From NCBI GenBank assembly GCA_014610835.1, contig QQXM01000019.1, positions 1 to 48,442 on the forward strand: DNA of 48,442 nt. The letters are read 5' to 3'. Below the pieces are notes generated by a model. It did no database searches. It saw only the letters and a list, made by a program, of their open reading frames with translations, and was not told the DNA's origin. The stretch comes from Erysipelotrichaceae bacterium 7770_A6. Lineage in GTDB: Bacteria > Bacillota_I > Bacilli_A > Erysipelotrichales > Erysipelotrichaceae. The translations under genes and the position numbers were made by a program. Of the stretch, positions 1 through 48,442 are shown one piece after another. Each line of letters opens with the position of its first letter. Position 1 is the stretch's first letter.

Positions 1-72
1 GTCTTTTCTCTGCATCATTTTTTTATTTAATTTGAACATATTATTGGTTTTATGTGTATTTAATTTGGCGTT

Positions 73-999
73 CTACAGCATGGGAACAGGCTGTGCGGTG
101 GGCAGCTCTCGCAGCGTGATTGTTTCGGCTATGAATTTGCGGCTGGGAATGTCCCCTTGCTGACGGAGAACATCGTTCCAGTCTTTCCTTGCCGGGACAA
201 GGCGAATGACGGCGATCTCGCCGGGAATGGACTGTGCCAGTCGGGTACAGGCTTCGCTTCCTGCGGTGTCGCTGTCAAGGCAGAGGAACACTTTTCGGGT
301 GTCCTTGCGTTCAGAAAGAAAACGGTCAAGGGCTTTGCCCGAAACGCCGCCCAGGGCAAGATAGCTCCTTGTCTGCCAGTCCTGCGGATAAAGGCAGATG
401 AACGATAACAGGTCAATCGGTGATTCAAAGGCAAAAAGCTGGTTGCCGTTTCCCTCGTATCGGAACGGATAGGACTTGTCAGACCCGACAATGTCCTGTC
501 TGAATGGGTCTGCTGTTCCTCTCACATGGGCGTATCTCGGCGTACCGCTTCGGTCTCTGCCGACAAACACAACATTGTGCCGCTTTGCGTCCTCGTAAAT
601 ATCCCCGGAAAGAAGAAAAGCCTCAACAAGCGTTTTGTTGAGACCTCGGCTTTCTGTGAGATATTGGATTGCTCTGTCGGCTGTTCTGTTGTGCAAGGGC
701 AAGTGAAACGCTGTGGGCGGTGCTGTGGCGGCTTCGGTCTGCCCCTCGCCGCTTTCGCCGGTCAGAAGCTGGACGGCTTCGGGAAAGGACTTGCCGTAAA
801 ACTCCATGACAAAATCAATGGGATAGCCGCCCTTGCTCTGGCTGTGTCGAAACCACTTGTTTCCACGGACGGTCAAGCTGTCATGTTCTTTCCAGCGGTA
901 TTCTCGTCCGCTTTTGATTAGCGTCTCTCCCTGTGTGCGGAGAAAATCTTCCAGACTGACGGCGTTTGCCCGGTCAATCTGCGCTTGGGTATAATTCAT
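73..999 (-). CDS. DUF3991/TOPRIM domain protein
   Basis: This 308-residue protein has an N-terminal DUF3991-type region (YRWKEHDSLTVRGNKWFRHS, then GGYPIDFVMEFYG) and a C-terminal TOPRIM-like fold with the acidic motif FLCLDSDTAG near residue 240. Such proteins accompany relaxases on mobilizable elements and are thought to be primase-like, acting on transferred DNA. Its ATG overlaps the stop codon of the relaxase gene as ATGA, so the two are translationally coupled. It is the last visible gene of the mobilization operon. Family assignment is firm; the biochemical role is inferred. Confidence 0.85.
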   Translation of the reverse strand: MNYTQAQIDRANAVSLEDFLRTQGETLIKSGREYRWKEHDSLTVRGNKWFRHSQSKGGYPIDFVMEFYGKSFPEAVQLLTGESGEGQTEAATAPPTAFHLPLHNRTADRAIQYLTESRGLNKTLVEAFLLSGDIYEDAKRHNVVFVGRDRSGTPRYAHVRGTADPFRQDIVGSDKSYPFRYEGNGNQLFAFESPIDLLSFICLYPQDWQTRSYLALGGVSGKALDRFLSERKDTRKVFLCLDSDTAGSEACTRLAQSIPGEIAVIRLVPARKDWNDVLRQQGDIPSRKFIAETITLRELPTAQPVPML

Positions 1000-2492
1000 C
1001 GGGATAGTTTCTCCTTTTTGTGTCGTGTTTGGGGTCGATTTTGGAGCTTTTGTTCCTCTGCGCGCTCGTTAAATCGGGTGGCAGTATCTACGCATGACTT
1101 GACCTTCCAAAGACGGTGTAAATCGTCTCTTACGGTCTTGAACTCGCCGTAGGTGGTTTCATGCGCCTGTTCCAACTCGTCATACTCTTCGGTCAGCTTT
1201 TTCATATCCACCTTGCCGTCCGGGAACTCTCCGGTCAGCTTTCGTCTGGCGGCGTAGAACTGTTTCAGTTTCGCTTCATGCTCTGCCTTGTACTTGGCTC
1301 TGGGCTTCTCAAACTTGATTTTCTGCAAGCCGTCATAGACAGGCTTCAAGCTCTGGAAAGCAGCGGAGCTGTCATAGAGCTGCTTAATTGCTTTCATTCG
1401 GGCGGTCTGTTCGTCCAGCGTTTTCTTCAAGCTCTCTGTGGCAGCACTGTGTTCGCTGACACGGTGTTCCAAATCTTCAAGGGAGTAAATGCCGTTTGCC
1501 CGGAGATAATTGAAAGTTTCGTTCATCTCCTTTAGGTTGCTGACCTTGCCTTTCTGCGAATAAGCCCCGGCTCTGCGCTGGGTGTAATAGGCGTTCAGCA
1601 GAGAAACAAGGTCGGGTGCCTGCGGCTTGGCAAGCTCCGCTTTTGCTTCGGCAATCCAATCAAACAGGAGAGCGATTTTCTTCTTAATGTCCCGGATAAC
1701 GGCATTGGTCGCTCTGATCCAGCGATTGAACTCGCCTTTCTCGGTGCGTATACCTTTCTTCTCCATTGCCCGGACGGTTGCGCCCTCATGGACGGTGGGA
1801 AGAAGCTCTACGCCCTGACGCTCATAGCTTCGGTGGTCGATACGAACGTCAAGCCCCTTTTCCGCAAACTTGGCGTTGCATAACTCTGCCCATGTCTGCC
1901 GCCAGTATTCCAGCGTTTCGGGACTGCCCCAGTCGGTAGTGGGAACGGCGTTGAAAACAAACTCGCCGTTCTGGTCCCGGATACGGTTGCCGTCCTCGTC
2001 CAGCTCATACACCCGGCGTTGCTTTAGCCCCCATTTGCCGTTCTGCTCGATGGGGCGGATAGGGCAAAGCACATGAAAATGTGGATTGGGTATGCCGCCG
2101 TCCTCCCGGTCTGGCTGGTGTACGGCGAAGTCAACCACCATGCCCCGGCTCACAAAGTTCTCCAATAAAAATTGCCTTGCAAGAGCGATGTTTTCCTCAA
2201 GGGAAAATTCATTCTGCAAGGCAATGTCAAAGCTGTATGCAAGCTGGGCGTTCTTTCCACGCTCGGCTTTTTCCACGGCGTTCCATAGGGTCTGGCGGTC
2301 TGCGTATTCGGGCGGTGCATGGGACGGCAGGAGAATGTCAGAGCAGATCACGCCGCCCTTGCGGGTGTAGTCGCTGTATTCGCCGTAATACTCGCTATAC
2401 AATCGCTCCCCGGCACGGTAGGCGGCAGAAGCAATAGCGGACTGTCCTGCGCTTCGCTTAGTCTGCGTGACGCTCAGATGAAATAGTGCCAT
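996..2492 (-). CDS. mobL: MobA/MobL family relaxase (MobQ type)
   Basis: The 498-residue protein starts with the family hallmark MALFHLSVTQTKRSAGQSAI and carries the metal-binding histidine motif NPHFHVLCPIR near residue 137, preceded by AVHQPDRED. The N-terminal ~200 residues form the transesterase that nicks at oriT and stays bound to the 5' end. The rest (about 300-480) is charged and helical, probably coiled coil. It overlaps the DUF3847 gene upstream by 35 bp and the TOPRIM gene downstream by 4 bp. The hairpin at 2857-2895, just upstream of the operon, is a candidate substrate. Confidence 0.93.
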   Translation of the reverse strand: MALFHLSVTQTKRSAGQSAIASAAYRAGERLYSEYYGEYSDYTRKGGVICSDILLPSHAPPEYADRQTLWNAVEKAERGKNAQLAYSFDIALQNEFSLEENIALARQFLLENFVSRGMVVDFAVHQPDREDGGIPNPHFHVLCPIRPIEQNGKWGLKQRRVYELDEDGNRIRDQNGEFVFNAVPTTDWGSPETLEYWRQTWAELCNAKFAEKGLDVRIDHRSYERQGVELLPTVHEGATVRAMEKKGIRTEKGEFNRWIRATNAVIRDIKKKIALLFDWIAEAKAELAKPQAPDLVSLLNAYYTQRRAGAYSQKGKVSNLKEMNETFNYLRANGIYSLEDLEHRVSEHSAATESLKKTLDEQTARMKAIKQLYDSSAAFQSLKPVYDGLQKIKFEKPRAKYKAEHEAKLKQFYAARRKLTGEFPDGKVDMKKLTEEYDELEQAHETTYGEFKTVRDDLHRLWKVKSCVDTATRFNERAEEQKLQNRPQTRHKKEKLSR

Positions 2493-2817
2493 CGGCTTTC
2501 AGCTCCTTTTCTCTGTTCGCTTGGTTGGTGTGAGTAATCGCCATGTGCCGGACGGCTCGCTGGACTTCGGACAGAGAAAAGATGTGTTCCATCAGCTCTG
2601 TCATTTCGGTGCGTGTGAGATCTTTGACCTCCGGGGCAAGGCTCTCAATCGTGCCGCCCAGATTGCAAAGGCGGTGGGTGCGCTTGGTGCGTTCGCCTTT
2701 CTCCAGATACTTCTTTCTGTTCTCCAGACGCTCCAGCTTGTGCTTCTCCTGTGCAAGCTGCGTCTCAGCTCGTTCCTTTTCGGCTCGAAGCTGATCGAGG
2801 GTTTTCGGTTTTGTCAT
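2458..2817 (-). CDS. DUF3847 family protein, small helical accessory mobilization protein
   Basis: 119 residues beginning MTKPKTLDQLRAEKERAE. A longer in-frame start exists at 2877, but the internal ATG at 2817 has a strong GGAGG 9 nt upstream, so I choose it. The first half is a charged coiled coil (QLAQEKHKLERLENRKKYLE), then a conserved RTHRLCNLGGTIESLAPEV segment. It resembles DUF3847 proteins found directly before MobA/MobL relaxases. A role as relaxosome accessory or DNA-binding helper is inferred from position. It is the first gene of the mob operon. Confidence 0.8.
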   Translation of the reverse strand: MTKPKTLDQLRAEKERAETQLAQEKHKLERLENRKKYLEKGERTKRTHRLCNLGGTIESLAPEVKDLTRTEMTELMEHIFSLSEVQRAVRHMAITHTNQANREKELKADGTISSERHAD

Positions 2818-2856
2818 TGTGATTGACCTCCTTTTTTGATTTTTGGGATAAAAAAA

Positions 2857-2895
2857 GACCGTCAACTTTTCGCACATTGCGACCAGTCAACGGTC
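2857..2895. repeat. Imperfect palindrome, candidate oriT
   Basis: Two 18-nt arms around a CAT loop pair at 14 of 18 positions, with two 2-nt internal mismatches. GTCAAC occurs in both arms as a direct repeat. It lies 40 bp upstream of the first gene of the mob operon, a usual place for oriT in MobQ elements. The nic site is not identified. Confidence 0.45.
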
Positions 2896-3199
2896 TGATT
2901 TTCGGTATTTATTTTTCCAAACTTGCTGGCGGCGAACAGCATTTCATGCTGTTTGCGGACGGCAAGTCCACAAGGGATAGACGCACAAGCGTCGCAAGGG
3001 AGTGTAGCTCCCTTGACGGAACGAAGTGACGAAACATTTTCGGTCAAGCAGTTTTTCTCTGCTGACCGGGAATGAAGCTCCGCAGGACGCACATACTCCC
3101 GATAGGAGAGTATAGAAGTGCGCCCTTTAGTTCCTAAAGGGATTTTCTTCTGACCCAAATTACATAAAATGTAGATCAAGACATTTCTAAGAGGTACTC
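2896..3199. other. Non-coding region with a chain of hairpins
   Basis: About 300 bp between the mob operon and the ABC cargo. Visible stem-loops: 2932-2956 (AACAGCAT-TTC-ATGCTGTT plus flanking pairs), 2980-2993 (GACGC-acaa-GCGTC), 2996-3014 (AAGGGAG-5 nt-CTCCCTT), 3041-3068 (CGGTCA/TGACCG plus GCAG/CTGC with one bulge), an imperfect one near 3092-3109, and 3123-3141 (CCCTTTAG-TTC-CTAAAGGG). None is followed by a good T-tract. I see no convincing gene here. Confidence 0.6.
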
Positions 3200-3808
3200 T
3201 CAGATTTTCACAACATAAGGTTCATCTTCAATAATACCCTGATCGTGGGTAACAATGATAACCGTTTTACCTTCTTCATTGAGTTCGTGCAATAACCTCA
3301 TAACAATATCTCTATTTTTCTTGTCAAGTGAGCCAGTAGGTTCATCTGCCAAAACAACAGAACATTTTTTCATCATAAGACGAGCTAAAGCAACTCTCTG
3401 TTGTTCACCACCGGAAAGCTGATAAACTTTTTTGTTAACTTCCTTTGATAACCCCACACGATTAAGAGCTTCTTTAAGTGATACTTTAGTTCGGCTTGAT
3501 TTTTTAATCAAACTTAAATTTTCTTTAACTGTCTTATTTTCAAGCAGTGCAAAATTCTGAAAAAGAAACCCCACTGTATCCGCAAAAAAACTGTTTTTAT
3601 TTTTAAGCCGGGTAATATTCAGCCCTTCGATTATGATACTGCCGCTATCCGGCTTTTCGATACCACCAATCATATTGAGCAAAGTGCTTTTTCCACTGCC
3701 GCTATCCCCGCTGATTACTACAAAACTTCCATCCGGAATTTCCAAATTAAAGTTGGAGAAAATTATTTTCTCTCCAAATGCTTTATTTAAGCCACGAATT
3801 ATAATCAT
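3200..3808 (-). CDS. ABC transporter ATP-binding protein, lactococcin-972-type
   Basis: About 202 residues with Walker A GDSGSGKST, signature LSGGEQQRVALARL, Walker B VVLADEPTGSLD and a switch histidine in VIIVTHD. It is a LolD/MacB-like ATPase of the kind paired with bacteriocin-associated membrane proteins. The start is MIIIRGLNK at 3808. Its ATG overlaps the permease stop as ATGA and the GGTGG upstream is well spaced; a start at 3814 would leave no spacing. It should form an exporter or immunity pump with the upstream permease. Base composition is A/T-rich, unlike the mob and recombinase genes. Confidence 0.9.
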   Translation of the reverse strand: MIIIRGLNKAFGEKIIFSNFNLEIPDGSFVVISGDSGSGKSTLLNMIGGIEKPDSGSIIIEGLNITRLKNKNSFFADTVGFLFQNFALLENKTVKENLSLIKKSSRTKVSLKEALNRVGLSKEVNKKVYQLSGGEQQRVALARLMMKKCSVVLADEPTGSLDKKNRDIVMRLLHELNEEGKTVIIVTHDQGIIEDEPYVVKI

Positions 3809-5769
3809 AAACATCCACCTTTCAAGGACTTTGAGATATTTGTTTTTTCAACCCACATAACATTTGTGAAAATGATTGCCATTTCAATAATGGTGAGCAA
3901 TGCTCCAACCAGTAAAGCAATCCCGACACTTGCGTTAGATATAAAAAGCGAAACAATGCAAATCAATATCACAACGGCTATATTTTCTAAGAGATTAACG
4001 GAAATAAATCTTTTGTGCCTTTCATAAAAGCGATAGCCCAAAACCTTTTTGAGGGAGATTTCCATCGCATTAAGTCTAAATTCCATTTTCACTTCAGATA
4101 TGATGATAGCGATATCTAACAGCAATACTAATACGCAAAGAGAGCTTATAAAGCCAATCAGTTTCACGAGGAAACTATGACTATAAGTATAATCCTCCCC
4201 GACATTCGTCAGCATAAAATAGTGTGGACCAAGCTGTTCTGCATATTTTTTCGCAGCATTACGAATTGTGCTTTCATCGCATCCGTAGATCACCTCACCA
4301 TTATATGTTCCTGTTTCGATATAACTTCCATTCAAAGCAACAGCCTCATTTGCCTGATAAATAACAATCGGATTTGTTGCTCTTGACAATCCGTCAATAG
4401 CCTCTTCTCTGTTCGAATTGAGATAATAAAATTGCTCTCTGCCAGAATATTCTTTATAAACAACACGCAGTTCTTCTGCATTTTGGGTAAGAGAGTCAAT
4501 TTCCTCTTTTGCGATATCTTTGTATGATTCCGCATTTTTTCCCTTTGGCACGAAGACCACGATATCCTCTTTTTCATCATCTTCAGTAAGCATATCAGAA
4601 AACCCTTGCAGCATATCTCTGGCATTATGATTTACAAAAATATAATTATCCGTATCGCTTATCCGGCTGCCTATGCAGACCACCGGATTTATAGTGTTGT
4701 ATTCATTTTCGTAAAGGTCATTCCAAAATTCGCTCTCTTTGGATTCCTCCTCATTTTCTTCAAAAGGAGGTTCAATCTGCATAACTCCAAAATAGTAATC
4801 ATTATAATGATTTTCTAAAAGAGTAGTGTTTGTAAGTAAATTACCTTGAATGCTACTGAGATTTGTAGTTATTGTAAAAATCGTCATAGCAGTAGCAAAT
4901 ACTTTAAGACCGTTCAGAAGATAAAACATACCTTTTTTATCTGAAGCATTGGCAAAGGCTTTTTTTACATCAAAGCGGACAAAAGCAGCATAAGGAATTA
5001 CGGAAAGAACTGCTCCGGCACAATACACTGCCAAAATGAGATGATCTTCATACGCTCCCGATATAAATTGAGAAACAAGCAACTTTGCTAAGACGAATAA
5101 TGCAGCATATGAAATCATATCAGCCACTACAGCTTTTAGAGCAATCACAGCAGCATTTTCGCCCAGAGAAGCTCGTACAACTACTTCCTTTTGTCTGCGT
5201 ATCACCTCAATCATATTAAGTACAATCATCAATATGGCAACCAGGCCCCAAACAATGAACATCATATCAGTTTCGGTTGATTGCCAAAACTCTGGCTGCG
5301 ATATAGAATATTCTTTTGCCAAATCTTGATATGTGGCAATAATGTCATCATCGTCACCGATATAGCTGACCATTATTTCCTGTCCATTGCCTGTGTTTTT
5401 TGCTTCTCTAAAATCTTCAAATTCTATTACGGTGATTCCGCCTATCAAAGCCGTATATGTTTTTTCCTCAATATCCATTGTGCTTTTAAGACTATCCCGA
5501 ACAACGGTATCATCACCATAAATATAAAGTCTTGTCTGATAATTAGAAACTCTCTGATTAAAAGTCGAAAAAATATGAACACCATGCTTCTCAGCTGTAT
5601 CTTCTGCATTGGCTAAAAATGAATCCATATCGTCATTAGTAGTTGTGTATCTGGACGATAAATAATAAGCACCATTAAAGTTCCAGAGCATATTTTGATA
5701 TACTTCAGCTTGCATAACAAAAGCAAAAATAATCGTAATCAACAGCAATATATTTCTTATATGTTTCAT
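3805..5769 (-). CDS. Bacteriocin-associated integral membrane protein (FtsX-like, DUF1430 type)
   Basis: 654 residues. There is one N-terminal membrane segment (NILLLITIIFAFVMQAEVYQ), an extracytoplasmic stretch, three segments at about 170-290, a second outer domain of about 230 residues, and three C-terminal segments. This 7-TM layout matches the putative immunity/export proteins linked to lactococcin 972 operons. The partner ATPase follows with a 4-bp overlap. A GGAGG lies 14 nt before the ATG, which is long; a 25-codon ORF (5766-5843) ends in the same ATGA and may couple translation. I see no full-length bacteriocin gene, so substrate and purpose are unknown. Confidence 0.8.
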   Translation of the reverse strand: MKHIRNILLLITIIFAFVMQAEVYQNMLWNFNGAYYLSSRYTTTNDDMDSFLANAEDTAEKHGVHIFSTFNQRVSNYQTRLYIYGDDTVVRDSLKSTMDIEEKTYTALIGGITVIEFEDFREAKNTGNGQEIMVSYIGDDDDIIATYQDLAKEYSISQPEFWQSTETDMMFIVWGLVAILMIVLNMIEVIRRQKEVVVRASLGENAAVIALKAVVADMISYAALFVLAKLLVSQFISGAYEDHLILAVYCAGAVLSVIPYAAFVRFDVKKAFANASDKKGMFYLLNGLKVFATAMTIFTITTNLSSIQGNLLTNTTLLENHYNDYYFGVMQIEPPFEENEEESKESEFWNDLYENEYNTINPVVCIGSRISDTDNYIFVNHNARDMLQGFSDMLTEDDEKEDIVVFVPKGKNAESYKDIAKEEIDSLTQNAEELRVVYKEYSGREQFYYLNSNREEAIDGLSRATNPIVIYQANEAVALNGSYIETGTYNGEVIYGCDESTIRNAAKKYAEQLGPHYFMLTNVGEDYTYSHSFLVKLIGFISSLCVLVLLLDIAIIISEVKMEFRLNAMEISLKKVLGYRFYERHKRFISVNLLENIAVVILICIVSLFISNASVGIALLVGALLTIIEMAIIFTNVMWVEKTNISKSLKGGCL

Positions 5770-5843
5770 TTAAAATTCTTAAACCTCCTTTGAATAGGTA
5801 ACAGACACACGATTGCCCAAAATACTAATATGGATTTTTTCAT
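5766..5843 (-). CDS. Possible 25-residue leader peptide or bacteriocin remnant
   Basis: The ORF reads MKKSILVFWAIVCLLPIQRR and a further five residues: a basic N-terminus then a hydrophobic core, like the start of a signal peptide. Its TGA overlaps the permease ATG as ATGA. I see no good ribosome binding site before it. It could be the truncated start of a lactococcin-972-like precursor, a coupling ORF, or chance. Confidence 0.3.
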   Translation of the reverse strand: MKKSILVFWAIVCLLPIQRRFKNFK

Positions 5844-5951
5844 ACAACCACATTCTCTTGTTAGATTCTAATTTTCCGTTTTCTTTATTCGCATAAATTG
5901 TACCATAAAACTCGTGAACAATTCTACCGCAACTTTGGACTACATGAGAAA

Positions 5952-5977
5952 AGTCCGAACAGTTTTCTGCCCGGACT
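5952..5977 (-). terminator. Rho-independent terminator after tnpV
   Basis: On the minus strand GTCCGGGCAG-AAAA-CTGTTCGGAC forms a 10-bp stem with two G-U pairs, followed by TTTTCTC. It directly follows the tnpV stop and separates the recombinase operon from the ABC cargo. Confidence 0.6.
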
Positions 5978-5984
5978 TCCTCGC

Positions 5985-6329
5985 TCAATCATAAATCAAT
6001 TCCACTTTCACAATCTCCTCTGCCTGTGCCTTGCAAGCGTTCATCTGCCGCACCCATTCCATTTGGTTTTCGGCTTTCAGTTGCTCGGTCACGCCGTTTT
6101 GCTCTGCCAGTGACCGCACGATCAGCTCCATGCGGTTTCGTGCTGTTTCGTCAATCTCGGCGCAATGCTCAAAGAGCTTGTCGGATAGCACCAGCTCATT
6201 GAACAGTATCGGACGGTGCATTTCCAGATACGCCTTGCGAAGTCTGCCGTAGTGTCCGAGGGGCTTGGTCTTGCGGATAATGATGTTTGGGATAAGATAA
6301 TCGCCGTTCTGTGTGTAAGTGATATTCAT
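5985..6329 (-). CDS. tnpV: Transposon-encoded protein TnpV
   Basis: 114 residues with the TnpV pattern: GDYLIPNIIIRKTKPLGHYG, then LRKAYLEMHRPILFNELVLS, and a C-terminal helix. TnpV proteins are found beside TnpX-type recombinases in Tn4451-like elements; their function is not established. The ATG overlaps the recombinase stop codon as ATGA, so it is the second gene of the recombination operon. Confidence 0.85.
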   Translation of the reverse strand: MNITYTQNGDYLIPNIIIRKTKPLGHYGRLRKAYLEMHRPILFNELVLSDKLFEHCAEIDETARNRMELIVRSLAEQNGVTEQLKAENQMEWVRQMNACKAQAEEIVKVELIYD

Positions 6330-8212
6330 GCTGTTTGTACTCCTTTCATCGGCTCTCTCTGCGGTAAACTGCTGACAGGGACGAACACGCCCTTTGCAAT
6401 GTCCTCCGCACGAATGGCGGCTTTCTTGGCTTCGATTTCTGCCTTTTTCCGCTTTTTGATTTTGTCCTCGTATCGCTTCTGTGCTCCGCTGGCTTTCCGC
6501 TTCAAGTAGTTCTGGTGGAGCCTGTCCTTGCGTTCCTCACGCTTGCGGATTTCCTCTAATTCCTCCGGGGTAAGCTCCGCTTCGCCAAACGCAGGGGGAA
6601 CGAAACGACCCACGAAATTGAAGTAAATCTCGACCTCCTGTGTGGTCTGAATACTGCCCTTGCGGTCACGCTCATGCACAAGGATTTTCTCAATAAACTC
6701 ATTGAGCATGGCAATCGTCAGCTTGTCGAAGTTCTCATACTTGTCAATCAGAGCGATAAAACGGTCAGCGTCCTTTTCGTGCTTCTCGTAGCTCTTGATA
6801 GCCTTTTCCAGAACAGAGATTTCAGCGGTAAGCTCGGTCTGCTCCTTTTCATATTGAGCGTCCAGAGTGGCATATCTGCTGTCAGACAGCTTTCCTAAAA
6901 TGTTGTCCTCATAGATTTTGCAGAGCAGGACTTCCAGCTCGGAAACTCTCTGCTTTGCGGTGGCAAGGCGTATCCGCTGTTTCTTGACCTCTGCCGTCTG
7001 CTGGCTGGACTGCGCTTCCTGCACCACTCGGACAAACTCGGCTCTGTCATGCTTCGCATACTCGGCAATAGCTTTGAGCATTTCGGAAACAAGGGACAGT
7101 ACCACATCTTCATTGATACGGTGCTGTGTCGTGCAGAGCTTTCCAACTGGGACTTTGCTGTATTGGGAACAGGTATATTGAGAAATACGCTTGCCGTTGT
7201 TGGTACGGTGGACATACATCTTGCCGCCGCAATCGGCACAATAAAGCAAGCCTGTGAGGGGAGCTGCTTCGCCCCAGCCGTCCGGGTAGCGTCTGACATT
7301 CCCACGGATTTTCTGCACAAGGTCAAAGGTCTGCTGGTCAATGATAGCTTCATGGGTATTCTCGAAAATTGTCCATTCGTCCTCCGGGACATAATGGCTT
7401 TTCTTGTCCTTGAAGTGCTTTCGGGTCTTGAAGTTGATGGTGTGTCCCAGATATTCACGCTTTTCAAGAATGTTGCAGATGGTGGAAGAACCCCAGCCGT
7501 ACACATCTTTGAAGGTCTTATTTTTGTTCACGCCCTCGCCGTGCCGGGCAAGGTAAGCGGACGGAATGAGGACTTTTTCTTCTTTCAGCTTGCTGGCGAT
7601 CTGATACGGACCGTAGCCGTCAATCGTCATGGCAAAGATGCGCTTGACCACCTCGGCGGCTTCGGGGTCAACCAACCATTGGTCTCTGGCTTCGTTCCAA
7701 AGATAGCCGTAAATGACCGTGCCTGTGAGGTGCTTGCCGGACTTGCCTTTGGACTGGAAAGTGGAACGGATTTTACGGCTGGTGTCTCTGGCGTAGTATT
7801 CGTTCATAATGTTGCGGAAAGGGGTAAAATCATCGTCCCCTCTGGCACTGTCCACGCCGTCATTGATGGCGATAAGGCGAACGCCACGCTGACGCAGGAT
7901 TTCCATAATCTGACCGACTTTCAGATAGTCACGACCCATGCGGCTCATGTCCTTGATGCACAAATACTCCACATTCCCGGCTTCCACTTCTTTCATCATT
8001 GCTAAAAATCCGGGACGGTCAAAGCAAGTACCACTAATGCCATCGTCCGTGAAATGGACAATGTTTGTAAAGCCCTGCCGTGCGGCGAACTCCTCCAACA
8101 TTGCCTTTTGATTGGATATGGAATTGCTCTCACGCTGTTGGTCATCATCTTTGCCAAAGTCATCACGGCTCAGTCGTTCGTACAGAGCTGTGATTTTCTC
8201 ATTTTTTCTCAT
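6326..8212 (-). CDS. Large serine recombinase (TnpX-like)
   Basis: 628 residues. The N-terminal resolvase domain has the catalytic serine context ALYERLSRDD, followed by SISNQKAMLEEFA and GISGTCFDRPGF. A recombinase domain follows (about 170-280), then a zinc ribbon with cysteines in LLYCADCGGKMY and the distal C of YTCSQYS, then a coiled coil (440-530). An in-frame start exists at 8338, but the ATG at 8212 has AGGAG 8 nt upstream and begins at the family N-terminus MRKNEKITALYERLSR, so I choose it. It catalyses excision and insertion without replication, usually at short target cores. It lies at the chromosomal edge, as expected. Confidence 0.94.
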   Translation of the reverse strand: MRKNEKITALYERLSRDDFGKDDDQQRESNSISNQKAMLEEFAARQGFTNIVHFTDDGISGTCFDRPGFLAMMKEVEAGNVEYLCIKDMSRMGRDYLKVGQIMEILRQRGVRLIAINDGVDSARGDDDFTPFRNIMNEYYARDTSRKIRSTFQSKGKSGKHLTGTVIYGYLWNEARDQWLVDPEAAEVVKRIFAMTIDGYGPYQIASKLKEEKVLIPSAYLARHGEGVNKNKTFKDVYGWGSSTICNILEKREYLGHTINFKTRKHFKDKKSHYVPEDEWTIFENTHEAIIDQQTFDLVQKIRGNVRRYPDGWGEAAPLTGLLYCADCGGKMYVHRTNNGKRISQYTCSQYSKVPVGKLCTTQHRINEDVVLSLVSEMLKAIAEYAKHDRAEFVRVVQEAQSSQQTAEVKKQRIRLATAKQRVSELEVLLCKIYEDNILGKLSDSRYATLDAQYEKEQTELTAEISVLEKAIKSYEKHEKDADRFIALIDKYENFDKLTIAMLNEFIEKILVHERDRKGSIQTTQEVEIYFNFVGRFVPPAFGEAELTPEELEEIRKREERKDRLHQNYLKRKASGAQKRYEDKIKKRKKAEIEAKKAAIRAEDIAKGVFVPVSSLPQREPMKGVQTA

Positions 8213-8239
8213 AACTTGCGCTCCTTTCTTCGGTTTTAG

Positions 8240-8299
8240 GTTGTGTGTTCTAAGAGACTTCCCAACCGCTTGATTAAGAAGTCTTTTAGAGCATACAAC
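8240..8299. repeat. Long inverted repeat at the element edge, upstream of the recombinase
   Basis: 22-nt arms (8240-8261 and 8278-8299) match at 19 of 22 positions, with a 16-nt centre. The three mismatches become G-U pairs if the plus strand is transcribed. It lies between the recombinase start and the chromosomal junction, so it may be a recombinase binding site or part of an att site. The recombinase promoter must overlap or adjoin it. Confidence 0.6.
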
Positions 8300-8327
8300 A
8301 CCAGAAACAACTTTATTTTTTTGTATC

Positions 8328-8350
8328 AAAAAGATCACTTCACAGTGATC
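8328..8350 (-). terminator. Terminator of the HAD phosphatase gene
   Basis: On the minus strand GATCACT-GTGA-AGTGATC is followed by TTTTTG, starting directly after the stop codon. Its intactness shows that the mobile element inserted just beyond it. Confidence 0.8.
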
Positions 8351-9001
8351 TCAGATTTCATCATTTTCAATTTTGATACTAGCTTCTTTTAAAGTTGTAC
8401 AAACTGCAGCTACCATTTCTCTAATCTCATCTGTTGGCTGAACAAGATCCGGAACCATGATTGTTCTAGCACCAGAAGAAACACCCGCATTTACACCATT
8501 GAATGCATCTTCAAATACATAACAATCTTCAATTGGAACACCAATACGCTCTGCAGCAAGCAAAAAAATATCTGGTGCAGGTTTACCATGTTCAACTTCC
8601 TGTCCGCTCACAACCGCATCAAAATACTGTTCAACGTGTGCATTCTTTAGATTCGTTTCAATCATTTCTTTTCCGCTGGAAGAAGCAACTGCCATCTTCA
8701 CACCATGCTTTTGAAACATATCTAAAATATCCAAAAGACCTTCTTTCATATCTAGATGTTTCTTCTCATCATCCGCAACACCTTGTCTAACACGCGCTCT
8801 AATATCAGAACCATCTTCTACATGATAATATTTCTGAATAATATCCAGCATGTGTTGTCCACTGGAGCCACAAATTTCCTTTTTAAATTCTTCTGGCAAT
8901 TCAATTCCTAGTTTATCTGCTTCTTTTTTCCAGTTTGCCTGCCATACTTTTTCTGTATCAAACATCAAACCATCGTGATCGAAAATCGCACCTTTCAACA
9001 T
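8351..9001 (-). CDS. HAD family phosphatase (beta-phosphoglucomutase-like)
   Basis: 216 residues. HAD motif I is FDHDGLMFDTE (nucleophile Asp8, general acid Asp10), motif II ASSSG, motif III lysine in GKPAPDIF, motif IV EDAFNGV. The helical cap at about 15-85 is the C1 type of beta-phosphoglucomutase and related sugar or nucleotide phosphatases. An AAGGAG lies 10 nt before the ATG. It is monocistronic with its own terminator and diverges from the phosphofructokinase gene. Substrate cannot be told from sequence. Confidence 0.85.
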   Translation of the reverse strand: MLKGAIFDHDGLMFDTEKVWQANWKKEADKLGIELPEEFKKEICGSSGQHMLDIIQKYYHVEDGSDIRARVRQGVADDEKKHLDMKEGLLDILDMFQKHGVKMAVASSSGKEMIETNLKNAHVEQYFDAVVSGQEVEHGKPAPDIFLLAAERIGVPIEDCYVFEDAFNGVNAGVSSGARTIMVPDLVQPTDEIREMVAAVCTTLKEASIKIENDEI

Positions 9002-9055
9002 ATCATCCTGTCTCCTTAATGTTTTAATCTTACCATAATTTTACTTTTCCTTGTC

Positions 9056-9084
9056 TTGTTTGCAAGATTAGTAAGTAATAAAAT
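9056..9084 (+). promoter_or_regulatory. Promoter of the 6-phosphofructokinase gene
   Basis: TTGTTT (9056-9061) and TAAAAT (9079-9084) are separated by 17 bp. They lie 34 bp before the start codon. Confidence 0.6.
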
Positions 9085-9118
9085 AATTATATGAATGTTA
9101 GAAAAGGAGCACACAATT

Positions 9119-10195
9119 ATGCTTAGAGTAGGAATGCTTACAAGTGGTGGAGATTGTCAGGCATTAAATGCAACGATGCGCGGTGTCTATAAAGCTGTTA
9201 CAAATAATGCAAAAGAACCTGTTGAATTCTATGGTTTTGAAGATGGTTACAAAGGGTTAATGTATGGAAAATTCAGACTTCTCAACGATGATGATTTCTC
9301 TAATATTTTAACAGTTGGGGGTACGATTCTTGGAACATCTAGAGTTCCATTCAAACAGATTCACGAACCAGATGCCAATGGTCTTGATAAAGTTGCCGCA
9401 ATGAAAGAAACATATCATAAGCTGCAGTTAAACTGCTTAGTTATGCTTGGTGGAAATGGTTCTACAAAAACAGCGAATCTATTAAGTGAAGAAGGTTTAA
9501 ATGTCATCACATTACCTAAGACAATTGATAATGATACATGGGGAACAGATATGACATTTGGTTTCCAGTCTGCAGTAGATATCGCAACAAGATGTATTGA
9601 CGAAATTCATACAACAGCTAACTCTCATGGACGTGTATTTATTGTTGAAATCATGGGTCATAAAGTTGGATGGCTTCCACTCAATGCTGGTATTGCGGGA
9701 GGAGCAGATATTATTCTGTTGCCTGAAATTCCATATGATATCAATAAAGTCATTGAAGTCATTGAAGAAAGAGATAAACAAGGAAAACGTTTTACAATCA
9801 TTGCGATGGCAGAAGGTGCAATTTCTAAAGAAGATGCTGCATTAAGCAAAAAAGAATACAAGAAAAAACTCATGAATTTCCCATTCCCTTCTCCTTCTTA
9901 TGAACTCGCAGAACTCATCAAAACAAAAACAGGCAGAGAAGTAAGAGTCACAGTCCCAGGTCACGTACAGCGTGGTGGTGCTCCTGATCCATATGACCGT
10001 GTATTTGCATCCAGAGTAGGTGCAGTCGCTGGTATGTATGTATTAAAGAAGAAATATGGTGTCATGGTTGGATACAAGGATAGAGAAATGGTCGCAGTTC
10101 CTTTGAAAGAAGTTGCTGGAAAACTAAAAACAGTTGATCCGAACGCAAACATCATTAAAGAAGCAAAATCATTAGGTATCTCATTTGGAGACTGA
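9119..10195 (+). CDS. pfkA: 6-phosphofructokinase, phosphoryl donor uncertain
   Basis: 358 residues. It phosphorylates fructose 6-phosphate at C1 in glycolysis. The start at 9119 follows AAAAGGAG by 9 nt; an upstream in-frame ATG at 9095 would place this site inside the gene. The active-site loop PKTIDND (133-139) holds the catalytic Asp137, and EIMGHKVGW and GHVQRGGAPDPYDR are the family sugar-phosphate motifs. The donor signature is mixed: Gly114 (as in ATP enzymes) with Lys134 (as in PPi enzymes). The usual metal-binding Asp of GGDGS is Asn113 here. Gly at 114 favours ATP. A bidirectional terminator follows. Confidence 0.9.
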   Translation: MLRVGMLTSGGDCQALNATMRGVYKAVTNNAKEPVEFYGFEDGYKGLMYGKFRLLNDDDFSNILTVGGTILGTSRVPFKQIHEPDANGLDKVAAMKETYHKLQLNCLVMLGGNGSTKTANLLSEEGLNVITLPKTIDNDTWGTDMTFGFQSAVDIATRCIDEIHTTANSHGRVFIVEIMGHKVGWLPLNAGIAGGADIILLPEIPYDINKVIEVIEERDKQGKRFTIIAMAEGAISKEDAALSKKEYKKKLMNFPFPSPSYELAELIKTKTGREVRVTVPGHVQRGGAPDPYDRVFASRVGAVAGMYVLKKKYGVMVGYKDREMVAVPLKEVAGKLKTVDPNANIIKEAKSLGISFGD

Positions 10196-10200
10196 CATAC

Positions 10201-10223
10201 AAAAAGGAGCACTGCTCCTTTTT
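10201..10223. terminator. Bidirectional terminator between pfkA and the pyrophosphatase gene
   Basis: AAAAAGGAG-cactg-CTCCTTTTT is a near-perfect palindrome with A and T flanks. It lies between two convergent genes only 31 bp apart. Confidence 0.85.
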
Positions 10224-10226
10224 ATG

Positions 10227-11843
10227 TTATACATTTCTTTGAATGATTTCTGTTATCAATGGTACGATTTGTTTTTTTCTAGAAATCAGTTTTTCCATAA
10301 ATACATAAGATGGAAAATCTTTTTTAAACCAGTTTGCTATTTTCCCTTCAAAATAGAAATAGGAACCATGATCCGCAACACTTGTAAATACAAGACAAAC
10401 AAGATCACAGCTTTTATCCATAACATATTTCTTCAATTCATCTTCAATAGATTCATGGATGCTTTCCATCCATGCACAAGATGGAATAACAACCTGTGCA
10501 ATGATAACCTGATATCCTTCCAGATCAAATGATTTCACATCATCTTTCAGATATTCTGAAACAGATCTTGCTTCATGATTTGCATTCATAAACAGAATGG
10601 AATATGCAAGTTCATCAACATTCAAGCCAGATACTTTTTCTAAGTATTCTGCCATTCGAAAATCTTTTCCTGTTGTTGTAGGAGATTGAAAATTCAATGT
10701 ATCTGAAATCATTGCACCTAACAATAAACCAGCGATGTTTTGGGGGATATCCACTTGATTTTCGATATATAGACCTGTGATGATCGTTGCAGTACTGCCA
10801 ACGATTTCATTACGAAACATAATTGGTTTTTTTGAATAGAAATCATAGATACGATGATGATCAACAACTTCTAGTACTTCTGCTTTTTCTATTGCAGGTA
10901 CGGATTGAGAAAATTCGTTATGATCCACTAAAATCAAAGATTTATTCTGATATATCATCGCATGGTCTTTTAAAATACAGGTAACAAGTTCTTTTGAAGC
11001 ATTTACAACAGGATATGCACGATATCTTTTACGACTCATTCGTTTTGCAACATCTTCTAAGAATTCCTCTTCTGAAAAGCACATTACATTTTTCTTCATG
11101 ACATAAGAAATTTCAGGTGCAAAGAATAAATAACGAGAAGTATTCATCGCACCAATTCCACTCAAAATAATTGGACAATGATATTTTTTCGCAGTATCTA
11201 TCACACTATCTTCAATTGCATCTGCCCATACAACAATCAACATTCCCGCACCTTTTTCAATCAGTGCCTTTTGTGATTGTGCATCATCTCCAATAATAAC
11301 AATGCGATCACTCACTTCATAATTGGATATTTCATGCTTTGAAAAAGCAACAATACTGACTTTTCCATTCAGATGCATCTTTTCATCTTCATAAATAATC
11401 TTTCCATCAATTGTTTTAGAAAGATTTTCTAAATTTACCTTTTTCAACAAATCAATTCCAAAAGCAGTATCCCCTAATCCAACATCTGCCAGATCATTTC
11501 TTGTAATAATACCTGCGACATGATGATTTGCATCTACAACGCATACAAATGGCTGTTCATGTGCTTTCATTAATTGAAGTGTTTCAAAGATTGTCGCTGC
11601 TGGATTGACACAAATTGGATGCTTCAAGGAAAGATCACTCAGTTTTACACGCGCATCTTCAAGTAATACAGGTGCATCAAAACCAAAACGATTTAATAAA
11701 TAATTTGTTTCACTATTACACTCTGATAATCGACAGGCAATTGCATTGTAACCAAGCTTCCGTTTCAAATATGCATACGCAATAGAAGATACAATAGAAT
11801 CTGTATCAGGATGTCTGTGTCCACAAATATAAATCTTATCCAT
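10227..11843 (-). CDS. ppaC: CBS-domain manganese-dependent inorganic pyrophosphatase (family II)
   Basis: 538 residues. It hydrolyses PPi to phosphate. The DHH catalytic domain is split: the N-terminal part has GHRHPDTDSI, and the later part has EVVDHHRIYDF and a C-terminal DHHA2 domain. Inserted between are two CBS domains (for example IITRNDLADV) flanking a DRTGG-like domain, the layout of nucleotide-regulated CBS-pyrophosphatases. The start at 11843 has AGGAG 7 nt upstream; the ATG at 11849 is too close. It is the last gene of a minus-strand operon, 16 nt after the GH3 gene. Confidence 0.92.
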   Translation of the reverse strand: MDKIYICGHRHPDTDSIVSSIAYAYLKRKLGYNAIACRLSECNSETNYLLNRFGFDAPVLLEDARVKLSDLSLKHPICVNPAATIFETLQLMKAHEQPFVCVVDANHHVAGIITRNDLADVGLGDTAFGIDLLKKVNLENLSKTIDGKIIYEDEKMHLNGKVSIVAFSKHEISNYEVSDRIVIIGDDAQSQKALIEKGAGMLIVVWADAIEDSVIDTAKKYHCPIILSGIGAMNTSRYLFFAPEISYVMKKNVMCFSEEEFLEDVAKRMSRKRYRAYPVVNASKELVTCILKDHAMIYQNKSLILVDHNEFSQSVPAIEKAEVLEVVDHHRIYDFYSKKPIMFRNEIVGSTATIITGLYIENQVDIPQNIAGLLLGAMISDTLNFQSPTTTGKDFRMAEYLEKVSGLNVDELAYSILFMNANHEARSVSEYLKDDVKSFDLEGYQVIIAQVVIPSCAWMESIHESIEDELKKYVMDKSCDLVCLVFTSVADHGSYFYFEGKIANWFKKDFPSYVFMEKLISRKKQIVPLITEIIQRNV

Positions 11844-11859
11844 GAGCATTCTCCTAGTA

Positions 11860-14190
11860 TTATTTCTTTTCTATGCTATTGAATAATTTCTTTAAAACAT
11901 CAAAATGATGTGAATTCATATAAGAAATTGCAAATGCAACTGTATTCCAGTTCATTCCAGATAACCATAGCATCTGTCTCAAACATGTTTCATCCAGCAT
12001 CGAAGCATCCATACCTTCCACAAATCCACGATCTGCAGCTTTTTTTGCGATACCATAGATAACTTTTCCAAGCTTCTTCTGCTGCAATTCAGCAATGGTC
12101 GTATCTGGAGTAAAAGGGTATGCCTGATGTGCTTTGGGCAAAGCATGATTTAAGATTGTTTTATATGATGCATCATCTACATGTAAAATGCCATCTTTGA
12201 GATAAAACATCTCCTTCAGCATTGTAGAATATGGCTGCATTGTTCCAGCAAGATAAACTTCCTGCTTCAATGATAAATGATCAATACATCTACCACACGA
12301 AATCACATACAAACCATCTTCTAATACATATTTCTTTTGCTTCACATCATAATATTCAAGATTCTTTAAAGGCGTATGCAGGATGATTTCTTTTTCTTCA
12401 TCTGGCTGCAGTGATACTTTTATAAAATCAATGAGTTCATGATCACAGCGTACAATCTGGCTGGATGGAAGAGATGCATAGATTTGAATGATTTCTTTTC
12501 CTTCTACTTCACCTGTATTTTTTATTGTTACATGGATACATAAATGATCTTTTTCTTTTTCAATGAACATTGAACGATATTGAAAAGATGTATAGCTCAA
12601 CCCATAACCAAAAGGATATTGTGGTTTCACATGAAAGGAATCATAGTAGCGATATCCTGTAAAAATACATTCTCTATATTGTGATTCATAAAGATCATTA
12701 TTAAACCACTGATACGATGGTACATCTTCTTCTCTTTTCGGCCACGTTTCAGCCAGTTTTCCACTTGGACATGTTTTTCCATATAAGATGGAAGCCGTAG
12801 CACTTCCACTTCTTGCTCCGGCAAGATATGTTAAAACAATTCCTTTAACATTCTTTTCAAATGGAAGCAGCACAACGGAACCACTCTGTAATACCACAAC
12901 AATCTCCTGATTAATAGAAACCATCTTGTTTAATAAAGCAATCTGATTTTCAGGAAGACATAAATTCTTTCGGTCATACCCTTCTGATTCTTTTCCTTCC
13001 ATCAACCCCATCACAAATATCACTTTATCATTTTCTTTTGCTTTTTCTAATGCAAGAGATTCTTTTCTCTCATCAATTTCATCCTTTTTGATAGAATATC
13101 CATCCACATAAGAAATATTGGAAGAATACTTTTTCAATGAAGAATACAGATTATCAATAATATCTGAATTAACAGAAGAACTGCCATTTCCTAAAGCTCT
13201 TGGATATTTTGCAAATCCACCAACAACTAAAATACGTTCTTCTTTTTGAAGTGGCAGAATATGTTCTTCATTTTTTAATAATACAATCGATTCTTCAGCA
13301 GCTTTTTTGGCGAATGCAAGATGTTGATTGCGGTCAAATGGCTGTTTTGTGTAGTTGCCACATCGCAAAGCAAGCAGTCTTATATATTCACTAGAACGAT
13401 GCAATGTTGATTCTTTCAATATTCCTTTTGCAATTGCATTCATGATCAAGTGGTCTGCACCAATATTGCCGCCTGGCATTTCTAGATTCAAACCAGCTTT
13501 CAATGAAGCAACAGGATCATACACTGCACCCCAGTCAGAAACAAATACACCATCAAAACCCCATTGTCTTGCTTCATCCATTAATGATTGATGTTCTGTA
13601 CAATGGATACCATTCAATTTGTTATAGGCATTCATGATTGTATATGGATGGGAAGCTTCAATCGCAATCTTGAACTGTTTTAAATAGATTTCATGCAGTG
13701 TTCTTTCATCCATCACACTGTCATTGATCATTCTTCCATATTCTCTATTGTTTGATGCAAAATGCTTTAAAGAACATCCAATACCATGCTTCTGTACACC
13801 ATTGATATATGCGCCTGCAAGTTCTCCAGAAAGCAGTGGATCTTCTGAAAAATACTCAAAATTTCTGCCTCCTGAAGGAGAACGTTTATGATTGACACCT
13901 GGCCCTAGAAGAATATCTGTACCTGTCGATATACATTCTTCTGCTAAGATTTCTCCATATTCTTCCAGTAATGTACGATCAAAACTACAGCCCATTAAAG
14001 CTGCAGTTGGATATGCAATCGCTGGTTTCGAAAGAGGAAAGCCTAACGCATCATTGAACTCAATGCGTAATCCATTTGGTCCATCATGCATTGTGATTTC
14101 TTTAAAATCAGTATTTGGAATATGATTGGTATGCCATTTATCTTTTCCTTGAAATAAACGTGCTTCCTCTTGTATAGACAATGATTTCAT
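11860..14190 (-). CDS. Glycoside hydrolase family 3, beta-glucosidase-like
   Basis: 776 residues without a signal peptide, so probably cytoplasmic. The GH3 N-terminal barrel contains KHFASNNREYGR and the nucleophile Asp219 in GVFVSDWGAV. The C-terminal sandwich (about 290-500) and fibronectin-III-like domain (YPFGYGLSYTSF, about 545-650) follow. The last 110 residues form an extra helical extension seen in some Firmicute enzymes. Its ATG overlaps the stop of the glycosyltransferase-MarR gene (ATGA). It probably cleaves a beta-linked glucoside or similar sugar after uptake; specificity is unknown. Confidence 0.92.
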   Translation of the reverse strand: MKSLSIQEEARLFQGKDKWHTNHIPNTDFKEITMHDGPNGLRIEFNDALGFPLSKPAIAYPTAALMGCSFDRTLLEEYGEILAEECISTGTDILLGPGVNHKRSPSGGRNFEYFSEDPLLSGELAGAYINGVQKHGIGCSLKHFASNNREYGRMINDSVMDERTLHEIYLKQFKIAIEASHPYTIMNAYNKLNGIHCTEHQSLMDEARQWGFDGVFVSDWGAVYDPVASLKAGLNLEMPGGNIGADHLIMNAIAKGILKESTLHRSSEYIRLLALRCGNYTKQPFDRNQHLAFAKKAAEESIVLLKNEEHILPLQKEERILVVGGFAKYPRALGNGSSSVNSDIIDNLYSSLKKYSSNISYVDGYSIKKDEIDERKESLALEKAKENDKVIFVMGLMEGKESEGYDRKNLCLPENQIALLNKMVSINQEIVVVLQSGSVVLLPFEKNVKGIVLTYLAGARSGSATASILYGKTCPSGKLAETWPKREEDVPSYQWFNNDLYESQYRECIFTGYRYYDSFHVKPQYPFGYGLSYTSFQYRSMFIEKEKDHLCIHVTIKNTGEVEGKEIIQIYASLPSSQIVRCDHELIDFIKVSLQPDEEKEIILHTPLKNLEYYDVKQKKYVLEDGLYVISCGRCIDHLSLKQEVYLAGTMQPYSTMLKEMFYLKDGILHVDDASYKTILNHALPKAHQAYPFTPDTTIAELQQKKLGKVIYGIAKKAADRGFVEGMDASMLDETCLRQMLWLSGMNWNTVAFAISYMNSHHFDVLKKLFNSIEKK

Positions 14191-15476
14191 ACAATCTTTC
14201 TCATATTTTGAATCATCTTTAATATCAATGCATTGAATTTCTGATTATCTTCTTCTGAAATATCTGCAAAAATAATATCTTCCAGATCATTTAATGCTTC
14301 TCTAATCTGTTCATAGATTGGATGGGCAGTATCTGCAAGAGAAACATGCGCTCTTCCTTCTCTAGCTTCCATTGTCACAATGCCCTTCATATTGAGCTTT
14401 GTAATAATAATAGAAACATTTAATGAAGAAATGCCCGTATAGTCAGAGATGTCATCAATTGTATTATCATGACCTGCATTTACCAAAGCAGCTAAAACTT
14501 TTATATCATTCAGATTCATCTCATTTTGAATCGCAATTGTATTCAATTTCTGTTCAAACGCTTTATTTACATAATATGCAAATGCAAGCATGGAATCTTT
14601 TTCACTTGTATATTTTGCCTGGATTCTTTCCTGACCAAGTTTTTTCACACCTGGCAAAACACCAATTGCAGAACCATCTTTTGCACCATCAATCAAGAAT
14701 GCCGCAATCAATAAACGATCTTTCCGGTACTGTTTCTCATCAAGGATATTCTTATAGAACTGGTTGTAGTATGCAAAAACAGTCGTTTTCATCTGATAGA
14801 TCTTTGATATCGACATTGCCTGAGATACAAGAGAACCTTCTGTTTTCACATAATAATACACAGGTGCTTTTAAAGGAATGATCTTACGTGTATGCAGATA
14901 ATATTCAAGATTAAAAATAAAATCTTCTGCGAATTTGCAGTTTTCCTGCATTCTTAAGTGAAATTTCTTTAAAATATCTGCACGATACAGCTTGTTCCAT
15001 AAAACCCCATAATAAAAATCTGCAGGAGACATCATCATAAACTGTGCATATTCCTGTAAAGTTAAAGCTTTTGTTGTATCAATACTTCCCTGGATGGCAA
15101 CATTTTCACCAACAACACGATAAAAATAGCCAATTGCAAGATCCGCTTCATTTTCTTCCATTGCACGCAGCAGAAGCTTTGTAGAATCCGTAGGAATCCA
15201 GTCATCAGCATCTAAAAACTGTACATATTCACCACTCACAACATCCAATGCTGTATTTCTAGCTTTTGATACACCACCATTTTCTTTATGAATGACCTTT
15301 AATCGACTGTCACTTTCAGCTAGACGATCCAGAATTTCACCAGATGCATCTTTTGAACCATCATCAACCGCAATACATTCAATATCCTGATATTCCTGAT
15401 CCAGGATACTGCGAATACATCTTTCAATTGCTTTTTCTGCATTATATACAGGAACAATCACACTTACTTTTGTCAT
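14187..15476 (-). CDS. Family 2 glycosyltransferase fused to a MarR-type winged-helix domain
   Basis: 429 residues in one open frame. Residues 1-270 are a GT-A glycosyltransferase: VSVIVPVYNAEKAI, the DDG at 38-40, and DAD at 89-91, which binds nucleotide-sugar and metal. There is no membrane segment. Residues about 293-427 look like a complete MarR domain: an N-terminal dimer helix, the helix-turn-helix TIDDISDYTGISSLNVSIII, the wing GIVTMEAREGRAHVSLAD, and C-terminal dimer helices. This pairing is unusual. An AGAGG precedes the ATG. The gene lies between a small membrane protein and the GH3 gene. Confidence 0.88.
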   Translation of the reverse strand: MTKVSVIVPVYNAEKAIERCIRSILDQEYQDIECIAVDDGSKDASGEILDRLAESDSRLKVIHKENGGVSKARNTALDVVSGEYVQFLDADDWIPTDSTKLLLRAMEENEADLAIGYFYRVVGENVAIQGSIDTTKALTLQEYAQFMMMSPADFYYGVLWNKLYRADILKKFHLRMQENCKFAEDFIFNLEYYLHTRKIIPLKAPVYYYVKTEGSLVSQAMSISKIYQMKTTVFAYYNQFYKNILDEKQYRKDRLLIAAFLIDGAKDGSAIGVLPGVKKLGQERIQAKYTSEKDSMLAFAYYVNKAFEQKLNTIAIQNEMNLNDIKVLAALVNAGHDNTIDDISDYTGISSLNVSIIITKLNMKGIVTMEAREGRAHVSLADTAHPIYEQIREALNDLEDIIFADISEEDNQKFNALILKMIQNMRKIV

Positions 15477-15494
15477 ACTATGCCTCTAAGAATG

Positions 15495-15764
15495 TTACTC
15501 TTTTGTTTCTTCCTGCTCTGTTTCTTCTTTTTTAGAAGTTAGAAATGGAGAAACGCCTGCACCAATACCAATACCGAAAGAAACCATATACGATAAACTT
15601 CTTGTAAAACAATACACAGCTGCTGCACCACCCGCAACAACGACAAGGAAAATCTTTCCATACAATGCTGCTGTCTTTACTTCACTGTTGTTATATTCAA
15701 AATAAAATGTTGTAAAAAGAAATCCCACAATAACACCAGTTATCATCATCAAAACTAAAATCAT
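15495..15764 (-). CDS. Small membrane protein, three membrane segments
   Basis: 89 residues. Hydrophobic stretches lie at about 2-22, 36-52 and 57-73, followed by an acidic tail rich in Glu and Lys (KKEETEQEETKE). I recognise no family. A GGAG lies 6 nt before the ATG. It is 3 nt downstream of the WG-repeat lipoprotein gene and 18 nt before the glycosyltransferase gene, so it is within one operon. It may anchor or assist an envelope process; nothing more can be said. Confidence 0.75.
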   Translation of the reverse strand: MILVLMMITGVIVGFLFTTFYFEYNNSEVKTAALYGKIFLVVVAGGAAAVYCFTRSLSYMVSFGIGIGAGVSPFLTSKKEETEQEETKE

Positions 15765-15767
15765 GTT

Positions 15768-17162
15768 TCACTCCTTATATGTCACCCATTCACTATTTCC
15801 CGCAATCCATTGCTTTTCACCAATGCGGTACCATGTATATCCATCTGCATCTTTCTTCTCAAATACTTCATACGTTTCGTTTTTTGTTGCGGTACCATTT
15901 GCTGGTTGAGAAGTACCTGCATCTGTTCGTATGTTTAAAGAATCAATATTGATTGTGACAGTACCAATCATATCTTTGCTTTCTTGTGTATCACTTGTTT
16001 CTTTTCTAGCTACAGGTGCATCACTGACAGTTTCCTGAAAGATCGATACATCTAGTTTCTTTTTAGAAGCAGCATCTTTTAAATTCAAGATGCCTGCTTT
16101 TTGATCTTTGATGATAAATGCTTTACCTTCATACAGGTTCGAAGCATCATCAAACATAAAATCAGTCACTTCTTCCCCTTTTTCATTAATATAAGCCCAT
16201 TTACCATCTGCATTCATCACAGGACAATATCCATCACTAAAATATCCAACGTCTTGATATTTCAATTCAGTAATCAGTTTCCCATGGTTTGCATCAAATA
16301 AGCCAATTTTATCAGAAGCATCCTTTTGATATACAGCTAAATATCCATTGACAAAGATACCACTTTCTCTATGGAGTACTTCATAGTCAACTTTACATAA
16401 CACTTTTCCTTGTCGATTCATAATGACTTTCTGTTCTATCACATTTGCACTGTTGACGATATTTGCTAAAAACAGATCAGAATGAATCTTTCTGTCATAC
16501 TTTTCAAATTTGTATCCATCTGTATCTTCACCATTCTTATTTTTAATATGTGATACAATGCCTAATTCTTTATTTTTAATTGCGATATCACCAAACTGCT
16601 GATTTCCATCATATGGATATGCAATAAAATCATTTTCATTCATTTCAGAAATAGAAGCAAAATCACCATGGAATACAACAGCTTTTTTCTTAGGAATACG
16701 CATTCCATACACTGTAGAAAAATAGTTATTTTCACTAGATGTTCTTGCATATCCAGCCATTATTCCATCTTCATGATATGTATTGGATACATTTTCATTC
16801 ACTGTATAGATTAAATTTCCATCATAGTCATAAATACTTTGTACACCATCTTTTTCCATGACAACTGCATTGTCTGTATATCCTGTATGCATCGATGTAT
16901 TTAAATATCCCGTCTGATTTGAAATCAATAATGCATTACTCCCATTCTGATGTAATTCATCATAAGAAAACGGTGTCAGTTCTTTGATTCTAGAAGCATC
17001 TATATCTGGTAATACATGCCATGTATTTGCATTTGTTAACGATGTATTTTCTTTTGAAATTTCTTGCTTACTGCTACATCCAAAGAGTAAACAAGCTACG
17101 ACATTCAGTCCAATCAACACTGTTTTTTTCATACGTAAATTTTCTACCATTCTTCTTATCAT
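15768..17162 (-). CDS. WG-repeat lipoprotein with C-terminal SH3 domain
   Basis: 464 residues. A signal peptide ends at a lipobox (LLFGC), so the mature protein begins with a lipidated cysteine. The middle carries several WG-type beta repeats (GLFDANHGKLI, KWAYINEKGEEV, KAGILNLKDA). The end (about 395-464) is a bacterial SH3-like domain with NIRTDAGTS and WIAGNSEWV. The start is uncertain: ATGs at 17162, 17150 and 17132 all lack a clear ribosome binding site, and the last gives the most normal signal peptide. It is the first gene of a five-gene operon. Such proteins are cell-surface binders of unknown ligand. Confidence 0.85.
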   Translation of the reverse strand: MIRRMVENLRMKKTVLIGLNVVACLLFGCSSKQEISKENTSLTNANTWHVLPDIDASRIKELTPFSYDELHQNGSNALLISNQTGYLNTSMHTGYTDNAVVMEKDGVQSIYDYDGNLIYTVNENVSNTYHEDGIMAGYARTSSENNYFSTVYGMRIPKKKAVVFHGDFASISEMNENDFIAYPYDGNQQFGDIAIKNKELGIVSHIKNKNGEDTDGYKFEKYDRKIHSDLFLANIVNSANVIEQKVIMNRQGKVLCKVDYEVLHRESGIFVNGYLAVYQKDASDKIGLFDANHGKLITELKYQDVGYFSDGYCPVMNADGKWAYINEKGEEVTDFMFDDASNLYEGKAFIIKDQKAGILNLKDAASKKKLDVSIFQETVSDAPVARKETSDTQESKDMIGTVTINIDSLNIRTDAGTSQPANGTATKNETYEVFEKKDADGYTWYRIGEKQWIAGNSEWVTYKE

Positions 17163-17341
17163 TTCAAGTGGGTGCGTGCTCCCTCCATGAAAAACTAAAT
17201 ATTCATACCATGATTCTTATTAACATGTTATATTATGAATAGAAAAATCTTCATTAAAGTTTTCTTAAAATTGCTTTTCAGTATTGCAGTACTACAATTG
17301 TATCCCTGTAAATGATTCTTAAGAGAAAGTTGAGAGAAAAT

Positions 17342-17710
17342 ATGAAAAGGAAAATGATTATTGCCACCTGTTTCGTACTCGCATTGTTTGTTGGTTTTTT
17401 ACTTGGAAGATGCAATTCTTATGTTATGAATACACCCATCAATGGAAGCTATACTGAAAAAGAACTGCAAAGTGAAAAAGGACCATTTCAGCTGAAACTG
17501 ATGGATGATACATATCAATATTATGATCCAGGTACAAATGAAAATGGAGAAGGAAGCTATGAAATATTAGATGATGGTGTCATTCATTTTACATCAGGAA
17601 ATTTCTAAGATAGCATTGTGGTAAGCAAAAAGAAATTCATGAACGATACTACATTTACTCTATATGATTCATCTAGAGAAAACAAATTAGAACTCGTCAA
17701 ATTCAAGTGA
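17342..17710 (+). pseudogene. Small exported protein interrupted by an in-frame TAA
   Basis: Codons 1-88 begin MKRKMIIATCFVLALFVGFL, a signal-anchor, and end FTSGNF. A TAA at 17606-17608 stops the frame. The same frame then reads DSIVVSKKKFMNDTTFTLYD and on to LVKFK, with a TGA at 17708-17710 just before a terminator. The continuing peptide looks like the missing C-terminal beta strands. A single change from CAA would explain it. Either this is a recent nonsense mutation or a sequencing error. No family is recognised. Confidence 0.7.
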
Positions 17711-17715
17711 AAAAC

Positions 17716-17750
17716 AGCTCTGAAAGAAATGAAGTCTTTTAGAGCTATTT
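17716..17750 (+). terminator. Terminator after the broken exported-protein gene
   Basis: AGCTCT and AGAGCT, plus AAAGA and TCTTT inside one mismatch, form a stem with a 7-nt loop, followed by ATTTTCTTC. It lies 6 nt after the second stop codon, which supports the gene originally extending that far. Confidence 0.65.
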
Positions 17751-17758
17751 TCTTCTTT

Positions 17759-17786
17759 TTGAAAGCACTACGAATCATTGTATAAT
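17759..17786 (+). promoter_or_regulatory. Promoter for the Mrr-type gene, predicted leaderless transcript
   Basis: TTGAAA (17759-17764), a 16-bp spacer and a perfect TATAAT (17781-17786). The ATG at 17796 is 9 nt beyond the -10 box, so transcription should begin at or within about 3 nt of it. Confidence 0.65.
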
Positions 17787-17795
17787 ACTTGCGAT

Positions 17796-18767
17796 ATGAA
17801 TGGTTATGAGTACGAACAATACTGTGCAGAGTGGCTAAAGAAACACGGATTCCATCATGTACATGTAACAAAGGCAAGTAATGATCAAGGTATTGATATC
17901 TTAGCAAGCAAGAAGCAGAAACGTTATGGATTTCAGTGTAAATACTATGAATCTCCTGTTGGAAATGATGCTGTTCAACAGGCTTTTAGCGGTGCAGCTT
18001 TCTATAATTGTGATTGTTGTGGTGTTATCACTAATCAGACATTCACAAAAAGTGCCATTGCTTTAGCAGGAGAAACAGATGTCATATTGATTGATTCTGT
18101 ATGTGTAAAACAGACTTCTTTTCTTACAATTGTTTTTCTAGTGTGGATGATAATACTATGTGGTATTGGGTGCAGTTTGCTTGTTTATCAAAGTACAACA
18201 CTACACTACACAGACGAAACGATCCTTGCTTCGGTATTTATGATTCTTTCCTCTTTGCTTGCGATATTTTCAAGTAAAAGTGATATCTGCTTATGTTGTG
18301 GATGTTTTCTTTCTTTTTGTTGTGTACTGCTATCCTTCTTTTATTCTTTTCAAAATCCAGTGTTTTTCAATGTTTTACACATCAACCTATTTTTATTTCA
18401 GTTCATTTTAGATATCAAAGTCATCCTTCTGCTACGAAAGAAAAACAAGATCTATGAAGCTGCGCTCAAAGAAGAAATGGAAAGTTCCTTTCACGAAGAC
18501 ACAAGCCAAAAAGGAAAAGAAATCGCAAAAACACTCGCAGAAGAAATCCAGCAGACAATCACGTTTGATTCCTACGAAATCAAAAATGGAAATATCGCAT
18601 ATCTTTTTAAGACAACAAAAGATATTTCTGAGGATTTCGCATTACTCGAATACACATTTCGCCAATATGCAAACTATACAAACAGTCAGGAAACATATAC
18701 ATTTTCACAAAAAAGTCCAAAATCATTTTATTTAACAGTACGAAAATCAAGAAATCCACAAAATTAA
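17796..18767 (+). CDS. Mrr-like restriction endonuclease domain protein with membrane segments
   Basis: 323 residues. Residues about 2-100 are a PD-(D/E)XK Mrr_cat-like domain: YEQYCAEWLKKHGFHHVHV, the acidic GIDILA and the catalytic QCKYY. Four hydrophobic stretches follow at about 110-225, then a soluble C-terminal domain of about 100 residues. Membrane-linked Mrr-like proteins are candidate defence or DNA-quality nucleases. The start is ATG 17796; a TTG at 17778 lies upstream of the predicted transcription start. There is no ribosome binding site. Monocistronic. Confidence 0.8.
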   Translation: MNGYEYEQYCAEWLKKHGFHHVHVTKASNDQGIDILASKKQKRYGFQCKYYESPVGNDAVQQAFSGAAFYNCDCCGVITNQTFTKSAIALAGETDVILIDSVCVKQTSFLTIVFLVWMIILCGIGCSLLVYQSTTLHYTDETILASVFMILSSLLAIFSSKSDICLCCGCFLSFCCVLLSFFYSFQNPVFFNVLHINLFLFQFILDIKVILLLRKKNKIYEAALKEEMESSFHEDTSQKGKEIAKTLAEEIQQTITFDSYEIKNGNIAYLFKTTKDISEDFALLEYTFRQYANYTNSQETYTFSQKSPKSFYLTVRKSRNPQN

Positions 18768-18771
18768 GATA

Positions 18772-18777
18772 TATAAT
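18772..18777 (+). promoter_or_regulatory. -10 box of the LtaS-like gene, predicted leaderless
   Basis: A perfect TATAAT lies 9 nt before the ATG at 18787, and no ribosome binding site is present. A recognisable -35 is missing at the usual distance. Confidence 0.45.
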
Positions 18778-18786
18778 ATTTCCCAT

Positions 18787-20829
18787 ATGTTAATTAAAAA
18801 ATATTTTTCTCAAATCACTTCTATTATGATTACATGTATCCTGTTAATCTACGCATTCATGCATAAATCAATATTCTTACTCAATGTAGAATATCCATAT
18901 GTGTGGATAGGTACAGAAATATTATTACTAGCGGGAATTCTTTTCTTTCCTTTCTTAAAGGAAAAGAAAAATAAATACACCACAACAGCCATTTTCTTAT
19001 TCGCACCACTTCTCATGATCATTGCGGTAGAAATGTTAAATGGAAACATGTTATGGGATATTGATATGTTTGGAAACGTATGTATGAACTATTTCATCGC
19101 ATTTCTATTGTATCTGTTGATCTATGCCGCAAGTGGAAGTACAAAATGTTCTATTATTTCAATTTCTATCCTGCTGGAAGTGTTTGGTATCGCAAATTAC
19201 TATGTCAAACTCTATAAAGGGTCTCCACTATTGCCTTGGGATTTAAGTGCGATTACAACTGCCGCAAATGTATCGGATGCATTTTCATTCAATATCACGA
19301 AAGAAGTCATTGTTTCATTCACAATCGTTGTCTTTCTGATCAAGGCAACTTCTGTCTGTATCAAAAATACGAAAACAAAAACATATCGTATCGTAAGAAG
19401 CGTTTGTGCAATTCTTTTCTCCCTTGTCTTCTCCATCTTCTATTTCACAGATATTGTCGCAGAAACATTCCAGGCAACGCCTGATTTCTTCAATCAGACA
19501 AGAGGATATGAAGCAAAAGGTGCCATTGCTGAATTTCTAGTCAATACAAAATACATTCATTTATCTCAACCAGAAGATTATGATCCATCAACCTTAGAAA
19601 AAAACATCAAGTCTTCTACTGAAGAGGATGCACCAACAATATTAGAAACTGCATTAAAAAATAAAAACAAAGAAGTTGATTCAACAGCTTCCACAGTGAC
19701 AAATCCAAATATCATCACCATCATGAATGAAAGTTTTTCTGATTTAAGTGTCATTGGTGATTTTGATGCAACGGTTGACTATATGCCATTCATTAACAGT
19801 CTCAAAGACAGTGAAAACTGCATCAGTGGATACAGCTATGTATCAACAATTGGTACAGGTACAAGTAATACAGAATATGAATTTTTAACAGGTAATTCCA
19901 TGGCGTTCTTGCCAATTGGTTCAAATGCATATCAATTATATGTAAATAATCCATTACCTTCCCTTGTTTCTTCTTTGCAAAGTGAAGGATATACTGCTTC
20001 AGCTTTTCATCCATACTATAAAGAAAACTGGAATCGTATCAATGTATATCAGAATATGGGATTTTCTTCCTATACAGGATATGGAGATTACACAGATTTT
20101 GAAAAACTCAGATTATTTGTATCCGATGAAAGTGATTTCCAGCATGTAGAAGAATTATATGAGAACCGTGATACAACAAAACCATTCTTCTTGTTTAATG
20201 TAACGATGCAGAACCATAGTTCCTATGATCAGGATACAGGTTTGTGGTATCCACAGGTAAAGCTTGCCAACATGAAAGGTACATATCCTGAAACAGAACA
20301 ATATCTTTCTTTGATCAAAGAAACAGATGATGCATTCAGTAATCTTGTATCTTACTTCAATCAAGTCAAAGAGCCTACGATCATTCTTATGTATGGAGAT
20401 CATCAGCCATATATTGAAGATACATTCTATGAAGAAGTTATGGGTAAAAAACTATCCGAACTGACAGACGAAGAGCAACAGAAACGCTACATCACAAGAT
20501 TTGTGTTATGGGCAAACTATGATATTCCTGAAGGATGGATTGATGAAATTTCCGTCAATTATCTTTCTGTCCTTCTACAACAAGTCGCAAACAATCCATT
20601 GACAGAGTATCAGAAATATTTAAATACTTTATATACAAAAGTACCTGTTGTTACGATGATGGGATGTAGAGACTGGAATGGCAATTACTTTAAATATAAT
20701 GATGATACTAAATACAGACAATTGTTAAATTACTACAGTCAGGCAAGCTATAATAACGTCATTGATGAAGTCAATCGCATTCATTCATTATTTTATCTGC
20801 CAGAAAAGAAAGAAAATGAATCCAGCTGA
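18787..20829 (+). CDS. LtaS-like sulfatase-fold membrane enzyme
   Basis: 680 residues. Five membrane segments fill residues 1-210, followed by a linker and an outside alkaline-phosphatase-superfamily domain. Motifs: ITIMNESFSDLSV (metal-site Glu), TGTSNTEYEFL (nucleophile threonine context, compare T300 of LtaS), AFHPYYKENWNR and MYGDHQPYIED (metal-binding Asp/His). LtaS-type enzymes polymerise glycerol-phosphate from phosphatidylglycerol; relatives transfer phospho-groups to other envelope polymers. I cannot separate these two. It probably has a leaderless transcript. Confidence 0.88.
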   Translation: MLIKKYFSQITSIMITCILLIYAFMHKSIFLLNVEYPYVWIGTEILLLAGILFFPFLKEKKNKYTTTAIFLFAPLLMIIAVEMLNGNMLWDIDMFGNVCMNYFIAFLLYLLIYAASGSTKCSIISISILLEVFGIANYYVKLYKGSPLLPWDLSAITTAANVSDAFSFNITKEVIVSFTIVVFLIKATSVCIKNTKTKTYRIVRSVCAILFSLVFSIFYFTDIVAETFQATPDFFNQTRGYEAKGAIAEFLVNTKYIHLSQPEDYDPSTLEKNIKSSTEEDAPTILETALKNKNKEVDSTASTVTNPNIITIMNESFSDLSVIGDFDATVDYMPFINSLKDSENCISGYSYVSTIGTGTSNTEYEFLTGNSMAFLPIGSNAYQLYVNNPLPSLVSSLQSEGYTASAFHPYYKENWNRINVYQNMGFSSYTGYGDYTDFEKLRLFVSDESDFQHVEELYENRDTTKPFFLFNVTMQNHSSYDQDTGLWYPQVKLANMKGTYPETEQYLSLIKETDDAFSNLVSYFNQVKEPTIILMYGDHQPYIEDTFYEEVMGKKLSELTDEEQQKRYITRFVLWANYDIPEGWIDEISVNYLSVLLQQVANNPLTEYQKYLNTLYTKVPVVTMMGCRDWNGNYFKYNDDTKYRQLLNYYSQASYNNVIDEVNRIHSLFYLPEKKENESS

Positions 20830-20852
20830 CCCGCCAATATGGTGGGTTTTTT
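20830..20852 (+). terminator. Terminator after the LtaS-like gene
   Basis: CCCGCC-aatat-GGTGGG followed by six T, starting right after the stop codon. Confidence 0.9.
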
Positions 20853-20873
20853 CATATGAAAAAAGAGAGAAGT

Positions 20874-21533
20874 TTATCTTCCCTCTACGATTGATTTTGC
20901 CCAGTCTAAATCAATTTCTATTGACTGATCAGAAATGATTTTATTCTGATATTCTTTCTGGATGCTTTCATATTCTTCTTTTGTAAATGGAACTTTTTCA
21001 CGAATTCCATTTTCTTCTACAACTAAAAATACATAATCATCACCATCTGTATTGAAATACAGATCCAGCATCTCTGGAAAAGATGCTTTTAATTCCTGCA
21101 TCTTTAGAAAACGTGCAATTTCAATGATCTTATCATCCAGATTCAAATGTGAAAGCAATACTTTTTCCTGTAAAGAAAATACATCTTTCACAAGTCTGAC
21201 ATCACAGTTTTCCAGCCAGTTTGTTAATACTTCATCCAGCTTTGTATCTTTCTTTTTTGAAGTCAATGAAGCCTTCATGTCATTGTAGTCTTTTTCATTA
21301 TCTCCATATGCCACCAACAGCTTCTTTGTACCATCATGGTACATACAGGAATATGAAAGTGGCTGCACCTGATGACAATGTGGGCATACATGTGTAAAGT
21401 ACTCAGAAGACAATAGTTTTCTAGTTGCCTGTGGATCTTTGATGGGATCCATTAATGTATGCAATTCAAATGGACTTTGTTTCCCACAGGAAGGACATCT
21501 CACATTGACTGTATAAATATTCATATCTTTCAT
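20874..21533 (-). CDS. CpXC domain protein
   Basis: 219 residues. The N-terminus has the CpXC pattern CPSCGKQSPFEL and a second pair CPHCHQVQ, which together probably bind zinc. The rest is mixed and acidic. CpXC proteins are widespread in gut Firmicutes with no known function. The start MKDMNIY has GAGG 8 nt upstream. It is preceded by its own extended -10 promoter (21554-21562), so it need not depend on the upstream surface-protein gene. Confidence 0.8.
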   Translation of the reverse strand: MKDMNIYTVNVRCPSCGKQSPFELHTLMDPIKDPQATRKLLSSEYFTHVCPHCHQVQPLSYSCMYHDGTKKLLVAYGDNEKDYNDMKASLTSKKKDTKLDEVLTNWLENCDVRLVKDVFSLQEKVLLSHLNLDDKIIEIARFLKMQELKASFPEMLDLYFNTDGDDYVFLVVEENGIREKVPFTKEEYESIQKEYQNKIISDQSIEIDLDWAKSIVEGR

Positions 21534-21553
21534 AACTCAAACCTCGCTGTACC

Positions 21554-21562
21554 ATTCTAACA
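21554..21562 (-). promoter_or_regulatory. Extended -10 promoter of the CpXC gene
   Basis: On the minus strand TGTTAGAAT is an extended -10 (TGnTAGAAT), 20 bp before the ATG. No good -35 is visible. The same TGnTAGAAT form occurs before rnfC and apbE. Confidence 0.45.
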
Positions 21563-21568
21563 CAAATC

Positions 21569-24127
21569 TTATTTTTGTTTTGCTTTCTGGATTCGACGAA
21601 TCACAATTCCGATAAAAGCAAATACACCAGCAATTCCACCAATGACAACTGCATATGGAAACGTACTCGAATCTTCCGGAATTATTTCCTTTACTTCTTT
21701 GATGACAGGTGCTTTTGCTTCTGTTACTTTTGCGTAGCGGAATTGAATACATGGAATCTGTTCAGGATAAGACTCAGGTACTGTATATACAATATCCGTC
21801 TCATGAGAAACATATCCAGATGGACTGCTTACTTCATGTAAACGGAATGTCATTCCTGGGTACAATACATCGGAAGTAAATACATGCTGATTATCGTTGA
21901 TGATTCCGATTTCATTTCCATCCTGATTCAGAACTGAATAGATTGCACCGCTCAGCTTTTCACCATTTTCATTCACATATGTAATTTCAAATGAAATAGG
22001 ATGCATTTCCACACTTCTTTGTATCAAAGATTCTTCACTGCCTGCTACTATTTTCTGAACCATTTCATCAACATAAAATCCGTAAGGTGCCTGCAGCTGT
22101 TTTAAATAATATGTTCCTTCTCTTAAAAACCATTCTTTATTTGTATCTTTCTTTGTGTAGTTTCCATAGATATCTTTAGAAAGATATGTACAGTATGGAT
22201 CTTCATATAAAGCAAACAAGCCGTCTGAGAGTATTTTTAAATTTACATATGCTTCACATTCCAATACAAGATCCATTGCTTCTTTATATGATGGTATTGT
22301 AAAAGAGACAGGTTTCTTATCATATGTATATAAACCATCGATGTGTTTGATACGAATTGCATACGAATGATTTCTTTCTAGATATGGATAGATTGTTTCA
22401 ACTTCCTGTGATAGAAATGTTGATAATACATTTCTAGAAGCATCTAACAATTCCAGTACAACATCATCTTTCCTGCCATGAGAATCTTTCACTTCAACAT
22501 GAATTCCTGTATGTTCCATGTTCATTGTAAAGAGTTGATTTCCTTGATCACATACTATCTTTTTGCATTCATCCATCAAATAGTAATGGGGATCTACATC
22601 ATTCAACAAAGCATAATATGTTCCATTCCGAATACTTGTCTGCTCAACATTTTCAACACGATTTCCATAAATATCTTTACAGATACTTTGACATGCTGCA
22701 TCTGTATACAATGTATATTTCCCGTTTACTTTCTGTTTTCCATCTAACAGCTGCAAAGTTAAATTCGTATATGGTGTTTTTGCATATGTAAATTCAATCA
22801 AAGAACTGCTTCCACTAGAAGGAATCAATATTTGTTTATCTTGCAATGAGAGATATCCTTTCTCGGAAGCAATTTCTCGCAACGTATAACAAATTCCATC
22901 ATGCAAAGAAAAGCTGACAAAAGACGCACCTTCTAACGAAAAACGCATCACTTCCTGTTGATTCTCATTAAGAATTGCATATGTGCCACTCGAAAGTATT
23001 TTGGACGTATCTTCATTGACGAGTGAGATCGATACTGTAAACGGCTGAAAATATGCTATGATCTGTTCTTCTTTTTCAAACTCACTCGTTTGATACTGGA
23101 ATGATGTACATGGATAAAATCCATCTGGATGCATTTCATCTCTAAAATCATAAGATGTATTTCTAGATAGATATACTTTTGTATTCGAGCATATTTCTTT
23201 CTGCAGCTGTTCACAATACACAGCACCATCAATATCTGCTTCCGTTTCCTTATTTCTTAAAATCACGTCAGCAATCACTCTTTTTTCATGTACAACTAGA
23301 TTCATCGTTTCATTTTCTTTTACATTGATTTCTACAACACGGTTCTGACGATAATACTGCTCAGAAATATCAATCTGCTTTAAATAATATGTACCTTCTT
23401 TTAATTCCCACGAAAATACTTCATCTTGTCTGATGAGAGCTTCACATAGATTTTTATGTATATCTTTTACCTGATTTTCACATGTTGCTTCTTCATACAA
23501 TGCATACGCAACTTCTTCTACTGCATTCTCTTCCTGATCTTTTGCCTGCACATGCAATATGCCATATGCTTCATGCATACATACAATCATCATAGGTTCT
23601 TTCGCAGGTTCACTTTGAATTTCAAAAGAGACAGGTTTCATATGTTGATAAGAAGCAGGCTGCTTCTCTTGTATCGTATATGTGTGTTGAATTTCAAAAT
23701 CATATGCAATCTCGCCACTTTCTTCAGCATTCCACTCCAAAAGCACAGTATCCTTGTCATCTTTTAATACATATGTTGTATCTATAACATCAGATGTATA
23801 CACTACATGAATCGGAAAGCATGGAAATGTATTCCTTTTCTCCACTGCATATACTGTTGGATCAAGATAATAACCCTGTACTGTTTTAATCTGCTTTGCA
23901 TACACTTTTCCCTGCGGCAGTGAAAGATTAACGGACTTCTCTTCAAATGTAATGCATACATCACCATTTTCATCCTGCAATGGTTTTTCACATTCCGCAT
24001 CTTCATACAAGCCATATTTCATTCCTTCTACAGCAGTATCAAATGCATACGTATATTCCTTTTTACTCAATGAAGGAAAAGTAAACAATGAGGTAAAAGA
24101 AAGTGACAATAACAGCCATTTCAGCAT
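21569..24127 (-). CDS. Large surface protein with SpaA/Cna-B-like repeats
   Basis: 852 residues. A signal peptide (WLLLSLSFTSLFTFPSL) is followed by at least six prealbumin-like domains. Typical starts are GMKYGLYEDAECEKPL, VAYALYEEATCE, GKYTLYTDAACQ, GLFALYEDPYC and GAIYSVLNQDGNEIG. Many have the pattern YxLY-[EDT]DxxC, so cysteines recur at the same place in four repeats. The end is a membrane helix (FPYAVVIGGIAGVFAFIGIV) and a basic tail, like a sortase substrate. However, I see no LPXTG; IPEDSST precedes the helix. The ATG overlaps the ssb stop by 7 bp. Confidence 0.85.
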   Translation of the reverse strand: MLKWLLLSLSFTSLFTFPSLSKKEYTYAFDTAVEGMKYGLYEDAECEKPLQDENGDVCITFEEKSVNLSLPQGKVYAKQIKTVQGYYLDPTVYAVEKRNTFPCFPIHVVYTSDVIDTTYVLKDDKDTVLLEWNAEESGEIAYDFEIQHTYTIQEKQPASYQHMKPVSFEIQSEPAKEPMMIVCMHEAYGILHVQAKDQEENAVEEVAYALYEEATCENQVKDIHKNLCEALIRQDEVFSWELKEGTYYLKQIDISEQYYRQNRVVEINVKENETMNLVVHEKRVIADVILRNKETEADIDGAVYCEQLQKEICSNTKVYLSRNTSYDFRDEMHPDGFYPCTSFQYQTSEFEKEEQIIAYFQPFTVSISLVNEDTSKILSSGTYAILNENQQEVMRFSLEGASFVSFSLHDGICYTLREIASEKGYLSLQDKQILIPSSGSSSLIEFTYAKTPYTNLTLQLLDGKQKVNGKYTLYTDAACQSICKDIYGNRVENVEQTSIRNGTYYALLNDVDPHYYLMDECKKIVCDQGNQLFTMNMEHTGIHVEVKDSHGRKDDVVLELLDASRNVLSTFLSQEVETIYPYLERNHSYAIRIKHIDGLYTYDKKPVSFTIPSYKEAMDLVLECEAYVNLKILSDGLFALYEDPYCTYLSKDIYGNYTKKDTNKEWFLREGTYYLKQLQAPYGFYVDEMVQKIVAGSEESLIQRSVEMHPISFEITYVNENGEKLSGAIYSVLNQDGNEIGIINDNQHVFTSDVLYPGMTFRLHEVSSPSGYVSHETDIVYTVPESYPEQIPCIQFRYAKVTEAKAPVIKEVKEIIPEDSSTFPYAVVIGGIAGVFAFIGIVIRRIQKAKQK

Positions 24128-24450
24128 GCCTCTTCACCCATTTCACTAGGATCCACTACATTCTGTGCAACGATACGATAAATTCTCTTATCTGTTCCAT
24201 CTGCAGCTTTGTACTTCTGATACTGAACAGTTCCCACAAAAGAAATACGACTTTGATCCGCAAAATGCTCCTGAATAAATTCAGCAACGTCATCCCAGGC
24301 AATGACACTCAGAAAATCTACCGACTTTGATGGATCTTTCCGATGTACCGCAACGGTAAAGCGGCTTAGCAGACCATTGGTCTGTGTTTTGACATACTTT
24401 GGTTCATTAAAAATCGTTCCTGTAATTCTAACTTCATTTAAATCTTGCAT
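24121..24450 (-). CDS. ssb: Single-stranded DNA-binding protein, short form
   Basis: 109 residues forming one OB fold: NEVRITGTIFNEPKYVKT, FTVAVHRKDPSKSVDFLSVIAWDDVAEFI and GTVQYQKY. It binds ssDNA in replication and repair. The usual acidic C-terminal tip (DDDIPF-like), which recruits partner proteins, is absent; the protein ends EMGEEAC. AAGGAGG precedes the ATG. It is therefore probably a secondary SSB, not the replicative one. It shares a transcript with the surface-protein gene downstream. Confidence 0.85.
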   Translation of the reverse strand: MQDLNEVRITGTIFNEPKYVKTQTNGLLSRFTVAVHRKDPSKSVDFLSVIAWDDVAEFIQEHFADQSRISFVGTVQYQKYKAADGTDKRIYRIVAQNVVDPSEMGEEAC

Positions 24451-24515
24451 AATATCCTCCTTGGCTTAGTGCCTCTACTATTAATATTCACAAGATTTTT
24501 CAAAGTTCCAAAAAA

Positions 24516-24543
24516 AAGTACACAAATATTGTGTGTACTTTTC
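24516..24543 (-). terminator. Terminator after the radical SAM gene
   Basis: On the minus strand AAAGTACAC and GTGTACTTT pair across a short A/T loop, followed by TTTTTTT. Confidence 0.85.
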
Positions 24544-24550
24544 ATAGAAA

Positions 24551-26059
24551 TTATTGATTTGCCTGCTCTTTTGCATTGATATCTGTATCAATGTGATTAG
24601 AACCATCTGCGTGTTCAAATGCGGCTAGTTCTGGATGTTCTCTCTTTTCCTTTGTGTAGTTTTCATAGGAAGGACGCTTATGTGTTTGAGAAGCCCAGAT
24701 TTCATCTGCTACTGGAGCCCACTTTTCAGCATAATCCTTCGCCTTTCCACAAAGATGTTCAACTTCTTCTGGAGACTCTTCGTTTGTCTGGTATGCGCCT
24801 GTCTTGTGAACCATTTCTACCAGCAGATCAGGATTTTCAAGCATTGGACATGGTCTCAAGTGATTACGATTAAATGGCTGTCCTTCATGGTATGCCATAA
24901 ATAATGGAGATTGCAGCATTTCCAGAATAGAGTGGTCTTTAATATTGCAGTTAGAGAAGTGAATAAATACGCATGGTTCTGCATCACCATTTGAATTGAT
25001 ATGGAAGTAGTTTCTACCACCCGCAATACAGCCACCTACAAATTCACCATCATTCTGGAAATCCATTGGGAAGAATTCAATATCATTGTCCTCTGTACGG
25101 ATTTCACGAATACGTTTGATCATGTATTTTCTCTGTTCTACTGTTGGCATTAATTCAGGTACAGCATTGTTTCCAACTGGCATAAAGTGGAAGTAGAAGC
25201 CATAATGTGCACCCTTTTCACTTAACATATGGAAGAATTCATCAGAAGTAACTGCTTCCACATTTGCCTTTGTATAACAGATAGATGTACCAAATACAAT
25301 TCCGTACTTCTTTAATAGATTCATAGCGTTCATAACAGCATTGTAATGACCTGCACCACGTCTCATATCATTTGTATCTGGTGTACCTTCAATGGAAAGC
25401 ATGAATGAAAGGTTTCCAAGTTTCTGGATTTTCTGACATAATTCTTCATCAATCAATGTGGAATTTGAATAAGCAACAAAGAAACAGTCATTATGTTTTT
25501 CACAAAGTTTCAAAACATCCTGTTTTCTTACCATTGGTTCACCACCAGTCAGCATGTATAGATGTGCACCTAATTCCTTGCCTTCTGTAACAATCTTATC
25601 CATCTGTTCATATGTTAAGGAAGATTTTCTTCCATATGTTCCAGACCAGCATCCAACACAGTGCATATTACATGCCATTGTTGGATCAAATAAGATCAAC
25701 CAAGGAATATTACAGTTATACTTCTTTCTATTTTCACGAATTGTCTTTGTTCCTCTGAAGAAAGATTCATATCCAAGATTCAATAACATCATCTTTGCAT
25801 AGTGTGGATCAGCATCATCAATAATATGATTGATCATACGCATCCATCTATGATTTGGATCAGATACATATTCTCTGACAGAAGCAATCTTATCCTTAGC
25901 TTCTGGATAGAACTTTTCAGCAAGGTCAACGATTTCAAGATAAATTTCTGTTCTTTCACTATAATCATTTGCATCATTTAATTTCTTTAATAAACGATCA
26001 GCCATAGCAGATACTGCTGCTCTTTCAGCGCTGTGTTTTGCATTTTCTAAAATACCCAT
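24551..26059 (-). CDS. Radical SAM/SPASM-like protein
   Basis: 502 residues. The radical SAM cluster motif is C130-NMH-C134-VG-C137. A GGEP motif (MLTGGEPMVRK) follows. The C-terminal third has further cysteines (GGCIAGGRNYFHINSNGDA, then EPCVFIHFSNC), a SPASM/twitch-like auxiliary cluster region. The N-terminal 110 residues are helical. I choose the start MGILENAK at 26059, which has AGGAGA at good spacing; a TTG start at 26074 would include this site. Proteins of this type modify peptides or small molecules; no precursor peptide is visible nearby, so the substrate is unknown. Confidence 0.85.
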   Translation of the reverse strand: MGILENAKHSAERAAVSAMADRLLKKLNDANDYSERTEIYLEIVDLAEKFYPEAKDKIASVREYVSDPNHRWMRMINHIIDDADPHYAKMMLLNLGYESFFRGTKTIRENRKKYNCNIPWLILFDPTMACNMHCVGCWSGTYGRKSSLTYEQMDKIVTEGKELGAHLYMLTGGEPMVRKQDVLKLCEKHNDCFFVAYSNSTLIDEELCQKIQKLGNLSFMLSIEGTPDTNDMRRGAGHYNAVMNAMNLLKKYGIVFGTSICYTKANVEAVTSDEFFHMLSEKGAHYGFYFHFMPVGNNAVPELMPTVEQRKYMIKRIREIRTEDNDIEFFPMDFQNDGEFVGGCIAGGRNYFHINSNGDAEPCVFIHFSNCNIKDHSILEMLQSPLFMAYHEGQPFNRNHLRPCPMLENPDLLVEMVHKTGAYQTNEESPEEVEHLCGKAKDYAEKWAPVADEIWASQTHKRPSYENYTKEKREHPELAAFEHADGSNHIDTDINAKEQANQ

Positions 26060-26093
26060 ATACTCTCTCCTCAACTAATATACCTGCATTTTA

Positions 26094-26107
26094 TTTCTTA
26101 TAAGAAA
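26094..26107. repeat. Palindrome upstream of the radical SAM gene
   Basis: TTTCTTATAAGAAA is a perfect 14-bp palindrome 34 bp before the start codon, in the promoter region. It may be an operator. Confidence 0.35.
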
Positions 26108-26121
26108 GAAATAAAATATAC

Positions 26122-26164
26122 AAAAATGAAAAAACGTCATTTTTTTACAAAACAATGTTTTTGT
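26122..26164 (-). terminator. Probable terminator region after serA
   Basis: Two A/T-rich stem-loops follow the serA stop: TACAAAAA/TTTTGTA-like arms at 26145-26164 and AAAAATGA/TCATTTTT at 26122-26145. Stems are weak. Confidence 0.4.
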
Positions 26165-26168
26165 ATAC

Positions 26169-27332
26169 TTAGAGTACTCTCACACGAATCATGCCATCTA
26201 AATTCTTTAATTCTTCGACTGCCTTTTCATTCACTTCACTATTTACATCAAATACAGAATACGCAAATTCACCTCTTGATTTATTTGTCATATTTTCAAT
26301 ATTGATCCCATCTTTAGAGAAAACAGGCATGATATTTGTCAACATGCCAGGAATATTCTTATGAATCAGACAGATACGATTCATCCCGCTTCTTTCCATC
26401 GTTACATTTGGAAGGTTCACAGAATTCTTGATATTGCCATTCTTCAAATAATCATCAATTTCTTCTGCGGCCATACGTGCACAATTGCTTTCTGCTTCAT
26501 AAGTTGTACCACCTAAATGCGGTGTCAATACTGCATTTGGTGCCTTGCACATTTTTTCTGTTGGGAAATCCGCAACAAATCTTGCCACCTTGCCACTGTT
26601 CAATGCTTCAATCATCGCATCTTCATCAACAACTCCACCACGTGCATAGTTAATGATTCTTACTCCATCTTTCATCATAGCAATCTGTTCTTTTCCAATC
26701 ATGCCACGTGTTTCATCTGTTAAAGGCGTATGCAATGTCAAGTAATCTACATGTTTGAATAAATCATTTAAAGAAGAAACACGAAATACTCTTCTAGATA
26801 CTTTCCACGCTGCATCTACAGATAGATATGGATCATACGCATAGACTTTCATACCTAGATCTAAAGCAACATTTGCGACTAAAGAACCAACATTGCCTGT
26901 ACCAACAACACCTAATGTTTTTCCATAGAATTCCGGCCCAACAAACTGCTTCTTGATTTTTTCCATGTATGCTTCAATTGGTCCATGTTCTCCTTGATAG
27001 CTGTTGACCCAGTTGATTGCTCCAATCAGGTTTCTGCTCGCTGCAGTAATGCCAAATAAGAATTGTTCTTTCACTGCATTAGCATTTCCACCAGGTGTAT
27101 TAAATACAACAATTCCTTTGCTGGCACATTCTTCTAATGGAATTGTATTCACGCCAATACCAGCTCTTCCAATACATTTGATGTTATCTGTCCAAGGATA
27201 ATCATGCAGATCAGACGCTCTTACAAACAACGCATCTGGATCAGCAACTGTATCAGACATTTCATACTCATTTTCATTTAAAACTTCTTTTGCGCTTGGG
27301 GAAATATTATTTAATGTTTTTACTTTGTACAT
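26169..27332 (-). CDS. serA: D-3-phosphoglycerate dehydrogenase
   Basis: 387 residues. It oxidises 3-phosphoglycerate to 3-phosphohydroxypyruvate, the first step of serine synthesis. The NAD fold has GVVGTGNVGSLVANVA; the catalytic region shows RIINYARGGVVDEDAM and LTPHLGGTTYEAESN (His of the Glu-His pair). The C-terminal ~75 residues (NRICLIHKNIPGMLTNIM) are an ACT domain, expected to sense serine. It overlaps the end of serC by 13 bp, so the two are one operon. No phosphoserine phosphatase gene is adjacent. Confidence 0.95.
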   Translation of the reverse strand: MYKVKTLNNISPSAKEVLNENEYEMSDTVADPDALFVRASDLHDYPWTDNIKCIGRAGIGVNTIPLEECASKGIVVFNTPGGNANAVKEQFLFGITAASRNLIGAINWVNSYQGEHGPIEAYMEKIKKQFVGPEFYGKTLGVVGTGNVGSLVANVALDLGMKVYAYDPYLSVDAAWKVSRRVFRVSSLNDLFKHVDYLTLHTPLTDETRGMIGKEQIAMMKDGVRIINYARGGVVDEDAMIEALNSGKVARFVADFPTEKMCKAPNAVLTPHLGGTTYEAESNCARMAAEEIDDYLKNGNIKNSVNLPNVTMERSGMNRICLIHKNIPGMLTNIMPVFSKDGINIENMTNKSRGEFAYSVFDVNSEVNEKAVEELKNLDGMIRVRVL

Positions 27333-28420
27333 GTTAAATTCTCCTTTTCAAACTGTATCATAAATTCTCTCAGTTTCTGCACACCTTCCACTGGCATTGC
27401 ATTATAGATACTTGCACGCATGCCATTTGTTAAACGATGTCCTTTTAGATTTTCAAGACCAGCATCTTTTGCTTCTAATACAAACTTTTTGTCTAATTCC
27501 TCATTTCCTGTTGTAAACGTAACATTCATATCAGAACGTGATTGTTTATCCGCATGAGCAATATACATCTTAGAATGATCTAATACATCATAAAGATATT
27601 GTGCTTTTTGATGCTTGATCTGTTCCATTGCTTCTACGCCACCTTGTTTTTCCAGCCAGTCCATTGTCAAGCCAAGCATATAAATACACCAGCAAGGAGG
27701 TGTATTATACATAGAATCTTTCTGGATCATTGTCTGATAATCCAGCATCAATGGCGTACAGTCTAATGGCTTCATGACGAGATCCTTTTGAATGATGACT
27801 ACCGTTACACCAGCAGGAGCCATGTTTTTCTGTGCGCCTGCATAAATCAGACCATACTTTGAAATATCCACAACACGGCTTGTGATATCTGAAGACATGT
27901 CACTGACAAGAACAACACCATTTGTTTCAGGAATATAATTCCATTCTGTACCATAAATTGTATTATTCGCACAGTAATGGAAATAGGATGCATCAGAATG
28001 CAGACGTAATTCATCTTGAGAAGGAATATGCGAGAATTGAAGACTGCTTCCATCATATGCACATCTAGCTTCTCCATATTTCTTTGCTTCTTTATACGCA
28101 ATTGTAGAGAAATTACCAGTCAAGGCATAATCTGCTTTTCCCGTATTTCCAATCAGATTTAAAGGGACCATGGAGAATTGTGTAGATGCACCACCTTGCA
28201 GAAATAACACTTCATGTGTATCTGGAACATGCATCAATTTCTTGAATTGTGATTTCGTATGATCAAAGATCTGTTGAAACATTTTAGATCGATGACTCAT
28301 TTCCATAACAGACATTCCTGAATGTTCATAGTTCAGAATTTCTTTCCCAGCTCTTTCTAATACTTCATCAGGAAGCATGCTTGGACCTGCAGAGAAATTA
28401 AAGATTCGATCATTTTTCAT
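27320..28420 (-). CDS. serC: Phosphoserine aminotransferase
   Basis: 366 residues. A PLP enzyme converting 3-phosphohydroxypyruvate to phosphoserine with glutamate. FSAGPSMLPDEVL is the usual N-terminus; LQGGASTQFSMVPLNL binds phosphate; YAGAQKNMAPAGVTV holds the Schiff-base lysine. CGGAGGG lies just before the ATG. It is first in the serC-serA operon. Confidence 0.96.
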   Translation of the reverse strand: MKNDRIFNFSAGPSMLPDEVLERAGKEILNYEHSGMSVMEMSHRSKMFQQIFDHTKSQFKKLMHVPDTHEVLFLQGGASTQFSMVPLNLIGNTGKADYALTGNFSTIAYKEAKKYGEARCAYDGSSLQFSHIPSQDELRLHSDASYFHYCANNTIYGTEWNYIPETNGVVLVSDMSSDITSRVVDISKYGLIYAGAQKNMAPAGVTVVIIQKDLVMKPLDCTPLMLDYQTMIQKDSMYNTPPCWCIYMLGLTMDWLEKQGGVEAMEQIKHQKAQYLYDVLDHSKMYIAHADKQSRSDMNVTFTTGNEELDKKFVLEAKDAGLENLKGHRLTNGMRASIYNAMPVEGVQKLREFMIQFEKENLTCTK

Positions 28421-28483
28421 AATATTCCCTCCGTTTTGAACTATTTTAATGAAATATTATGCTTTCGTCCATTGATTTTCATA

Positions 28484-28500
28484 GTTATCTGAAAGATAAC
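28484..28500. promoter_or_regulatory. Inverted repeat upstream of serC
   Basis: GTTATCT-GAA-AGATAAC is a perfect 7-bp inverted repeat about 65 bp upstream of the serC start. It could be an operator for serine-pathway control; no T-tract favours a terminator for the minus strand. Confidence 0.35.
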
Positions 28501-28556
28501 ACTATCTTTTTTTCATTAAAAATGTAACTGTTTTCTATAGAATTGATGAATGTGTA

Positions 28557-28597
28557 TAAAAAAACATCTAAATCACCTTAATCAGTAACTTAGATGT
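28557..28597 (-). terminator. Terminator after the first MATE gene
   Basis: On the minus strand ACATCTAA and TTAGATGT, extended inside by TTAC/GTGA, form a long stem followed by TTTTTTTATA. Confidence 0.85.
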
Positions 28598-28605
28598 TCA
28601 TTTTT

Positions 28606-29952
28606 CTATTCATTCATTGATTTTTTTAGCCAGTTCGATGTGAAATAGTAAATTCCCGTCATAAGAGCTGCCATTGCCCAAGTAAAGCTATAGCCGATAC
28701 CAATAATAGAAATATGATGATATAAAGGAATTGCAACTGCCAGAAAGATTTGTCTCATCAATACAAATGCGATGATGGAAGTAATCATAGGTACAGAACT
28801 TCTTCCAGAAGCTCTCAGCGCTCCTGAATATACTTGATGGAAACATAAGAAGATATAACAAGGACACATGATTCTTAAAATGATTGTTCCATCTTCAATA
28901 ACATCCATATCACTTGTAAAAATACGCATCAGAGAATCAGAGAACAAGAATACAAAGATGCCCAGTGTTACGACAATACTGATAGACATAACAAGTGCTG
29001 CTCTAACACCTTGCTTTACACGTTCATATTGTCTAGCGCCTAAGTTTTGTCCAACGAAAGTTGTAATCGCAAGCATCAAACTATTGACTGGCAATCCCAT
29101 AAAGTTATCAATTTTATTTGAGCAGGAGAATCCAGCGACACCACTTGCTCCAAATTGATTGATATATGCCATAACAATGACATTGGATACAGATACGATC
29201 ATTCCCTGTAATCCTGCAGGTACACCTATTACAACGATTTGCTTCAAGACAGAAAAATCAATCTTTAGATTTTTCAATGTAACTTTGTATTCATTCTTCG
29301 TACGCATCAATAAATTGATGACTAATAACATAGAGATACATTCACTGATGATCGTTGCCCACGCAGCACCATCAACACCCATACCAAATCCTTTTACAAA
29401 TAACAGATCTAAAAAGATATTTAAAATAGACGTCGCAATCAAGAAATATAAAGGGTTTTTAGAATCACCAACTGCCTGTAAAATACCAGTTCCTGCATTA
29501 TAGACAATTAAAAACGTTGCGCCTAAGAAATAAATTGCAAGATATCCATCCGCATCATTGTAATAATCCGATGGTGTATTCATCATTCTTAGAATGATTG
29601 GAGAAACAAAATATCCAACGATACTTAAAGTAACGCCAAACAAAATGGAAAACAAAAGAAAAGAGTGAATTGCTTTTGATTCATCCTCCTGTTTTCTAGC
29701 ACCATAATACCTAGATACAACAACACCAGCACCCGTTGCAAGACCTTGGAAAAAAGCAATCAGAAGGTTAATAATTGGTGTACTTGCACCAACTGCAGCC
29801 AAAGCTTCCTTTCCAACATAGTTGCCGACAACAATAGAATCGATGGTGTTATACATCAGCTGAAAGAAATTACCTAACAATAATGGAATCGCAAACAAAG
29901 CTATCTTTTTATAGATATTTCCTGATGTCATTAATCCTTTACTCTCACGCAT
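28606..29952 (-). CDS. MATE family efflux transporter
   Basis: 448 residues with twelve predicted membrane segments. The N-terminus GNIYKKIALFAIPLLLGNFFQLMYNTIDSIVVGNYVG and repeat GVPAGLQGMIVSVSNVIVMAYI are typical of the MATE fold, which exports cationic compounds using Na+ or H+. It is monocistronic between two terminated units. A paralogue lies at 44578-45918. Substrate unknown. Confidence 0.92.
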   Translation of the reverse strand: MRESKGLMTSGNIYKKIALFAIPLLLGNFFQLMYNTIDSIVVGNYVGKEALAAVGASTPIINLLIAFFQGLATGAGVVVSRYYGARKQEDESKAIHSFLLFSILFGVTLSIVGYFVSPIILRMMNTPSDYYNDADGYLAIYFLGATFLIVYNAGTGILQAVGDSKNPLYFLIATSILNIFLDLLFVKGFGMGVDGAAWATIISECISMLLVINLLMRTKNEYKVTLKNLKIDFSVLKQIVVIGVPAGLQGMIVSVSNVIVMAYINQFGASGVAGFSCSNKIDNFMGLPVNSLMLAITTFVGQNLGARQYERVKQGVRAALVMSISIVVTLGIFVFLFSDSLMRIFTSDMDVIEDGTIILRIMCPCYIFLCFHQVYSGALRASGRSSVPMITSIIAFVLMRQIFLAVAIPLYHHISIIGIGYSFTWAMAALMTGIYYFTSNWLKKSMNE

Positions 29953-30014
29953 ATATTTCCCCTTCTTTTAACAAATATTTTACATCTAAATACAAATACA
30001 TATAAAAAAGATGC

Positions 30015-30587
30015 TCACTTTTCAGCATCTTTGATTTTGTTTTTTGTATCTTCATCGATTCTTTGTTTTAATGCAGATAAGTATGGAGAAAATACAACAT
30101 TTTCTTTCCCATATGTTAACTGCAGATCATATTCTAGAGGAAGCCATGTAGAAATATCAGCTTCATCATGTGCAATCAAAGCTTCCAGCTTATCTAAAGC
30201 TTTGTATGTTTTTGCTTCCACTGTTTCTAAAGCATTCATTTCTTTTAACAACGCATTCCATTCTTCTTTTTGTGCTGCAGGAAAGGAATTCACCCAGGAA
30301 AAGAAGATTTCATCTTCCTTATTTTCATCTTCTTTGTTTTTATCAAATACAGGAATATCACCTGTAAACGCTTCTCCTAAATCATGAATCAGACACATGC
30401 GAATCACTTTATTCATATCCACATTTTTAAATTCATCTTCTTTTGAAATTAACATTGCCATTAAAGCAATTCTCCAGGAATGATCCGCAACAGATTCTTT
30501 TCTTTCACCAATTGTCCAGTTATGACGTGTATTGATTTTCAACATATTTGCGCGATGGAGTATTTCTAATAGTTCTTCTGGTGTCAT
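30015..30587 (-). CDS. HD domain hydrolase (HDDC2/YfbR-like)
   Basis: 190 residues. Metal-binding histidine H36 lies in VADHSWRI and the HD pair (68-69) in CLIHDLGEAFTGDIP; a late aspartate sits in HDEADISTWLP. Related proteins are 5'-nucleotidases acting on deoxynucleoside monophosphates. An ORF extends to 30668, but ATG 30587 has GGAG 7 nt upstream and begins at the family start MTPEELLEIL. The extended part would overlap the tRNA-Leu promoter region on the other strand. Confidence 0.85.
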   Translation of the reverse strand: MTPEELLEILHRANMLKINTRHNWTIGERKESVADHSWRIALMAMLISKEDEFKNVDMNKVIRMCLIHDLGEAFTGDIPVFDKNKEDENKEDEIFFSWVNSFPAAQKEEWNALLKEMNALETVEAKTYKALDKLEALIAHDEADISTWLPLEYDLQLTYGKENVVFSPYLSALKQRIDEDTKNKIKDAEK

Positions 30588-30646
30588 ATTTTTCTCCATT
30601 TTCTTAAATATTTTAGAGAAAACATAAAATGAATGCAATGTTTCAA

Positions 30647-30675
30647 TTGCATTTTGAATCAGATTCATGTATTAT
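30647..30675 (+). promoter_or_regulatory. tRNA-Leu promoter
   Basis: TTGCAT (30647-30652), a 17-bp spacer and TATTAT (30670-30675), 18 bp before the tRNA. The TTGCAT -35 recurs before the tRNA-His and tRNA-Glu genes. Confidence 0.6.
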
Positions 30676-30693
30676 AAATAAGCAGTTTCAAAT

Positions 30694-30777
30694 GCCCGAG
30701 TGATGGAATTGGTAGACGTAGGGGACTCAAAATCCCCCGGTGGCGACACCGTGCCGGTTCGAGTCCGGCCTCGGGCA
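30694..30777 (+). tRNA. tRNA-Leu (anticodon CAA)
   Basis: 84 nt. The acceptor GCCCGAG pairs with CTCGGGC, discriminator A. The anticodon stem GGGGA/TCCCC encloses CTCAAAA, giving CAA. A long variable arm is present (class II). The T-loop is GGTTCGAGTCC. CCA is not encoded. Confidence 0.97.
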
Positions 30778-30817
30778 CTTTTTTTATTTGATTTTTTCGC
30801 ATAAATAAACCATTTTA

Positions 30818-30853
30818 GAAAAAATCGGGAACAAATTTGGGAACAATTTCTAA
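30818..30853 (+). pseudogene. Possible 3' remnant of a tyrosine integrase beside tRNA-Leu
   Basis: A short frame reads EKIGNKFGNNF then stop, 40 bp after the tRNA. G-N-[KL]-G-N-like tails are common at the ends of tRNA-targeting phage integrases. This could be a scar of an excised element or part of an attachment site. Very short, so low confidence. Confidence 0.3.
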
Positions 30854-30894
30854 AAAAAAATAGATCGATGATTGCCTTCACCGATCTATTTTTA
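30853..30894. terminator. Bidirectional terminator, mainly for the EF-G-like gene
   Basis: AAAAATAGATCG and CGATCTATTTTT form a long stem, with TGA/TCA pairs inside, and T-tracts on both sides. Confidence 0.85.
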
Positions 30895-30908
30895 TTTATT
30901 TTTGCTGG

Positions 30909-32978
30909 TTATTTATTTTTTGATTTTTCAATTACCTTATCAGCAACTTCCTTTGGAGCTGGCTGATAACGATCAAACTTAGAAACGTAACTGCCACGTC
31001 CCTGTGTCATCGCACGTAGTTCTGTAGCGTATGTCAACATTTCAGCTAATGGGACTTCTGCCTGAATTACCTGATCACCATGATCATTTGTTGTCATATC
31101 AATAATGATTCCACGACGCTTTGTAATATCTCCCATCAAAGTACCCGTGTAATCTTCTGGTGCAACAATTGTAACTTTACCAATTGGTTCCAATAATGTT
31201 GGTTTCGCATTTGGCATAGCAGCATTATATGCAAGTCTAGCAGCTTCCTTGAATGCATTTTCCTTAGAATCAACTGGATGATAAGAACCATCATACAATG
31301 TAGCCTTGACACCAACTACCTTGTATCCTGCTAATACACCATGATTCATGCAGTCACGAAGTCCTGCTTCTGTTGGAGGGAAGAACTGTTTAGGAACAGC
31401 ACCACCAAATACTTCTTCCGCAAATACCATTTCTCCATCAGGATCATCGCTTGGTTCAAATCTTACCCAGACATCACCATACTGACCTGCACCGCCATTC
31501 TGTTTCTTGTACTTGCCTTGTGCTTCTGCTTTGCCACAGATTGTTTCACGATATTGAACAGTAGGTTCTGCAGTAGTAACTTCAACCTTATATTTAGACT
31601 TTAATTTAGAAAGAATCAAATCAATATGCTGTTCACCAATACCATAAAGAACCTGTTCATGTGTTTCTTCGTTATTGACAAAGCGAAGAGTCTTGTCTTC
31701 CTGCATCATATTCTTGATTGCTGCTGACATTTTATCTTCATCTGCTTTTGTCTTTGGCTTGATTGCATATCCTAACATTGGGACAGGATATTCCATATCT
31801 GGATAATGAACAACTCTGCTTCTTGTGCAAAGCGTATCGTTTGTTTCAGTTACAGATAACTTGACAACTGCCCCAATATCTCCAGTAAACAGCTTACCAA
31901 CACCAATCTGGTATTTGCCATTGATAACATAGATCTGGTTAATCTTTTCAAGTGTATCTTTCTTTGAGTTAAATACTTGTGAATCACTGTTCAATACACC
32001 AGACATTACTTTCAAGTAGGAAATCTTTCCTACGAATGGGTCAACGATTGTCTTGAATACAAATGCAGATAATGCTTCATCTTCATTTGTTTCCATATCA
32101 ATTGTCTGATCTTTATCATTCAATGCCTGAACACGTCCCTTTTCAGCATAGGAAGGCATGAACTCTGTAATAAGATCCATCAATCTTTCAATACCAGTCA
32201 GATTCAATGCAGATCCACAATATACTGGATGAATATCACCAGAACGAACACCAATTCTTAATCCCTTGGCAATTTCATGTTCATCAAATTCTTCACCAGA
32301 GAAGAATTTATCCATCAATTCATCATCACTCATTGCGATTGCTTCTGCAATTTCATCATAGTATTCTTTTACCTTAGGCTGAATTTCAGCTGGTACTTCT
32401 TTTGCTTCTGCAGGATCATCATAATACCAGGCCTTGTTTCTCAAGATATTTACAGAACCAATAACTTTTCTATCTTTGATAATTGGAAGTTCAAACAAGA
32501 ATACAGATTTACCAAACTTTTCTCTTAGATCTTCAATGACTTTAGAGAAGTCTGCATTTTCATCATCCAGTTTATTTACAAATAAGATTGTAGGAAGTTT
32601 TCTTTGCACAACTGCTTTCTTCCATGCACGTTCTGTTCCAGACTGTAAGCTATCCTTTGCACTGACAACGATCAATGCATTATCACCCATTGTTAAACCC
32701 GTATCTTCTTCACCTTCATAGTCAAGATAGCCAGGTGTATCAATGAAGTTGATCTTTTTATTTTTCCATTCAACAGGTGCTAGATGTGCATAGACAGAAA
32801 CACCTCTTTTACCTTCTTCAGCATCAAAGTTCAAAGCAGTTGTACCGTCATTATTTTTTCCAATTTTCTCAATTGCTTTTGTCTTAAAAAGACAAGCTTC
32901 AATCAATGAACTCTTACCTGCACCAGAATGTCCTAAAACAGTAACATTTCTTACTTCATTCGCTAAATAGTCTTTCAT
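30909..32978 (-). CDS. EF-G-like translation GTPase (EF-G2 type) lacking the catalytic histidine
   Basis: 689 residues with all five EF-G domains (for example the late motif GDITKRRGIIIDM and AEMLTYATELRAMTQGRG). The GTP site is diverged: P-loop GHSGAGKSS instead of AHIDAGKTT, switch I RGVSV instead of RGITI, and DTPGY (Tyr84) instead of DTPGH; NKLD is kept. The histidine of DTPGH activates water for GTP hydrolysis, so activity is probably low or altered. Start at 32978: AGAGGG is 7 nt upstream. It lies 12 nt after the ankyrin gene in one operon. It is most likely a paralogue of a canonical fusA elsewhere. Confidence 0.9.
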   Translation of the reverse strand: MKDYLANEVRNVTVLGHSGAGKSSLIEACLFKTKAIEKIGKNNDGTTALNFDAEEGKRGVSVYAHLAPVEWKNKKINFIDTPGYLDYEGEEDTGLTMGDNALIVVSAKDSLQSGTERAWKKAVVQRKLPTILFVNKLDDENADFSKVIEDLREKFGKSVFLFELPIIKDRKVIGSVNILRNKAWYYDDPAEAKEVPAEIQPKVKEYYDEIAEAIAMSDDELMDKFFSGEEFDEHEIAKGLRIGVRSGDIHPVYCGSALNLTGIERLMDLITEFMPSYAEKGRVQALNDKDQTIDMETNEDEALSAFVFKTIVDPFVGKISYLKVMSGVLNSDSQVFNSKKDTLEKINQIYVINGKYQIGVGKLFTGDIGAVVKLSVTETNDTLCTRSRVVHYPDMEYPVPMLGYAIKPKTKADEDKMSAAIKNMMQEDKTLRFVNNEETHEQVLYGIGEQHIDLILSKLKSKYKVEVTTAEPTVQYRETICGKAEAQGKYKKQNGGAGQYGDVWVRFEPSDDPDGEMVFAEEVFGGAVPKQFFPPTEAGLRDCMNHGVLAGYKVVGVKATLYDGSYHPVDSKENAFKEAARLAYNAAMPNAKPTLLEPIGKVTIVAPEDYTGTLMGDITKRRGIIIDMTTNDHGDQVIQAEVPLAEMLTYATELRAMTQGRGSYVSKFDRYQPAPKEVADKVIEKSKNK

Positions 32979-32990
32979 GATCATACCCTC

Positions 32991-33659
32991 TTACTTTAAC
33001 AGATCCTTCAGATCATCTAGACATTCTTTACGAACATAATGAATTGCTAAATTACCTTCGTAATCTTTCTTGTCTTTATCTGCACCACGATCAAGTAGTA
33101 AATGAACGAGCATTGGAATACCAATGTATGCAGCTCTCATTAATGCTGTACAACCTTTATTATCCGCAGCATTCACATCTGCCCCATTCTTCAATAATAC
33201 TTCAATCACGTCATCTTTATACGCATTTACAGCTTCCATTAATGCTGTACGACCCTGTTCATCTGTAGCGTTGACATCTGCTCCCTTAGAAATCAAATAT
33301 TCAACTGTTTCTGTTTCACCTAGAAGCGCAGCTCTCATCAATGCTGTACGTCCTTTATTATCATGTGAGTTGACGTCTCCACCAGCATGAACGATCATTC
33401 TACAAATTTCTGTGTGACCTTTTTTTGCAGCACCCATTAGAGCAGTCTTATTATTTTTGTCACGTGCTCTTGTATCAGCGCCATTGTCTAATAAGAAACG
33501 AACGATATCTTCATATCCTCTTTTTGCACTTCTCATTAACGCAGTACGTCCGTCACCATTTCTAACGTTGACATCTGCTCCCTTAGATACTTGCGCGCAG
33601 ACCTTGCCGAAGTCACCAGCGGCAGCTGCGTCAAAAAATTCCTGATTTACCTGATCCAT
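32991..33659 (-). CDS. Ankyrin-repeat protein
   Basis: 222 residues made of about six ankyrin repeats, each with [R/K]TALMRAA or similar (DGRTALMRSAKRGYEDIVRF, NKTALMGAAKKGHTEI, GRTALMRAALLGETETVEYL, GRTALMEAV, GCTALMRAAYIG). There is no signal peptide, so it is cytosolic and probably binds a protein. GGAGG lies 8 nt before the ATG. It is directly upstream of the EF-G-like gene. No promoter is evident between the terminator hairpin at 33705-33731 and this gene, so it probably depends on readthrough. Partner unknown; the adjacent GTPase is the obvious candidate. Confidence 0.9.
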   Translation of the reverse strand: MDQVNQEFFDAAAAGDFGKVCAQVSKGADVNVRNGDGRTALMRSAKRGYEDIVRFLLDNGADTRARDKNNKTALMGAAKKGHTEICRMIVHAGGDVNSHDNKGRTALMRAALLGETETVEYLISKGADVNATDEQGRTALMEAVNAYKDDVIEVLLKNGADVNAADNKGCTALMRAAYIGIPMLVHLLLDRGADKDKKDYEGNLAIHYVRKECLDDLKDLLK

Positions 33660-33699
33660 AATGATTTCCTCCTGTTAGATAATTCATTCAATTTTTTAA

Positions 33700-33731
33700 A
33701 TAAAAAGATGGACACATGAAAGCTCCATCTT
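33700..33731 (-). terminator. Terminator or attenuator in the leader of the ankyrin/EF-G-like operon
   Basis: On the minus strand AAGATGGA-11 nt-TCCATCTT is followed by TTTATTT. The stop codon of the leader ORF overlaps the first two bases of the stem, so a terminating ribosome would cover the 5' arm. The ankyrin gene starts about 45 nt after the U-tract. Confidence 0.6.
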
Positions 33732-33825
33732 AAAACCAATATTCGTGATGATTGAATTTCCCGCCGAAAACAACCCTTTCTGTGTTTCTATTTTGTACAA
33801 TGAAAACAACTTTTACGTTCTTCAT
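33730..33825 (-). CDS. 31-residue leader ORF
   Basis: It reads MKNVKVVFIVQNRNTERVVF then GGKFNHHEYWF. GGAG lies 8 nt before the ATG, and a good promoter lies 45 bp upstream. The stop codon sits in the stem of the hairpin at 33705-33731. No family is recognised. It may be a regulatory leader peptide or a small functional protein; the same strand carries the ankyrin and EF-G-like genes next. Confidence 0.55.
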   Translation of the reverse strand: MKNVKVVFIVQNRNTERVVFGGKFNHHEYWF

Positions 33826-33869
33826 GATAAATACTCCAATCTAGAAATTCAAAATCATCTGTTAATTAC

Positions 33870-33897
33870 ATTTTACAAAAACTATAAAATACTTCAA
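33870..33897 (-). promoter_or_regulatory. Promoter of the leader/ankyrin/EF-G-like operon
   Basis: On the minus strand TTGAAG (33892-33897), a 16-bp spacer and TAAAAT (33870-33875). Transcription should start near 33863, about 38 nt before the leader ATG. Confidence 0.6.
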
Positions 33898-33898
33898 G

Positions 33899-33912
33899 TG
33901 TAAGCGGTTACT
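33899..33912. promoter_or_regulatory. Candidate cre site (CcpA binding)
   Basis: TGTAAGCGGTTACT matches 13 of 14 positions of the Bacillus cre consensus TGWAARCGYTWNCW. It abuts the upstream side of the -35 box, centred near -42, a position that usually favours activation. That CcpA exists in this organism is assumed. Confidence 0.45.
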
Positions 33913-33967
33913 TTTTCAACTATTTTTATGAATTTATGAAAAAAGAAACAGATTCATTTTCAATCCT

Positions 33968-34828
33968 CTATTTCTTTTCGATAATTTCAATTTTCTGGTA
34001 TGGAATTTCAATATGATTTTCTTTAAATGACTTTAACAGTTTTTTTCTTACATCACTTGCTGCCTGAAATGAGGAAGAAAAATCTTTTGTATACAATGGG
34101 AATAATAACCGAATGCCACTATCATCAAATGCCTCTAATCGAATCGCAAATGGAAGTACACCATGCTTCTTTTCTTCTTCACTTCGAATATCAATGACAT
34201 TCTCTGTATGTAATACTGCTTCATAAATCAATTGTTCTGCGCGATCAATATCACTGTCATAGCCAATGTCAAAACTGATGATCTTCTTATAACCCTTTTC
34301 ATCACTGATACGGTTTTCAACGATTGCACTGTTCATAATACTGTTAGGAACAATGACTCTTGTATTTTCCACTGTATTGATCACTGTATGACGAAATGTA
34401 ATTCCAATCACACTTCCAGAAATATCTTTATCCTTTAGATAAATGACATCACCGACATTAAACGGATGATACATCGCAAGAAAGAAACCAGCAATAAAAT
34501 TTCCAAACGACTCCTGTGCAGCTAAACCTACAACAACAGACATCACTGAAGTTGCCCCTAAAACTGCACTCGAAAGTCCAGATAATGGTTTAATACCTCC
34601 TAAAACAGAAAAGACAGCGATACTGTAAATAATTGCACGCACAACTCTTCCTGTAAATCGTAATGTCATTTCTTTCTGATCATCTTTTTTTGCCGCATTC
34701 GCAAATAATTTCCATAAAACTTTTGCGATACTGAATGCAATCAGAAGAATCAATATACTACGAATGATAAAGTAGAGAAGCCCTCCATCAAAAAAGTTTT
34801 TTCCAATACTCCAAATTGTTTTATCCAT
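33968..34828 (-). CDS. MscS-type mechanosensitive channel
   Basis: 286 residues with three membrane segments in the first 130. The pore helix shows ATSVMSVVVGLAAQESFGNFIAGFF, then the beta domain start HPFNVGDVIYL, both MscS hallmarks. The C-terminal cytoplasmic domain follows. These channels release solutes on hypo-osmotic shock. It is the last gene of a three-gene operon, 11 nt after the metalloprotease gene. Confidence 0.93.
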   Translation of the reverse strand: MDKTIWSIGKNFFDGGLLYFIIRSILILLIAFSIAKVLWKLFANAAKKDDQKEMTLRFTGRVVRAIIYSIAVFSVLGGIKPLSGLSSAVLGATSVMSVVVGLAAQESFGNFIAGFFLAMYHPFNVGDVIYLKDKDISGSVIGITFRHTVINTVENTRVIVPNSIMNSAIVENRISDEKGYKKIISFDIGYDSDIDRAEQLIYEAVLHTENVIDIRSEEEKKHGVLPFAIRLEAFDDSGIRLLFPLYTKDFSSSFQAASDVRKKLLKSFKENHIEIPYQKIEIIEKK

Positions 34829-34839
34829 GTTTCTTTCTC

Positions 34840-35526
34840 CTAATGATTTAAGTAGTCACTGTATTTCTTATAGTCTGGCATATATGTTTTTACAACTGCA
34901 TAGAAATCCTTTGAATGATTTGCCACAAGGATATGTGCATACTCATGTAACAGCACATATGAGAAGCACTTATGTGGGAAATGAATCAATCTTGAAGAAA
35001 TTGAAATATTTGATTTTGCAGGTGTACAGGATCCCCATCTGCTTGTCATATATTTAATACGAATGCGAGGCAGTGGCTTTTGATTCATCTTGCAGATATG
35101 TTCATCTAGAAACTCTCTTTCCTGCTGAATCAGATACAACAGATATTTATTTGCTTCATGATAAAACGTCTTTTCAATTGTTTCTGCACTTCTATCTTTG
35201 ACATGAAATACAATCACACCATTCTCAAAAGACATTGCATTCCTTTTTGCTTCGACAAACTTCACTGGATATTCTTTTCCCATCCACGTTGCAGAAATAC
35301 CATCAATGCCTGTTTTTACTTTCTCTTGTTTTTGCATTTGACGATTTCTCGCCTGAATGATCCATGTTTCTTTTTCTTTCAAAAAGGCATAGATTCTCTC
35401 TTCACTGACATGTGGAGGACAGCTGATTGTTACATTTCCATCATTATCCAGACGCAAGACTATATTTTTCATGCGTTTTCTTTTGACTGTAACTGTCAAT
35501 TCTTTTCCCTGTATCGTTATAAGCAT
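34840..35526 (-). CDS. YgjP-like metallopeptidase (DUF45)
   Basis: 228 residues. The zinc motif HEYAH lies in VLLHEYAHILVANHSKDFY, followed by the third-ligand region. An upstream conserved block is RWGSCTPAKSNISISSRLIHFP. YgjP/SprT-like proteins are predicted zinc proteases; substrates are mostly unknown. It is 12 nt downstream of the YbaK gene. Confidence 0.9.
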   Translation of the reverse strand: MLITIQGKELTVTVKRKRMKNIVLRLDNDGNVTISCPPHVSEERIYAFLKEKETWIIQARNRQMQKQEKVKTGIDGISATWMGKEYPVKFVEAKRNAMSFENGVIVFHVKDRSAETIEKTFYHEANKYLLYLIQQEREFLDEHICKMNQKPLPRIRIKYMTSRWGSCTPAKSNISISSRLIHFPHKCFSYVLLHEYAHILVANHSKDFYAVVKTYMPDYKKYSDYLNH

Positions 35527-35538
35527 GTAGAAATTATA

Positions 35539-36003
35539 TCATTCTTTACAAACATCGACCCAGGATACGTAATTCGATGCATCTTCTAATTCTTCTAATG
35601 ACATCTTTACTGCACTTTGACTGTTTCCACAAGCTGGATACACTGTCTTGAATTTCTTTAAGCTTTCATCTAAATACACTTCAATCCCTTCATTGATTCC
35701 AAATGGACATACACCACCAGGCGCGTGACCAACAAGTGCTTCTACTTCATCAAATGGAATCATTTTTGCTTTGCTATGAAATGTCTGCTTATATTTGTGA
35801 TTGTCGATTTTTGCATTGCCTTCACATACAATCAATATTACTTTTTCGTGGACAAGCAAAGAAATCGTTTTTGTGATTTCACACGGCTGCACACCTAGAG
35901 CATTTGCTGCTTCTTCTACAGTACCACTGCATTGATCAGGAATCATAATATGAGACGCATATCCTTTTGCTTCAAGATATGCTTTTGCTTTTTCAAATGA
36001 CAT
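35539..36003 (-). CDS. YbaK/EbsC family aminoacyl-tRNA deacylase
   Basis: 154 residues. The YbaK fold motifs are present: TVEEAANALGVQPCEITKTI, CEGNAKIDNHKYKQ and GHAPGGVCPFGIN (substrate pocket). Such proteins hydrolyse misacylated tRNA, typically Cys-tRNA(Pro). GGAGG is well placed before the ATG. It is the first gene of a minus-strand operon with the metalloprotease and MscS genes, and diverges from tRNA-His. Confidence 0.92.
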   Translation of the reverse strand: MSFEKAKAYLEAKGYASHIMIPDQCSGTVEEAANALGVQPCEITKTISLLVHEKVILIVCEGNAKIDNHKYKQTFHSKAKMIPFDEVEALVGHAPGGVCPFGINEGIEVYLDESLKKFKTVYPACGNSQSAVKMSLEELEDASNYVSWVDVCKE

Positions 36004-36062
36004 ACAAAACCTCCACGAAAATAATAGTTATAGTATAGAGCAAAAAAATTTTAAAAAAACTA

Positions 36063-36092
36063 TTGCATTTTTTATTGCACCTATGGCATAAT
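36063..36092 (+). promoter_or_regulatory. tRNA-His promoter
   Basis: TTGCAT (36063-36068), an 18-bp spacer and CATAAT (36087-36092), 13 bp before the tRNA. Confidence 0.55.
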
Positions 36093-36105
36093 AGATAAGC
36101 ACTGT

Positions 36106-36180
36106 GGCGGCTATGGTGAAGTTGGTTAACACACTGGATTGTGGCTCCAGCACTCGTGGGTTCGAGTCCCACTAGTCGCC
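36106..36180 (+). tRNA. tRNA-His (anticodon GTG)
   Basis: 75 nt including the histidine-specific extra G-1, which pairs with C73. The anticodon stem CTGGA/TCCAG encloses TTGTGGC. The T-arm is GTGGGTTCGAGTCCCAC. CCA is not encoded. Confidence 0.96.
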
Positions 36181-36189
36181 CTGAGATAA

Positions 36190-36222
36190 AAAGAAGCTTA
36201 TTAAAAAGGCTTCTTTTTTTAT
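36190..36222. terminator. Terminator after tRNA-His, shared with the convergent SAF gene
   Basis: AAGAAGC-11 nt-GCTTCTT followed by a T-run on the plus strand, and an A-rich flank giving TTTTT on the minus strand. Confidence 0.85.
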
Positions 36223-36884
36223 TTTTTCACAATTGCTTCTAAATCTGTATCATATGCATCAGAAGTCATCACAATCTCAAACACCCCATCTTTCAAAGAA
36301 TTCAAATACAATACATCATCCTGATCCACAGCCAATACAACTGTATGTGGTATACCAGTACTATCTTCACTAGAGATATCTTTTCCAGCAATATCTTCAA
36401 TTGCCAGTATACGCGCATGTTCGATCAAAAGCTTCGTTTCTCCCTCTTTTGTATATAGTACATTCACTCTCATATTCCTGACGCATTTCATTAACATCGC
36501 TGCATCTACTTCACATTGAAAAATTGCCTGATGCTCTTTTAATAAGCTAGATGCAATATCTGGAATGTCTTCAGCATCTATCAGCATAGATCGATAGAAC
36601 AAAGACCCTGCAGGAATCTTTCCTTGAATATCTGTATATTTTCCAATGATATCTTTCTTTTTTATAACAACATTGTGATCAATAAATGACTGCGGATAAC
36701 GCACGTACAACAAATCCTTTTCTTCAATACAGCTTCTAGGCAAAATATCATTTTTCGCAATATATACTTCCTGTAACGATAAAGAAGTATTGATTTTTGA
36801 CTGTATCATCATAAAAATAATCCCACCAATCATACAAATGCAGATGATACACAATATACATTTCAAAATAATTTTTCTCTTCAT
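36219..36884 (-). CDS. SAF domain protein, CpaB/RcpC-like
   Basis: About 221 residues. One N-terminal membrane anchor (ILCIICICMIGGIIFMMI) precedes a SAF domain (VYIAKNDILPRSCIEEKDLLYV, then GKIPAGSLFYRSML). This resembles CpaB/RcpC of Flp-type pilus systems, although no other pilus gene is in the window. The start is unclear: GTG 36899, ATG 36893 and ATG 36884 share the frame and none has a ribosome binding site. I use MKRKIILK. The remainder is beta-rich. Its role as an isolated gene is unknown. Confidence 0.7.
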   Translation of the reverse strand: MKRKIILKCILCIICICMIGGIIFMMIQSKINTSLSLQEVYIAKNDILPRSCIEEKDLLYVRYPQSFIDHNVVIKKKDIIGKYTDIQGKIPAGSLFYRSMLIDAEDIPDIASSLLKEHQAIFQCEVDAAMLMKCVRNMRVNVLYTKEGETKLLIEHARILAIEDIAGKDISSEDSTGIPHTVVLAVDQDDVLYLNSLKDGVFEIVMTSDAYDTDLEAIVKK

Positions 36885-36913
36885 ATAATACATATTCACA
36901 AAATTTCATAACA

Positions 36914-36945
36914 TTCCAAAAAAAAGAGGGAAATTTTCCCTCTTT
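36914..36945 (-). terminator. Terminator of the rnf operon
   Basis: On the minus strand GAGGGAAAATTTCCCTC with flanking A/T pairs, followed by eight T. Confidence 0.9.
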
Positions 36946-36952
36946 TGAATGC

Positions 36953-37240
36953 TTACGCATTTTGAACATGTTCAGCAAGATACTTTTTGATCTGTTCACG
37001 TGCTTCTGGTTTACATGGTTTACAGCCTTCTGGTGTAGCTTCGCCATTGACAAGTTTGTCAGCCATAGCTGCACATCCAGGGTTTCCACAACCACCACAG
37101 TTATATCCAGGAAGCATTGCCAATACATCATCTACTCTAGTATCTGGTTCAACATAGAACTTCTTTGATGCAAAGCCTAATACTGCACCAAGTACAGCAC
37201 CAAGTACAAGCATCAATACGAATGCTTTAACAATTGCCAT
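36953..37240 (-). CDS. rnfB: Minimal RnfB: membrane anchor and one [4Fe-4S] domain
   Basis: 95 residues from MAIVKAFV, whose ATG has GAGG 6 nt upstream. One membrane helix (6-23) is followed by C48-x2-C51-x4-C56-x16-C73, the exact RnfB cluster spacing, and a further C76. Usual RnfB proteins continue with two or more ferredoxin-type clusters; here the gene stops and a terminator follows at once, so the short form is natural, not a window or frameshift effect. In Rnf, RnfB takes electrons from ferredoxin. It is last in the operon and overlaps the small Cys protein gene by 14 bp. Confidence 0.88.
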   Translation of the reverse strand: MAIVKAFVLMLVLGAVLGAVLGFASKKFYVEPDTRVDDVLAMLPGYNCGGCGNPGCAAMADKLVNGEATPEGCKPCKPEAREQIKKYLAEHVQNA

Positions 37241-37427
37241 TTTCTGCCTCTTTCTTCTTTTCATATGTTCCACGCATTGCACAGTCTTTCATTCCACATG
37301 CACTGCAGTCCGGCGTGAGATTTTCACAACCTTCTGGAACAGGAGTTTTTTTATTCAATCTAAGCAAAACAACATTCAACAGGAATAGTCCAGCAGCCAA
37401 TACAACTGCGACTATAATTCTTACCAT
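37227..37427 (-). CDS. Small Cys-rich membrane protein in the rnf operon
   Basis: 66 residues starting MVRIIVAVVL, one nucleotide after the rnfA stop. One membrane helix (3-23) is followed by C34-x6-C41-x2-C44-x4-C49 and a terminal Cys66. The Cx2Cx4C spacing and the PEGC string are shared with the RnfB next door. It therefore looks like an additional cluster-bearing anchor, perhaps an RnfB-derived duplicate. I do not recognise a named family. Operon position suggests an Rnf subunit or assembly factor. Confidence 0.75.
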   Translation of the reverse strand: MVRIIVAVVLAAGLFLLNVVLLRLNKKTPVPEGCENLTPDCSACGMKDCAMRGTYEKKKEAENGNC

Positions 37428-37428
37428 C

Positions 37429-38001
37429 TTATACGAGACCTGCAAGAGCTGAGAAAGCGATTGCCATGATACCAGCTACTACGAAAGCAATTGGATTACC
37501 CTGGAATGACTTTGGAACATTGTTTTGATTTAATCTTTCTCTGATTGTTGCGAAGATGACAAGCATTAACATGAAACCTGCTGGAGTAGCAATGGAGTTA
37601 ACCATTGTTTCAACAAGTGTGTATCCCTTTGTAATGTTATCCTGAGCAACATAGAGAACTGTACAGTTTGTTGTGATTAATGGTAAATAGATACCTAACT
37701 GCTTATAAAGAGCAGGTGAGAATTTCTTTACGAACAATTCTACGAACTGTACGAAAGCTGCAATCAATAGAATGAATGTAATTAACTGCATATATTCCAG
37801 ATTTAATGGAACTAATACGAAGTAATACAAGAAGTAAGACAATACAGATGCACCAAAGATAACGAAGATAACAGCTGCGCCCATACCAATTGCAGAATCA
37901 AGATGTGTAGATACACCCATGAATGGGCACATACCTAAGAACTTAGTTAATACAATGTTGTTGATCAACATTGCGGAAATAAATAACGCTAGAATGTTCA
38001 T
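37429..38001 (-). CDS. rnfA: Rnf complex subunit RnfA
   Basis: 190 residues, six membrane segments. Conserved LINNIVLTKFLGMCPFMGVS near the N-terminus and TTNCTVLYVAQ in the second half contain the two cysteines that form the RnfA/RnfE membrane iron-sulfur site. Starts 2 nt after rnfE. Confidence 0.96.
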   Translation of the reverse strand: MNILALFISAMLINNIVLTKFLGMCPFMGVSTHLDSAIGMGAAVIFVIFGASVLSYFLYYFVLVPLNLEYMQLITFILLIAAFVQFVELFVKKFSPALYKQLGIYLPLITTNCTVLYVAQDNITKGYTLVETMVNSIATPAGFMLMLVIFATIRERLNQNNVPKSFQGNPIAFVVAGIMAIAFSALAGLV

Positions 38002-38003
38002 AC

Positions 38004-38738
38004 TTAAGCTGCCTCCTTAGCTGCCTTTTCTTTAGCAAGCTGTGCTGCTTTTGCCTTTGCTGCGGCAACTTTTGCTGCCTTTTCAGCTGCTGCTTCAGCT
38101 TCAGCAAGTTTGTTCTTGTATAAAGCAATTAATGCAGCTAATACCGCAAATGTGAAGAATGCGCCTGTTTCACCAGTAAACATTGGAATAATGAACTGTT
38201 CAGGAATCAATCTGATTGAGAAAATAACTGCACTTCCAGCAAATGGGTTTGTTAACTCAAGAACACCTGTACCAAGAACCTGTCTAATCAATGACATTAC
38301 AAGTAATGACAATGTGTAAGATAAGCCCATCATCAATCCATCCTTAGCAGAATCTTTGACATTATGGTTACATGCATATGCTTCAGCACGACCAAGAATA
38401 ATACAGTTAACAACAATCAATGACAAGAATGCACCTAATGCTGTATACAGATCTACTGCATATGCATTCAAGAACATCTGTAAGATTGTTACTAATGTCG
38501 CAATAACTACAATGTATACAGGAATATGGATATCATCTGGAGTAATTGGAGCGATTAAGCTGACTACAACGTTACTTAATACCAATACGAAGATAACACC
38601 AGCACCCATACCAAGTGCGTTATTAATAGAAGTTGAAATAGCTAATGTTGAACAGATACCAAGGTATAAACCAAATACTGGGTTATCTGTTAGCATCTTA
38701 GAGAAGAAGCCTTGCTTTTTTGTTTTCTTTTCACTCAT
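38004..38738 (-). CDS. rnfE: Rnf complex subunit RnfE with a long Ala/Lys helical tail
   Basis: 244 residues. Six membrane segments with DNPVFGLYLGICSTLAIS and VNCIILGRAEAYA, homologous to RnfA and carrying the paired cysteines. The last ~40 residues, after LIALYKNKL, are almost only Ala, Lys and Glu and would form a charged helix in the cytoplasm, an uncommon extension. 13 nt after rnfG. Confidence 0.95.
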   Translation of the reverse strand: MSEKKTKKQGFFSKMLTDNPVFGLYLGICSTLAISTSINNALGMGAGVIFVLVLSNVVVSLIAPITPDDIHIPVYIVVIATLVTILQMFLNAYAVDLYTALGAFLSLIVVNCIILGRAEAYACNHNVKDSAKDGLMMGLSYTLSLLVMSLIRQVLGTGVLELTNPFAGSAVIFSIRLIPEQFIIPMFTGETGAFFTFAVLAALIALYKNKLAEAEAAAEKAAKVAAAKAKAAQLAKEKAAKEAA

Positions 38739-38751
38739 GTTTCTCTCCTCC

Positions 38752-39900
38752 TTACTTGCTAGATGCTAAAGCAGCATTGATCATTGTCTTAACTGCTTCA
38801 CTTGTAAATGTAGCGCCACTGAGATCATCGACTTCATCAGCACTAGATACACCTTCTAAGCTAGATGCATCTTCAAACCAGTCGTCACCAACGCCATCAC
38901 CATTATCATCACCCTTGAGGTCTTTAACGGATGCAACCTTGCCATCCTTGACTTCAATTGTTGCTGTTAATTCACCAGCGAATCCTTCTGCCTTGCAGGC
39001 AAAAGTTCCATCGCCATTATCGCTACATGCATTAGCAGTAGCATTTGCAGAATCTAATGCAGCCTGAATCATGCTCTTAACTGCGTTAGATGTAACTGTA
39101 GCACCTGTCATAGCGTCGATTTCATCAGCGCTGGATACACCTTCTAAGCTAGAAGTATCTGTGAACCAGTCATCACCAACACCATCACCATCATCATCGC
39201 CCTTAAGATCCTTAACACTGACAACCTTGCCATCCTTGATTTCGATTGTTGCTGTTAATTCACCTGAGAATCCAGTCACCTTGCATCCAAATGTGCCGTC
39301 ACCATTGTCTGTACATGATGCATCAGACTTCGCACTTGCATTTTCAGCAGCACTTGCAGCTGCATCTGCATCAAAATCGATACCCTGGATTTCGTTATAA
39401 ACACTTTCAGCTTCTGTAACTGCTGCGCTGACAGCCTTAGAAGTTACAGTTGCACCAGAAATAATAGGAACAGCATCTGTTGAAGTTAAACCAATGACCT
39501 GATTTGCATAGTCATCTTTGAATAACTTGTCACCCTTACCAGCAGTTTCAGAGTTTGATAAGCCTTCGTAGCCAACAATGTTTCCATCGTTGTCGAATGC
39601 AATCGCAAACTTGAATCCATCTGAAGAGTATCCAGTGTTATGAAGTGTGAAGACATATCCTTCATCCTTTGCTTCATAAACACCATCAATGAGTTCTGTT
39701 TCATCTGTTTTATACTTGTCTGTTACGTCAGTAAATTCACCATTTGGGAAGAAGTTTTCAAGAGTTGATTGTACTTGTTTTAATGCGTTATCAGCAATGA
39801 CTGGAGCTGTAACGGCATTGACTGCAGATAACAGTAAACCTGCACAAGCACTGACAACACCTAGAAGAACTGTTTTATACATACTTGAATTCTTATCCAT
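38752..39900 (-). CDS. rnfG: Rnf complex subunit RnfG with three FMN-binding domains
   Basis: 382 residues, about twice the usual length. A membrane anchor (about 10-32) is followed by a normal FMN-binding domain with SGAT at 148-151. Two further tandem domains (about 195-287 and 291-382) carry TGAT at 265-268 and SGAT at 361-364. The threonines T151, T268 and T364 are candidate attachment sites for covalent FMN, made by ApbE, whose gene is in the divergent unit. Each extra domain also has a CX9C pair (C196/C206, C292/C302) and an aspartate-rich GDDxGDGVGDDW loop. In Rnf, RnfG passes electrons on the outside face. Confidence 0.95.
   Translation of the reverse strand: MDKNSSMYKTVLLGVVSACAGLLLSAVNAVTAPVIADNALKQVQSTLENFFPNGEFTDVTDKYKTDETELIDGVYEAKDEGYVFTLHNTGYSSDGFKFAIAFDNDGNIVGYEGLSNSETAGKGDKLFKDDYANQVIGLTSTDAVPIISGATVTSKAVSAAVTEAESVYNEIQGIDFDADAAASAAENASAKSDASCTDNGDGTFGCKVTGFSGELTATIEIKDGKVVSVKDLKGDDDGDGVGDDWFTDTSSLEGVSSADEIDAMTGATVTSNAVKSMIQAALDSANATANACSDNGDGTFACKAEGFAGELTATIEVKDGKVASVKDLKGDDNGDGVGDDWFEDASSLEGVSSADEVDDLSGATFTSEAVKTMINAALASSK
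38755..39318 (-). repeat. Tandem duplication inside rnfG
   Basis: The DNA for residues 195-287 (39040-39318) and 291-382 (38755-39030) is repeated with a 96-codon offset. Many blocks are identical at protein level (GELTATIE, DGDGVGDDWF, SSLEGVSSADE), indicating a fairly recent duplication. Confidence 0.85.
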
Positions 39901-39913
39901 GTTGTCTATCTCC

Positions 39914-41056
39914 TTACTCTACATTTACAGTTTCAACGACTGCTGTTTCTTGATTTGCAACGCTAGCACTTTCTGCTTCAGGATTCTTTAAGAAACCACC
40001 AACAAGAAGTGTGATAACTAATACAACCGCAGAAACAATACAAACTTTACGCTGAATTGTTTTTGCATCCTTAATCTGAGAACCATCACATAGCTTATCA
40101 ATTGCTGGAGTAAGCATGTTCATTAACAAGATAGAGAATAAAGCTCCATCTGGTAAAGATGCTTTCCATCTAATCAATAATGTTAAGCAAGCTGCACAAA
40201 TCGCAAATAAAATCTTGCCAGGAATAGATACTGGTGTTGTCACTGGGTCAGTAATCATAAATACGCCACAGAACAATACACCACCAACTAATAAGTTGAA
40301 GATTGCAAATTCAACACCTGCACCATGGATCAAACCTGTAATCAAAGATACAACGAATACAGTTACAAAATATGTAACAGATAATCTTGGATCAATGACT
40401 TTCATATAAATGAGCCAAGCACATAAGATGATCAATAGCAATGCACAGCTGCCACCGATAACAGTTGCATAGTTACCAAGGATCATAGAGCCAAATCCGC
40501 CTAGATCACTGACAACACCAGAAACAACAGTCTGATTGGAAGCCCATCCCTGTGCTGACATTGATGTTAATGGAGTAGCACCGGATAATACTTCACTTGT
40601 AACCTTAGCATCAGCACTTGCACCAAAGCTGTTCATAATCAATGCTTCGCCAAATGCTGCAGGGTTAAAGATATTCTGACCAAATCCACCAAATACAAGC
40701 TTGCCGAATACAATTGCAATCACAGTTGAAACGAAAATTGCATAGTAGCTGACATCAATCTTTGTAATTAATACAATGATCATGCCTGTAACCCAGCCAT
40801 AAGATCTAGAAACATCCTTCATGATATTCTTAGATCCCATAATCTTAAAATAAATAGCTTCTGTTAGTACTGCAGCTACAACTGCACATACACCCATCAA
40901 AATCACTCTTAAACCATATGCAAATGAGAATCTCATTCCATACCATGCTGCTGAGAATACAAATACACAAAGAAGTGCAATTGTAAGAACATGCATAATA
41001 TGTGTTGTAGATTGTTCATTACGATAGTTTGGAGAAGGTTTAAATGTAAACTTCAT
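39914..41056 (-). CDS. rnfD: Rnf complex subunit RnfD
   Basis: 380 residues, about nine membrane segments. The flavinylation motif SGATPLTS lies near residue 159, where FMN is joined to threonine. FGGFGQNIFNPAAFGEAL is typical. A short extension after the last helix (NPEAESASVANQETAVVETV) is charged. Starts 2 nt after rnfC. Confidence 0.96.
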   Translation of the reverse strand: MKFTFKPSPNYRNEQSTTHIMHVLTIALLCVFVFSAAWYGMRFSFAYGLRVILMGVCAVVAAVLTEAIYFKIMGSKNIMKDVSRSYGWVTGMIIVLITKIDVSYYAIFVSTVIAIVFGKLVFGGFGQNIFNPAAFGEALIMNSFGASADAKVTSEVLSGATPLTSMSAQGWASNQTVVSGVVSDLGGFGSMILGNYATVIGGSCALLLIILCAWLIYMKVIDPRLSVTYFVTVFVVSLITGLIHGAGVEFAIFNLLVGGVLFCGVFMITDPVTTPVSIPGKILFAICAACLTLLIRWKASLPDGALFSILLMNMLTPAIDKLCDGSQIKDAKTIQRKVCIVSAVVLVITLLVGGFLKNPEAESASVANQETAVVETVNVE

Positions 41057-41058
41057 AC

Positions 41059-42357
41059 TTATTTCTTACCTCCCTGTAATCGAATGAAATTCTTTGCACG
41101 TCTGACATTTTCAGTAACCGCAATCTTAGATGGACAAATATATGTACATAGACCACATTCAATACAATCCATAACATGTAATTTATTCAATGTAGCTTCA
41201 TCTTTGCTCTTACCAGCAGCCGCAATACGAACTGGCTGTAATCCAGATGGACATGTTGTTGTACATCTGCCGCAACGTAAGCAAGCAACTTCATCCTCTT
41301 CCTTATTGATTAATACTGTTAAACCATTATTCTGTGGTGCAATTACAAATGCATCATTTGGAATTGTTCTACCCATCATTGGTCCACCAGCAATCAATAA
41401 TACGTTATCAACACCTTCCTTATATCCACCAACAGCTTCAATAATTTCGTGTGCCTTTGTACCTACTGGAACATATACGTTCTTTGGATCCTTTAAAGCA
41501 TCTCCACTAACAGTTACATACTTATGTGTAATAGGCATGCCATTGTCAATTGCATTACCCAATGCAATTGCTGTAGAAGCATTGTTAAGAATCATACCAG
41601 CTTCAATAGGAAGCATGTTATATCTCTTACCTGTTAGTTCATATACAAGTGTACGTTCCCAGCCCATTGGGTAAATATTTGGAACTGTACGAATTTCAAT
41701 TGGAGTTCCTTCGAATGTCTTCTTAAGATCTTCAATCTGCTTCTTCTTGTCTTCCTTGATTACAATGCAACCCTTCTTAGCCTTAGAAAGCTTAAATAAA
41801 GCCAATGTACCTGTCTTTAGAAGACTTAGGTTTTCTTCAATGTTCTTGTAGTCAGCTGTTAAGTATGGTTCACATTCAACAGCGTTTACCGCAAATAAAT
41901 CAACATTTTCAGGCTTTAAATATTTCACGTACGTAGGGAAGCCTGCGCCGCCTAAGCCGAGCATACCTGCATTCTTAACGAACTCAAGTAGTTCTTCCCA
42001 AGTAGCTTTTTCATAATCGAAAGCTGCAAAAGCTCTAACAGCAGTGTGCTTGTGATCGTTTTGAATCTTCAAATGGTCTGCTTGAGTCATTGAAGATGTC
42101 ATGAATTTTTCTACTGCAGTAACAGTACCTGATACTGGAGAGAAAATTGGCAGAAAGAATCGATCGTTTCTTTCAGCTATTTTTGTGCCGACTTTAACTT
42201 CATCACCAACTTGTACACATGGAGTGCATGGCGCATTACCATTTACAAGTGGAATATAGACATAATCAGGGTCAATGGACTTTAATACTTCTTTATCCAT
42301 TGTCAGATCTTTATGTCCATTTAGGTGATAATGCATCGGACCTGTAAATAATGACAT
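41059..42357 (-). CDS. rnfC: Rnf complex subunit RnfC
   Basis: 432 residues. The N-terminal barrel-like domain is followed by the flavin/NADH region GMLGLGGAGFPTYVKY. Two [4Fe-4S] clusters lie at the end: CLRCGRCTTTCPSG and CIECGLCTYICPSK. RnfC is the NAD(H)-facing subunit. AGGAGGAG precedes the ATG, and it is first in the operon. Confidence 0.97.
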   Translation of the reverse strand: MSLFTGPMHYHLNGHKDLTMDKEVLKSIDPDYVYIPLVNGNAPCTPCVQVGDEVKVGTKIAERNDRFFLPIFSPVSGTVTAVEKFMTSSMTQADHLKIQNDHKHTAVRAFAAFDYEKATWEELLEFVKNAGMLGLGGAGFPTYVKYLKPENVDLFAVNAVECEPYLTADYKNIEENLSLLKTGTLALFKLSKAKKGCIVIKEDKKKQIEDLKKTFEGTPIEIRTVPNIYPMGWERTLVYELTGKRYNMLPIEAGMILNNASTAIALGNAIDNGMPITHKYVTVSGDALKDPKNVYVPVGTKAHEIIEAVGGYKEGVDNVLLIAGGPMMGRTIPNDAFVIAPQNNGLTVLINKEEDEVACLRCGRCTTTCPSGLQPVRIAAAGKSKDEATLNKLHVMDCIECGLCTYICPSKIAVTENVRRAKNFIRLQGGKK

Positions 42358-42388
42358 AGTTGTCGTCTCCTCCTAACAAATCCCTAAT

Positions 42389-42397
42389 ATTCTAGCA
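42389..42397 (-). promoter_or_regulatory. Extended -10 promoter of the rnf operon
   Basis: On the minus strand TGCTAGAAT is an extended -10, 31 bp before the rnfC ATG. No clear -35. The same nine bases occur before apbE. Confidence 0.5.
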
Positions 42398-42402
42398 TCA
42401 TT

Positions 42403-42416
42403 TGCAAACGTTTTCT
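42403..42416. promoter_or_regulatory. Candidate cre site in the rnf promoter
   Basis: TGCAAACGTTTTCT matches 13 of 14 positions of the cre consensus. It covers the spacer to -35 region of the rnf promoter, a position expected to repress when sugar is plentiful. Confidence 0.4.
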
Positions 42417-42516
42417 CGCTTTTTCGCAAAAGTTTGTGAAATTTTAGTGATTTTCAACTTGTGAATGTTTGAACAATTGAATGGAGATTGAACTGTTAGC
42501 GTTTCAGGCATAATCG

Positions 42517-42525
42517 TGCTAGAAT
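42517..42525 (+). promoter_or_regulatory. Extended -10 promoter of apbE, predicted near-leaderless
   Basis: TGCTAGAAT ends 10 nt before the ATG at 42536, leaving a leader of only about 3 nt. There is no ribosome binding site. Confidence 0.5.
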
Positions 42526-42535
42526 AGCGGCTGTT

Positions 42536-43672
42536 ATGAAAAGAAAAATATTAGCGAAAATAGGATTAGCACTCACACTTTGTGCTGGATGTGCTACAAA
42601 ACCGGAATCTTCTAAGAAAGTATCAGATTCCTATGCAAACACTTCTCTAACAGAAGTATTTGACACAATGTATTCATTCAAAGAATACTCTGCAGATCAC
42701 GACTTATGTGTATCTCATTTCAAAGCAAGTGAGAAACTATTACAGAACTATACACAGCTGTTTGATATCTACAACAATTATGATGGCATCAACAATCTAA
42801 AAACAATCAATGACAACGCTGGAAAACAGCCAGTTGAAGTTGATCAGGTCATCATTGATATGTTAAAGATGGTAAAACAGTTCTATGACTACAGTGATGG
42901 AGAATTTGACATCACAATTGGTTCCTTATTAAAAGTATGGCACAACTATCGAGAAGAAGGCATCAAGCTCAATGAAGAAGGAAAACTTGGAAAACTCCCA
43001 GGCAAAGAAGAGCTTGAAGAAGCAAGCAAACATAAAGGATGGGATAAAGTACAGATTGATGAAGAAAACAAAACTGTATTTATTACAGATCCAGATGTTT
43101 CTTTAGATGTTGGCGGTATCGCAAAAGGATATGGTGCAGAACTTGCTGCACAGACGATGATGGATAATGGTATGGAATGCGGCATATTAAATGTCGGAAG
43201 AAACATTCGACTCATCGGCAAGAAGGAAAATGAAAACTGGACAGTTGGCATTACAGATCCAGATGGAGATCCTGAAGGAAAATTTCCAAATGGTCTTGTT
43301 GTACTTTCCTTAAAGGAAGCAAATAGTATTGTTACAAGTGGTGACTATGAACGTTACTACAAGGCAGAAGACGGAAATATATATCCACATATCGTAGATC
43401 CTTCTACAATGTACCCTGCTCGTCTATATCGTTCTGTCACAATTATTACAGAGGATTCTGCCGCAGCAGACTGTCTATCTACAGCGTTATTTACTTTAGA
43501 TATTGATGAAGGAAAGAAACTTCTCGAAACTTACAGTAAAGCATCCGGTAAAAAATGTAATGCAATTTGGATTACAGAAGATGAAAAGACACAAGGACAC
43601 GAAGGAAAGAAAGTTGGAAATTATACTGTCATCTATACAGATGGTATTGAGGAGGACATCCTTTGGAATTAA
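42536..43672 (+). CDS. apbE: FAD:protein FMN transferase (ApbE), lipoprotein
   Basis: 378 residues. A signal peptide ends in the lipobox LCAGC, so it is membrane-anchored outside. ApbE motifs: DGEFDITIGSLL, DVSLDVGGIAKGYGAELAA, VTSGDYERYY and PHIVDPSTMYPA. Using FAD, it joins FMN to threonine in [S/T]GAT motifs. The adjacent divergent rnf operon encodes the substrates RnfG and RnfD. Its last codons overlap the TTG start of the metal-exporter gene by 10 bp. Confidence 0.96.
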   Translation: MKRKILAKIGLALTLCAGCATKPESSKKVSDSYANTSLTEVFDTMYSFKEYSADHDLCVSHFKASEKLLQNYTQLFDIYNNYDGINNLKTINDNAGKQPVEVDQVIIDMLKMVKQFYDYSDGEFDITIGSLLKVWHNYREEGIKLNEEGKLGKLPGKEELEEASKHKGWDKVQIDEENKTVFITDPDVSLDVGGIAKGYGAELAAQTMMDNGMECGILNVGRNIRLIGKKENENWTVGITDPDGDPEGKFPNGLVVLSLKEANSIVTSGDYERYYKAEDGNIYPHIVDPSTMYPARLYRSVTIITEDSAAADCLSTALFTLDIDEGKKLLETYSKASGKKCNAIWITEDEKTQGHEGKKVGNYTVIYTDGIEEDILWN

Positions 43673-44511
43673 TTTTAGATATTTTATTAGATACATTTGA
43701 AGACGTTTTAAAAATTATTCCTTTCTTATTTATTATCTATCTGATTCTTGAATGGATGGAACAAGAAGCTGGGCATAAAATGGAGCGCTTCTTAGAGAAG
43801 CATCGTAGATTAAACCCACTTGCAGGTACAATCTTTGGATTGCTGCCTTCTTGTGGGTTTGCTGGAGCAGCTTCTTCCTTATATGCAACAGGTGTGATCT
43901 CTGCAGGTACACTTGTCGCTGTCTACTTAAGCAGTTCTGATGAAATGCTATCCATTATGTTATCAAAGCAGACACCATTTCATGTCATTGCACCAATCCT
44001 AGGCGTAAAACTCATTGTTGGCTTAGCCGCTGGATATCTATTAGATCTCTTCAGTAGGCACAACATGATTCATGTCAATGAATTCTGTGAAGCAGAACAT
44101 GACGATCATTCTCATGGCATTCTTTACAGCAGTGTCATGCATACGATTCAGGTGACAATCTGGTTATTTGTGATTACATTTATCTTCAATGGTATCGTTT
44201 CACTCATTGGCGAAGAAACGTTATATAACTTTATTATTTCTCATCCAAATAAATCAGTTCTTGTTTCTTCCCTTGTAGGAATGATTCCAAGCTGTGCGTC
44301 TTCAATATTATTAACAACGATGTATCTTGAAGGTGTGATTACATTCCCTGCTGTTTGTGCTGGATTATTAGTCAATGCCGGCAGTGGCATGTTGATTCTC
44401 TTCCGTGTCAATCGCAACATGAAAGATAACATGATGATCTTATTTGTTACATGGATATGTGGTTTAGCTGCAGGATTTATACTAGAAATCATCTCAATGT
44501 TAATGCTTTAA
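43663..44511 (+). CDS. Putative metal exporter, ArsP_2-like (putative manganese transporter family)
   Basis: 282 residues with about eight membrane segments in two similar halves. The repeat motifs are GLLPSCGFAGAASSLYATG and GMIPSCASSILLTTMYLEG. A loop between halves is rich in His and acidic residues (EFCEAEHDDHSHG), as if it binds metal. The start is TTG 43663, supported by GGAGG 7 nt upstream inside the end of apbE. Export of manganese or another metal is inferred from the family name only. Confidence 0.75.
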   Translation: MELILDILLDTFEDVLKIIPFLFIIYLILEWMEQEAGHKMERFLEKHRRLNPLAGTIFGLLPSCGFAGAASSLYATGVISAGTLVAVYLSSSDEMLSIMLSKQTPFHVIAPILGVKLIVGLAAGYLLDLFSRHNMIHVNEFCEAEHDDHSHGILYSSVMHTIQVTIWLFVITFIFNGIVSLIGEETLYNFIISHPNKSVLVSSLVGMIPSCASSILLTTMYLEGVITFPAVCAGLLVNAGSGMLILFRVNRNMKDNMMILFVTWICGLAAGFILEIISMLML

Positions 44512-44533
44512 AGAGTCTACGGACTCTTTTTTT
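44510..44533 (+). terminator. Terminator after apbE and the metal-exporter gene
   Basis: AAGAGTC-4 nt-GACTCTT followed by a T-run, touching the stop codon. Confidence 0.85.
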
Positions 44534-44540
44534 GATGACA

Positions 44541-44571
44541 AAAACCAGATATGAACAACATACCTGGTTTT
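44541..44571 (-). terminator. Terminator after the second MATE gene
   Basis: AAAACCAG and CTGGTTTT, extended inside by TAT/ATA, form a stem; the minus-strand exit is TTTTTG. Confidence 0.65.
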
Positions 44572-44577
44572 CAGTTT

Positions 44578-45918
44578 CTATAATTTATATTCTTTTGCTT
44601 TTTTCACACGGTAATAGAATGCTGGAATCAATACAGTACACGCAGCACACCACGCAGATACTTCAGAAAAGGCAATTCCATCAAATCCAATGAGTCCTGG
44701 AAGTGTCATTGTAAAAATGATTCTAGAAAAGAATTCCATGATACCAGATACCATTGGAAGCACTGTATCTCCCATTGCCTGCAAAGAACAGCGATATACC
44801 CATAAAAGTGCAAGAACAAACAGGAAAATATACATAATTCTCATGTATTGTACGCCAAGTTCAATCACTTCCACTTCACTGCTTCCAATCATCCATCCAA
44901 GGAATGTTCTCGTACAGAAGTAAAGTACAATACCAAATACGATATGAAATACCCCCATCACAAAAGCTATTTCATTTACACCTTTTAAGATACGTTTCGT
45001 TTTACCAGCACCAAGATTCTGACCAACAAACGTAGCACATGCATACCCAAATGTACTGCCAACCGTTTCTAGAAGAACCATGATCTTGCTTCCAGCAGAA
45101 TATGCAGCAATATGCTGGGTTCCAAAGCTGTTTACACCAGCCTGTAATACCATAACACCAACAGCAGTAATAGAATTCATGATTGCAACCGGGACAGACA
45201 GAAAGAATGACTTCTTTAATAACGGAAGATCTAATTCCCAGTCTTCTTTTTCAATACGCAATTCTTTGATTTTCAGATAACTCCATAAACAATACAATGC
45301 AGAAAATGCCTGTGCAATCACTGTTGCATATGCTGCTCCAGCAACGCCCATATGAACATACATCACAAGAACAACATCTAATACGACATTGATAATGCAT
45401 GCAATCACCATCGCAATGACTGGATTTTTAGAATCTCCTACTGCACGCAAAATACCAGACAAGAAGTTATATGCATAGGAAACACTCATAAACAAGAAAA
45501 TGATTTGAATATAGCTCACCGCATCATTCATAATTGTTTCTGGCGTTCCCATCAATAAAAGTACATCTTTTGTAAACAATAAGGATAGTACTGTCATCAA
45601 TCCACATACAACAATGGATATATAGATATTCATTGTAATGGATTTCCGTAATCTTTGATAATCTTTAGATCCAAAGAATTGTGCAGCTAATATGGAAACG
45701 CCTTGTGCCATACCCATAATAAAGCCAAGCACAAGAAAGTTAATCGACCCCGTGGCTCCAACAGCAGCTAAAGCATCCACGCCAACGCCTCTACCAACAA
45801 CGATCGTATCGACCATGTTATAGAGCTGTTGCAATAAGTTTCCCGCAAGTAATGGCATTCCAAAAGCAAGAATCAGCTTAGAAGGATTGCCAATTGTCAT
45901 ATCCTTTGTTTGTGACAT
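44578..45918 (-). CDS. MATE family efflux transporter, second copy
   Basis: 446 residues, twelve membrane segments, with PSKLILAFGMPLLAGNLLQQLYNMVDTIVVGRGVG. It shares the fold but not close identity with the exporter at 28606-29952. AGGGGGA precedes the ATG. The gene begins only 24 nt after tRNA-Gly on the same strand, with no clear terminator between, so it may be cotranscribed with the tRNA. Substrate unknown. Confidence 0.92.
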   Translation of the reverse strand: MSQTKDMTIGNPSKLILAFGMPLLAGNLLQQLYNMVDTIVVGRGVGVDALAAVGATGSINFLVLGFIMGMAQGVSILAAQFFGSKDYQRLRKSITMNIYISIVVCGLMTVLSLLFTKDVLLLMGTPETIMNDAVSYIQIIFLFMSVSYAYNFLSGILRAVGDSKNPVIAMVIACIINVVLDVVLVMYVHMGVAGAAYATVIAQAFSALYCLWSYLKIKELRIEKEDWELDLPLLKKSFFLSVPVAIMNSITAVGVMVLQAGVNSFGTQHIAAYSAGSKIMVLLETVGSTFGYACATFVGQNLGAGKTKRILKGVNEIAFVMGVFHIVFGIVLYFCTRTFLGWMIGSSEVEVIELGVQYMRIMYIFLFVLALLWVYRCSLQAMGDTVLPMVSGIMEFFSRIIFTMTLPGLIGFDGIAFSEVSAWCAACTVLIPAFYYRVKKAKEYKL

Positions 45919-45941
45919 ACATATTCCCCCTCGTCATAAAA

Positions 45942-46012
45942 AGCGAGCGACGGGAATCGAACCCGCGTATTCAGCTTGGGAAGCTGACATTCTACCATTG
46001 AATTACGCTCGC
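45942..46012 (-). tRNA. tRNA-Gly (anticodon CCC)
   Basis: 71 nt. Acceptor GCGAGCG pairs with CGCTCGC, discriminator T. The anticodon stem TCAGC/GCTGA encloses TTCCCAA, giving CCC. T-arm CGGGTTCGATTCCCG. CCA is not encoded. Confidence 0.95.
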
Positions 46013-46021
46013 ATGTAAAAT

Positions 46022-46050
46022 ATTATAGTCCAATTGGCTTTGAACAACAA
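46022..46050 (-). promoter_or_regulatory. tRNA-Gly promoter
   Basis: On the minus strand TTGTTG (46045-46050), a 17-bp spacer and TATAAT (46022-46027). It overlaps the divergent mutY promoter. Confidence 0.55.
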
Positions 46051-46062
46051 TCAAGTTATAAT
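46034..46062 (+). promoter_or_regulatory. mutY promoter, predicted leaderless
   Basis: TTGGCT (46034-46039), a 17-bp spacer and TATAAT (46057-46062). The ATG at 46072 is 9 nt beyond, with no ribosome binding site. Confidence 0.6.
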
Positions 46063-46071
46063 AAATATCTG

Positions 46072-47145
46072 ATGAAATATAGTTTAAAAATAGAAGATGC
46101 AAAAGAAATTGCAGAATGGTATCAAAAGAATAAAAGACAGCTGCCATGGAGAGATACAAATAACCCATATGATGTATGGCTGAGTGAAATCATGCTTCAG
46201 CAGACACGTATTGAAGCTGTTAAGCCAAAGTTTCTTTTATTCAAGCAGACACTTCCAACAATTCAAGATCTTGCAAATTGCGAGGATGATGCTTTAATGC
46301 GCCTATGGGAAGGATTAGGGTACTATTCACGTGCAAGAAATCTAAAAAAATGTGCAATTACACTTGTTGAACATTACAACACTCAACTGCCAGAAGAATA
46401 TAAAACATTACTGAAATTACCTGGCATTGGACCATATACTGCAGGTGCAATCTCTTCTATTGCATATGGATTACCTGCTGCTGCAGTCGATGGTAACGTC
46501 ATGCGTGTATTAGCACGCTACTTTGAGATCACAGAAGATATTCGAAACGAAACATTAAAAAAAGAAATTGAGCAAACAATCTTAGAATGCTTTCAAGAAG
46601 ACAGTACACCTTCTTTTGTATCCAATTTAAATCAAGGTATTATGGAACTTGGAGAAACGATCTGCGTGCCAAATGGTGAAGCAAGATGTTCCATTTGTCC
46701 TTTACAGCATACATGCAAAGCACATCTTCACGAAACAACAGATACCATCCCTTATCGCAGTGCACTCAATCAAAGAAAAATTATTGAAAGAACACTATTC
46801 ATTATTCGTGATGGAGATCAATTCCTCATTCATAAAAGAGCAGATAAGGGACTACTTGCTGGATTGTACGAATTCATTGGTGTAGATGCACACCTGAATA
46901 AAAAAGAAGTCATTCAGGAAGTAGAAAAGCATAACATTCATCCAACACATATCAAACGCCTGGAAGATGCAAAACATATATTCACACATCTAGAGTGGCA
47001 TATGCATGCCTATGAAATCACAGTAGAACAGATCGAGCATTTACTGCAGAAAGATTATCTGCTGCTAAACAAACAAGAACTCGAGACAAAGGCAATTCCT
47101 TCAGCATTCAAGAAATATATCAGCTATTATACAATTCGCAAATAA
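46072..47145 (+). CDS. mutY: A/G-specific adenine DNA glycosylase
   Basis: 357 residues. It removes adenine mispaired with 8-oxoguanine. WLSEIMLQQTRIEAV carries the catalytic Glu; the helix-hairpin-helix is LPGIGPYTAGAI with the catalytic Asp in AVDGNVMRVLAR. The [4Fe-4S] loop is CVPNGEARCSICPLQHTC (C-x6-C-x2-C-x5-C). A C-terminal NUDIX-like domain (about 235-350) recognises 8-oxoG. Probably a leaderless transcript. Confidence 0.95.
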   Translation: MKYSLKIEDAKEIAEWYQKNKRQLPWRDTNNPYDVWLSEIMLQQTRIEAVKPKFLLFKQTLPTIQDLANCEDDALMRLWEGLGYYSRARNLKKCAITLVEHYNTQLPEEYKTLLKLPGIGPYTAGAISSIAYGLPAAAVDGNVMRVLARYFEITEDIRNETLKKEIEQTILECFQEDSTPSFVSNLNQGIMELGETICVPNGEARCSICPLQHTCKAHLHETTDTIPYRSALNQRKIIERTLFIIRDGDQFLIHKRADKGLLAGLYEFIGVDAHLNKKEVIQEVEKHNIHPTHIKRLEDAKHIFTHLEWHMHAYEITVEQIEHLLQKDYLLLNKQELETKAIPSAFKKYISYYTIRK

Positions 47146-47162
47146 TTTTTTTCAAAAAAGTG

Positions 47163-47193
47163 TTGCAAATATAGTAATAGTCTATGGTATATT
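47163..47193 (+). promoter_or_regulatory. Promoter of tRNA-Glu copy 1
   Basis: TTGCAA (47163-47168) and TATATT (47188-47193). The spacer is 19 bp, longer than in copy 2. Confidence 0.5.
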
Positions 47194-47204
47194 AATTGAG
47201 CACT

Positions 47205-47281
47205 GGCGAGTTGGTGAAGCGGCTTAACACACCGCCCTTTCACGGCGGCACTCACGGGTTCGAATCCCGTACTCGTCACCA
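47205..47281 (+). tRNA. tRNA-Glu (anticodon TTC), copy 1 with encoded CCA
   Basis: The 74-nt body ends at discriminator A 47278 and is followed by an encoded CCA. The anticodon stem CCGCC/GGCGG encloses CTTTCAC. The body is identical to copy 2. Confidence 0.96.
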
Positions 47282-47284
47282 TAG

Positions 47285-47313
47285 AAAAAGCTCATGGAAA
47301 CATGGGCTTTTTT
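47285..47313 (+). terminator. Terminator after tRNA-Glu copy 1
   Basis: AAAAAGC-t-CATG and CATG-g-GC with loop GAAA, followed by TTTTTT. Confidence 0.8.
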
Positions 47314-47361
47314 CATTTCTAAACAATTGTTAACTTCCTCAAAAAAAAGTTTAAAAAAGTA

Positions 47362-47390
47362 TTGCATAGTATACATCATTATGGTATATT
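47362..47390 (+). promoter_or_regulatory. Promoter of tRNA-Glu copy 2
   Basis: TTGCAT (47362-47367), a 17-bp spacer and TATATT (47385-47390). Shared leader GAGCACT precedes both tRNA-Glu copies. Confidence 0.6.
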
Positions 47391-47401
47391 ATTTGAGCAC
47401 T

Positions 47402-47475
47402 GGCGAGTTGGTGAAGCGGCTTAACACACCGCCCTTTCACGGCGGCACTCACGGGTTCGAATCCCGTACTCGTCA
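47402..47475 (+). tRNA. tRNA-Glu (anticodon TTC), copy 2
   Basis: 74 nt identical to copy 1, but without encoded CCA (CTT follows the discriminator). tRNA-Trp follows 10 nt later, so the two form one transcript. Confidence 0.96.
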
Positions 47476-47485
47476 CTTTTATTTT

Positions 47486-47556
47486 AGGGGTATCGTACAA
47501 TGGTAGTACATCGGTCTCCAAAACCGCTGATGGGAGTTCGATTCTCTCTACCCCTG
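47486..47556 (+). tRNA. tRNA-Trp (anticodon CCA)
   Basis: 71 nt. Acceptor AGGGGTA pairs with TACCCCT, discriminator G. The anticodon loop CTCCAAA gives CCA. T-arm GGAGTTCGATTCTC. The 3' CCA is not encoded. Confidence 0.95.
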
Positions 47557-47560
47557 CCTG

Positions 47561-47590
47561 AAAGATCCAGAAAATTGGATCTTTTTTTCT
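47561..47590 (+). terminator. Terminator after the tRNA-Glu/tRNA-Trp unit
   Basis: AAAGATCC-8 nt-GGATCTTT followed by T residues. Confidence 0.88.
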
Positions 47591-47617
47591 ATATTTATAC
47601 CAATTATTCTTGTACAG

Positions 47618-47645
47618 CTTACATTTCGCATCAAATAAATATAAT
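47618..47645 (+). promoter_or_regulatory. Promoter of the 40-residue membrane peptide gene
   Basis: CTTACA (47618-47623), a 16-bp spacer and TATAAT (47640-47645), followed by GGGAGG and the ATG at 47669. Confidence 0.5.
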
Positions 47646-47668
47646 TAGATTACAGGGAGGACGTTGTT

Positions 47669-47791
47669 ATGCTAGCCGCATTATTATTTGTTGCTGAAAT
47701 TGGATTTATTATTATTGCTGCAATTACCTGCTTAAAAATTGGTTGGGTATGTGATATTTATATTCAGGAACATAAAAAAGATAAGCAATAG
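47669..47791 (+). CDS. 40-residue small membrane protein
   Basis: It starts MLAALLFVAEIGFIIIAAIT, has one long hydrophobic helix (about 2-28) and ends in a basic tail (EHKKDKQ). GGGAGG lies well spaced before the ATG and a promoter is visible. No family recognised. The 3' end overlaps the terminator stem of the convergent histidine kinase gene. Confidence 0.6.
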   Translation: MLAALLFVAEIGFIIIAAITCLKIGWVCDIYIQEHKKDKQ

Positions 47792-47799
47792 CGCTTATC
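47774..47799 (-). terminator. Terminator of the GHKL histidine kinase gene
   Basis: On the minus strand GATAAGC-6 nt-GCTTATC is followed by TTTTTTATG. It overlaps the last codons of the small membrane protein gene. Confidence 0.8.
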
Positions 47800-48442
47800 C
47801 ATTATAAATTGCAATACTACATGCCAAAGTATCTTCACTTTGTGAATACTTGATTGATCCATCATATTTTTTAACAATTTTATTGATTGATTTCACTCCA
47901 TAGCCATTCTTAGATGAATGGTTTATTTTTATATTTCCACTTTCATCTAAAATCTGATGCTGCATACTATTTGTACATACAATCATCAAAAAACCATTCT
48001 TTTTGTAAATTTCAAAAAGAATTTCTTTTTTCCCTTCTGTATGTCTAATTGCATTATCTAGAATATTTGTAAGTAATATTGTTAAATCATTTTCGTTGAT
48101 ATTGATTTTTTCAATTCTTTCAATGTATGTATCAAATTTTATATTCAACCTGATTGCGCGGATGTAATTTGCATTCACAATTGTATCCAGATATGAATAC
48201 CCAGTTTCAATTGGCACAAATGCCTGATCAAGAGATGCAGAAATTGCATCTGGATCTATTTGCGATGTTAAAACATGCTTTAAATCATGTTTTAATGTTC
48301 TTAATTCCTCATAAGATTCTTTCAGCAATGCTTCTTTTTCACTTTGATATTTCAATGCAAGATCCTGGTATATTGTTGAAGACTCATAAAACAAGTCATT
48401 CACAATATACTCACTCTTTCTATCAATCCTGTTTAACCGTGA
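47795..48442 (-). CDS. GHKL (AgrC-type) sensor histidine kinase, 5' part cut by window end
   Basis: 216 codons visible, and the frame stays open to the window edge, so the N-terminal membrane sensor is probably outside. A GTG at 48403 could be taken as a start, but the upstream frame remains coding-like. The phosphoacceptor histidine is in RTLKHDLKHVL, the N box is LLTNILDNAIRHTEGK, and the G box GYGVKSINKIVKKYDG. Such kinases usually sense peptides and pair with a LytTR regulator, which would lie further right. Confidence 0.85.
   Translation of the reverse strand, partial: SRLNRIDRKSEYIVNDLFYESSTIYQDLALKYQSEKEALLKESYEELRTLKHDLKHVLTSQIDPDAISASLDQAFVPIETGYSYLDTIVNANYIRAIRLNIKFDTYIERIEKININENDLTILLTNILDNAIRHTEGKKEILFEIYKKNGFLMIVCTNSMQHQILDESGNIKINHSSKNGYGVKSINKIVKKYDGSIKYSQSEDTLACSIAIYNG

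Follow-up and report, generated by a model that had tools for sequence, protein, structure and literature searches.

A GT2 glycosyltransferase fused to a MarR-like domain with altered DNA-contact residues in one bacterial family

Gene organization of the locus

The window analysed here is a stretch of DNA of 48,442 nucleotides. On its minus strand, positions 14187-15476 contain a single uninterrupted ATG-to-stop frame of 429 codons. The encoded protein (429 aa) consists of a GT2 glycosyltransferase, a linker and a MarR-fold domain, as indicated by the frame, Pfam matches, aligned relatives and a survey of the family. The fusion gene overlaps by 4 nt a gene encoding a GH3 glycoside hydrolase (11860-14190, minus strand, identified by Pfam), and the overlap makes it likely that the two genes are translationally coupled. 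Immediately upstream of the fusion, a frame at 15495-15764 (minus strand) encodes a small hydrophobic protein of 89 residues and occupies the place taken by a GtrA-like gene in about half of the relatives. This protein was considered as a conserved partner and discarded, as it has no homologue in the genus.

Apparently, the first gene of the operon is a WG-repeat lipoprotein-like gene with an SH3_3 match (15768-17162, minus strand). A search for operators in the likely promoter region, 17163-17311, returned weak and imperfect palindromes only. At the other end, directly downstream of the GH3 gene, positions 10227-11849 (minus strand) encode a DHH/DHHA2 protein with CBS and DRTGG domains, an arrangement found in CBS-containing inorganic pyrophosphatases. 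About 3.3 kb from the fusion, and on the opposite strand, lies a gene with weak similarity to lipoteichoic acid synthase; its product, a membrane protein with a sulfatase fold (18787-20829, plus strand), matches at 71 bits, far under the equivalog cut-off. Together with the GtrA-like and GH3 genes found beside many of the fusions, this gene points loosely to envelope glycans. Two further genes were recorded in the region. One, starting with TTG (17778-18767, plus strand), encodes an Mrr-type restriction endonuclease domain and, after it, hydrophobic segments; the other (6326-8338, minus strand) encodes a large serine recombinase with Resolvase, Recombinase, zinc ribbon and DUF4368 domains, and a mobile element may be near.

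Glycosyltransferase domain and linker

The GT2 catalytic domain spans residues 1-220 (14817-15476). The Glycos_transf_2 profile (PF00535) matches residues 5-157 with an E value of 7e-40 and 137.1 bits, against a curated cut-off of 23.3, and a profile of the glycosyltransferase part matches the solved GT2 enzymes 5hea and 3bcv (E 1e-41 to 2e-40). The DDG motif at residues 38-40 (15357-15365), which we take to be involved in sugar-nucleotide binding, corresponds to a [DN]DGS pattern present in 52/52 fusions. The DAD (DxD) motif at residues 89-91 (15204-15212) is invariant in 20 aligned fusion members, in which D89, D91, D92 and W93 never vary. The same holds for the acidic pair E184-D185 (14922-14927), presumably the candidate catalytic base. 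With this profile match and both the nucleotide-binding and acidic-pair motifs in place, the protein is assigned to the GT2 family. Its motifs are, in our judgement, closer to those of GT2 enzymes with glycan acceptors than to those of polyprenyl-phosphate-dependent ones.

The catalytic domain is followed by a family-specific linker (residues 221-290, 14607-14816), conserved in the alignments and featuring a P-G-T-K-K-L-G-E-E-like stretch. Hydropathy analysis revealed no transmembrane segment in the fusion protein, which is accordingly predicted to be soluble and cytosolic in both of its parts, as originally proposed.

Fold of the C-terminal domain

Residues 292-429 (14190-14603) make up the MarR-fold domain, delimited by profile and structure comparison and consisting of helices 1-6 and a two-stranded wing. 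Scored alone, the C-terminal part reaches 20.3 bits with TrmB, 18.9 with MarR_2 and 18.3 with HTH_27, all values under the curated Pfam cut-offs (25.6 bits for TrmB and 27 bits for MarR_2), and as a single sequence it matches MarR-family structures weakly. In contrast, a profile built from the tails of 20 species matches solved MarR/SlyA structures, with E values down to 5e-7 and most of the fold covered. The MarR assignment thus falls below threshold for the window sequence by itself and is recovered from the family.

In an AlphaFold2 model built from the single sequence of the last 141 residues (289-429; pLDDT 76), helices and strands follow the order of MarR proteins. Both structure comparisons of this model were dominated by MarR-family chains, the best VIA match having a Z up to 13.1 over 135 residues (rmsd 3.0). 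When the whole protein was predicted from its single sequence, the regions other than the tail were modelled poorly (pLDDT 44). According to model and profile, arm helices 1, 5 and 6 and the winged helix resemble those of solved MarR structures, and the tail is thus modelled as a whole MarR fold that includes the arm helices making MarR dimers, a role described for these helices in the NMB1585 study (PMC2650471). The alignment places the MarR recognition helix at residues 350-363 (SSLNVSIIITKLNM; 14388-14429), and alignment and DSSP analysis of the model place a shortened wing hairpin at residues 367-380 (VTMEAREGRAHVSL; 14337-14378). The profile match, the order of elements in the model and the structure comparisons therefore bear out the domain reading of the original prediction, in which one frame encodes a GT2 domain with DDG and DAD motifs and then a full MarR-like winged helix.

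Distribution of the fusion

Orthologues were sought with a profile, A3, derived from the central glycosyltransferase region and the linker and specific to the orthologous group. When run on 272 genomes of the family, A3 separates cleanly 80 genomes matching at E ~2e-50 or better from others matching at ~1e-15 to 1e-17 or weaker; the weaker matches are other GT2 enzymes only, plus one 44-residue stub at a contig end. The survey called for by the original prediction thus yields, from sampled and mostly draft genomes, about 81 orthologous genes of the same architecture in 80 species and 8 genera of one family. The fusion is found in most species of the genus of the window (50/70) and in 30 species of seven further genera, one species having two copies. 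Full-length frames measure at least 425 aa. Five of the 81 are shorter: four run to a contig end (L018, L122, L124 and L125), and the fifth, from genome G089, starts at base 1 of its contig.

Neither an unfused orthologue nor a pair of separate genes was detected by A3 in the 272 family genomes, and A3 found no further members in a 392-genome sample of the phylum. A second profile, A2, retrieved stand-alone MarRs and no fusion from a 395-genome sample of the class; neither sample contained homologues split into two genes. No fusion occurs among the sister-family matches listed from the samples, which are frames of less than 200 aa, nor on viral contigs, where four GT2-only loci were identified. 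Because the architecture is present in 80 family genomes, has no unfused orthologue and is absent beyond the family in the samples, the fusion is judged to be both obligatory and old, within a single family. A tree of the MarR domains sets the fused copies together on one side of a branch (SH-aLRT 74); a single origin of the fused domain agrees with this tree and is unproven by it.

Relatives align straight through the junction at position ~14620. A frameshift or missed stop at this point, which had been raised as a concern, is ruled out by the conservation of the junction among aligned members and 80 genomes. Although the source genome is a draft of 233 contigs, the recurrence of the junction in those members and genomes, one of which (G061) is a single contig, leaves a negligible chance that an assembly or gene-calling artefact joined two genes.

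In the same sampled, mostly draft genomes, the genes flanking the fusion are less stable. A GtrA-like membrane gene (PF04138) lies immediately upstream in 20/39 fusion loci with enough upstream sequence, in several genera. Genome G160, which has two fusion copies (contigs C9 and C58; loci L075 and L060), carries a GtrA-like gene upstream of both. The fusion of the window has no such neighbour, and the two GtrA genes of its own genome lie elsewhere. Neighbour genes differ between lineages while the fusion stays, so that a membrane partner does not appear to be general. The GH3 hydrolase gene is found directly downstream, and often overlapping, in 23/50 loci, the window included, and this frequency excludes it as an obligatory partner.

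Conservation and DNA-contact residues of the tail

In two close species pairs, dN/dS values are 0.05 and 0.12 for the tail and 0.07 and 0.09 for the glycosyltransferase part, which indicates that purifying selection acts on the tail. Over larger distances between species, the tail diverges far more than the glycosyltransferase part and, except for a few positions, is weakly conserved.

The comparison covered 53 fused domains and, from the same order, 24 stand-alone MarRs picked by similarity to the fused profile; residues are numbered as in the window protein. The wing arginine has been described as a generic minor-groove contact of MarR proteins (PMC2650471). Lysine or arginine occupies wing position 374 in 24/24 stand-alone domains and in 0/53 fused ones. 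Similarly, recognition-helix position 351 is basic (K/H/R) in 23/24 stand-alone domains vs 2/53 fused domains, and position 355 is S/T in 20/24 vs 5/53; as the aligned rows are related by descent, these counts are of non-independent events. The wing is about 2.4 residues shorter in fused domains and contains on average 1.5 rather than 3.6 K+R residues (p 4e-10, a value that is only indicative because the rows are related). Mean pI decreases from 7.7 in stand-alone to 5.6 in fused domains, and is 4.8 in the window tail. A short gap in the wing alignment lowers the confidence in single wing positions relative to that in the general loss of basic residues; in a looser test, any K/R at 373-376 is found in 20/53 fused and 24/24 stand-alone domains. 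A new residue, Asp397 in helix 5 (14286-14288), has in turn become fixed in the fused family (52/53 fused vs 2/24 stand-alone domains).

Given the losses at 374, 351 and 355, the shorter wing and the lower pI, the family as a whole appears to have lost the usual MarR DNA-binding determinants while keeping the arm. By sequence, the fusion protein shares the fold of MarR transcription factors and lacks their features at the positions tested. The suggestion that the enzyme reports to DNA consequently finds no support at the family level; the second of the refutations that the original prediction named for itself applies to the family as a whole. The window protein belongs to the less altered members. 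It has no basic residue at 351, and the net charge of its helix-turn-helix region is -2, yet it retains S355, K360 and K364, together with wing residues R372 and R375. As S355, R372 and R375 are retained, weak DNA binding by this member is conceivable, though unlikely.

Possible roles of the tail

The reading that we favour, with a probability of about 0.57, is that of a cytosolic GT2 enzyme with a MarR-derived tail that serves as a dimerization or docking module; the enzyme perhaps belongs to an envelope or glycolipid pathway. Since the tail is without the residues that MarR regulators use for DNA, its probable role is in pairing or docking the enzyme, not in gene control. The functional steps that go further than fold, conservation and residue loss are ones that we infer. 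The C-terminal third would be a domesticated MarR domain of the glycosyltransferase and would keep the old MarR dimer interface. This interface, together with the now non-basic face of the recognition helix, would allow the enzyme to dimerize and/or to dock to a membrane partner, a candidate being the GtrA-like protein whose gene immediately precedes about half of the fusions. The acceptor of the sugar transferred by the enzyme would then be lipid-linked or part of the cell envelope, and a role as transcription factor would be missing in most species. A more elaborate version, in which a glycosyltransferase captured a MarR repressor that lost DNA binding and became an obligatory adaptor linking the soluble GT2 enzyme with a GtrA-like partner in the membrane, seems rather unlikely.

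The tail could also act as an allosteric sensor that does not bind DNA; the pocket that classically lies between the arm and the winged helix would take up a small ligand and so tune the glycosyltransferase. The whole fold is kept despite the lost DNA-contact residues, the dN/dS of the tail is low, and the new, near-invariant Asp397 lies presumably near the region where MarR ligands generally bind. However, the sequence of the tail is weakly conserved among species, a few positions excepted, and we regard a sensor as quite unlikely.

Regulation of its own operon by a DNA-binding tail, with the substrate state of the glycosyltransferase as the switch, is improbable. The fold is a true MarR fold, the window copy has the recognition-helix serine and two wing arginines, and another MarR-enzyme fusion of the same genus has its MarR signature intact (MarR-NrdG2 radical SAM, L120). 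In contrast, the fused domain is acidic, has a shortened wing and never features a basic residue at 374, a position basic in every stand-alone domain compared. In addition, the palindromes at 17163-17311 are weak and imperfect, and a fusion that stays while its neighbours vary by lineage is ill-suited to be an operon-specific autoregulator.

Among GT2 enzymes that also have a function in gene control, the nearest precedent found is, by analogy, GmaR of Listeria monocytogenes, which acts as a GT2 enzyme and as the antirepressor of MogR. Like the fusion protein, GmaR has an N-terminal GT2 domain, matched by our profile A1 (22ao, E 9e-8), and a C-terminal part of different function. If the tail formed non-DNA-binding heterodimers with a true MarR repressor, the outcome would resemble that of GmaR-MogR, and stand-alone MarRs also occur in many genomes with the fusion. 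However, the C-terminal part of GmaR is composed of TPR, linker and antirepressor regions and does not adopt a MarR fold (PMC9638930), and no conserved MarR gene was noticed beside the fusion; an anti-repressor is very improbable.

While a plain domain search suggests a regulator-enzyme fusion, the comparison indicates a conserved case of the reverse: the fold of a transcription factor is maintained for its shape, and the residues for binding DNA are decaying. The approximately 80 species, found at different stages, provide a usable series for tracing the loss of DNA binding by a winged helix. Members that are less altered, that of the window among them, may still have remnants of this binding, and if so the transition could be followed experimentally.

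Relation to known systems

No description of a GT-MarR fusion was found in the literature searched, and GT2-MarR is, within that literature, a domain architecture without description, although the kind of enzyme is known. TarS and TarP, soluble GT2 enzymes of wall teichoic acid synthesis with C-terminal accessory domains, oligomerize through their C-terminal parts. They share with the window protein the GT2 domain, solved members being matched by sequence, but the accessory domain of the window protein is a MarR fold.

Unlike in the GtrA/GtcA systems, the glycosyltransferase domain of the fusion does not, as we read its motifs, seem to be of the polyprenyl-phosphate type. These systems of linked transmembrane glycosylation, and GacI/GacJ, for which a cytoplasmic GT-A enzyme and a separate membrane protein have been proposed (PMC8035078), resemble the fusion loci in that the gene for a GT-A enzyme is accompanied by one for a small membrane protein, a GtrA-like one beside about half of the fusions. 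They differ from the window, which has no GtrA neighbour.

MarR, SlyA and MepR transcription factors have the fold and helix order of the fusion tail; the tail differs in being acidic, fused to an enzyme and devoid of the basic wing and recognition-helix residues. A MarR domain and an enzyme are likewise joined in the MarR-NrdG2 protein from the same genus (381 aa; L120:565-1710, corresponding to G073:C279), but there the MarR domain is N-terminal, scores above the Pfam cut-offs and has an intact basic wing with KDHR, and precedes an NrdG2-type radical SAM activase. Genomes G026 and G086 contain frames of 387-391 aa that match similarly. ROK-type repressors had been suspected behind the 387-aa frames; the one that was read proved to be a MarR-NrdG2 fusion.

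Follow-up and report, generated by a model that had tools for sequence, protein, structure and literature searches.

The window (the whole 48,442-nucleotide stretch analyzed here) carries all six rnf genes together on the minus strand, in the order rnfC-D-G-E-A-small-B, with a small gene for a Cys-rich membrane protein between rnfA and rnfB (Table 1). These genes specify the Rnf complex, a main energy-conserving enzyme of anaerobes, many gut bacteria included, which transfers electrons and pumps sodium or protons. From rnfA through rnfB the genes overlap or almost touch (the small gene and rnfB share 14 nt), a spacing as in genes that would be read on a single transcript. A terminator had been predicted right after rnfB, and a hairpin followed by a U-rich tract was indeed found there (-20.4 kcal/mol; z -3.75; none of 200 shuffled sequences folded as well), while it was not among the entries of a simple terminator scan of the window. 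Each FMN-binding domain of RnfG has an [ST]GAT flavinylation-like motif (residues 148, 265 and 361), and the length of the RnfG frame varies widely among relatives.

Table 1. Genes and features of the rnf region of the window.
Feature	Coordinates	Strand	Remarks
Intrinsic-terminator-like hairpin directly 3' of rnfB	36915..36952	-	fold of 36900-36970
rnfB, minimal form	36953..37240	-	TM helix (model residues 2-27) + one PF04060 [4Fe-4S] domain, 95 aa
Small Cys-rich one-helix membrane protein, Rnf companion	37227..37427	-	66 aa, Cx6Cx2Cx4C
rnfA	37429..38001	-	TIGR01943 above cut-off; AE1 [2Fe-2S] ligands Cys25, Cys113
rnfE	38004..38738	-	AE1 ligands Cys29, Cys112
rnfG	38752..39900	-	PF04205, 3 stretches; three FMN-binding domains
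rnfD	39914..41056	-	PF03116; SGAT at 158
rnfC	41059..42357	-	SLBB/Nuo51 domains; two CxxCxxCxxxC clusters
apbE, flavin transferase, divergent neighbour upstream of rnf operon	42536..43672	+	PF02424

RnfB was originally read as an anchor and one Cys cluster with nothing beyond, and this description held. Its 95 codons (36956-37240, stop excluded) encode one TM helix and one PF04060 domain (49.9 bits; cut-off 23) with the cysteines Cys48-x2-Cys51-x4-Cys56-x16-Cys73, and the sequence contains no CxxCxxCxxxC ferredoxin-type motif. TIGR01944 scored 60.3 bits, below its cut-off of 68.7, and the C-terminal ferredoxin-type clusters are lacking. The AlphaFold2 model of the short RnfB was confident (pLDDT 90), and Foldseek matched its cluster domain (TM-score about 0.5) to the N-terminal domain of the corrinoid/iron-sulfur protein large subunit, which has the PF04060-type [4Fe-4S] fold in common with the short RnfB but differs in protein and partner. 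Searched against the PDB, a profile of 28 short RnfB sequences matched 7zc6_B (residues 8-89), 9eri_B (10-96) and 8ahx_B (1-76), which are RnfB of Clostridium tetanomorphum, Acetobacterium woodii and A. vinelandii, respectively. The N-terminal TM helix and shuttle domain (B8 or FdI) of the A. woodii and C. tetanomorphum proteins match the short RnfB end to end, whereas the ferredoxin-docking part that follows after about residue 96 (A. woodii B1-B7, C. tetanomorphum FdII-III) is missing from the window RnfB. Residues 30-100 of A. woodii RnfB are the mobile B8 domain, whose one [4Fe-4S] cluster reduces the [2Fe-2S] cluster of RnfA/E; ferredoxin is presumed to dock at the distal B1-B2 region, and Cys mutations in B8 or AE1 abolish function (PMC11889175). 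The short RnfB thus retains the indispensable last shuttle without the docking part.

In one related family a tandem duplicate of the B8/PF04060 domain serves as RnfB (frames of 183-194 aa; L203, L204, L411 and L419), the duplicate B8 replacing B8 plus the ferredoxin domains. Across 170 operons with a short or tandem RnfB, the AE1 cysteines C25 and C113 of RnfA and C112 of RnfE were present in all, and C29 of RnfE in 169 (the remaining one reads X). No position of RnfA or RnfE distinguished the two RnfB kinds at >80% each.

A minimal RnfB is not in itself new. The Thermotoga maritima RnfB, with a mass of 10.56 kDa, is predicted to hold one cluster; when purified, its complex accepts electrons from ferredoxin of C. 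pasteurianum and moves Na+ (PMC7414866). That a minimal RnfB functions with ferredoxin, as this paper and Vitt et al. (PMC9588780) describe, rules out novelty on this point. The window RnfB, with 95 aa and four PF04060 cysteines, fits the same description. As in the window, the T. maritima RnfB of about 10 kDa, with its single predicted [4Fe-4S] cluster, accompanies an otherwise complete rnfCDGEA; unlike in the window, the order given by its authors, rnfCDGEAB, has no gene between rnfA and rnfB (PMC7414866). The original prediction inferred from the missing clusters that either a split entry site or a different donor is called for. That need falls away, since ferredoxin serves the purified T. 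maritima complex, whose RnfB is just as short, and direct reduction by ferredoxin becomes the default reading. PFOR, a 2[4Fe-4S] ferredoxin and [FeFe] hydrogenase subunits are encoded in the window genome, and in this organism ferredoxin would most likely reduce the short RnfB directly.

We found no full-length rnfB elsewhere in this genome (98% complete) by PF04060 search and no detached RnfB-like ferredoxin protein with a full-length RnfB query, whose matches were ordinary Fer4 proteins; the original account of RnfB is consistent with both results. The sole other PF04060 protein of the genome (L002:997-2673) joins PF04060 to a hydrogenase-like domain and ends in a PAS-like sensor tail; it is presumably a sensory [FeFe] hydrogenase, the hydrogenase and PAS names being read from its sequence. 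Named plasmid records returned no match to the short RnfB.

The small gene (37230-37427, with its stop reaching 37227) encodes a protein whose cysteines are spaced Cys34-x6-Cys41-x2-Cys44-x4-Cys49 and whose AlphaFold2 model (pLDDT 80) has helices at residues 2-27 and 50-63. Because basic residues come after the helix, the sequence suggests that the Cys loop would lie on the cytoplasmic side. In an alignment of 69 diverse relatives only C41, C44 and C49 were invariant, with N25 and P31 in at least 90% of rows; the window's C34 was missing from many. A juxtamembrane N-x-K-T-P-x-P motif was strongly conserved. The shortest forms had 35-38 aa, and in one family of small genomes (L226, L235, L237, L238 and L242) the product of the rnfA-rnfB gap is reduced to a helix with a CxxC-type tail, 35-56 aa in all. 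No Pfam or NCBIfam family claims the protein, and PDB sequences gave no match at E<=10.

In a family sample of 195 genomes, 136 had the small protein and 149 had PF04060. A scan of named genomes yielded 80 loci (of 185 candidates), and at every one of them the small gene follows rnfA and precedes a short rnfB, a count that is ascertained in that the loci were retrieved with the small protein itself as query. They span Solobacterium, Bulleidia, Lactimicrobium, Holdemanella, Faecalitalea and Holdemania to Acholeplasmatales and Anaeroplasmataceae. Such constancy excludes chance or a frameshift, and the 66-residue protein just upstream of rnfB is, as had been proposed, part of the rnf operon.

Among 395 genomes of the class, 202 had an Rnf-type RnfB, 194 of them short or tandem and 8 full-length (a division made by frame length, with A2 matches weaker than 1e-9 set aside as hydrogenase-type in 10 genomes). 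The small protein was present in 173 of the 194 genomes with a short or tandem RnfB, in 0 of 8 with a full-length one and in 5 of 193 without RnfB. A broader small-protein profile recovered 11 of the 21 misses, and in 4 more a Cys-containing ORF of 35-56 aa was seen by eye in the rnfA-rnfB gap, so that 6 of 194 remain. Three genomes had the small protein and no RnfB match (L446, L447 and L455, in G388, G435 and G370); two of these are only 85-86% complete.

In a tree of RnfA plus RnfE (184 rows, 409 columns; 17 loci with broken or missing RnfA/RnfE frames omitted, and two outgroup rows, L443 and L445, labelled full-length by hand here and in the second tree below), the 170 short- or tandem-RnfB operons tested from the class all formed one clade with support of 100. 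Outside it fell 14 full-length-RnfB operons, of which Clostridia, Fusobacteria and Bacteroidota contributed six. A second tree method (57 rows, the reduced tree also omitting five long-branch rows) gave the same split. The shortening of RnfB and the gain of the small gene map to one branch and thus to a single event, which demonstrates association and not cause. The small gene tracks one Rnf clade through the whole class Bacilli, and it is apparently undescribed: in the open full-text literature we found no paper that treats a small Cys protein encoded in rnf operons and none on minimal RnfB in Erysipelotrichia.

The comparison of rnf operons bore out the pairing only in part. The small gene lies in cis in 125 of the 170 operons of the clade, but not in the other 45, which rules out that small protein and short RnfB always go together inside one operon. 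Of 29 genomes without the gene in cis that were searched, 18 had a match elsewhere, at 19 places; the gene that follows is of dCMP-deaminase type at 14 of these and of UDG type at 4, and 1 has a different setting. This odd pairing with a dCMP-deaminase- or UDG-type partner is conserved (L329-L346, L448, L452, L454, L456 and L446). The 69-row alignment (A4) includes relocated copies and hence is no independent evidence for them; A4 matches in G437 (a 467-aa frame), G267 (TM only), G208 (internal stops) and G407 (FeoB-associated-like) were not counted. The deaminase gene directly follows rnfB in two operons (L413 and L430) of a related family, which hints at the route of relocation. Second rnf operons that have a short RnfB but lack the small gene in cis group on a branch of their own (L269, L276, L279, L280, L281 and L322), in genomes of two families that have another rnf operon too, and a second copy of the small gene lies downstream of a tandem rnfB (L203:2151-2348).

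In sequence the small protein resembles the FeoB-associated family PF12669, to which profile comparison shows a distant kinship. PF12669 itself scored 17 bits on the window's protein, below its cut-off of 27, and matched 26 of the 69 relatives at E<=1 (best 1.2e-4). When the small-protein profile was aligned by hhalign with a set of 15 PF12669 proteins, the probability was 94-95, and 0 of 100 decoys, made by shuffling the tail with the helix unchanged, scored as high for either profile; in reciprocal decoy comparisons 1 of 60 and 0 of 60 were as good. Like the small protein, FeoB-associated PF12669 proteins have one N-terminal helix, basic residues and a short Cys loop, and several members contain C-x2-C-x4-C. 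The Cys motif of this family is said to be one commonly associated with iron binding (PMC8749426). The two differ in genomic partner, which is FeoB in 7 of the 10 loci checked for the PF12669 set and rnfA/rnfB (or a deaminase or UDG gene in trans) for the small protein, and the latter has its own strongly conserved N-x-K-T-P-x-P motif. Some PF12669-type proteins adjoin an FtsK/SpoIIIE gene rather than feoB (L384, L392 and L396).

NqrM (PF04400) offers a parallel in place and proposed job. It also has one helix and a Cys loop, its gene accompanies those of a related ion pump close to apbE, and it is the maturation factor of the NQR cluster homologous to the RnfA/E cluster (PMC12174285). Its sequence kinship with the small protein did not exceed chance (12 of 60 and 13 of 60 decoys as good, and 23-24 of 100 in a larger test), and the PF04400 profile had no match at the rnf loci when 30 genomes were searched. 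Homology to NqrM failed both the decoy tests and the profile search; a by-eye likeness to the small-protein motif (K/R-T-P-x4-C-x2-L) occurs in one alphaproteobacterial NqrM. The C-x2-C-x4-C core also has the spacing of the first three RnfB ligands, and the small protein matched the RnfB profile weakly (2 of 60 decoys as good in this test for an RnfB paralogue). The string PEGC, which had been read as common to both proteins, is present in the window RnfB, but among the 28 short RnfB rows it occurs in the window row only; on the RnfB side it was dismissed as coincidence.

We favor, with confidence slightly better than even, a minimal-RnfB Rnf complex in which ferredoxin is most likely the direct donor and the small protein acts as an accessory that delivers iron or an Fe-S unit and was recruited from the FeoB-associated family. 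Soluble ferredoxin would reduce the single [4Fe-4S] cluster of the short RnfB, whose mobile domain (the counterpart of A. woodii B8 and C. tetanomorphum FdI) would pass the electron to the RnfA-RnfE [2Fe-2S] cluster, and from there the path would be the standard one through RnfG, RnfD and RnfC to NAD. The small protein would bind and deliver iron or an Fe-S unit during assembly of the RnfA/E or RnfB cluster, a job parallel to that of NqrM for Na+-NQR, with the FeoB-associated Cys-rich family, not NqrM, as its source. Iron delivery is its most likely function given the kinship with PF12669, the conservation of three and not four cysteines, the tolerated shrinkage and relocation, the strict genome-level tie to Rnf and the neighbouring gene for ApbE, another maturation enzyme. 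Against this stands that the small protein accompanies the short RnfB and not the full-length one, which maturation of RnfA/E alone would not predict (although gain of the small gene and shortening of RnfB, on one branch, count as one event), and that complexes whose RnfB is full-length do without it. Members also score below the PF12669 cut-off, and the function of PF12669 is itself unproven (PMC8749426).

The original prediction was that the two proteins may act together. The main rival develops this idea, making the small protein a permanent subunit whose Cys cluster relays electrons from ferredoxin to the short RnfB in place of the lost clusters, and we regard it as rather unlikely. The genome-level tie to the short RnfB, the shared branch of gain and shortening, and the RnfB-like ligand spacing with its weak profile match all speak for such a relay; yet the T. 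maritima complex works with a minimal RnfB in an operon given as rnfCDGEAB (PMC7414866), Cys34 is missing in many lineages, some forms of 35-38 aa have a CxxC-type tail only, and the gene has moved out of the operon on several occasions to a place beside dCMP-deaminase or UDG genes. The tie between the two proteins stands, but joint action is disfavored by the unconserved fourth cysteine, the repeated exit from the operon and the FeoB-associated nearest kin. We hold it improbable that the small protein is a structural or stabilizing subunit, its helix packing beside RnfB/RnfG and its cysteines binding a structural metal or sensing iron: the N-x-K-T-P-x-P motif is not obviously needed by a simple iron carrier and the gene adjoins both rnfA and rnfB, but relocation and the extreme shrinkage in some lineages fit such a role poorly. 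A donor other than ferredoxin, such as flavodoxin or a hydrogenase subunit, would explain the missing docking clusters and is very unlikely, given that the minimal T. maritima RnfB takes ferredoxin electrons and that ferredoxin and PFOR are encoded here. An rnfB truncated by a sequencing error, or an rnfB pseudogene, is a practically negligible possibility even for a window that is one contig of a 233-contig assembly, as it is refuted by conservation of the same length class and neighbours across family and class, with a terminator-like hairpin right behind the gene and a confident structure model.

What is new here is the small-protein companion and the single RnfA/E clade of short-RnfB operons. 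We know of no account of how the buried [2Fe-2S] cluster of Rnf is built, and a search of the open literature turned up no Rnf-specific maturation factor. A small gene that tracks one Rnf clade across a class is a concrete candidate for such a factor. Tentatively, and at somewhat less than even confidence, the small protein may be the first dedicated Rnf assembly factor, derived from the FeoB-associated family, gained on the branch on which RnfB lost its docking half and kept across Bacilli, in trans after leaving the operon. The class-wide minimal RnfB also provides many simple complexes for testing the role of the ferredoxin-docking clusters. If the assembly-factor reading is true, Rnf and NQR would each have enlisted a small membrane protein for this task, the two being unrelated to each other.
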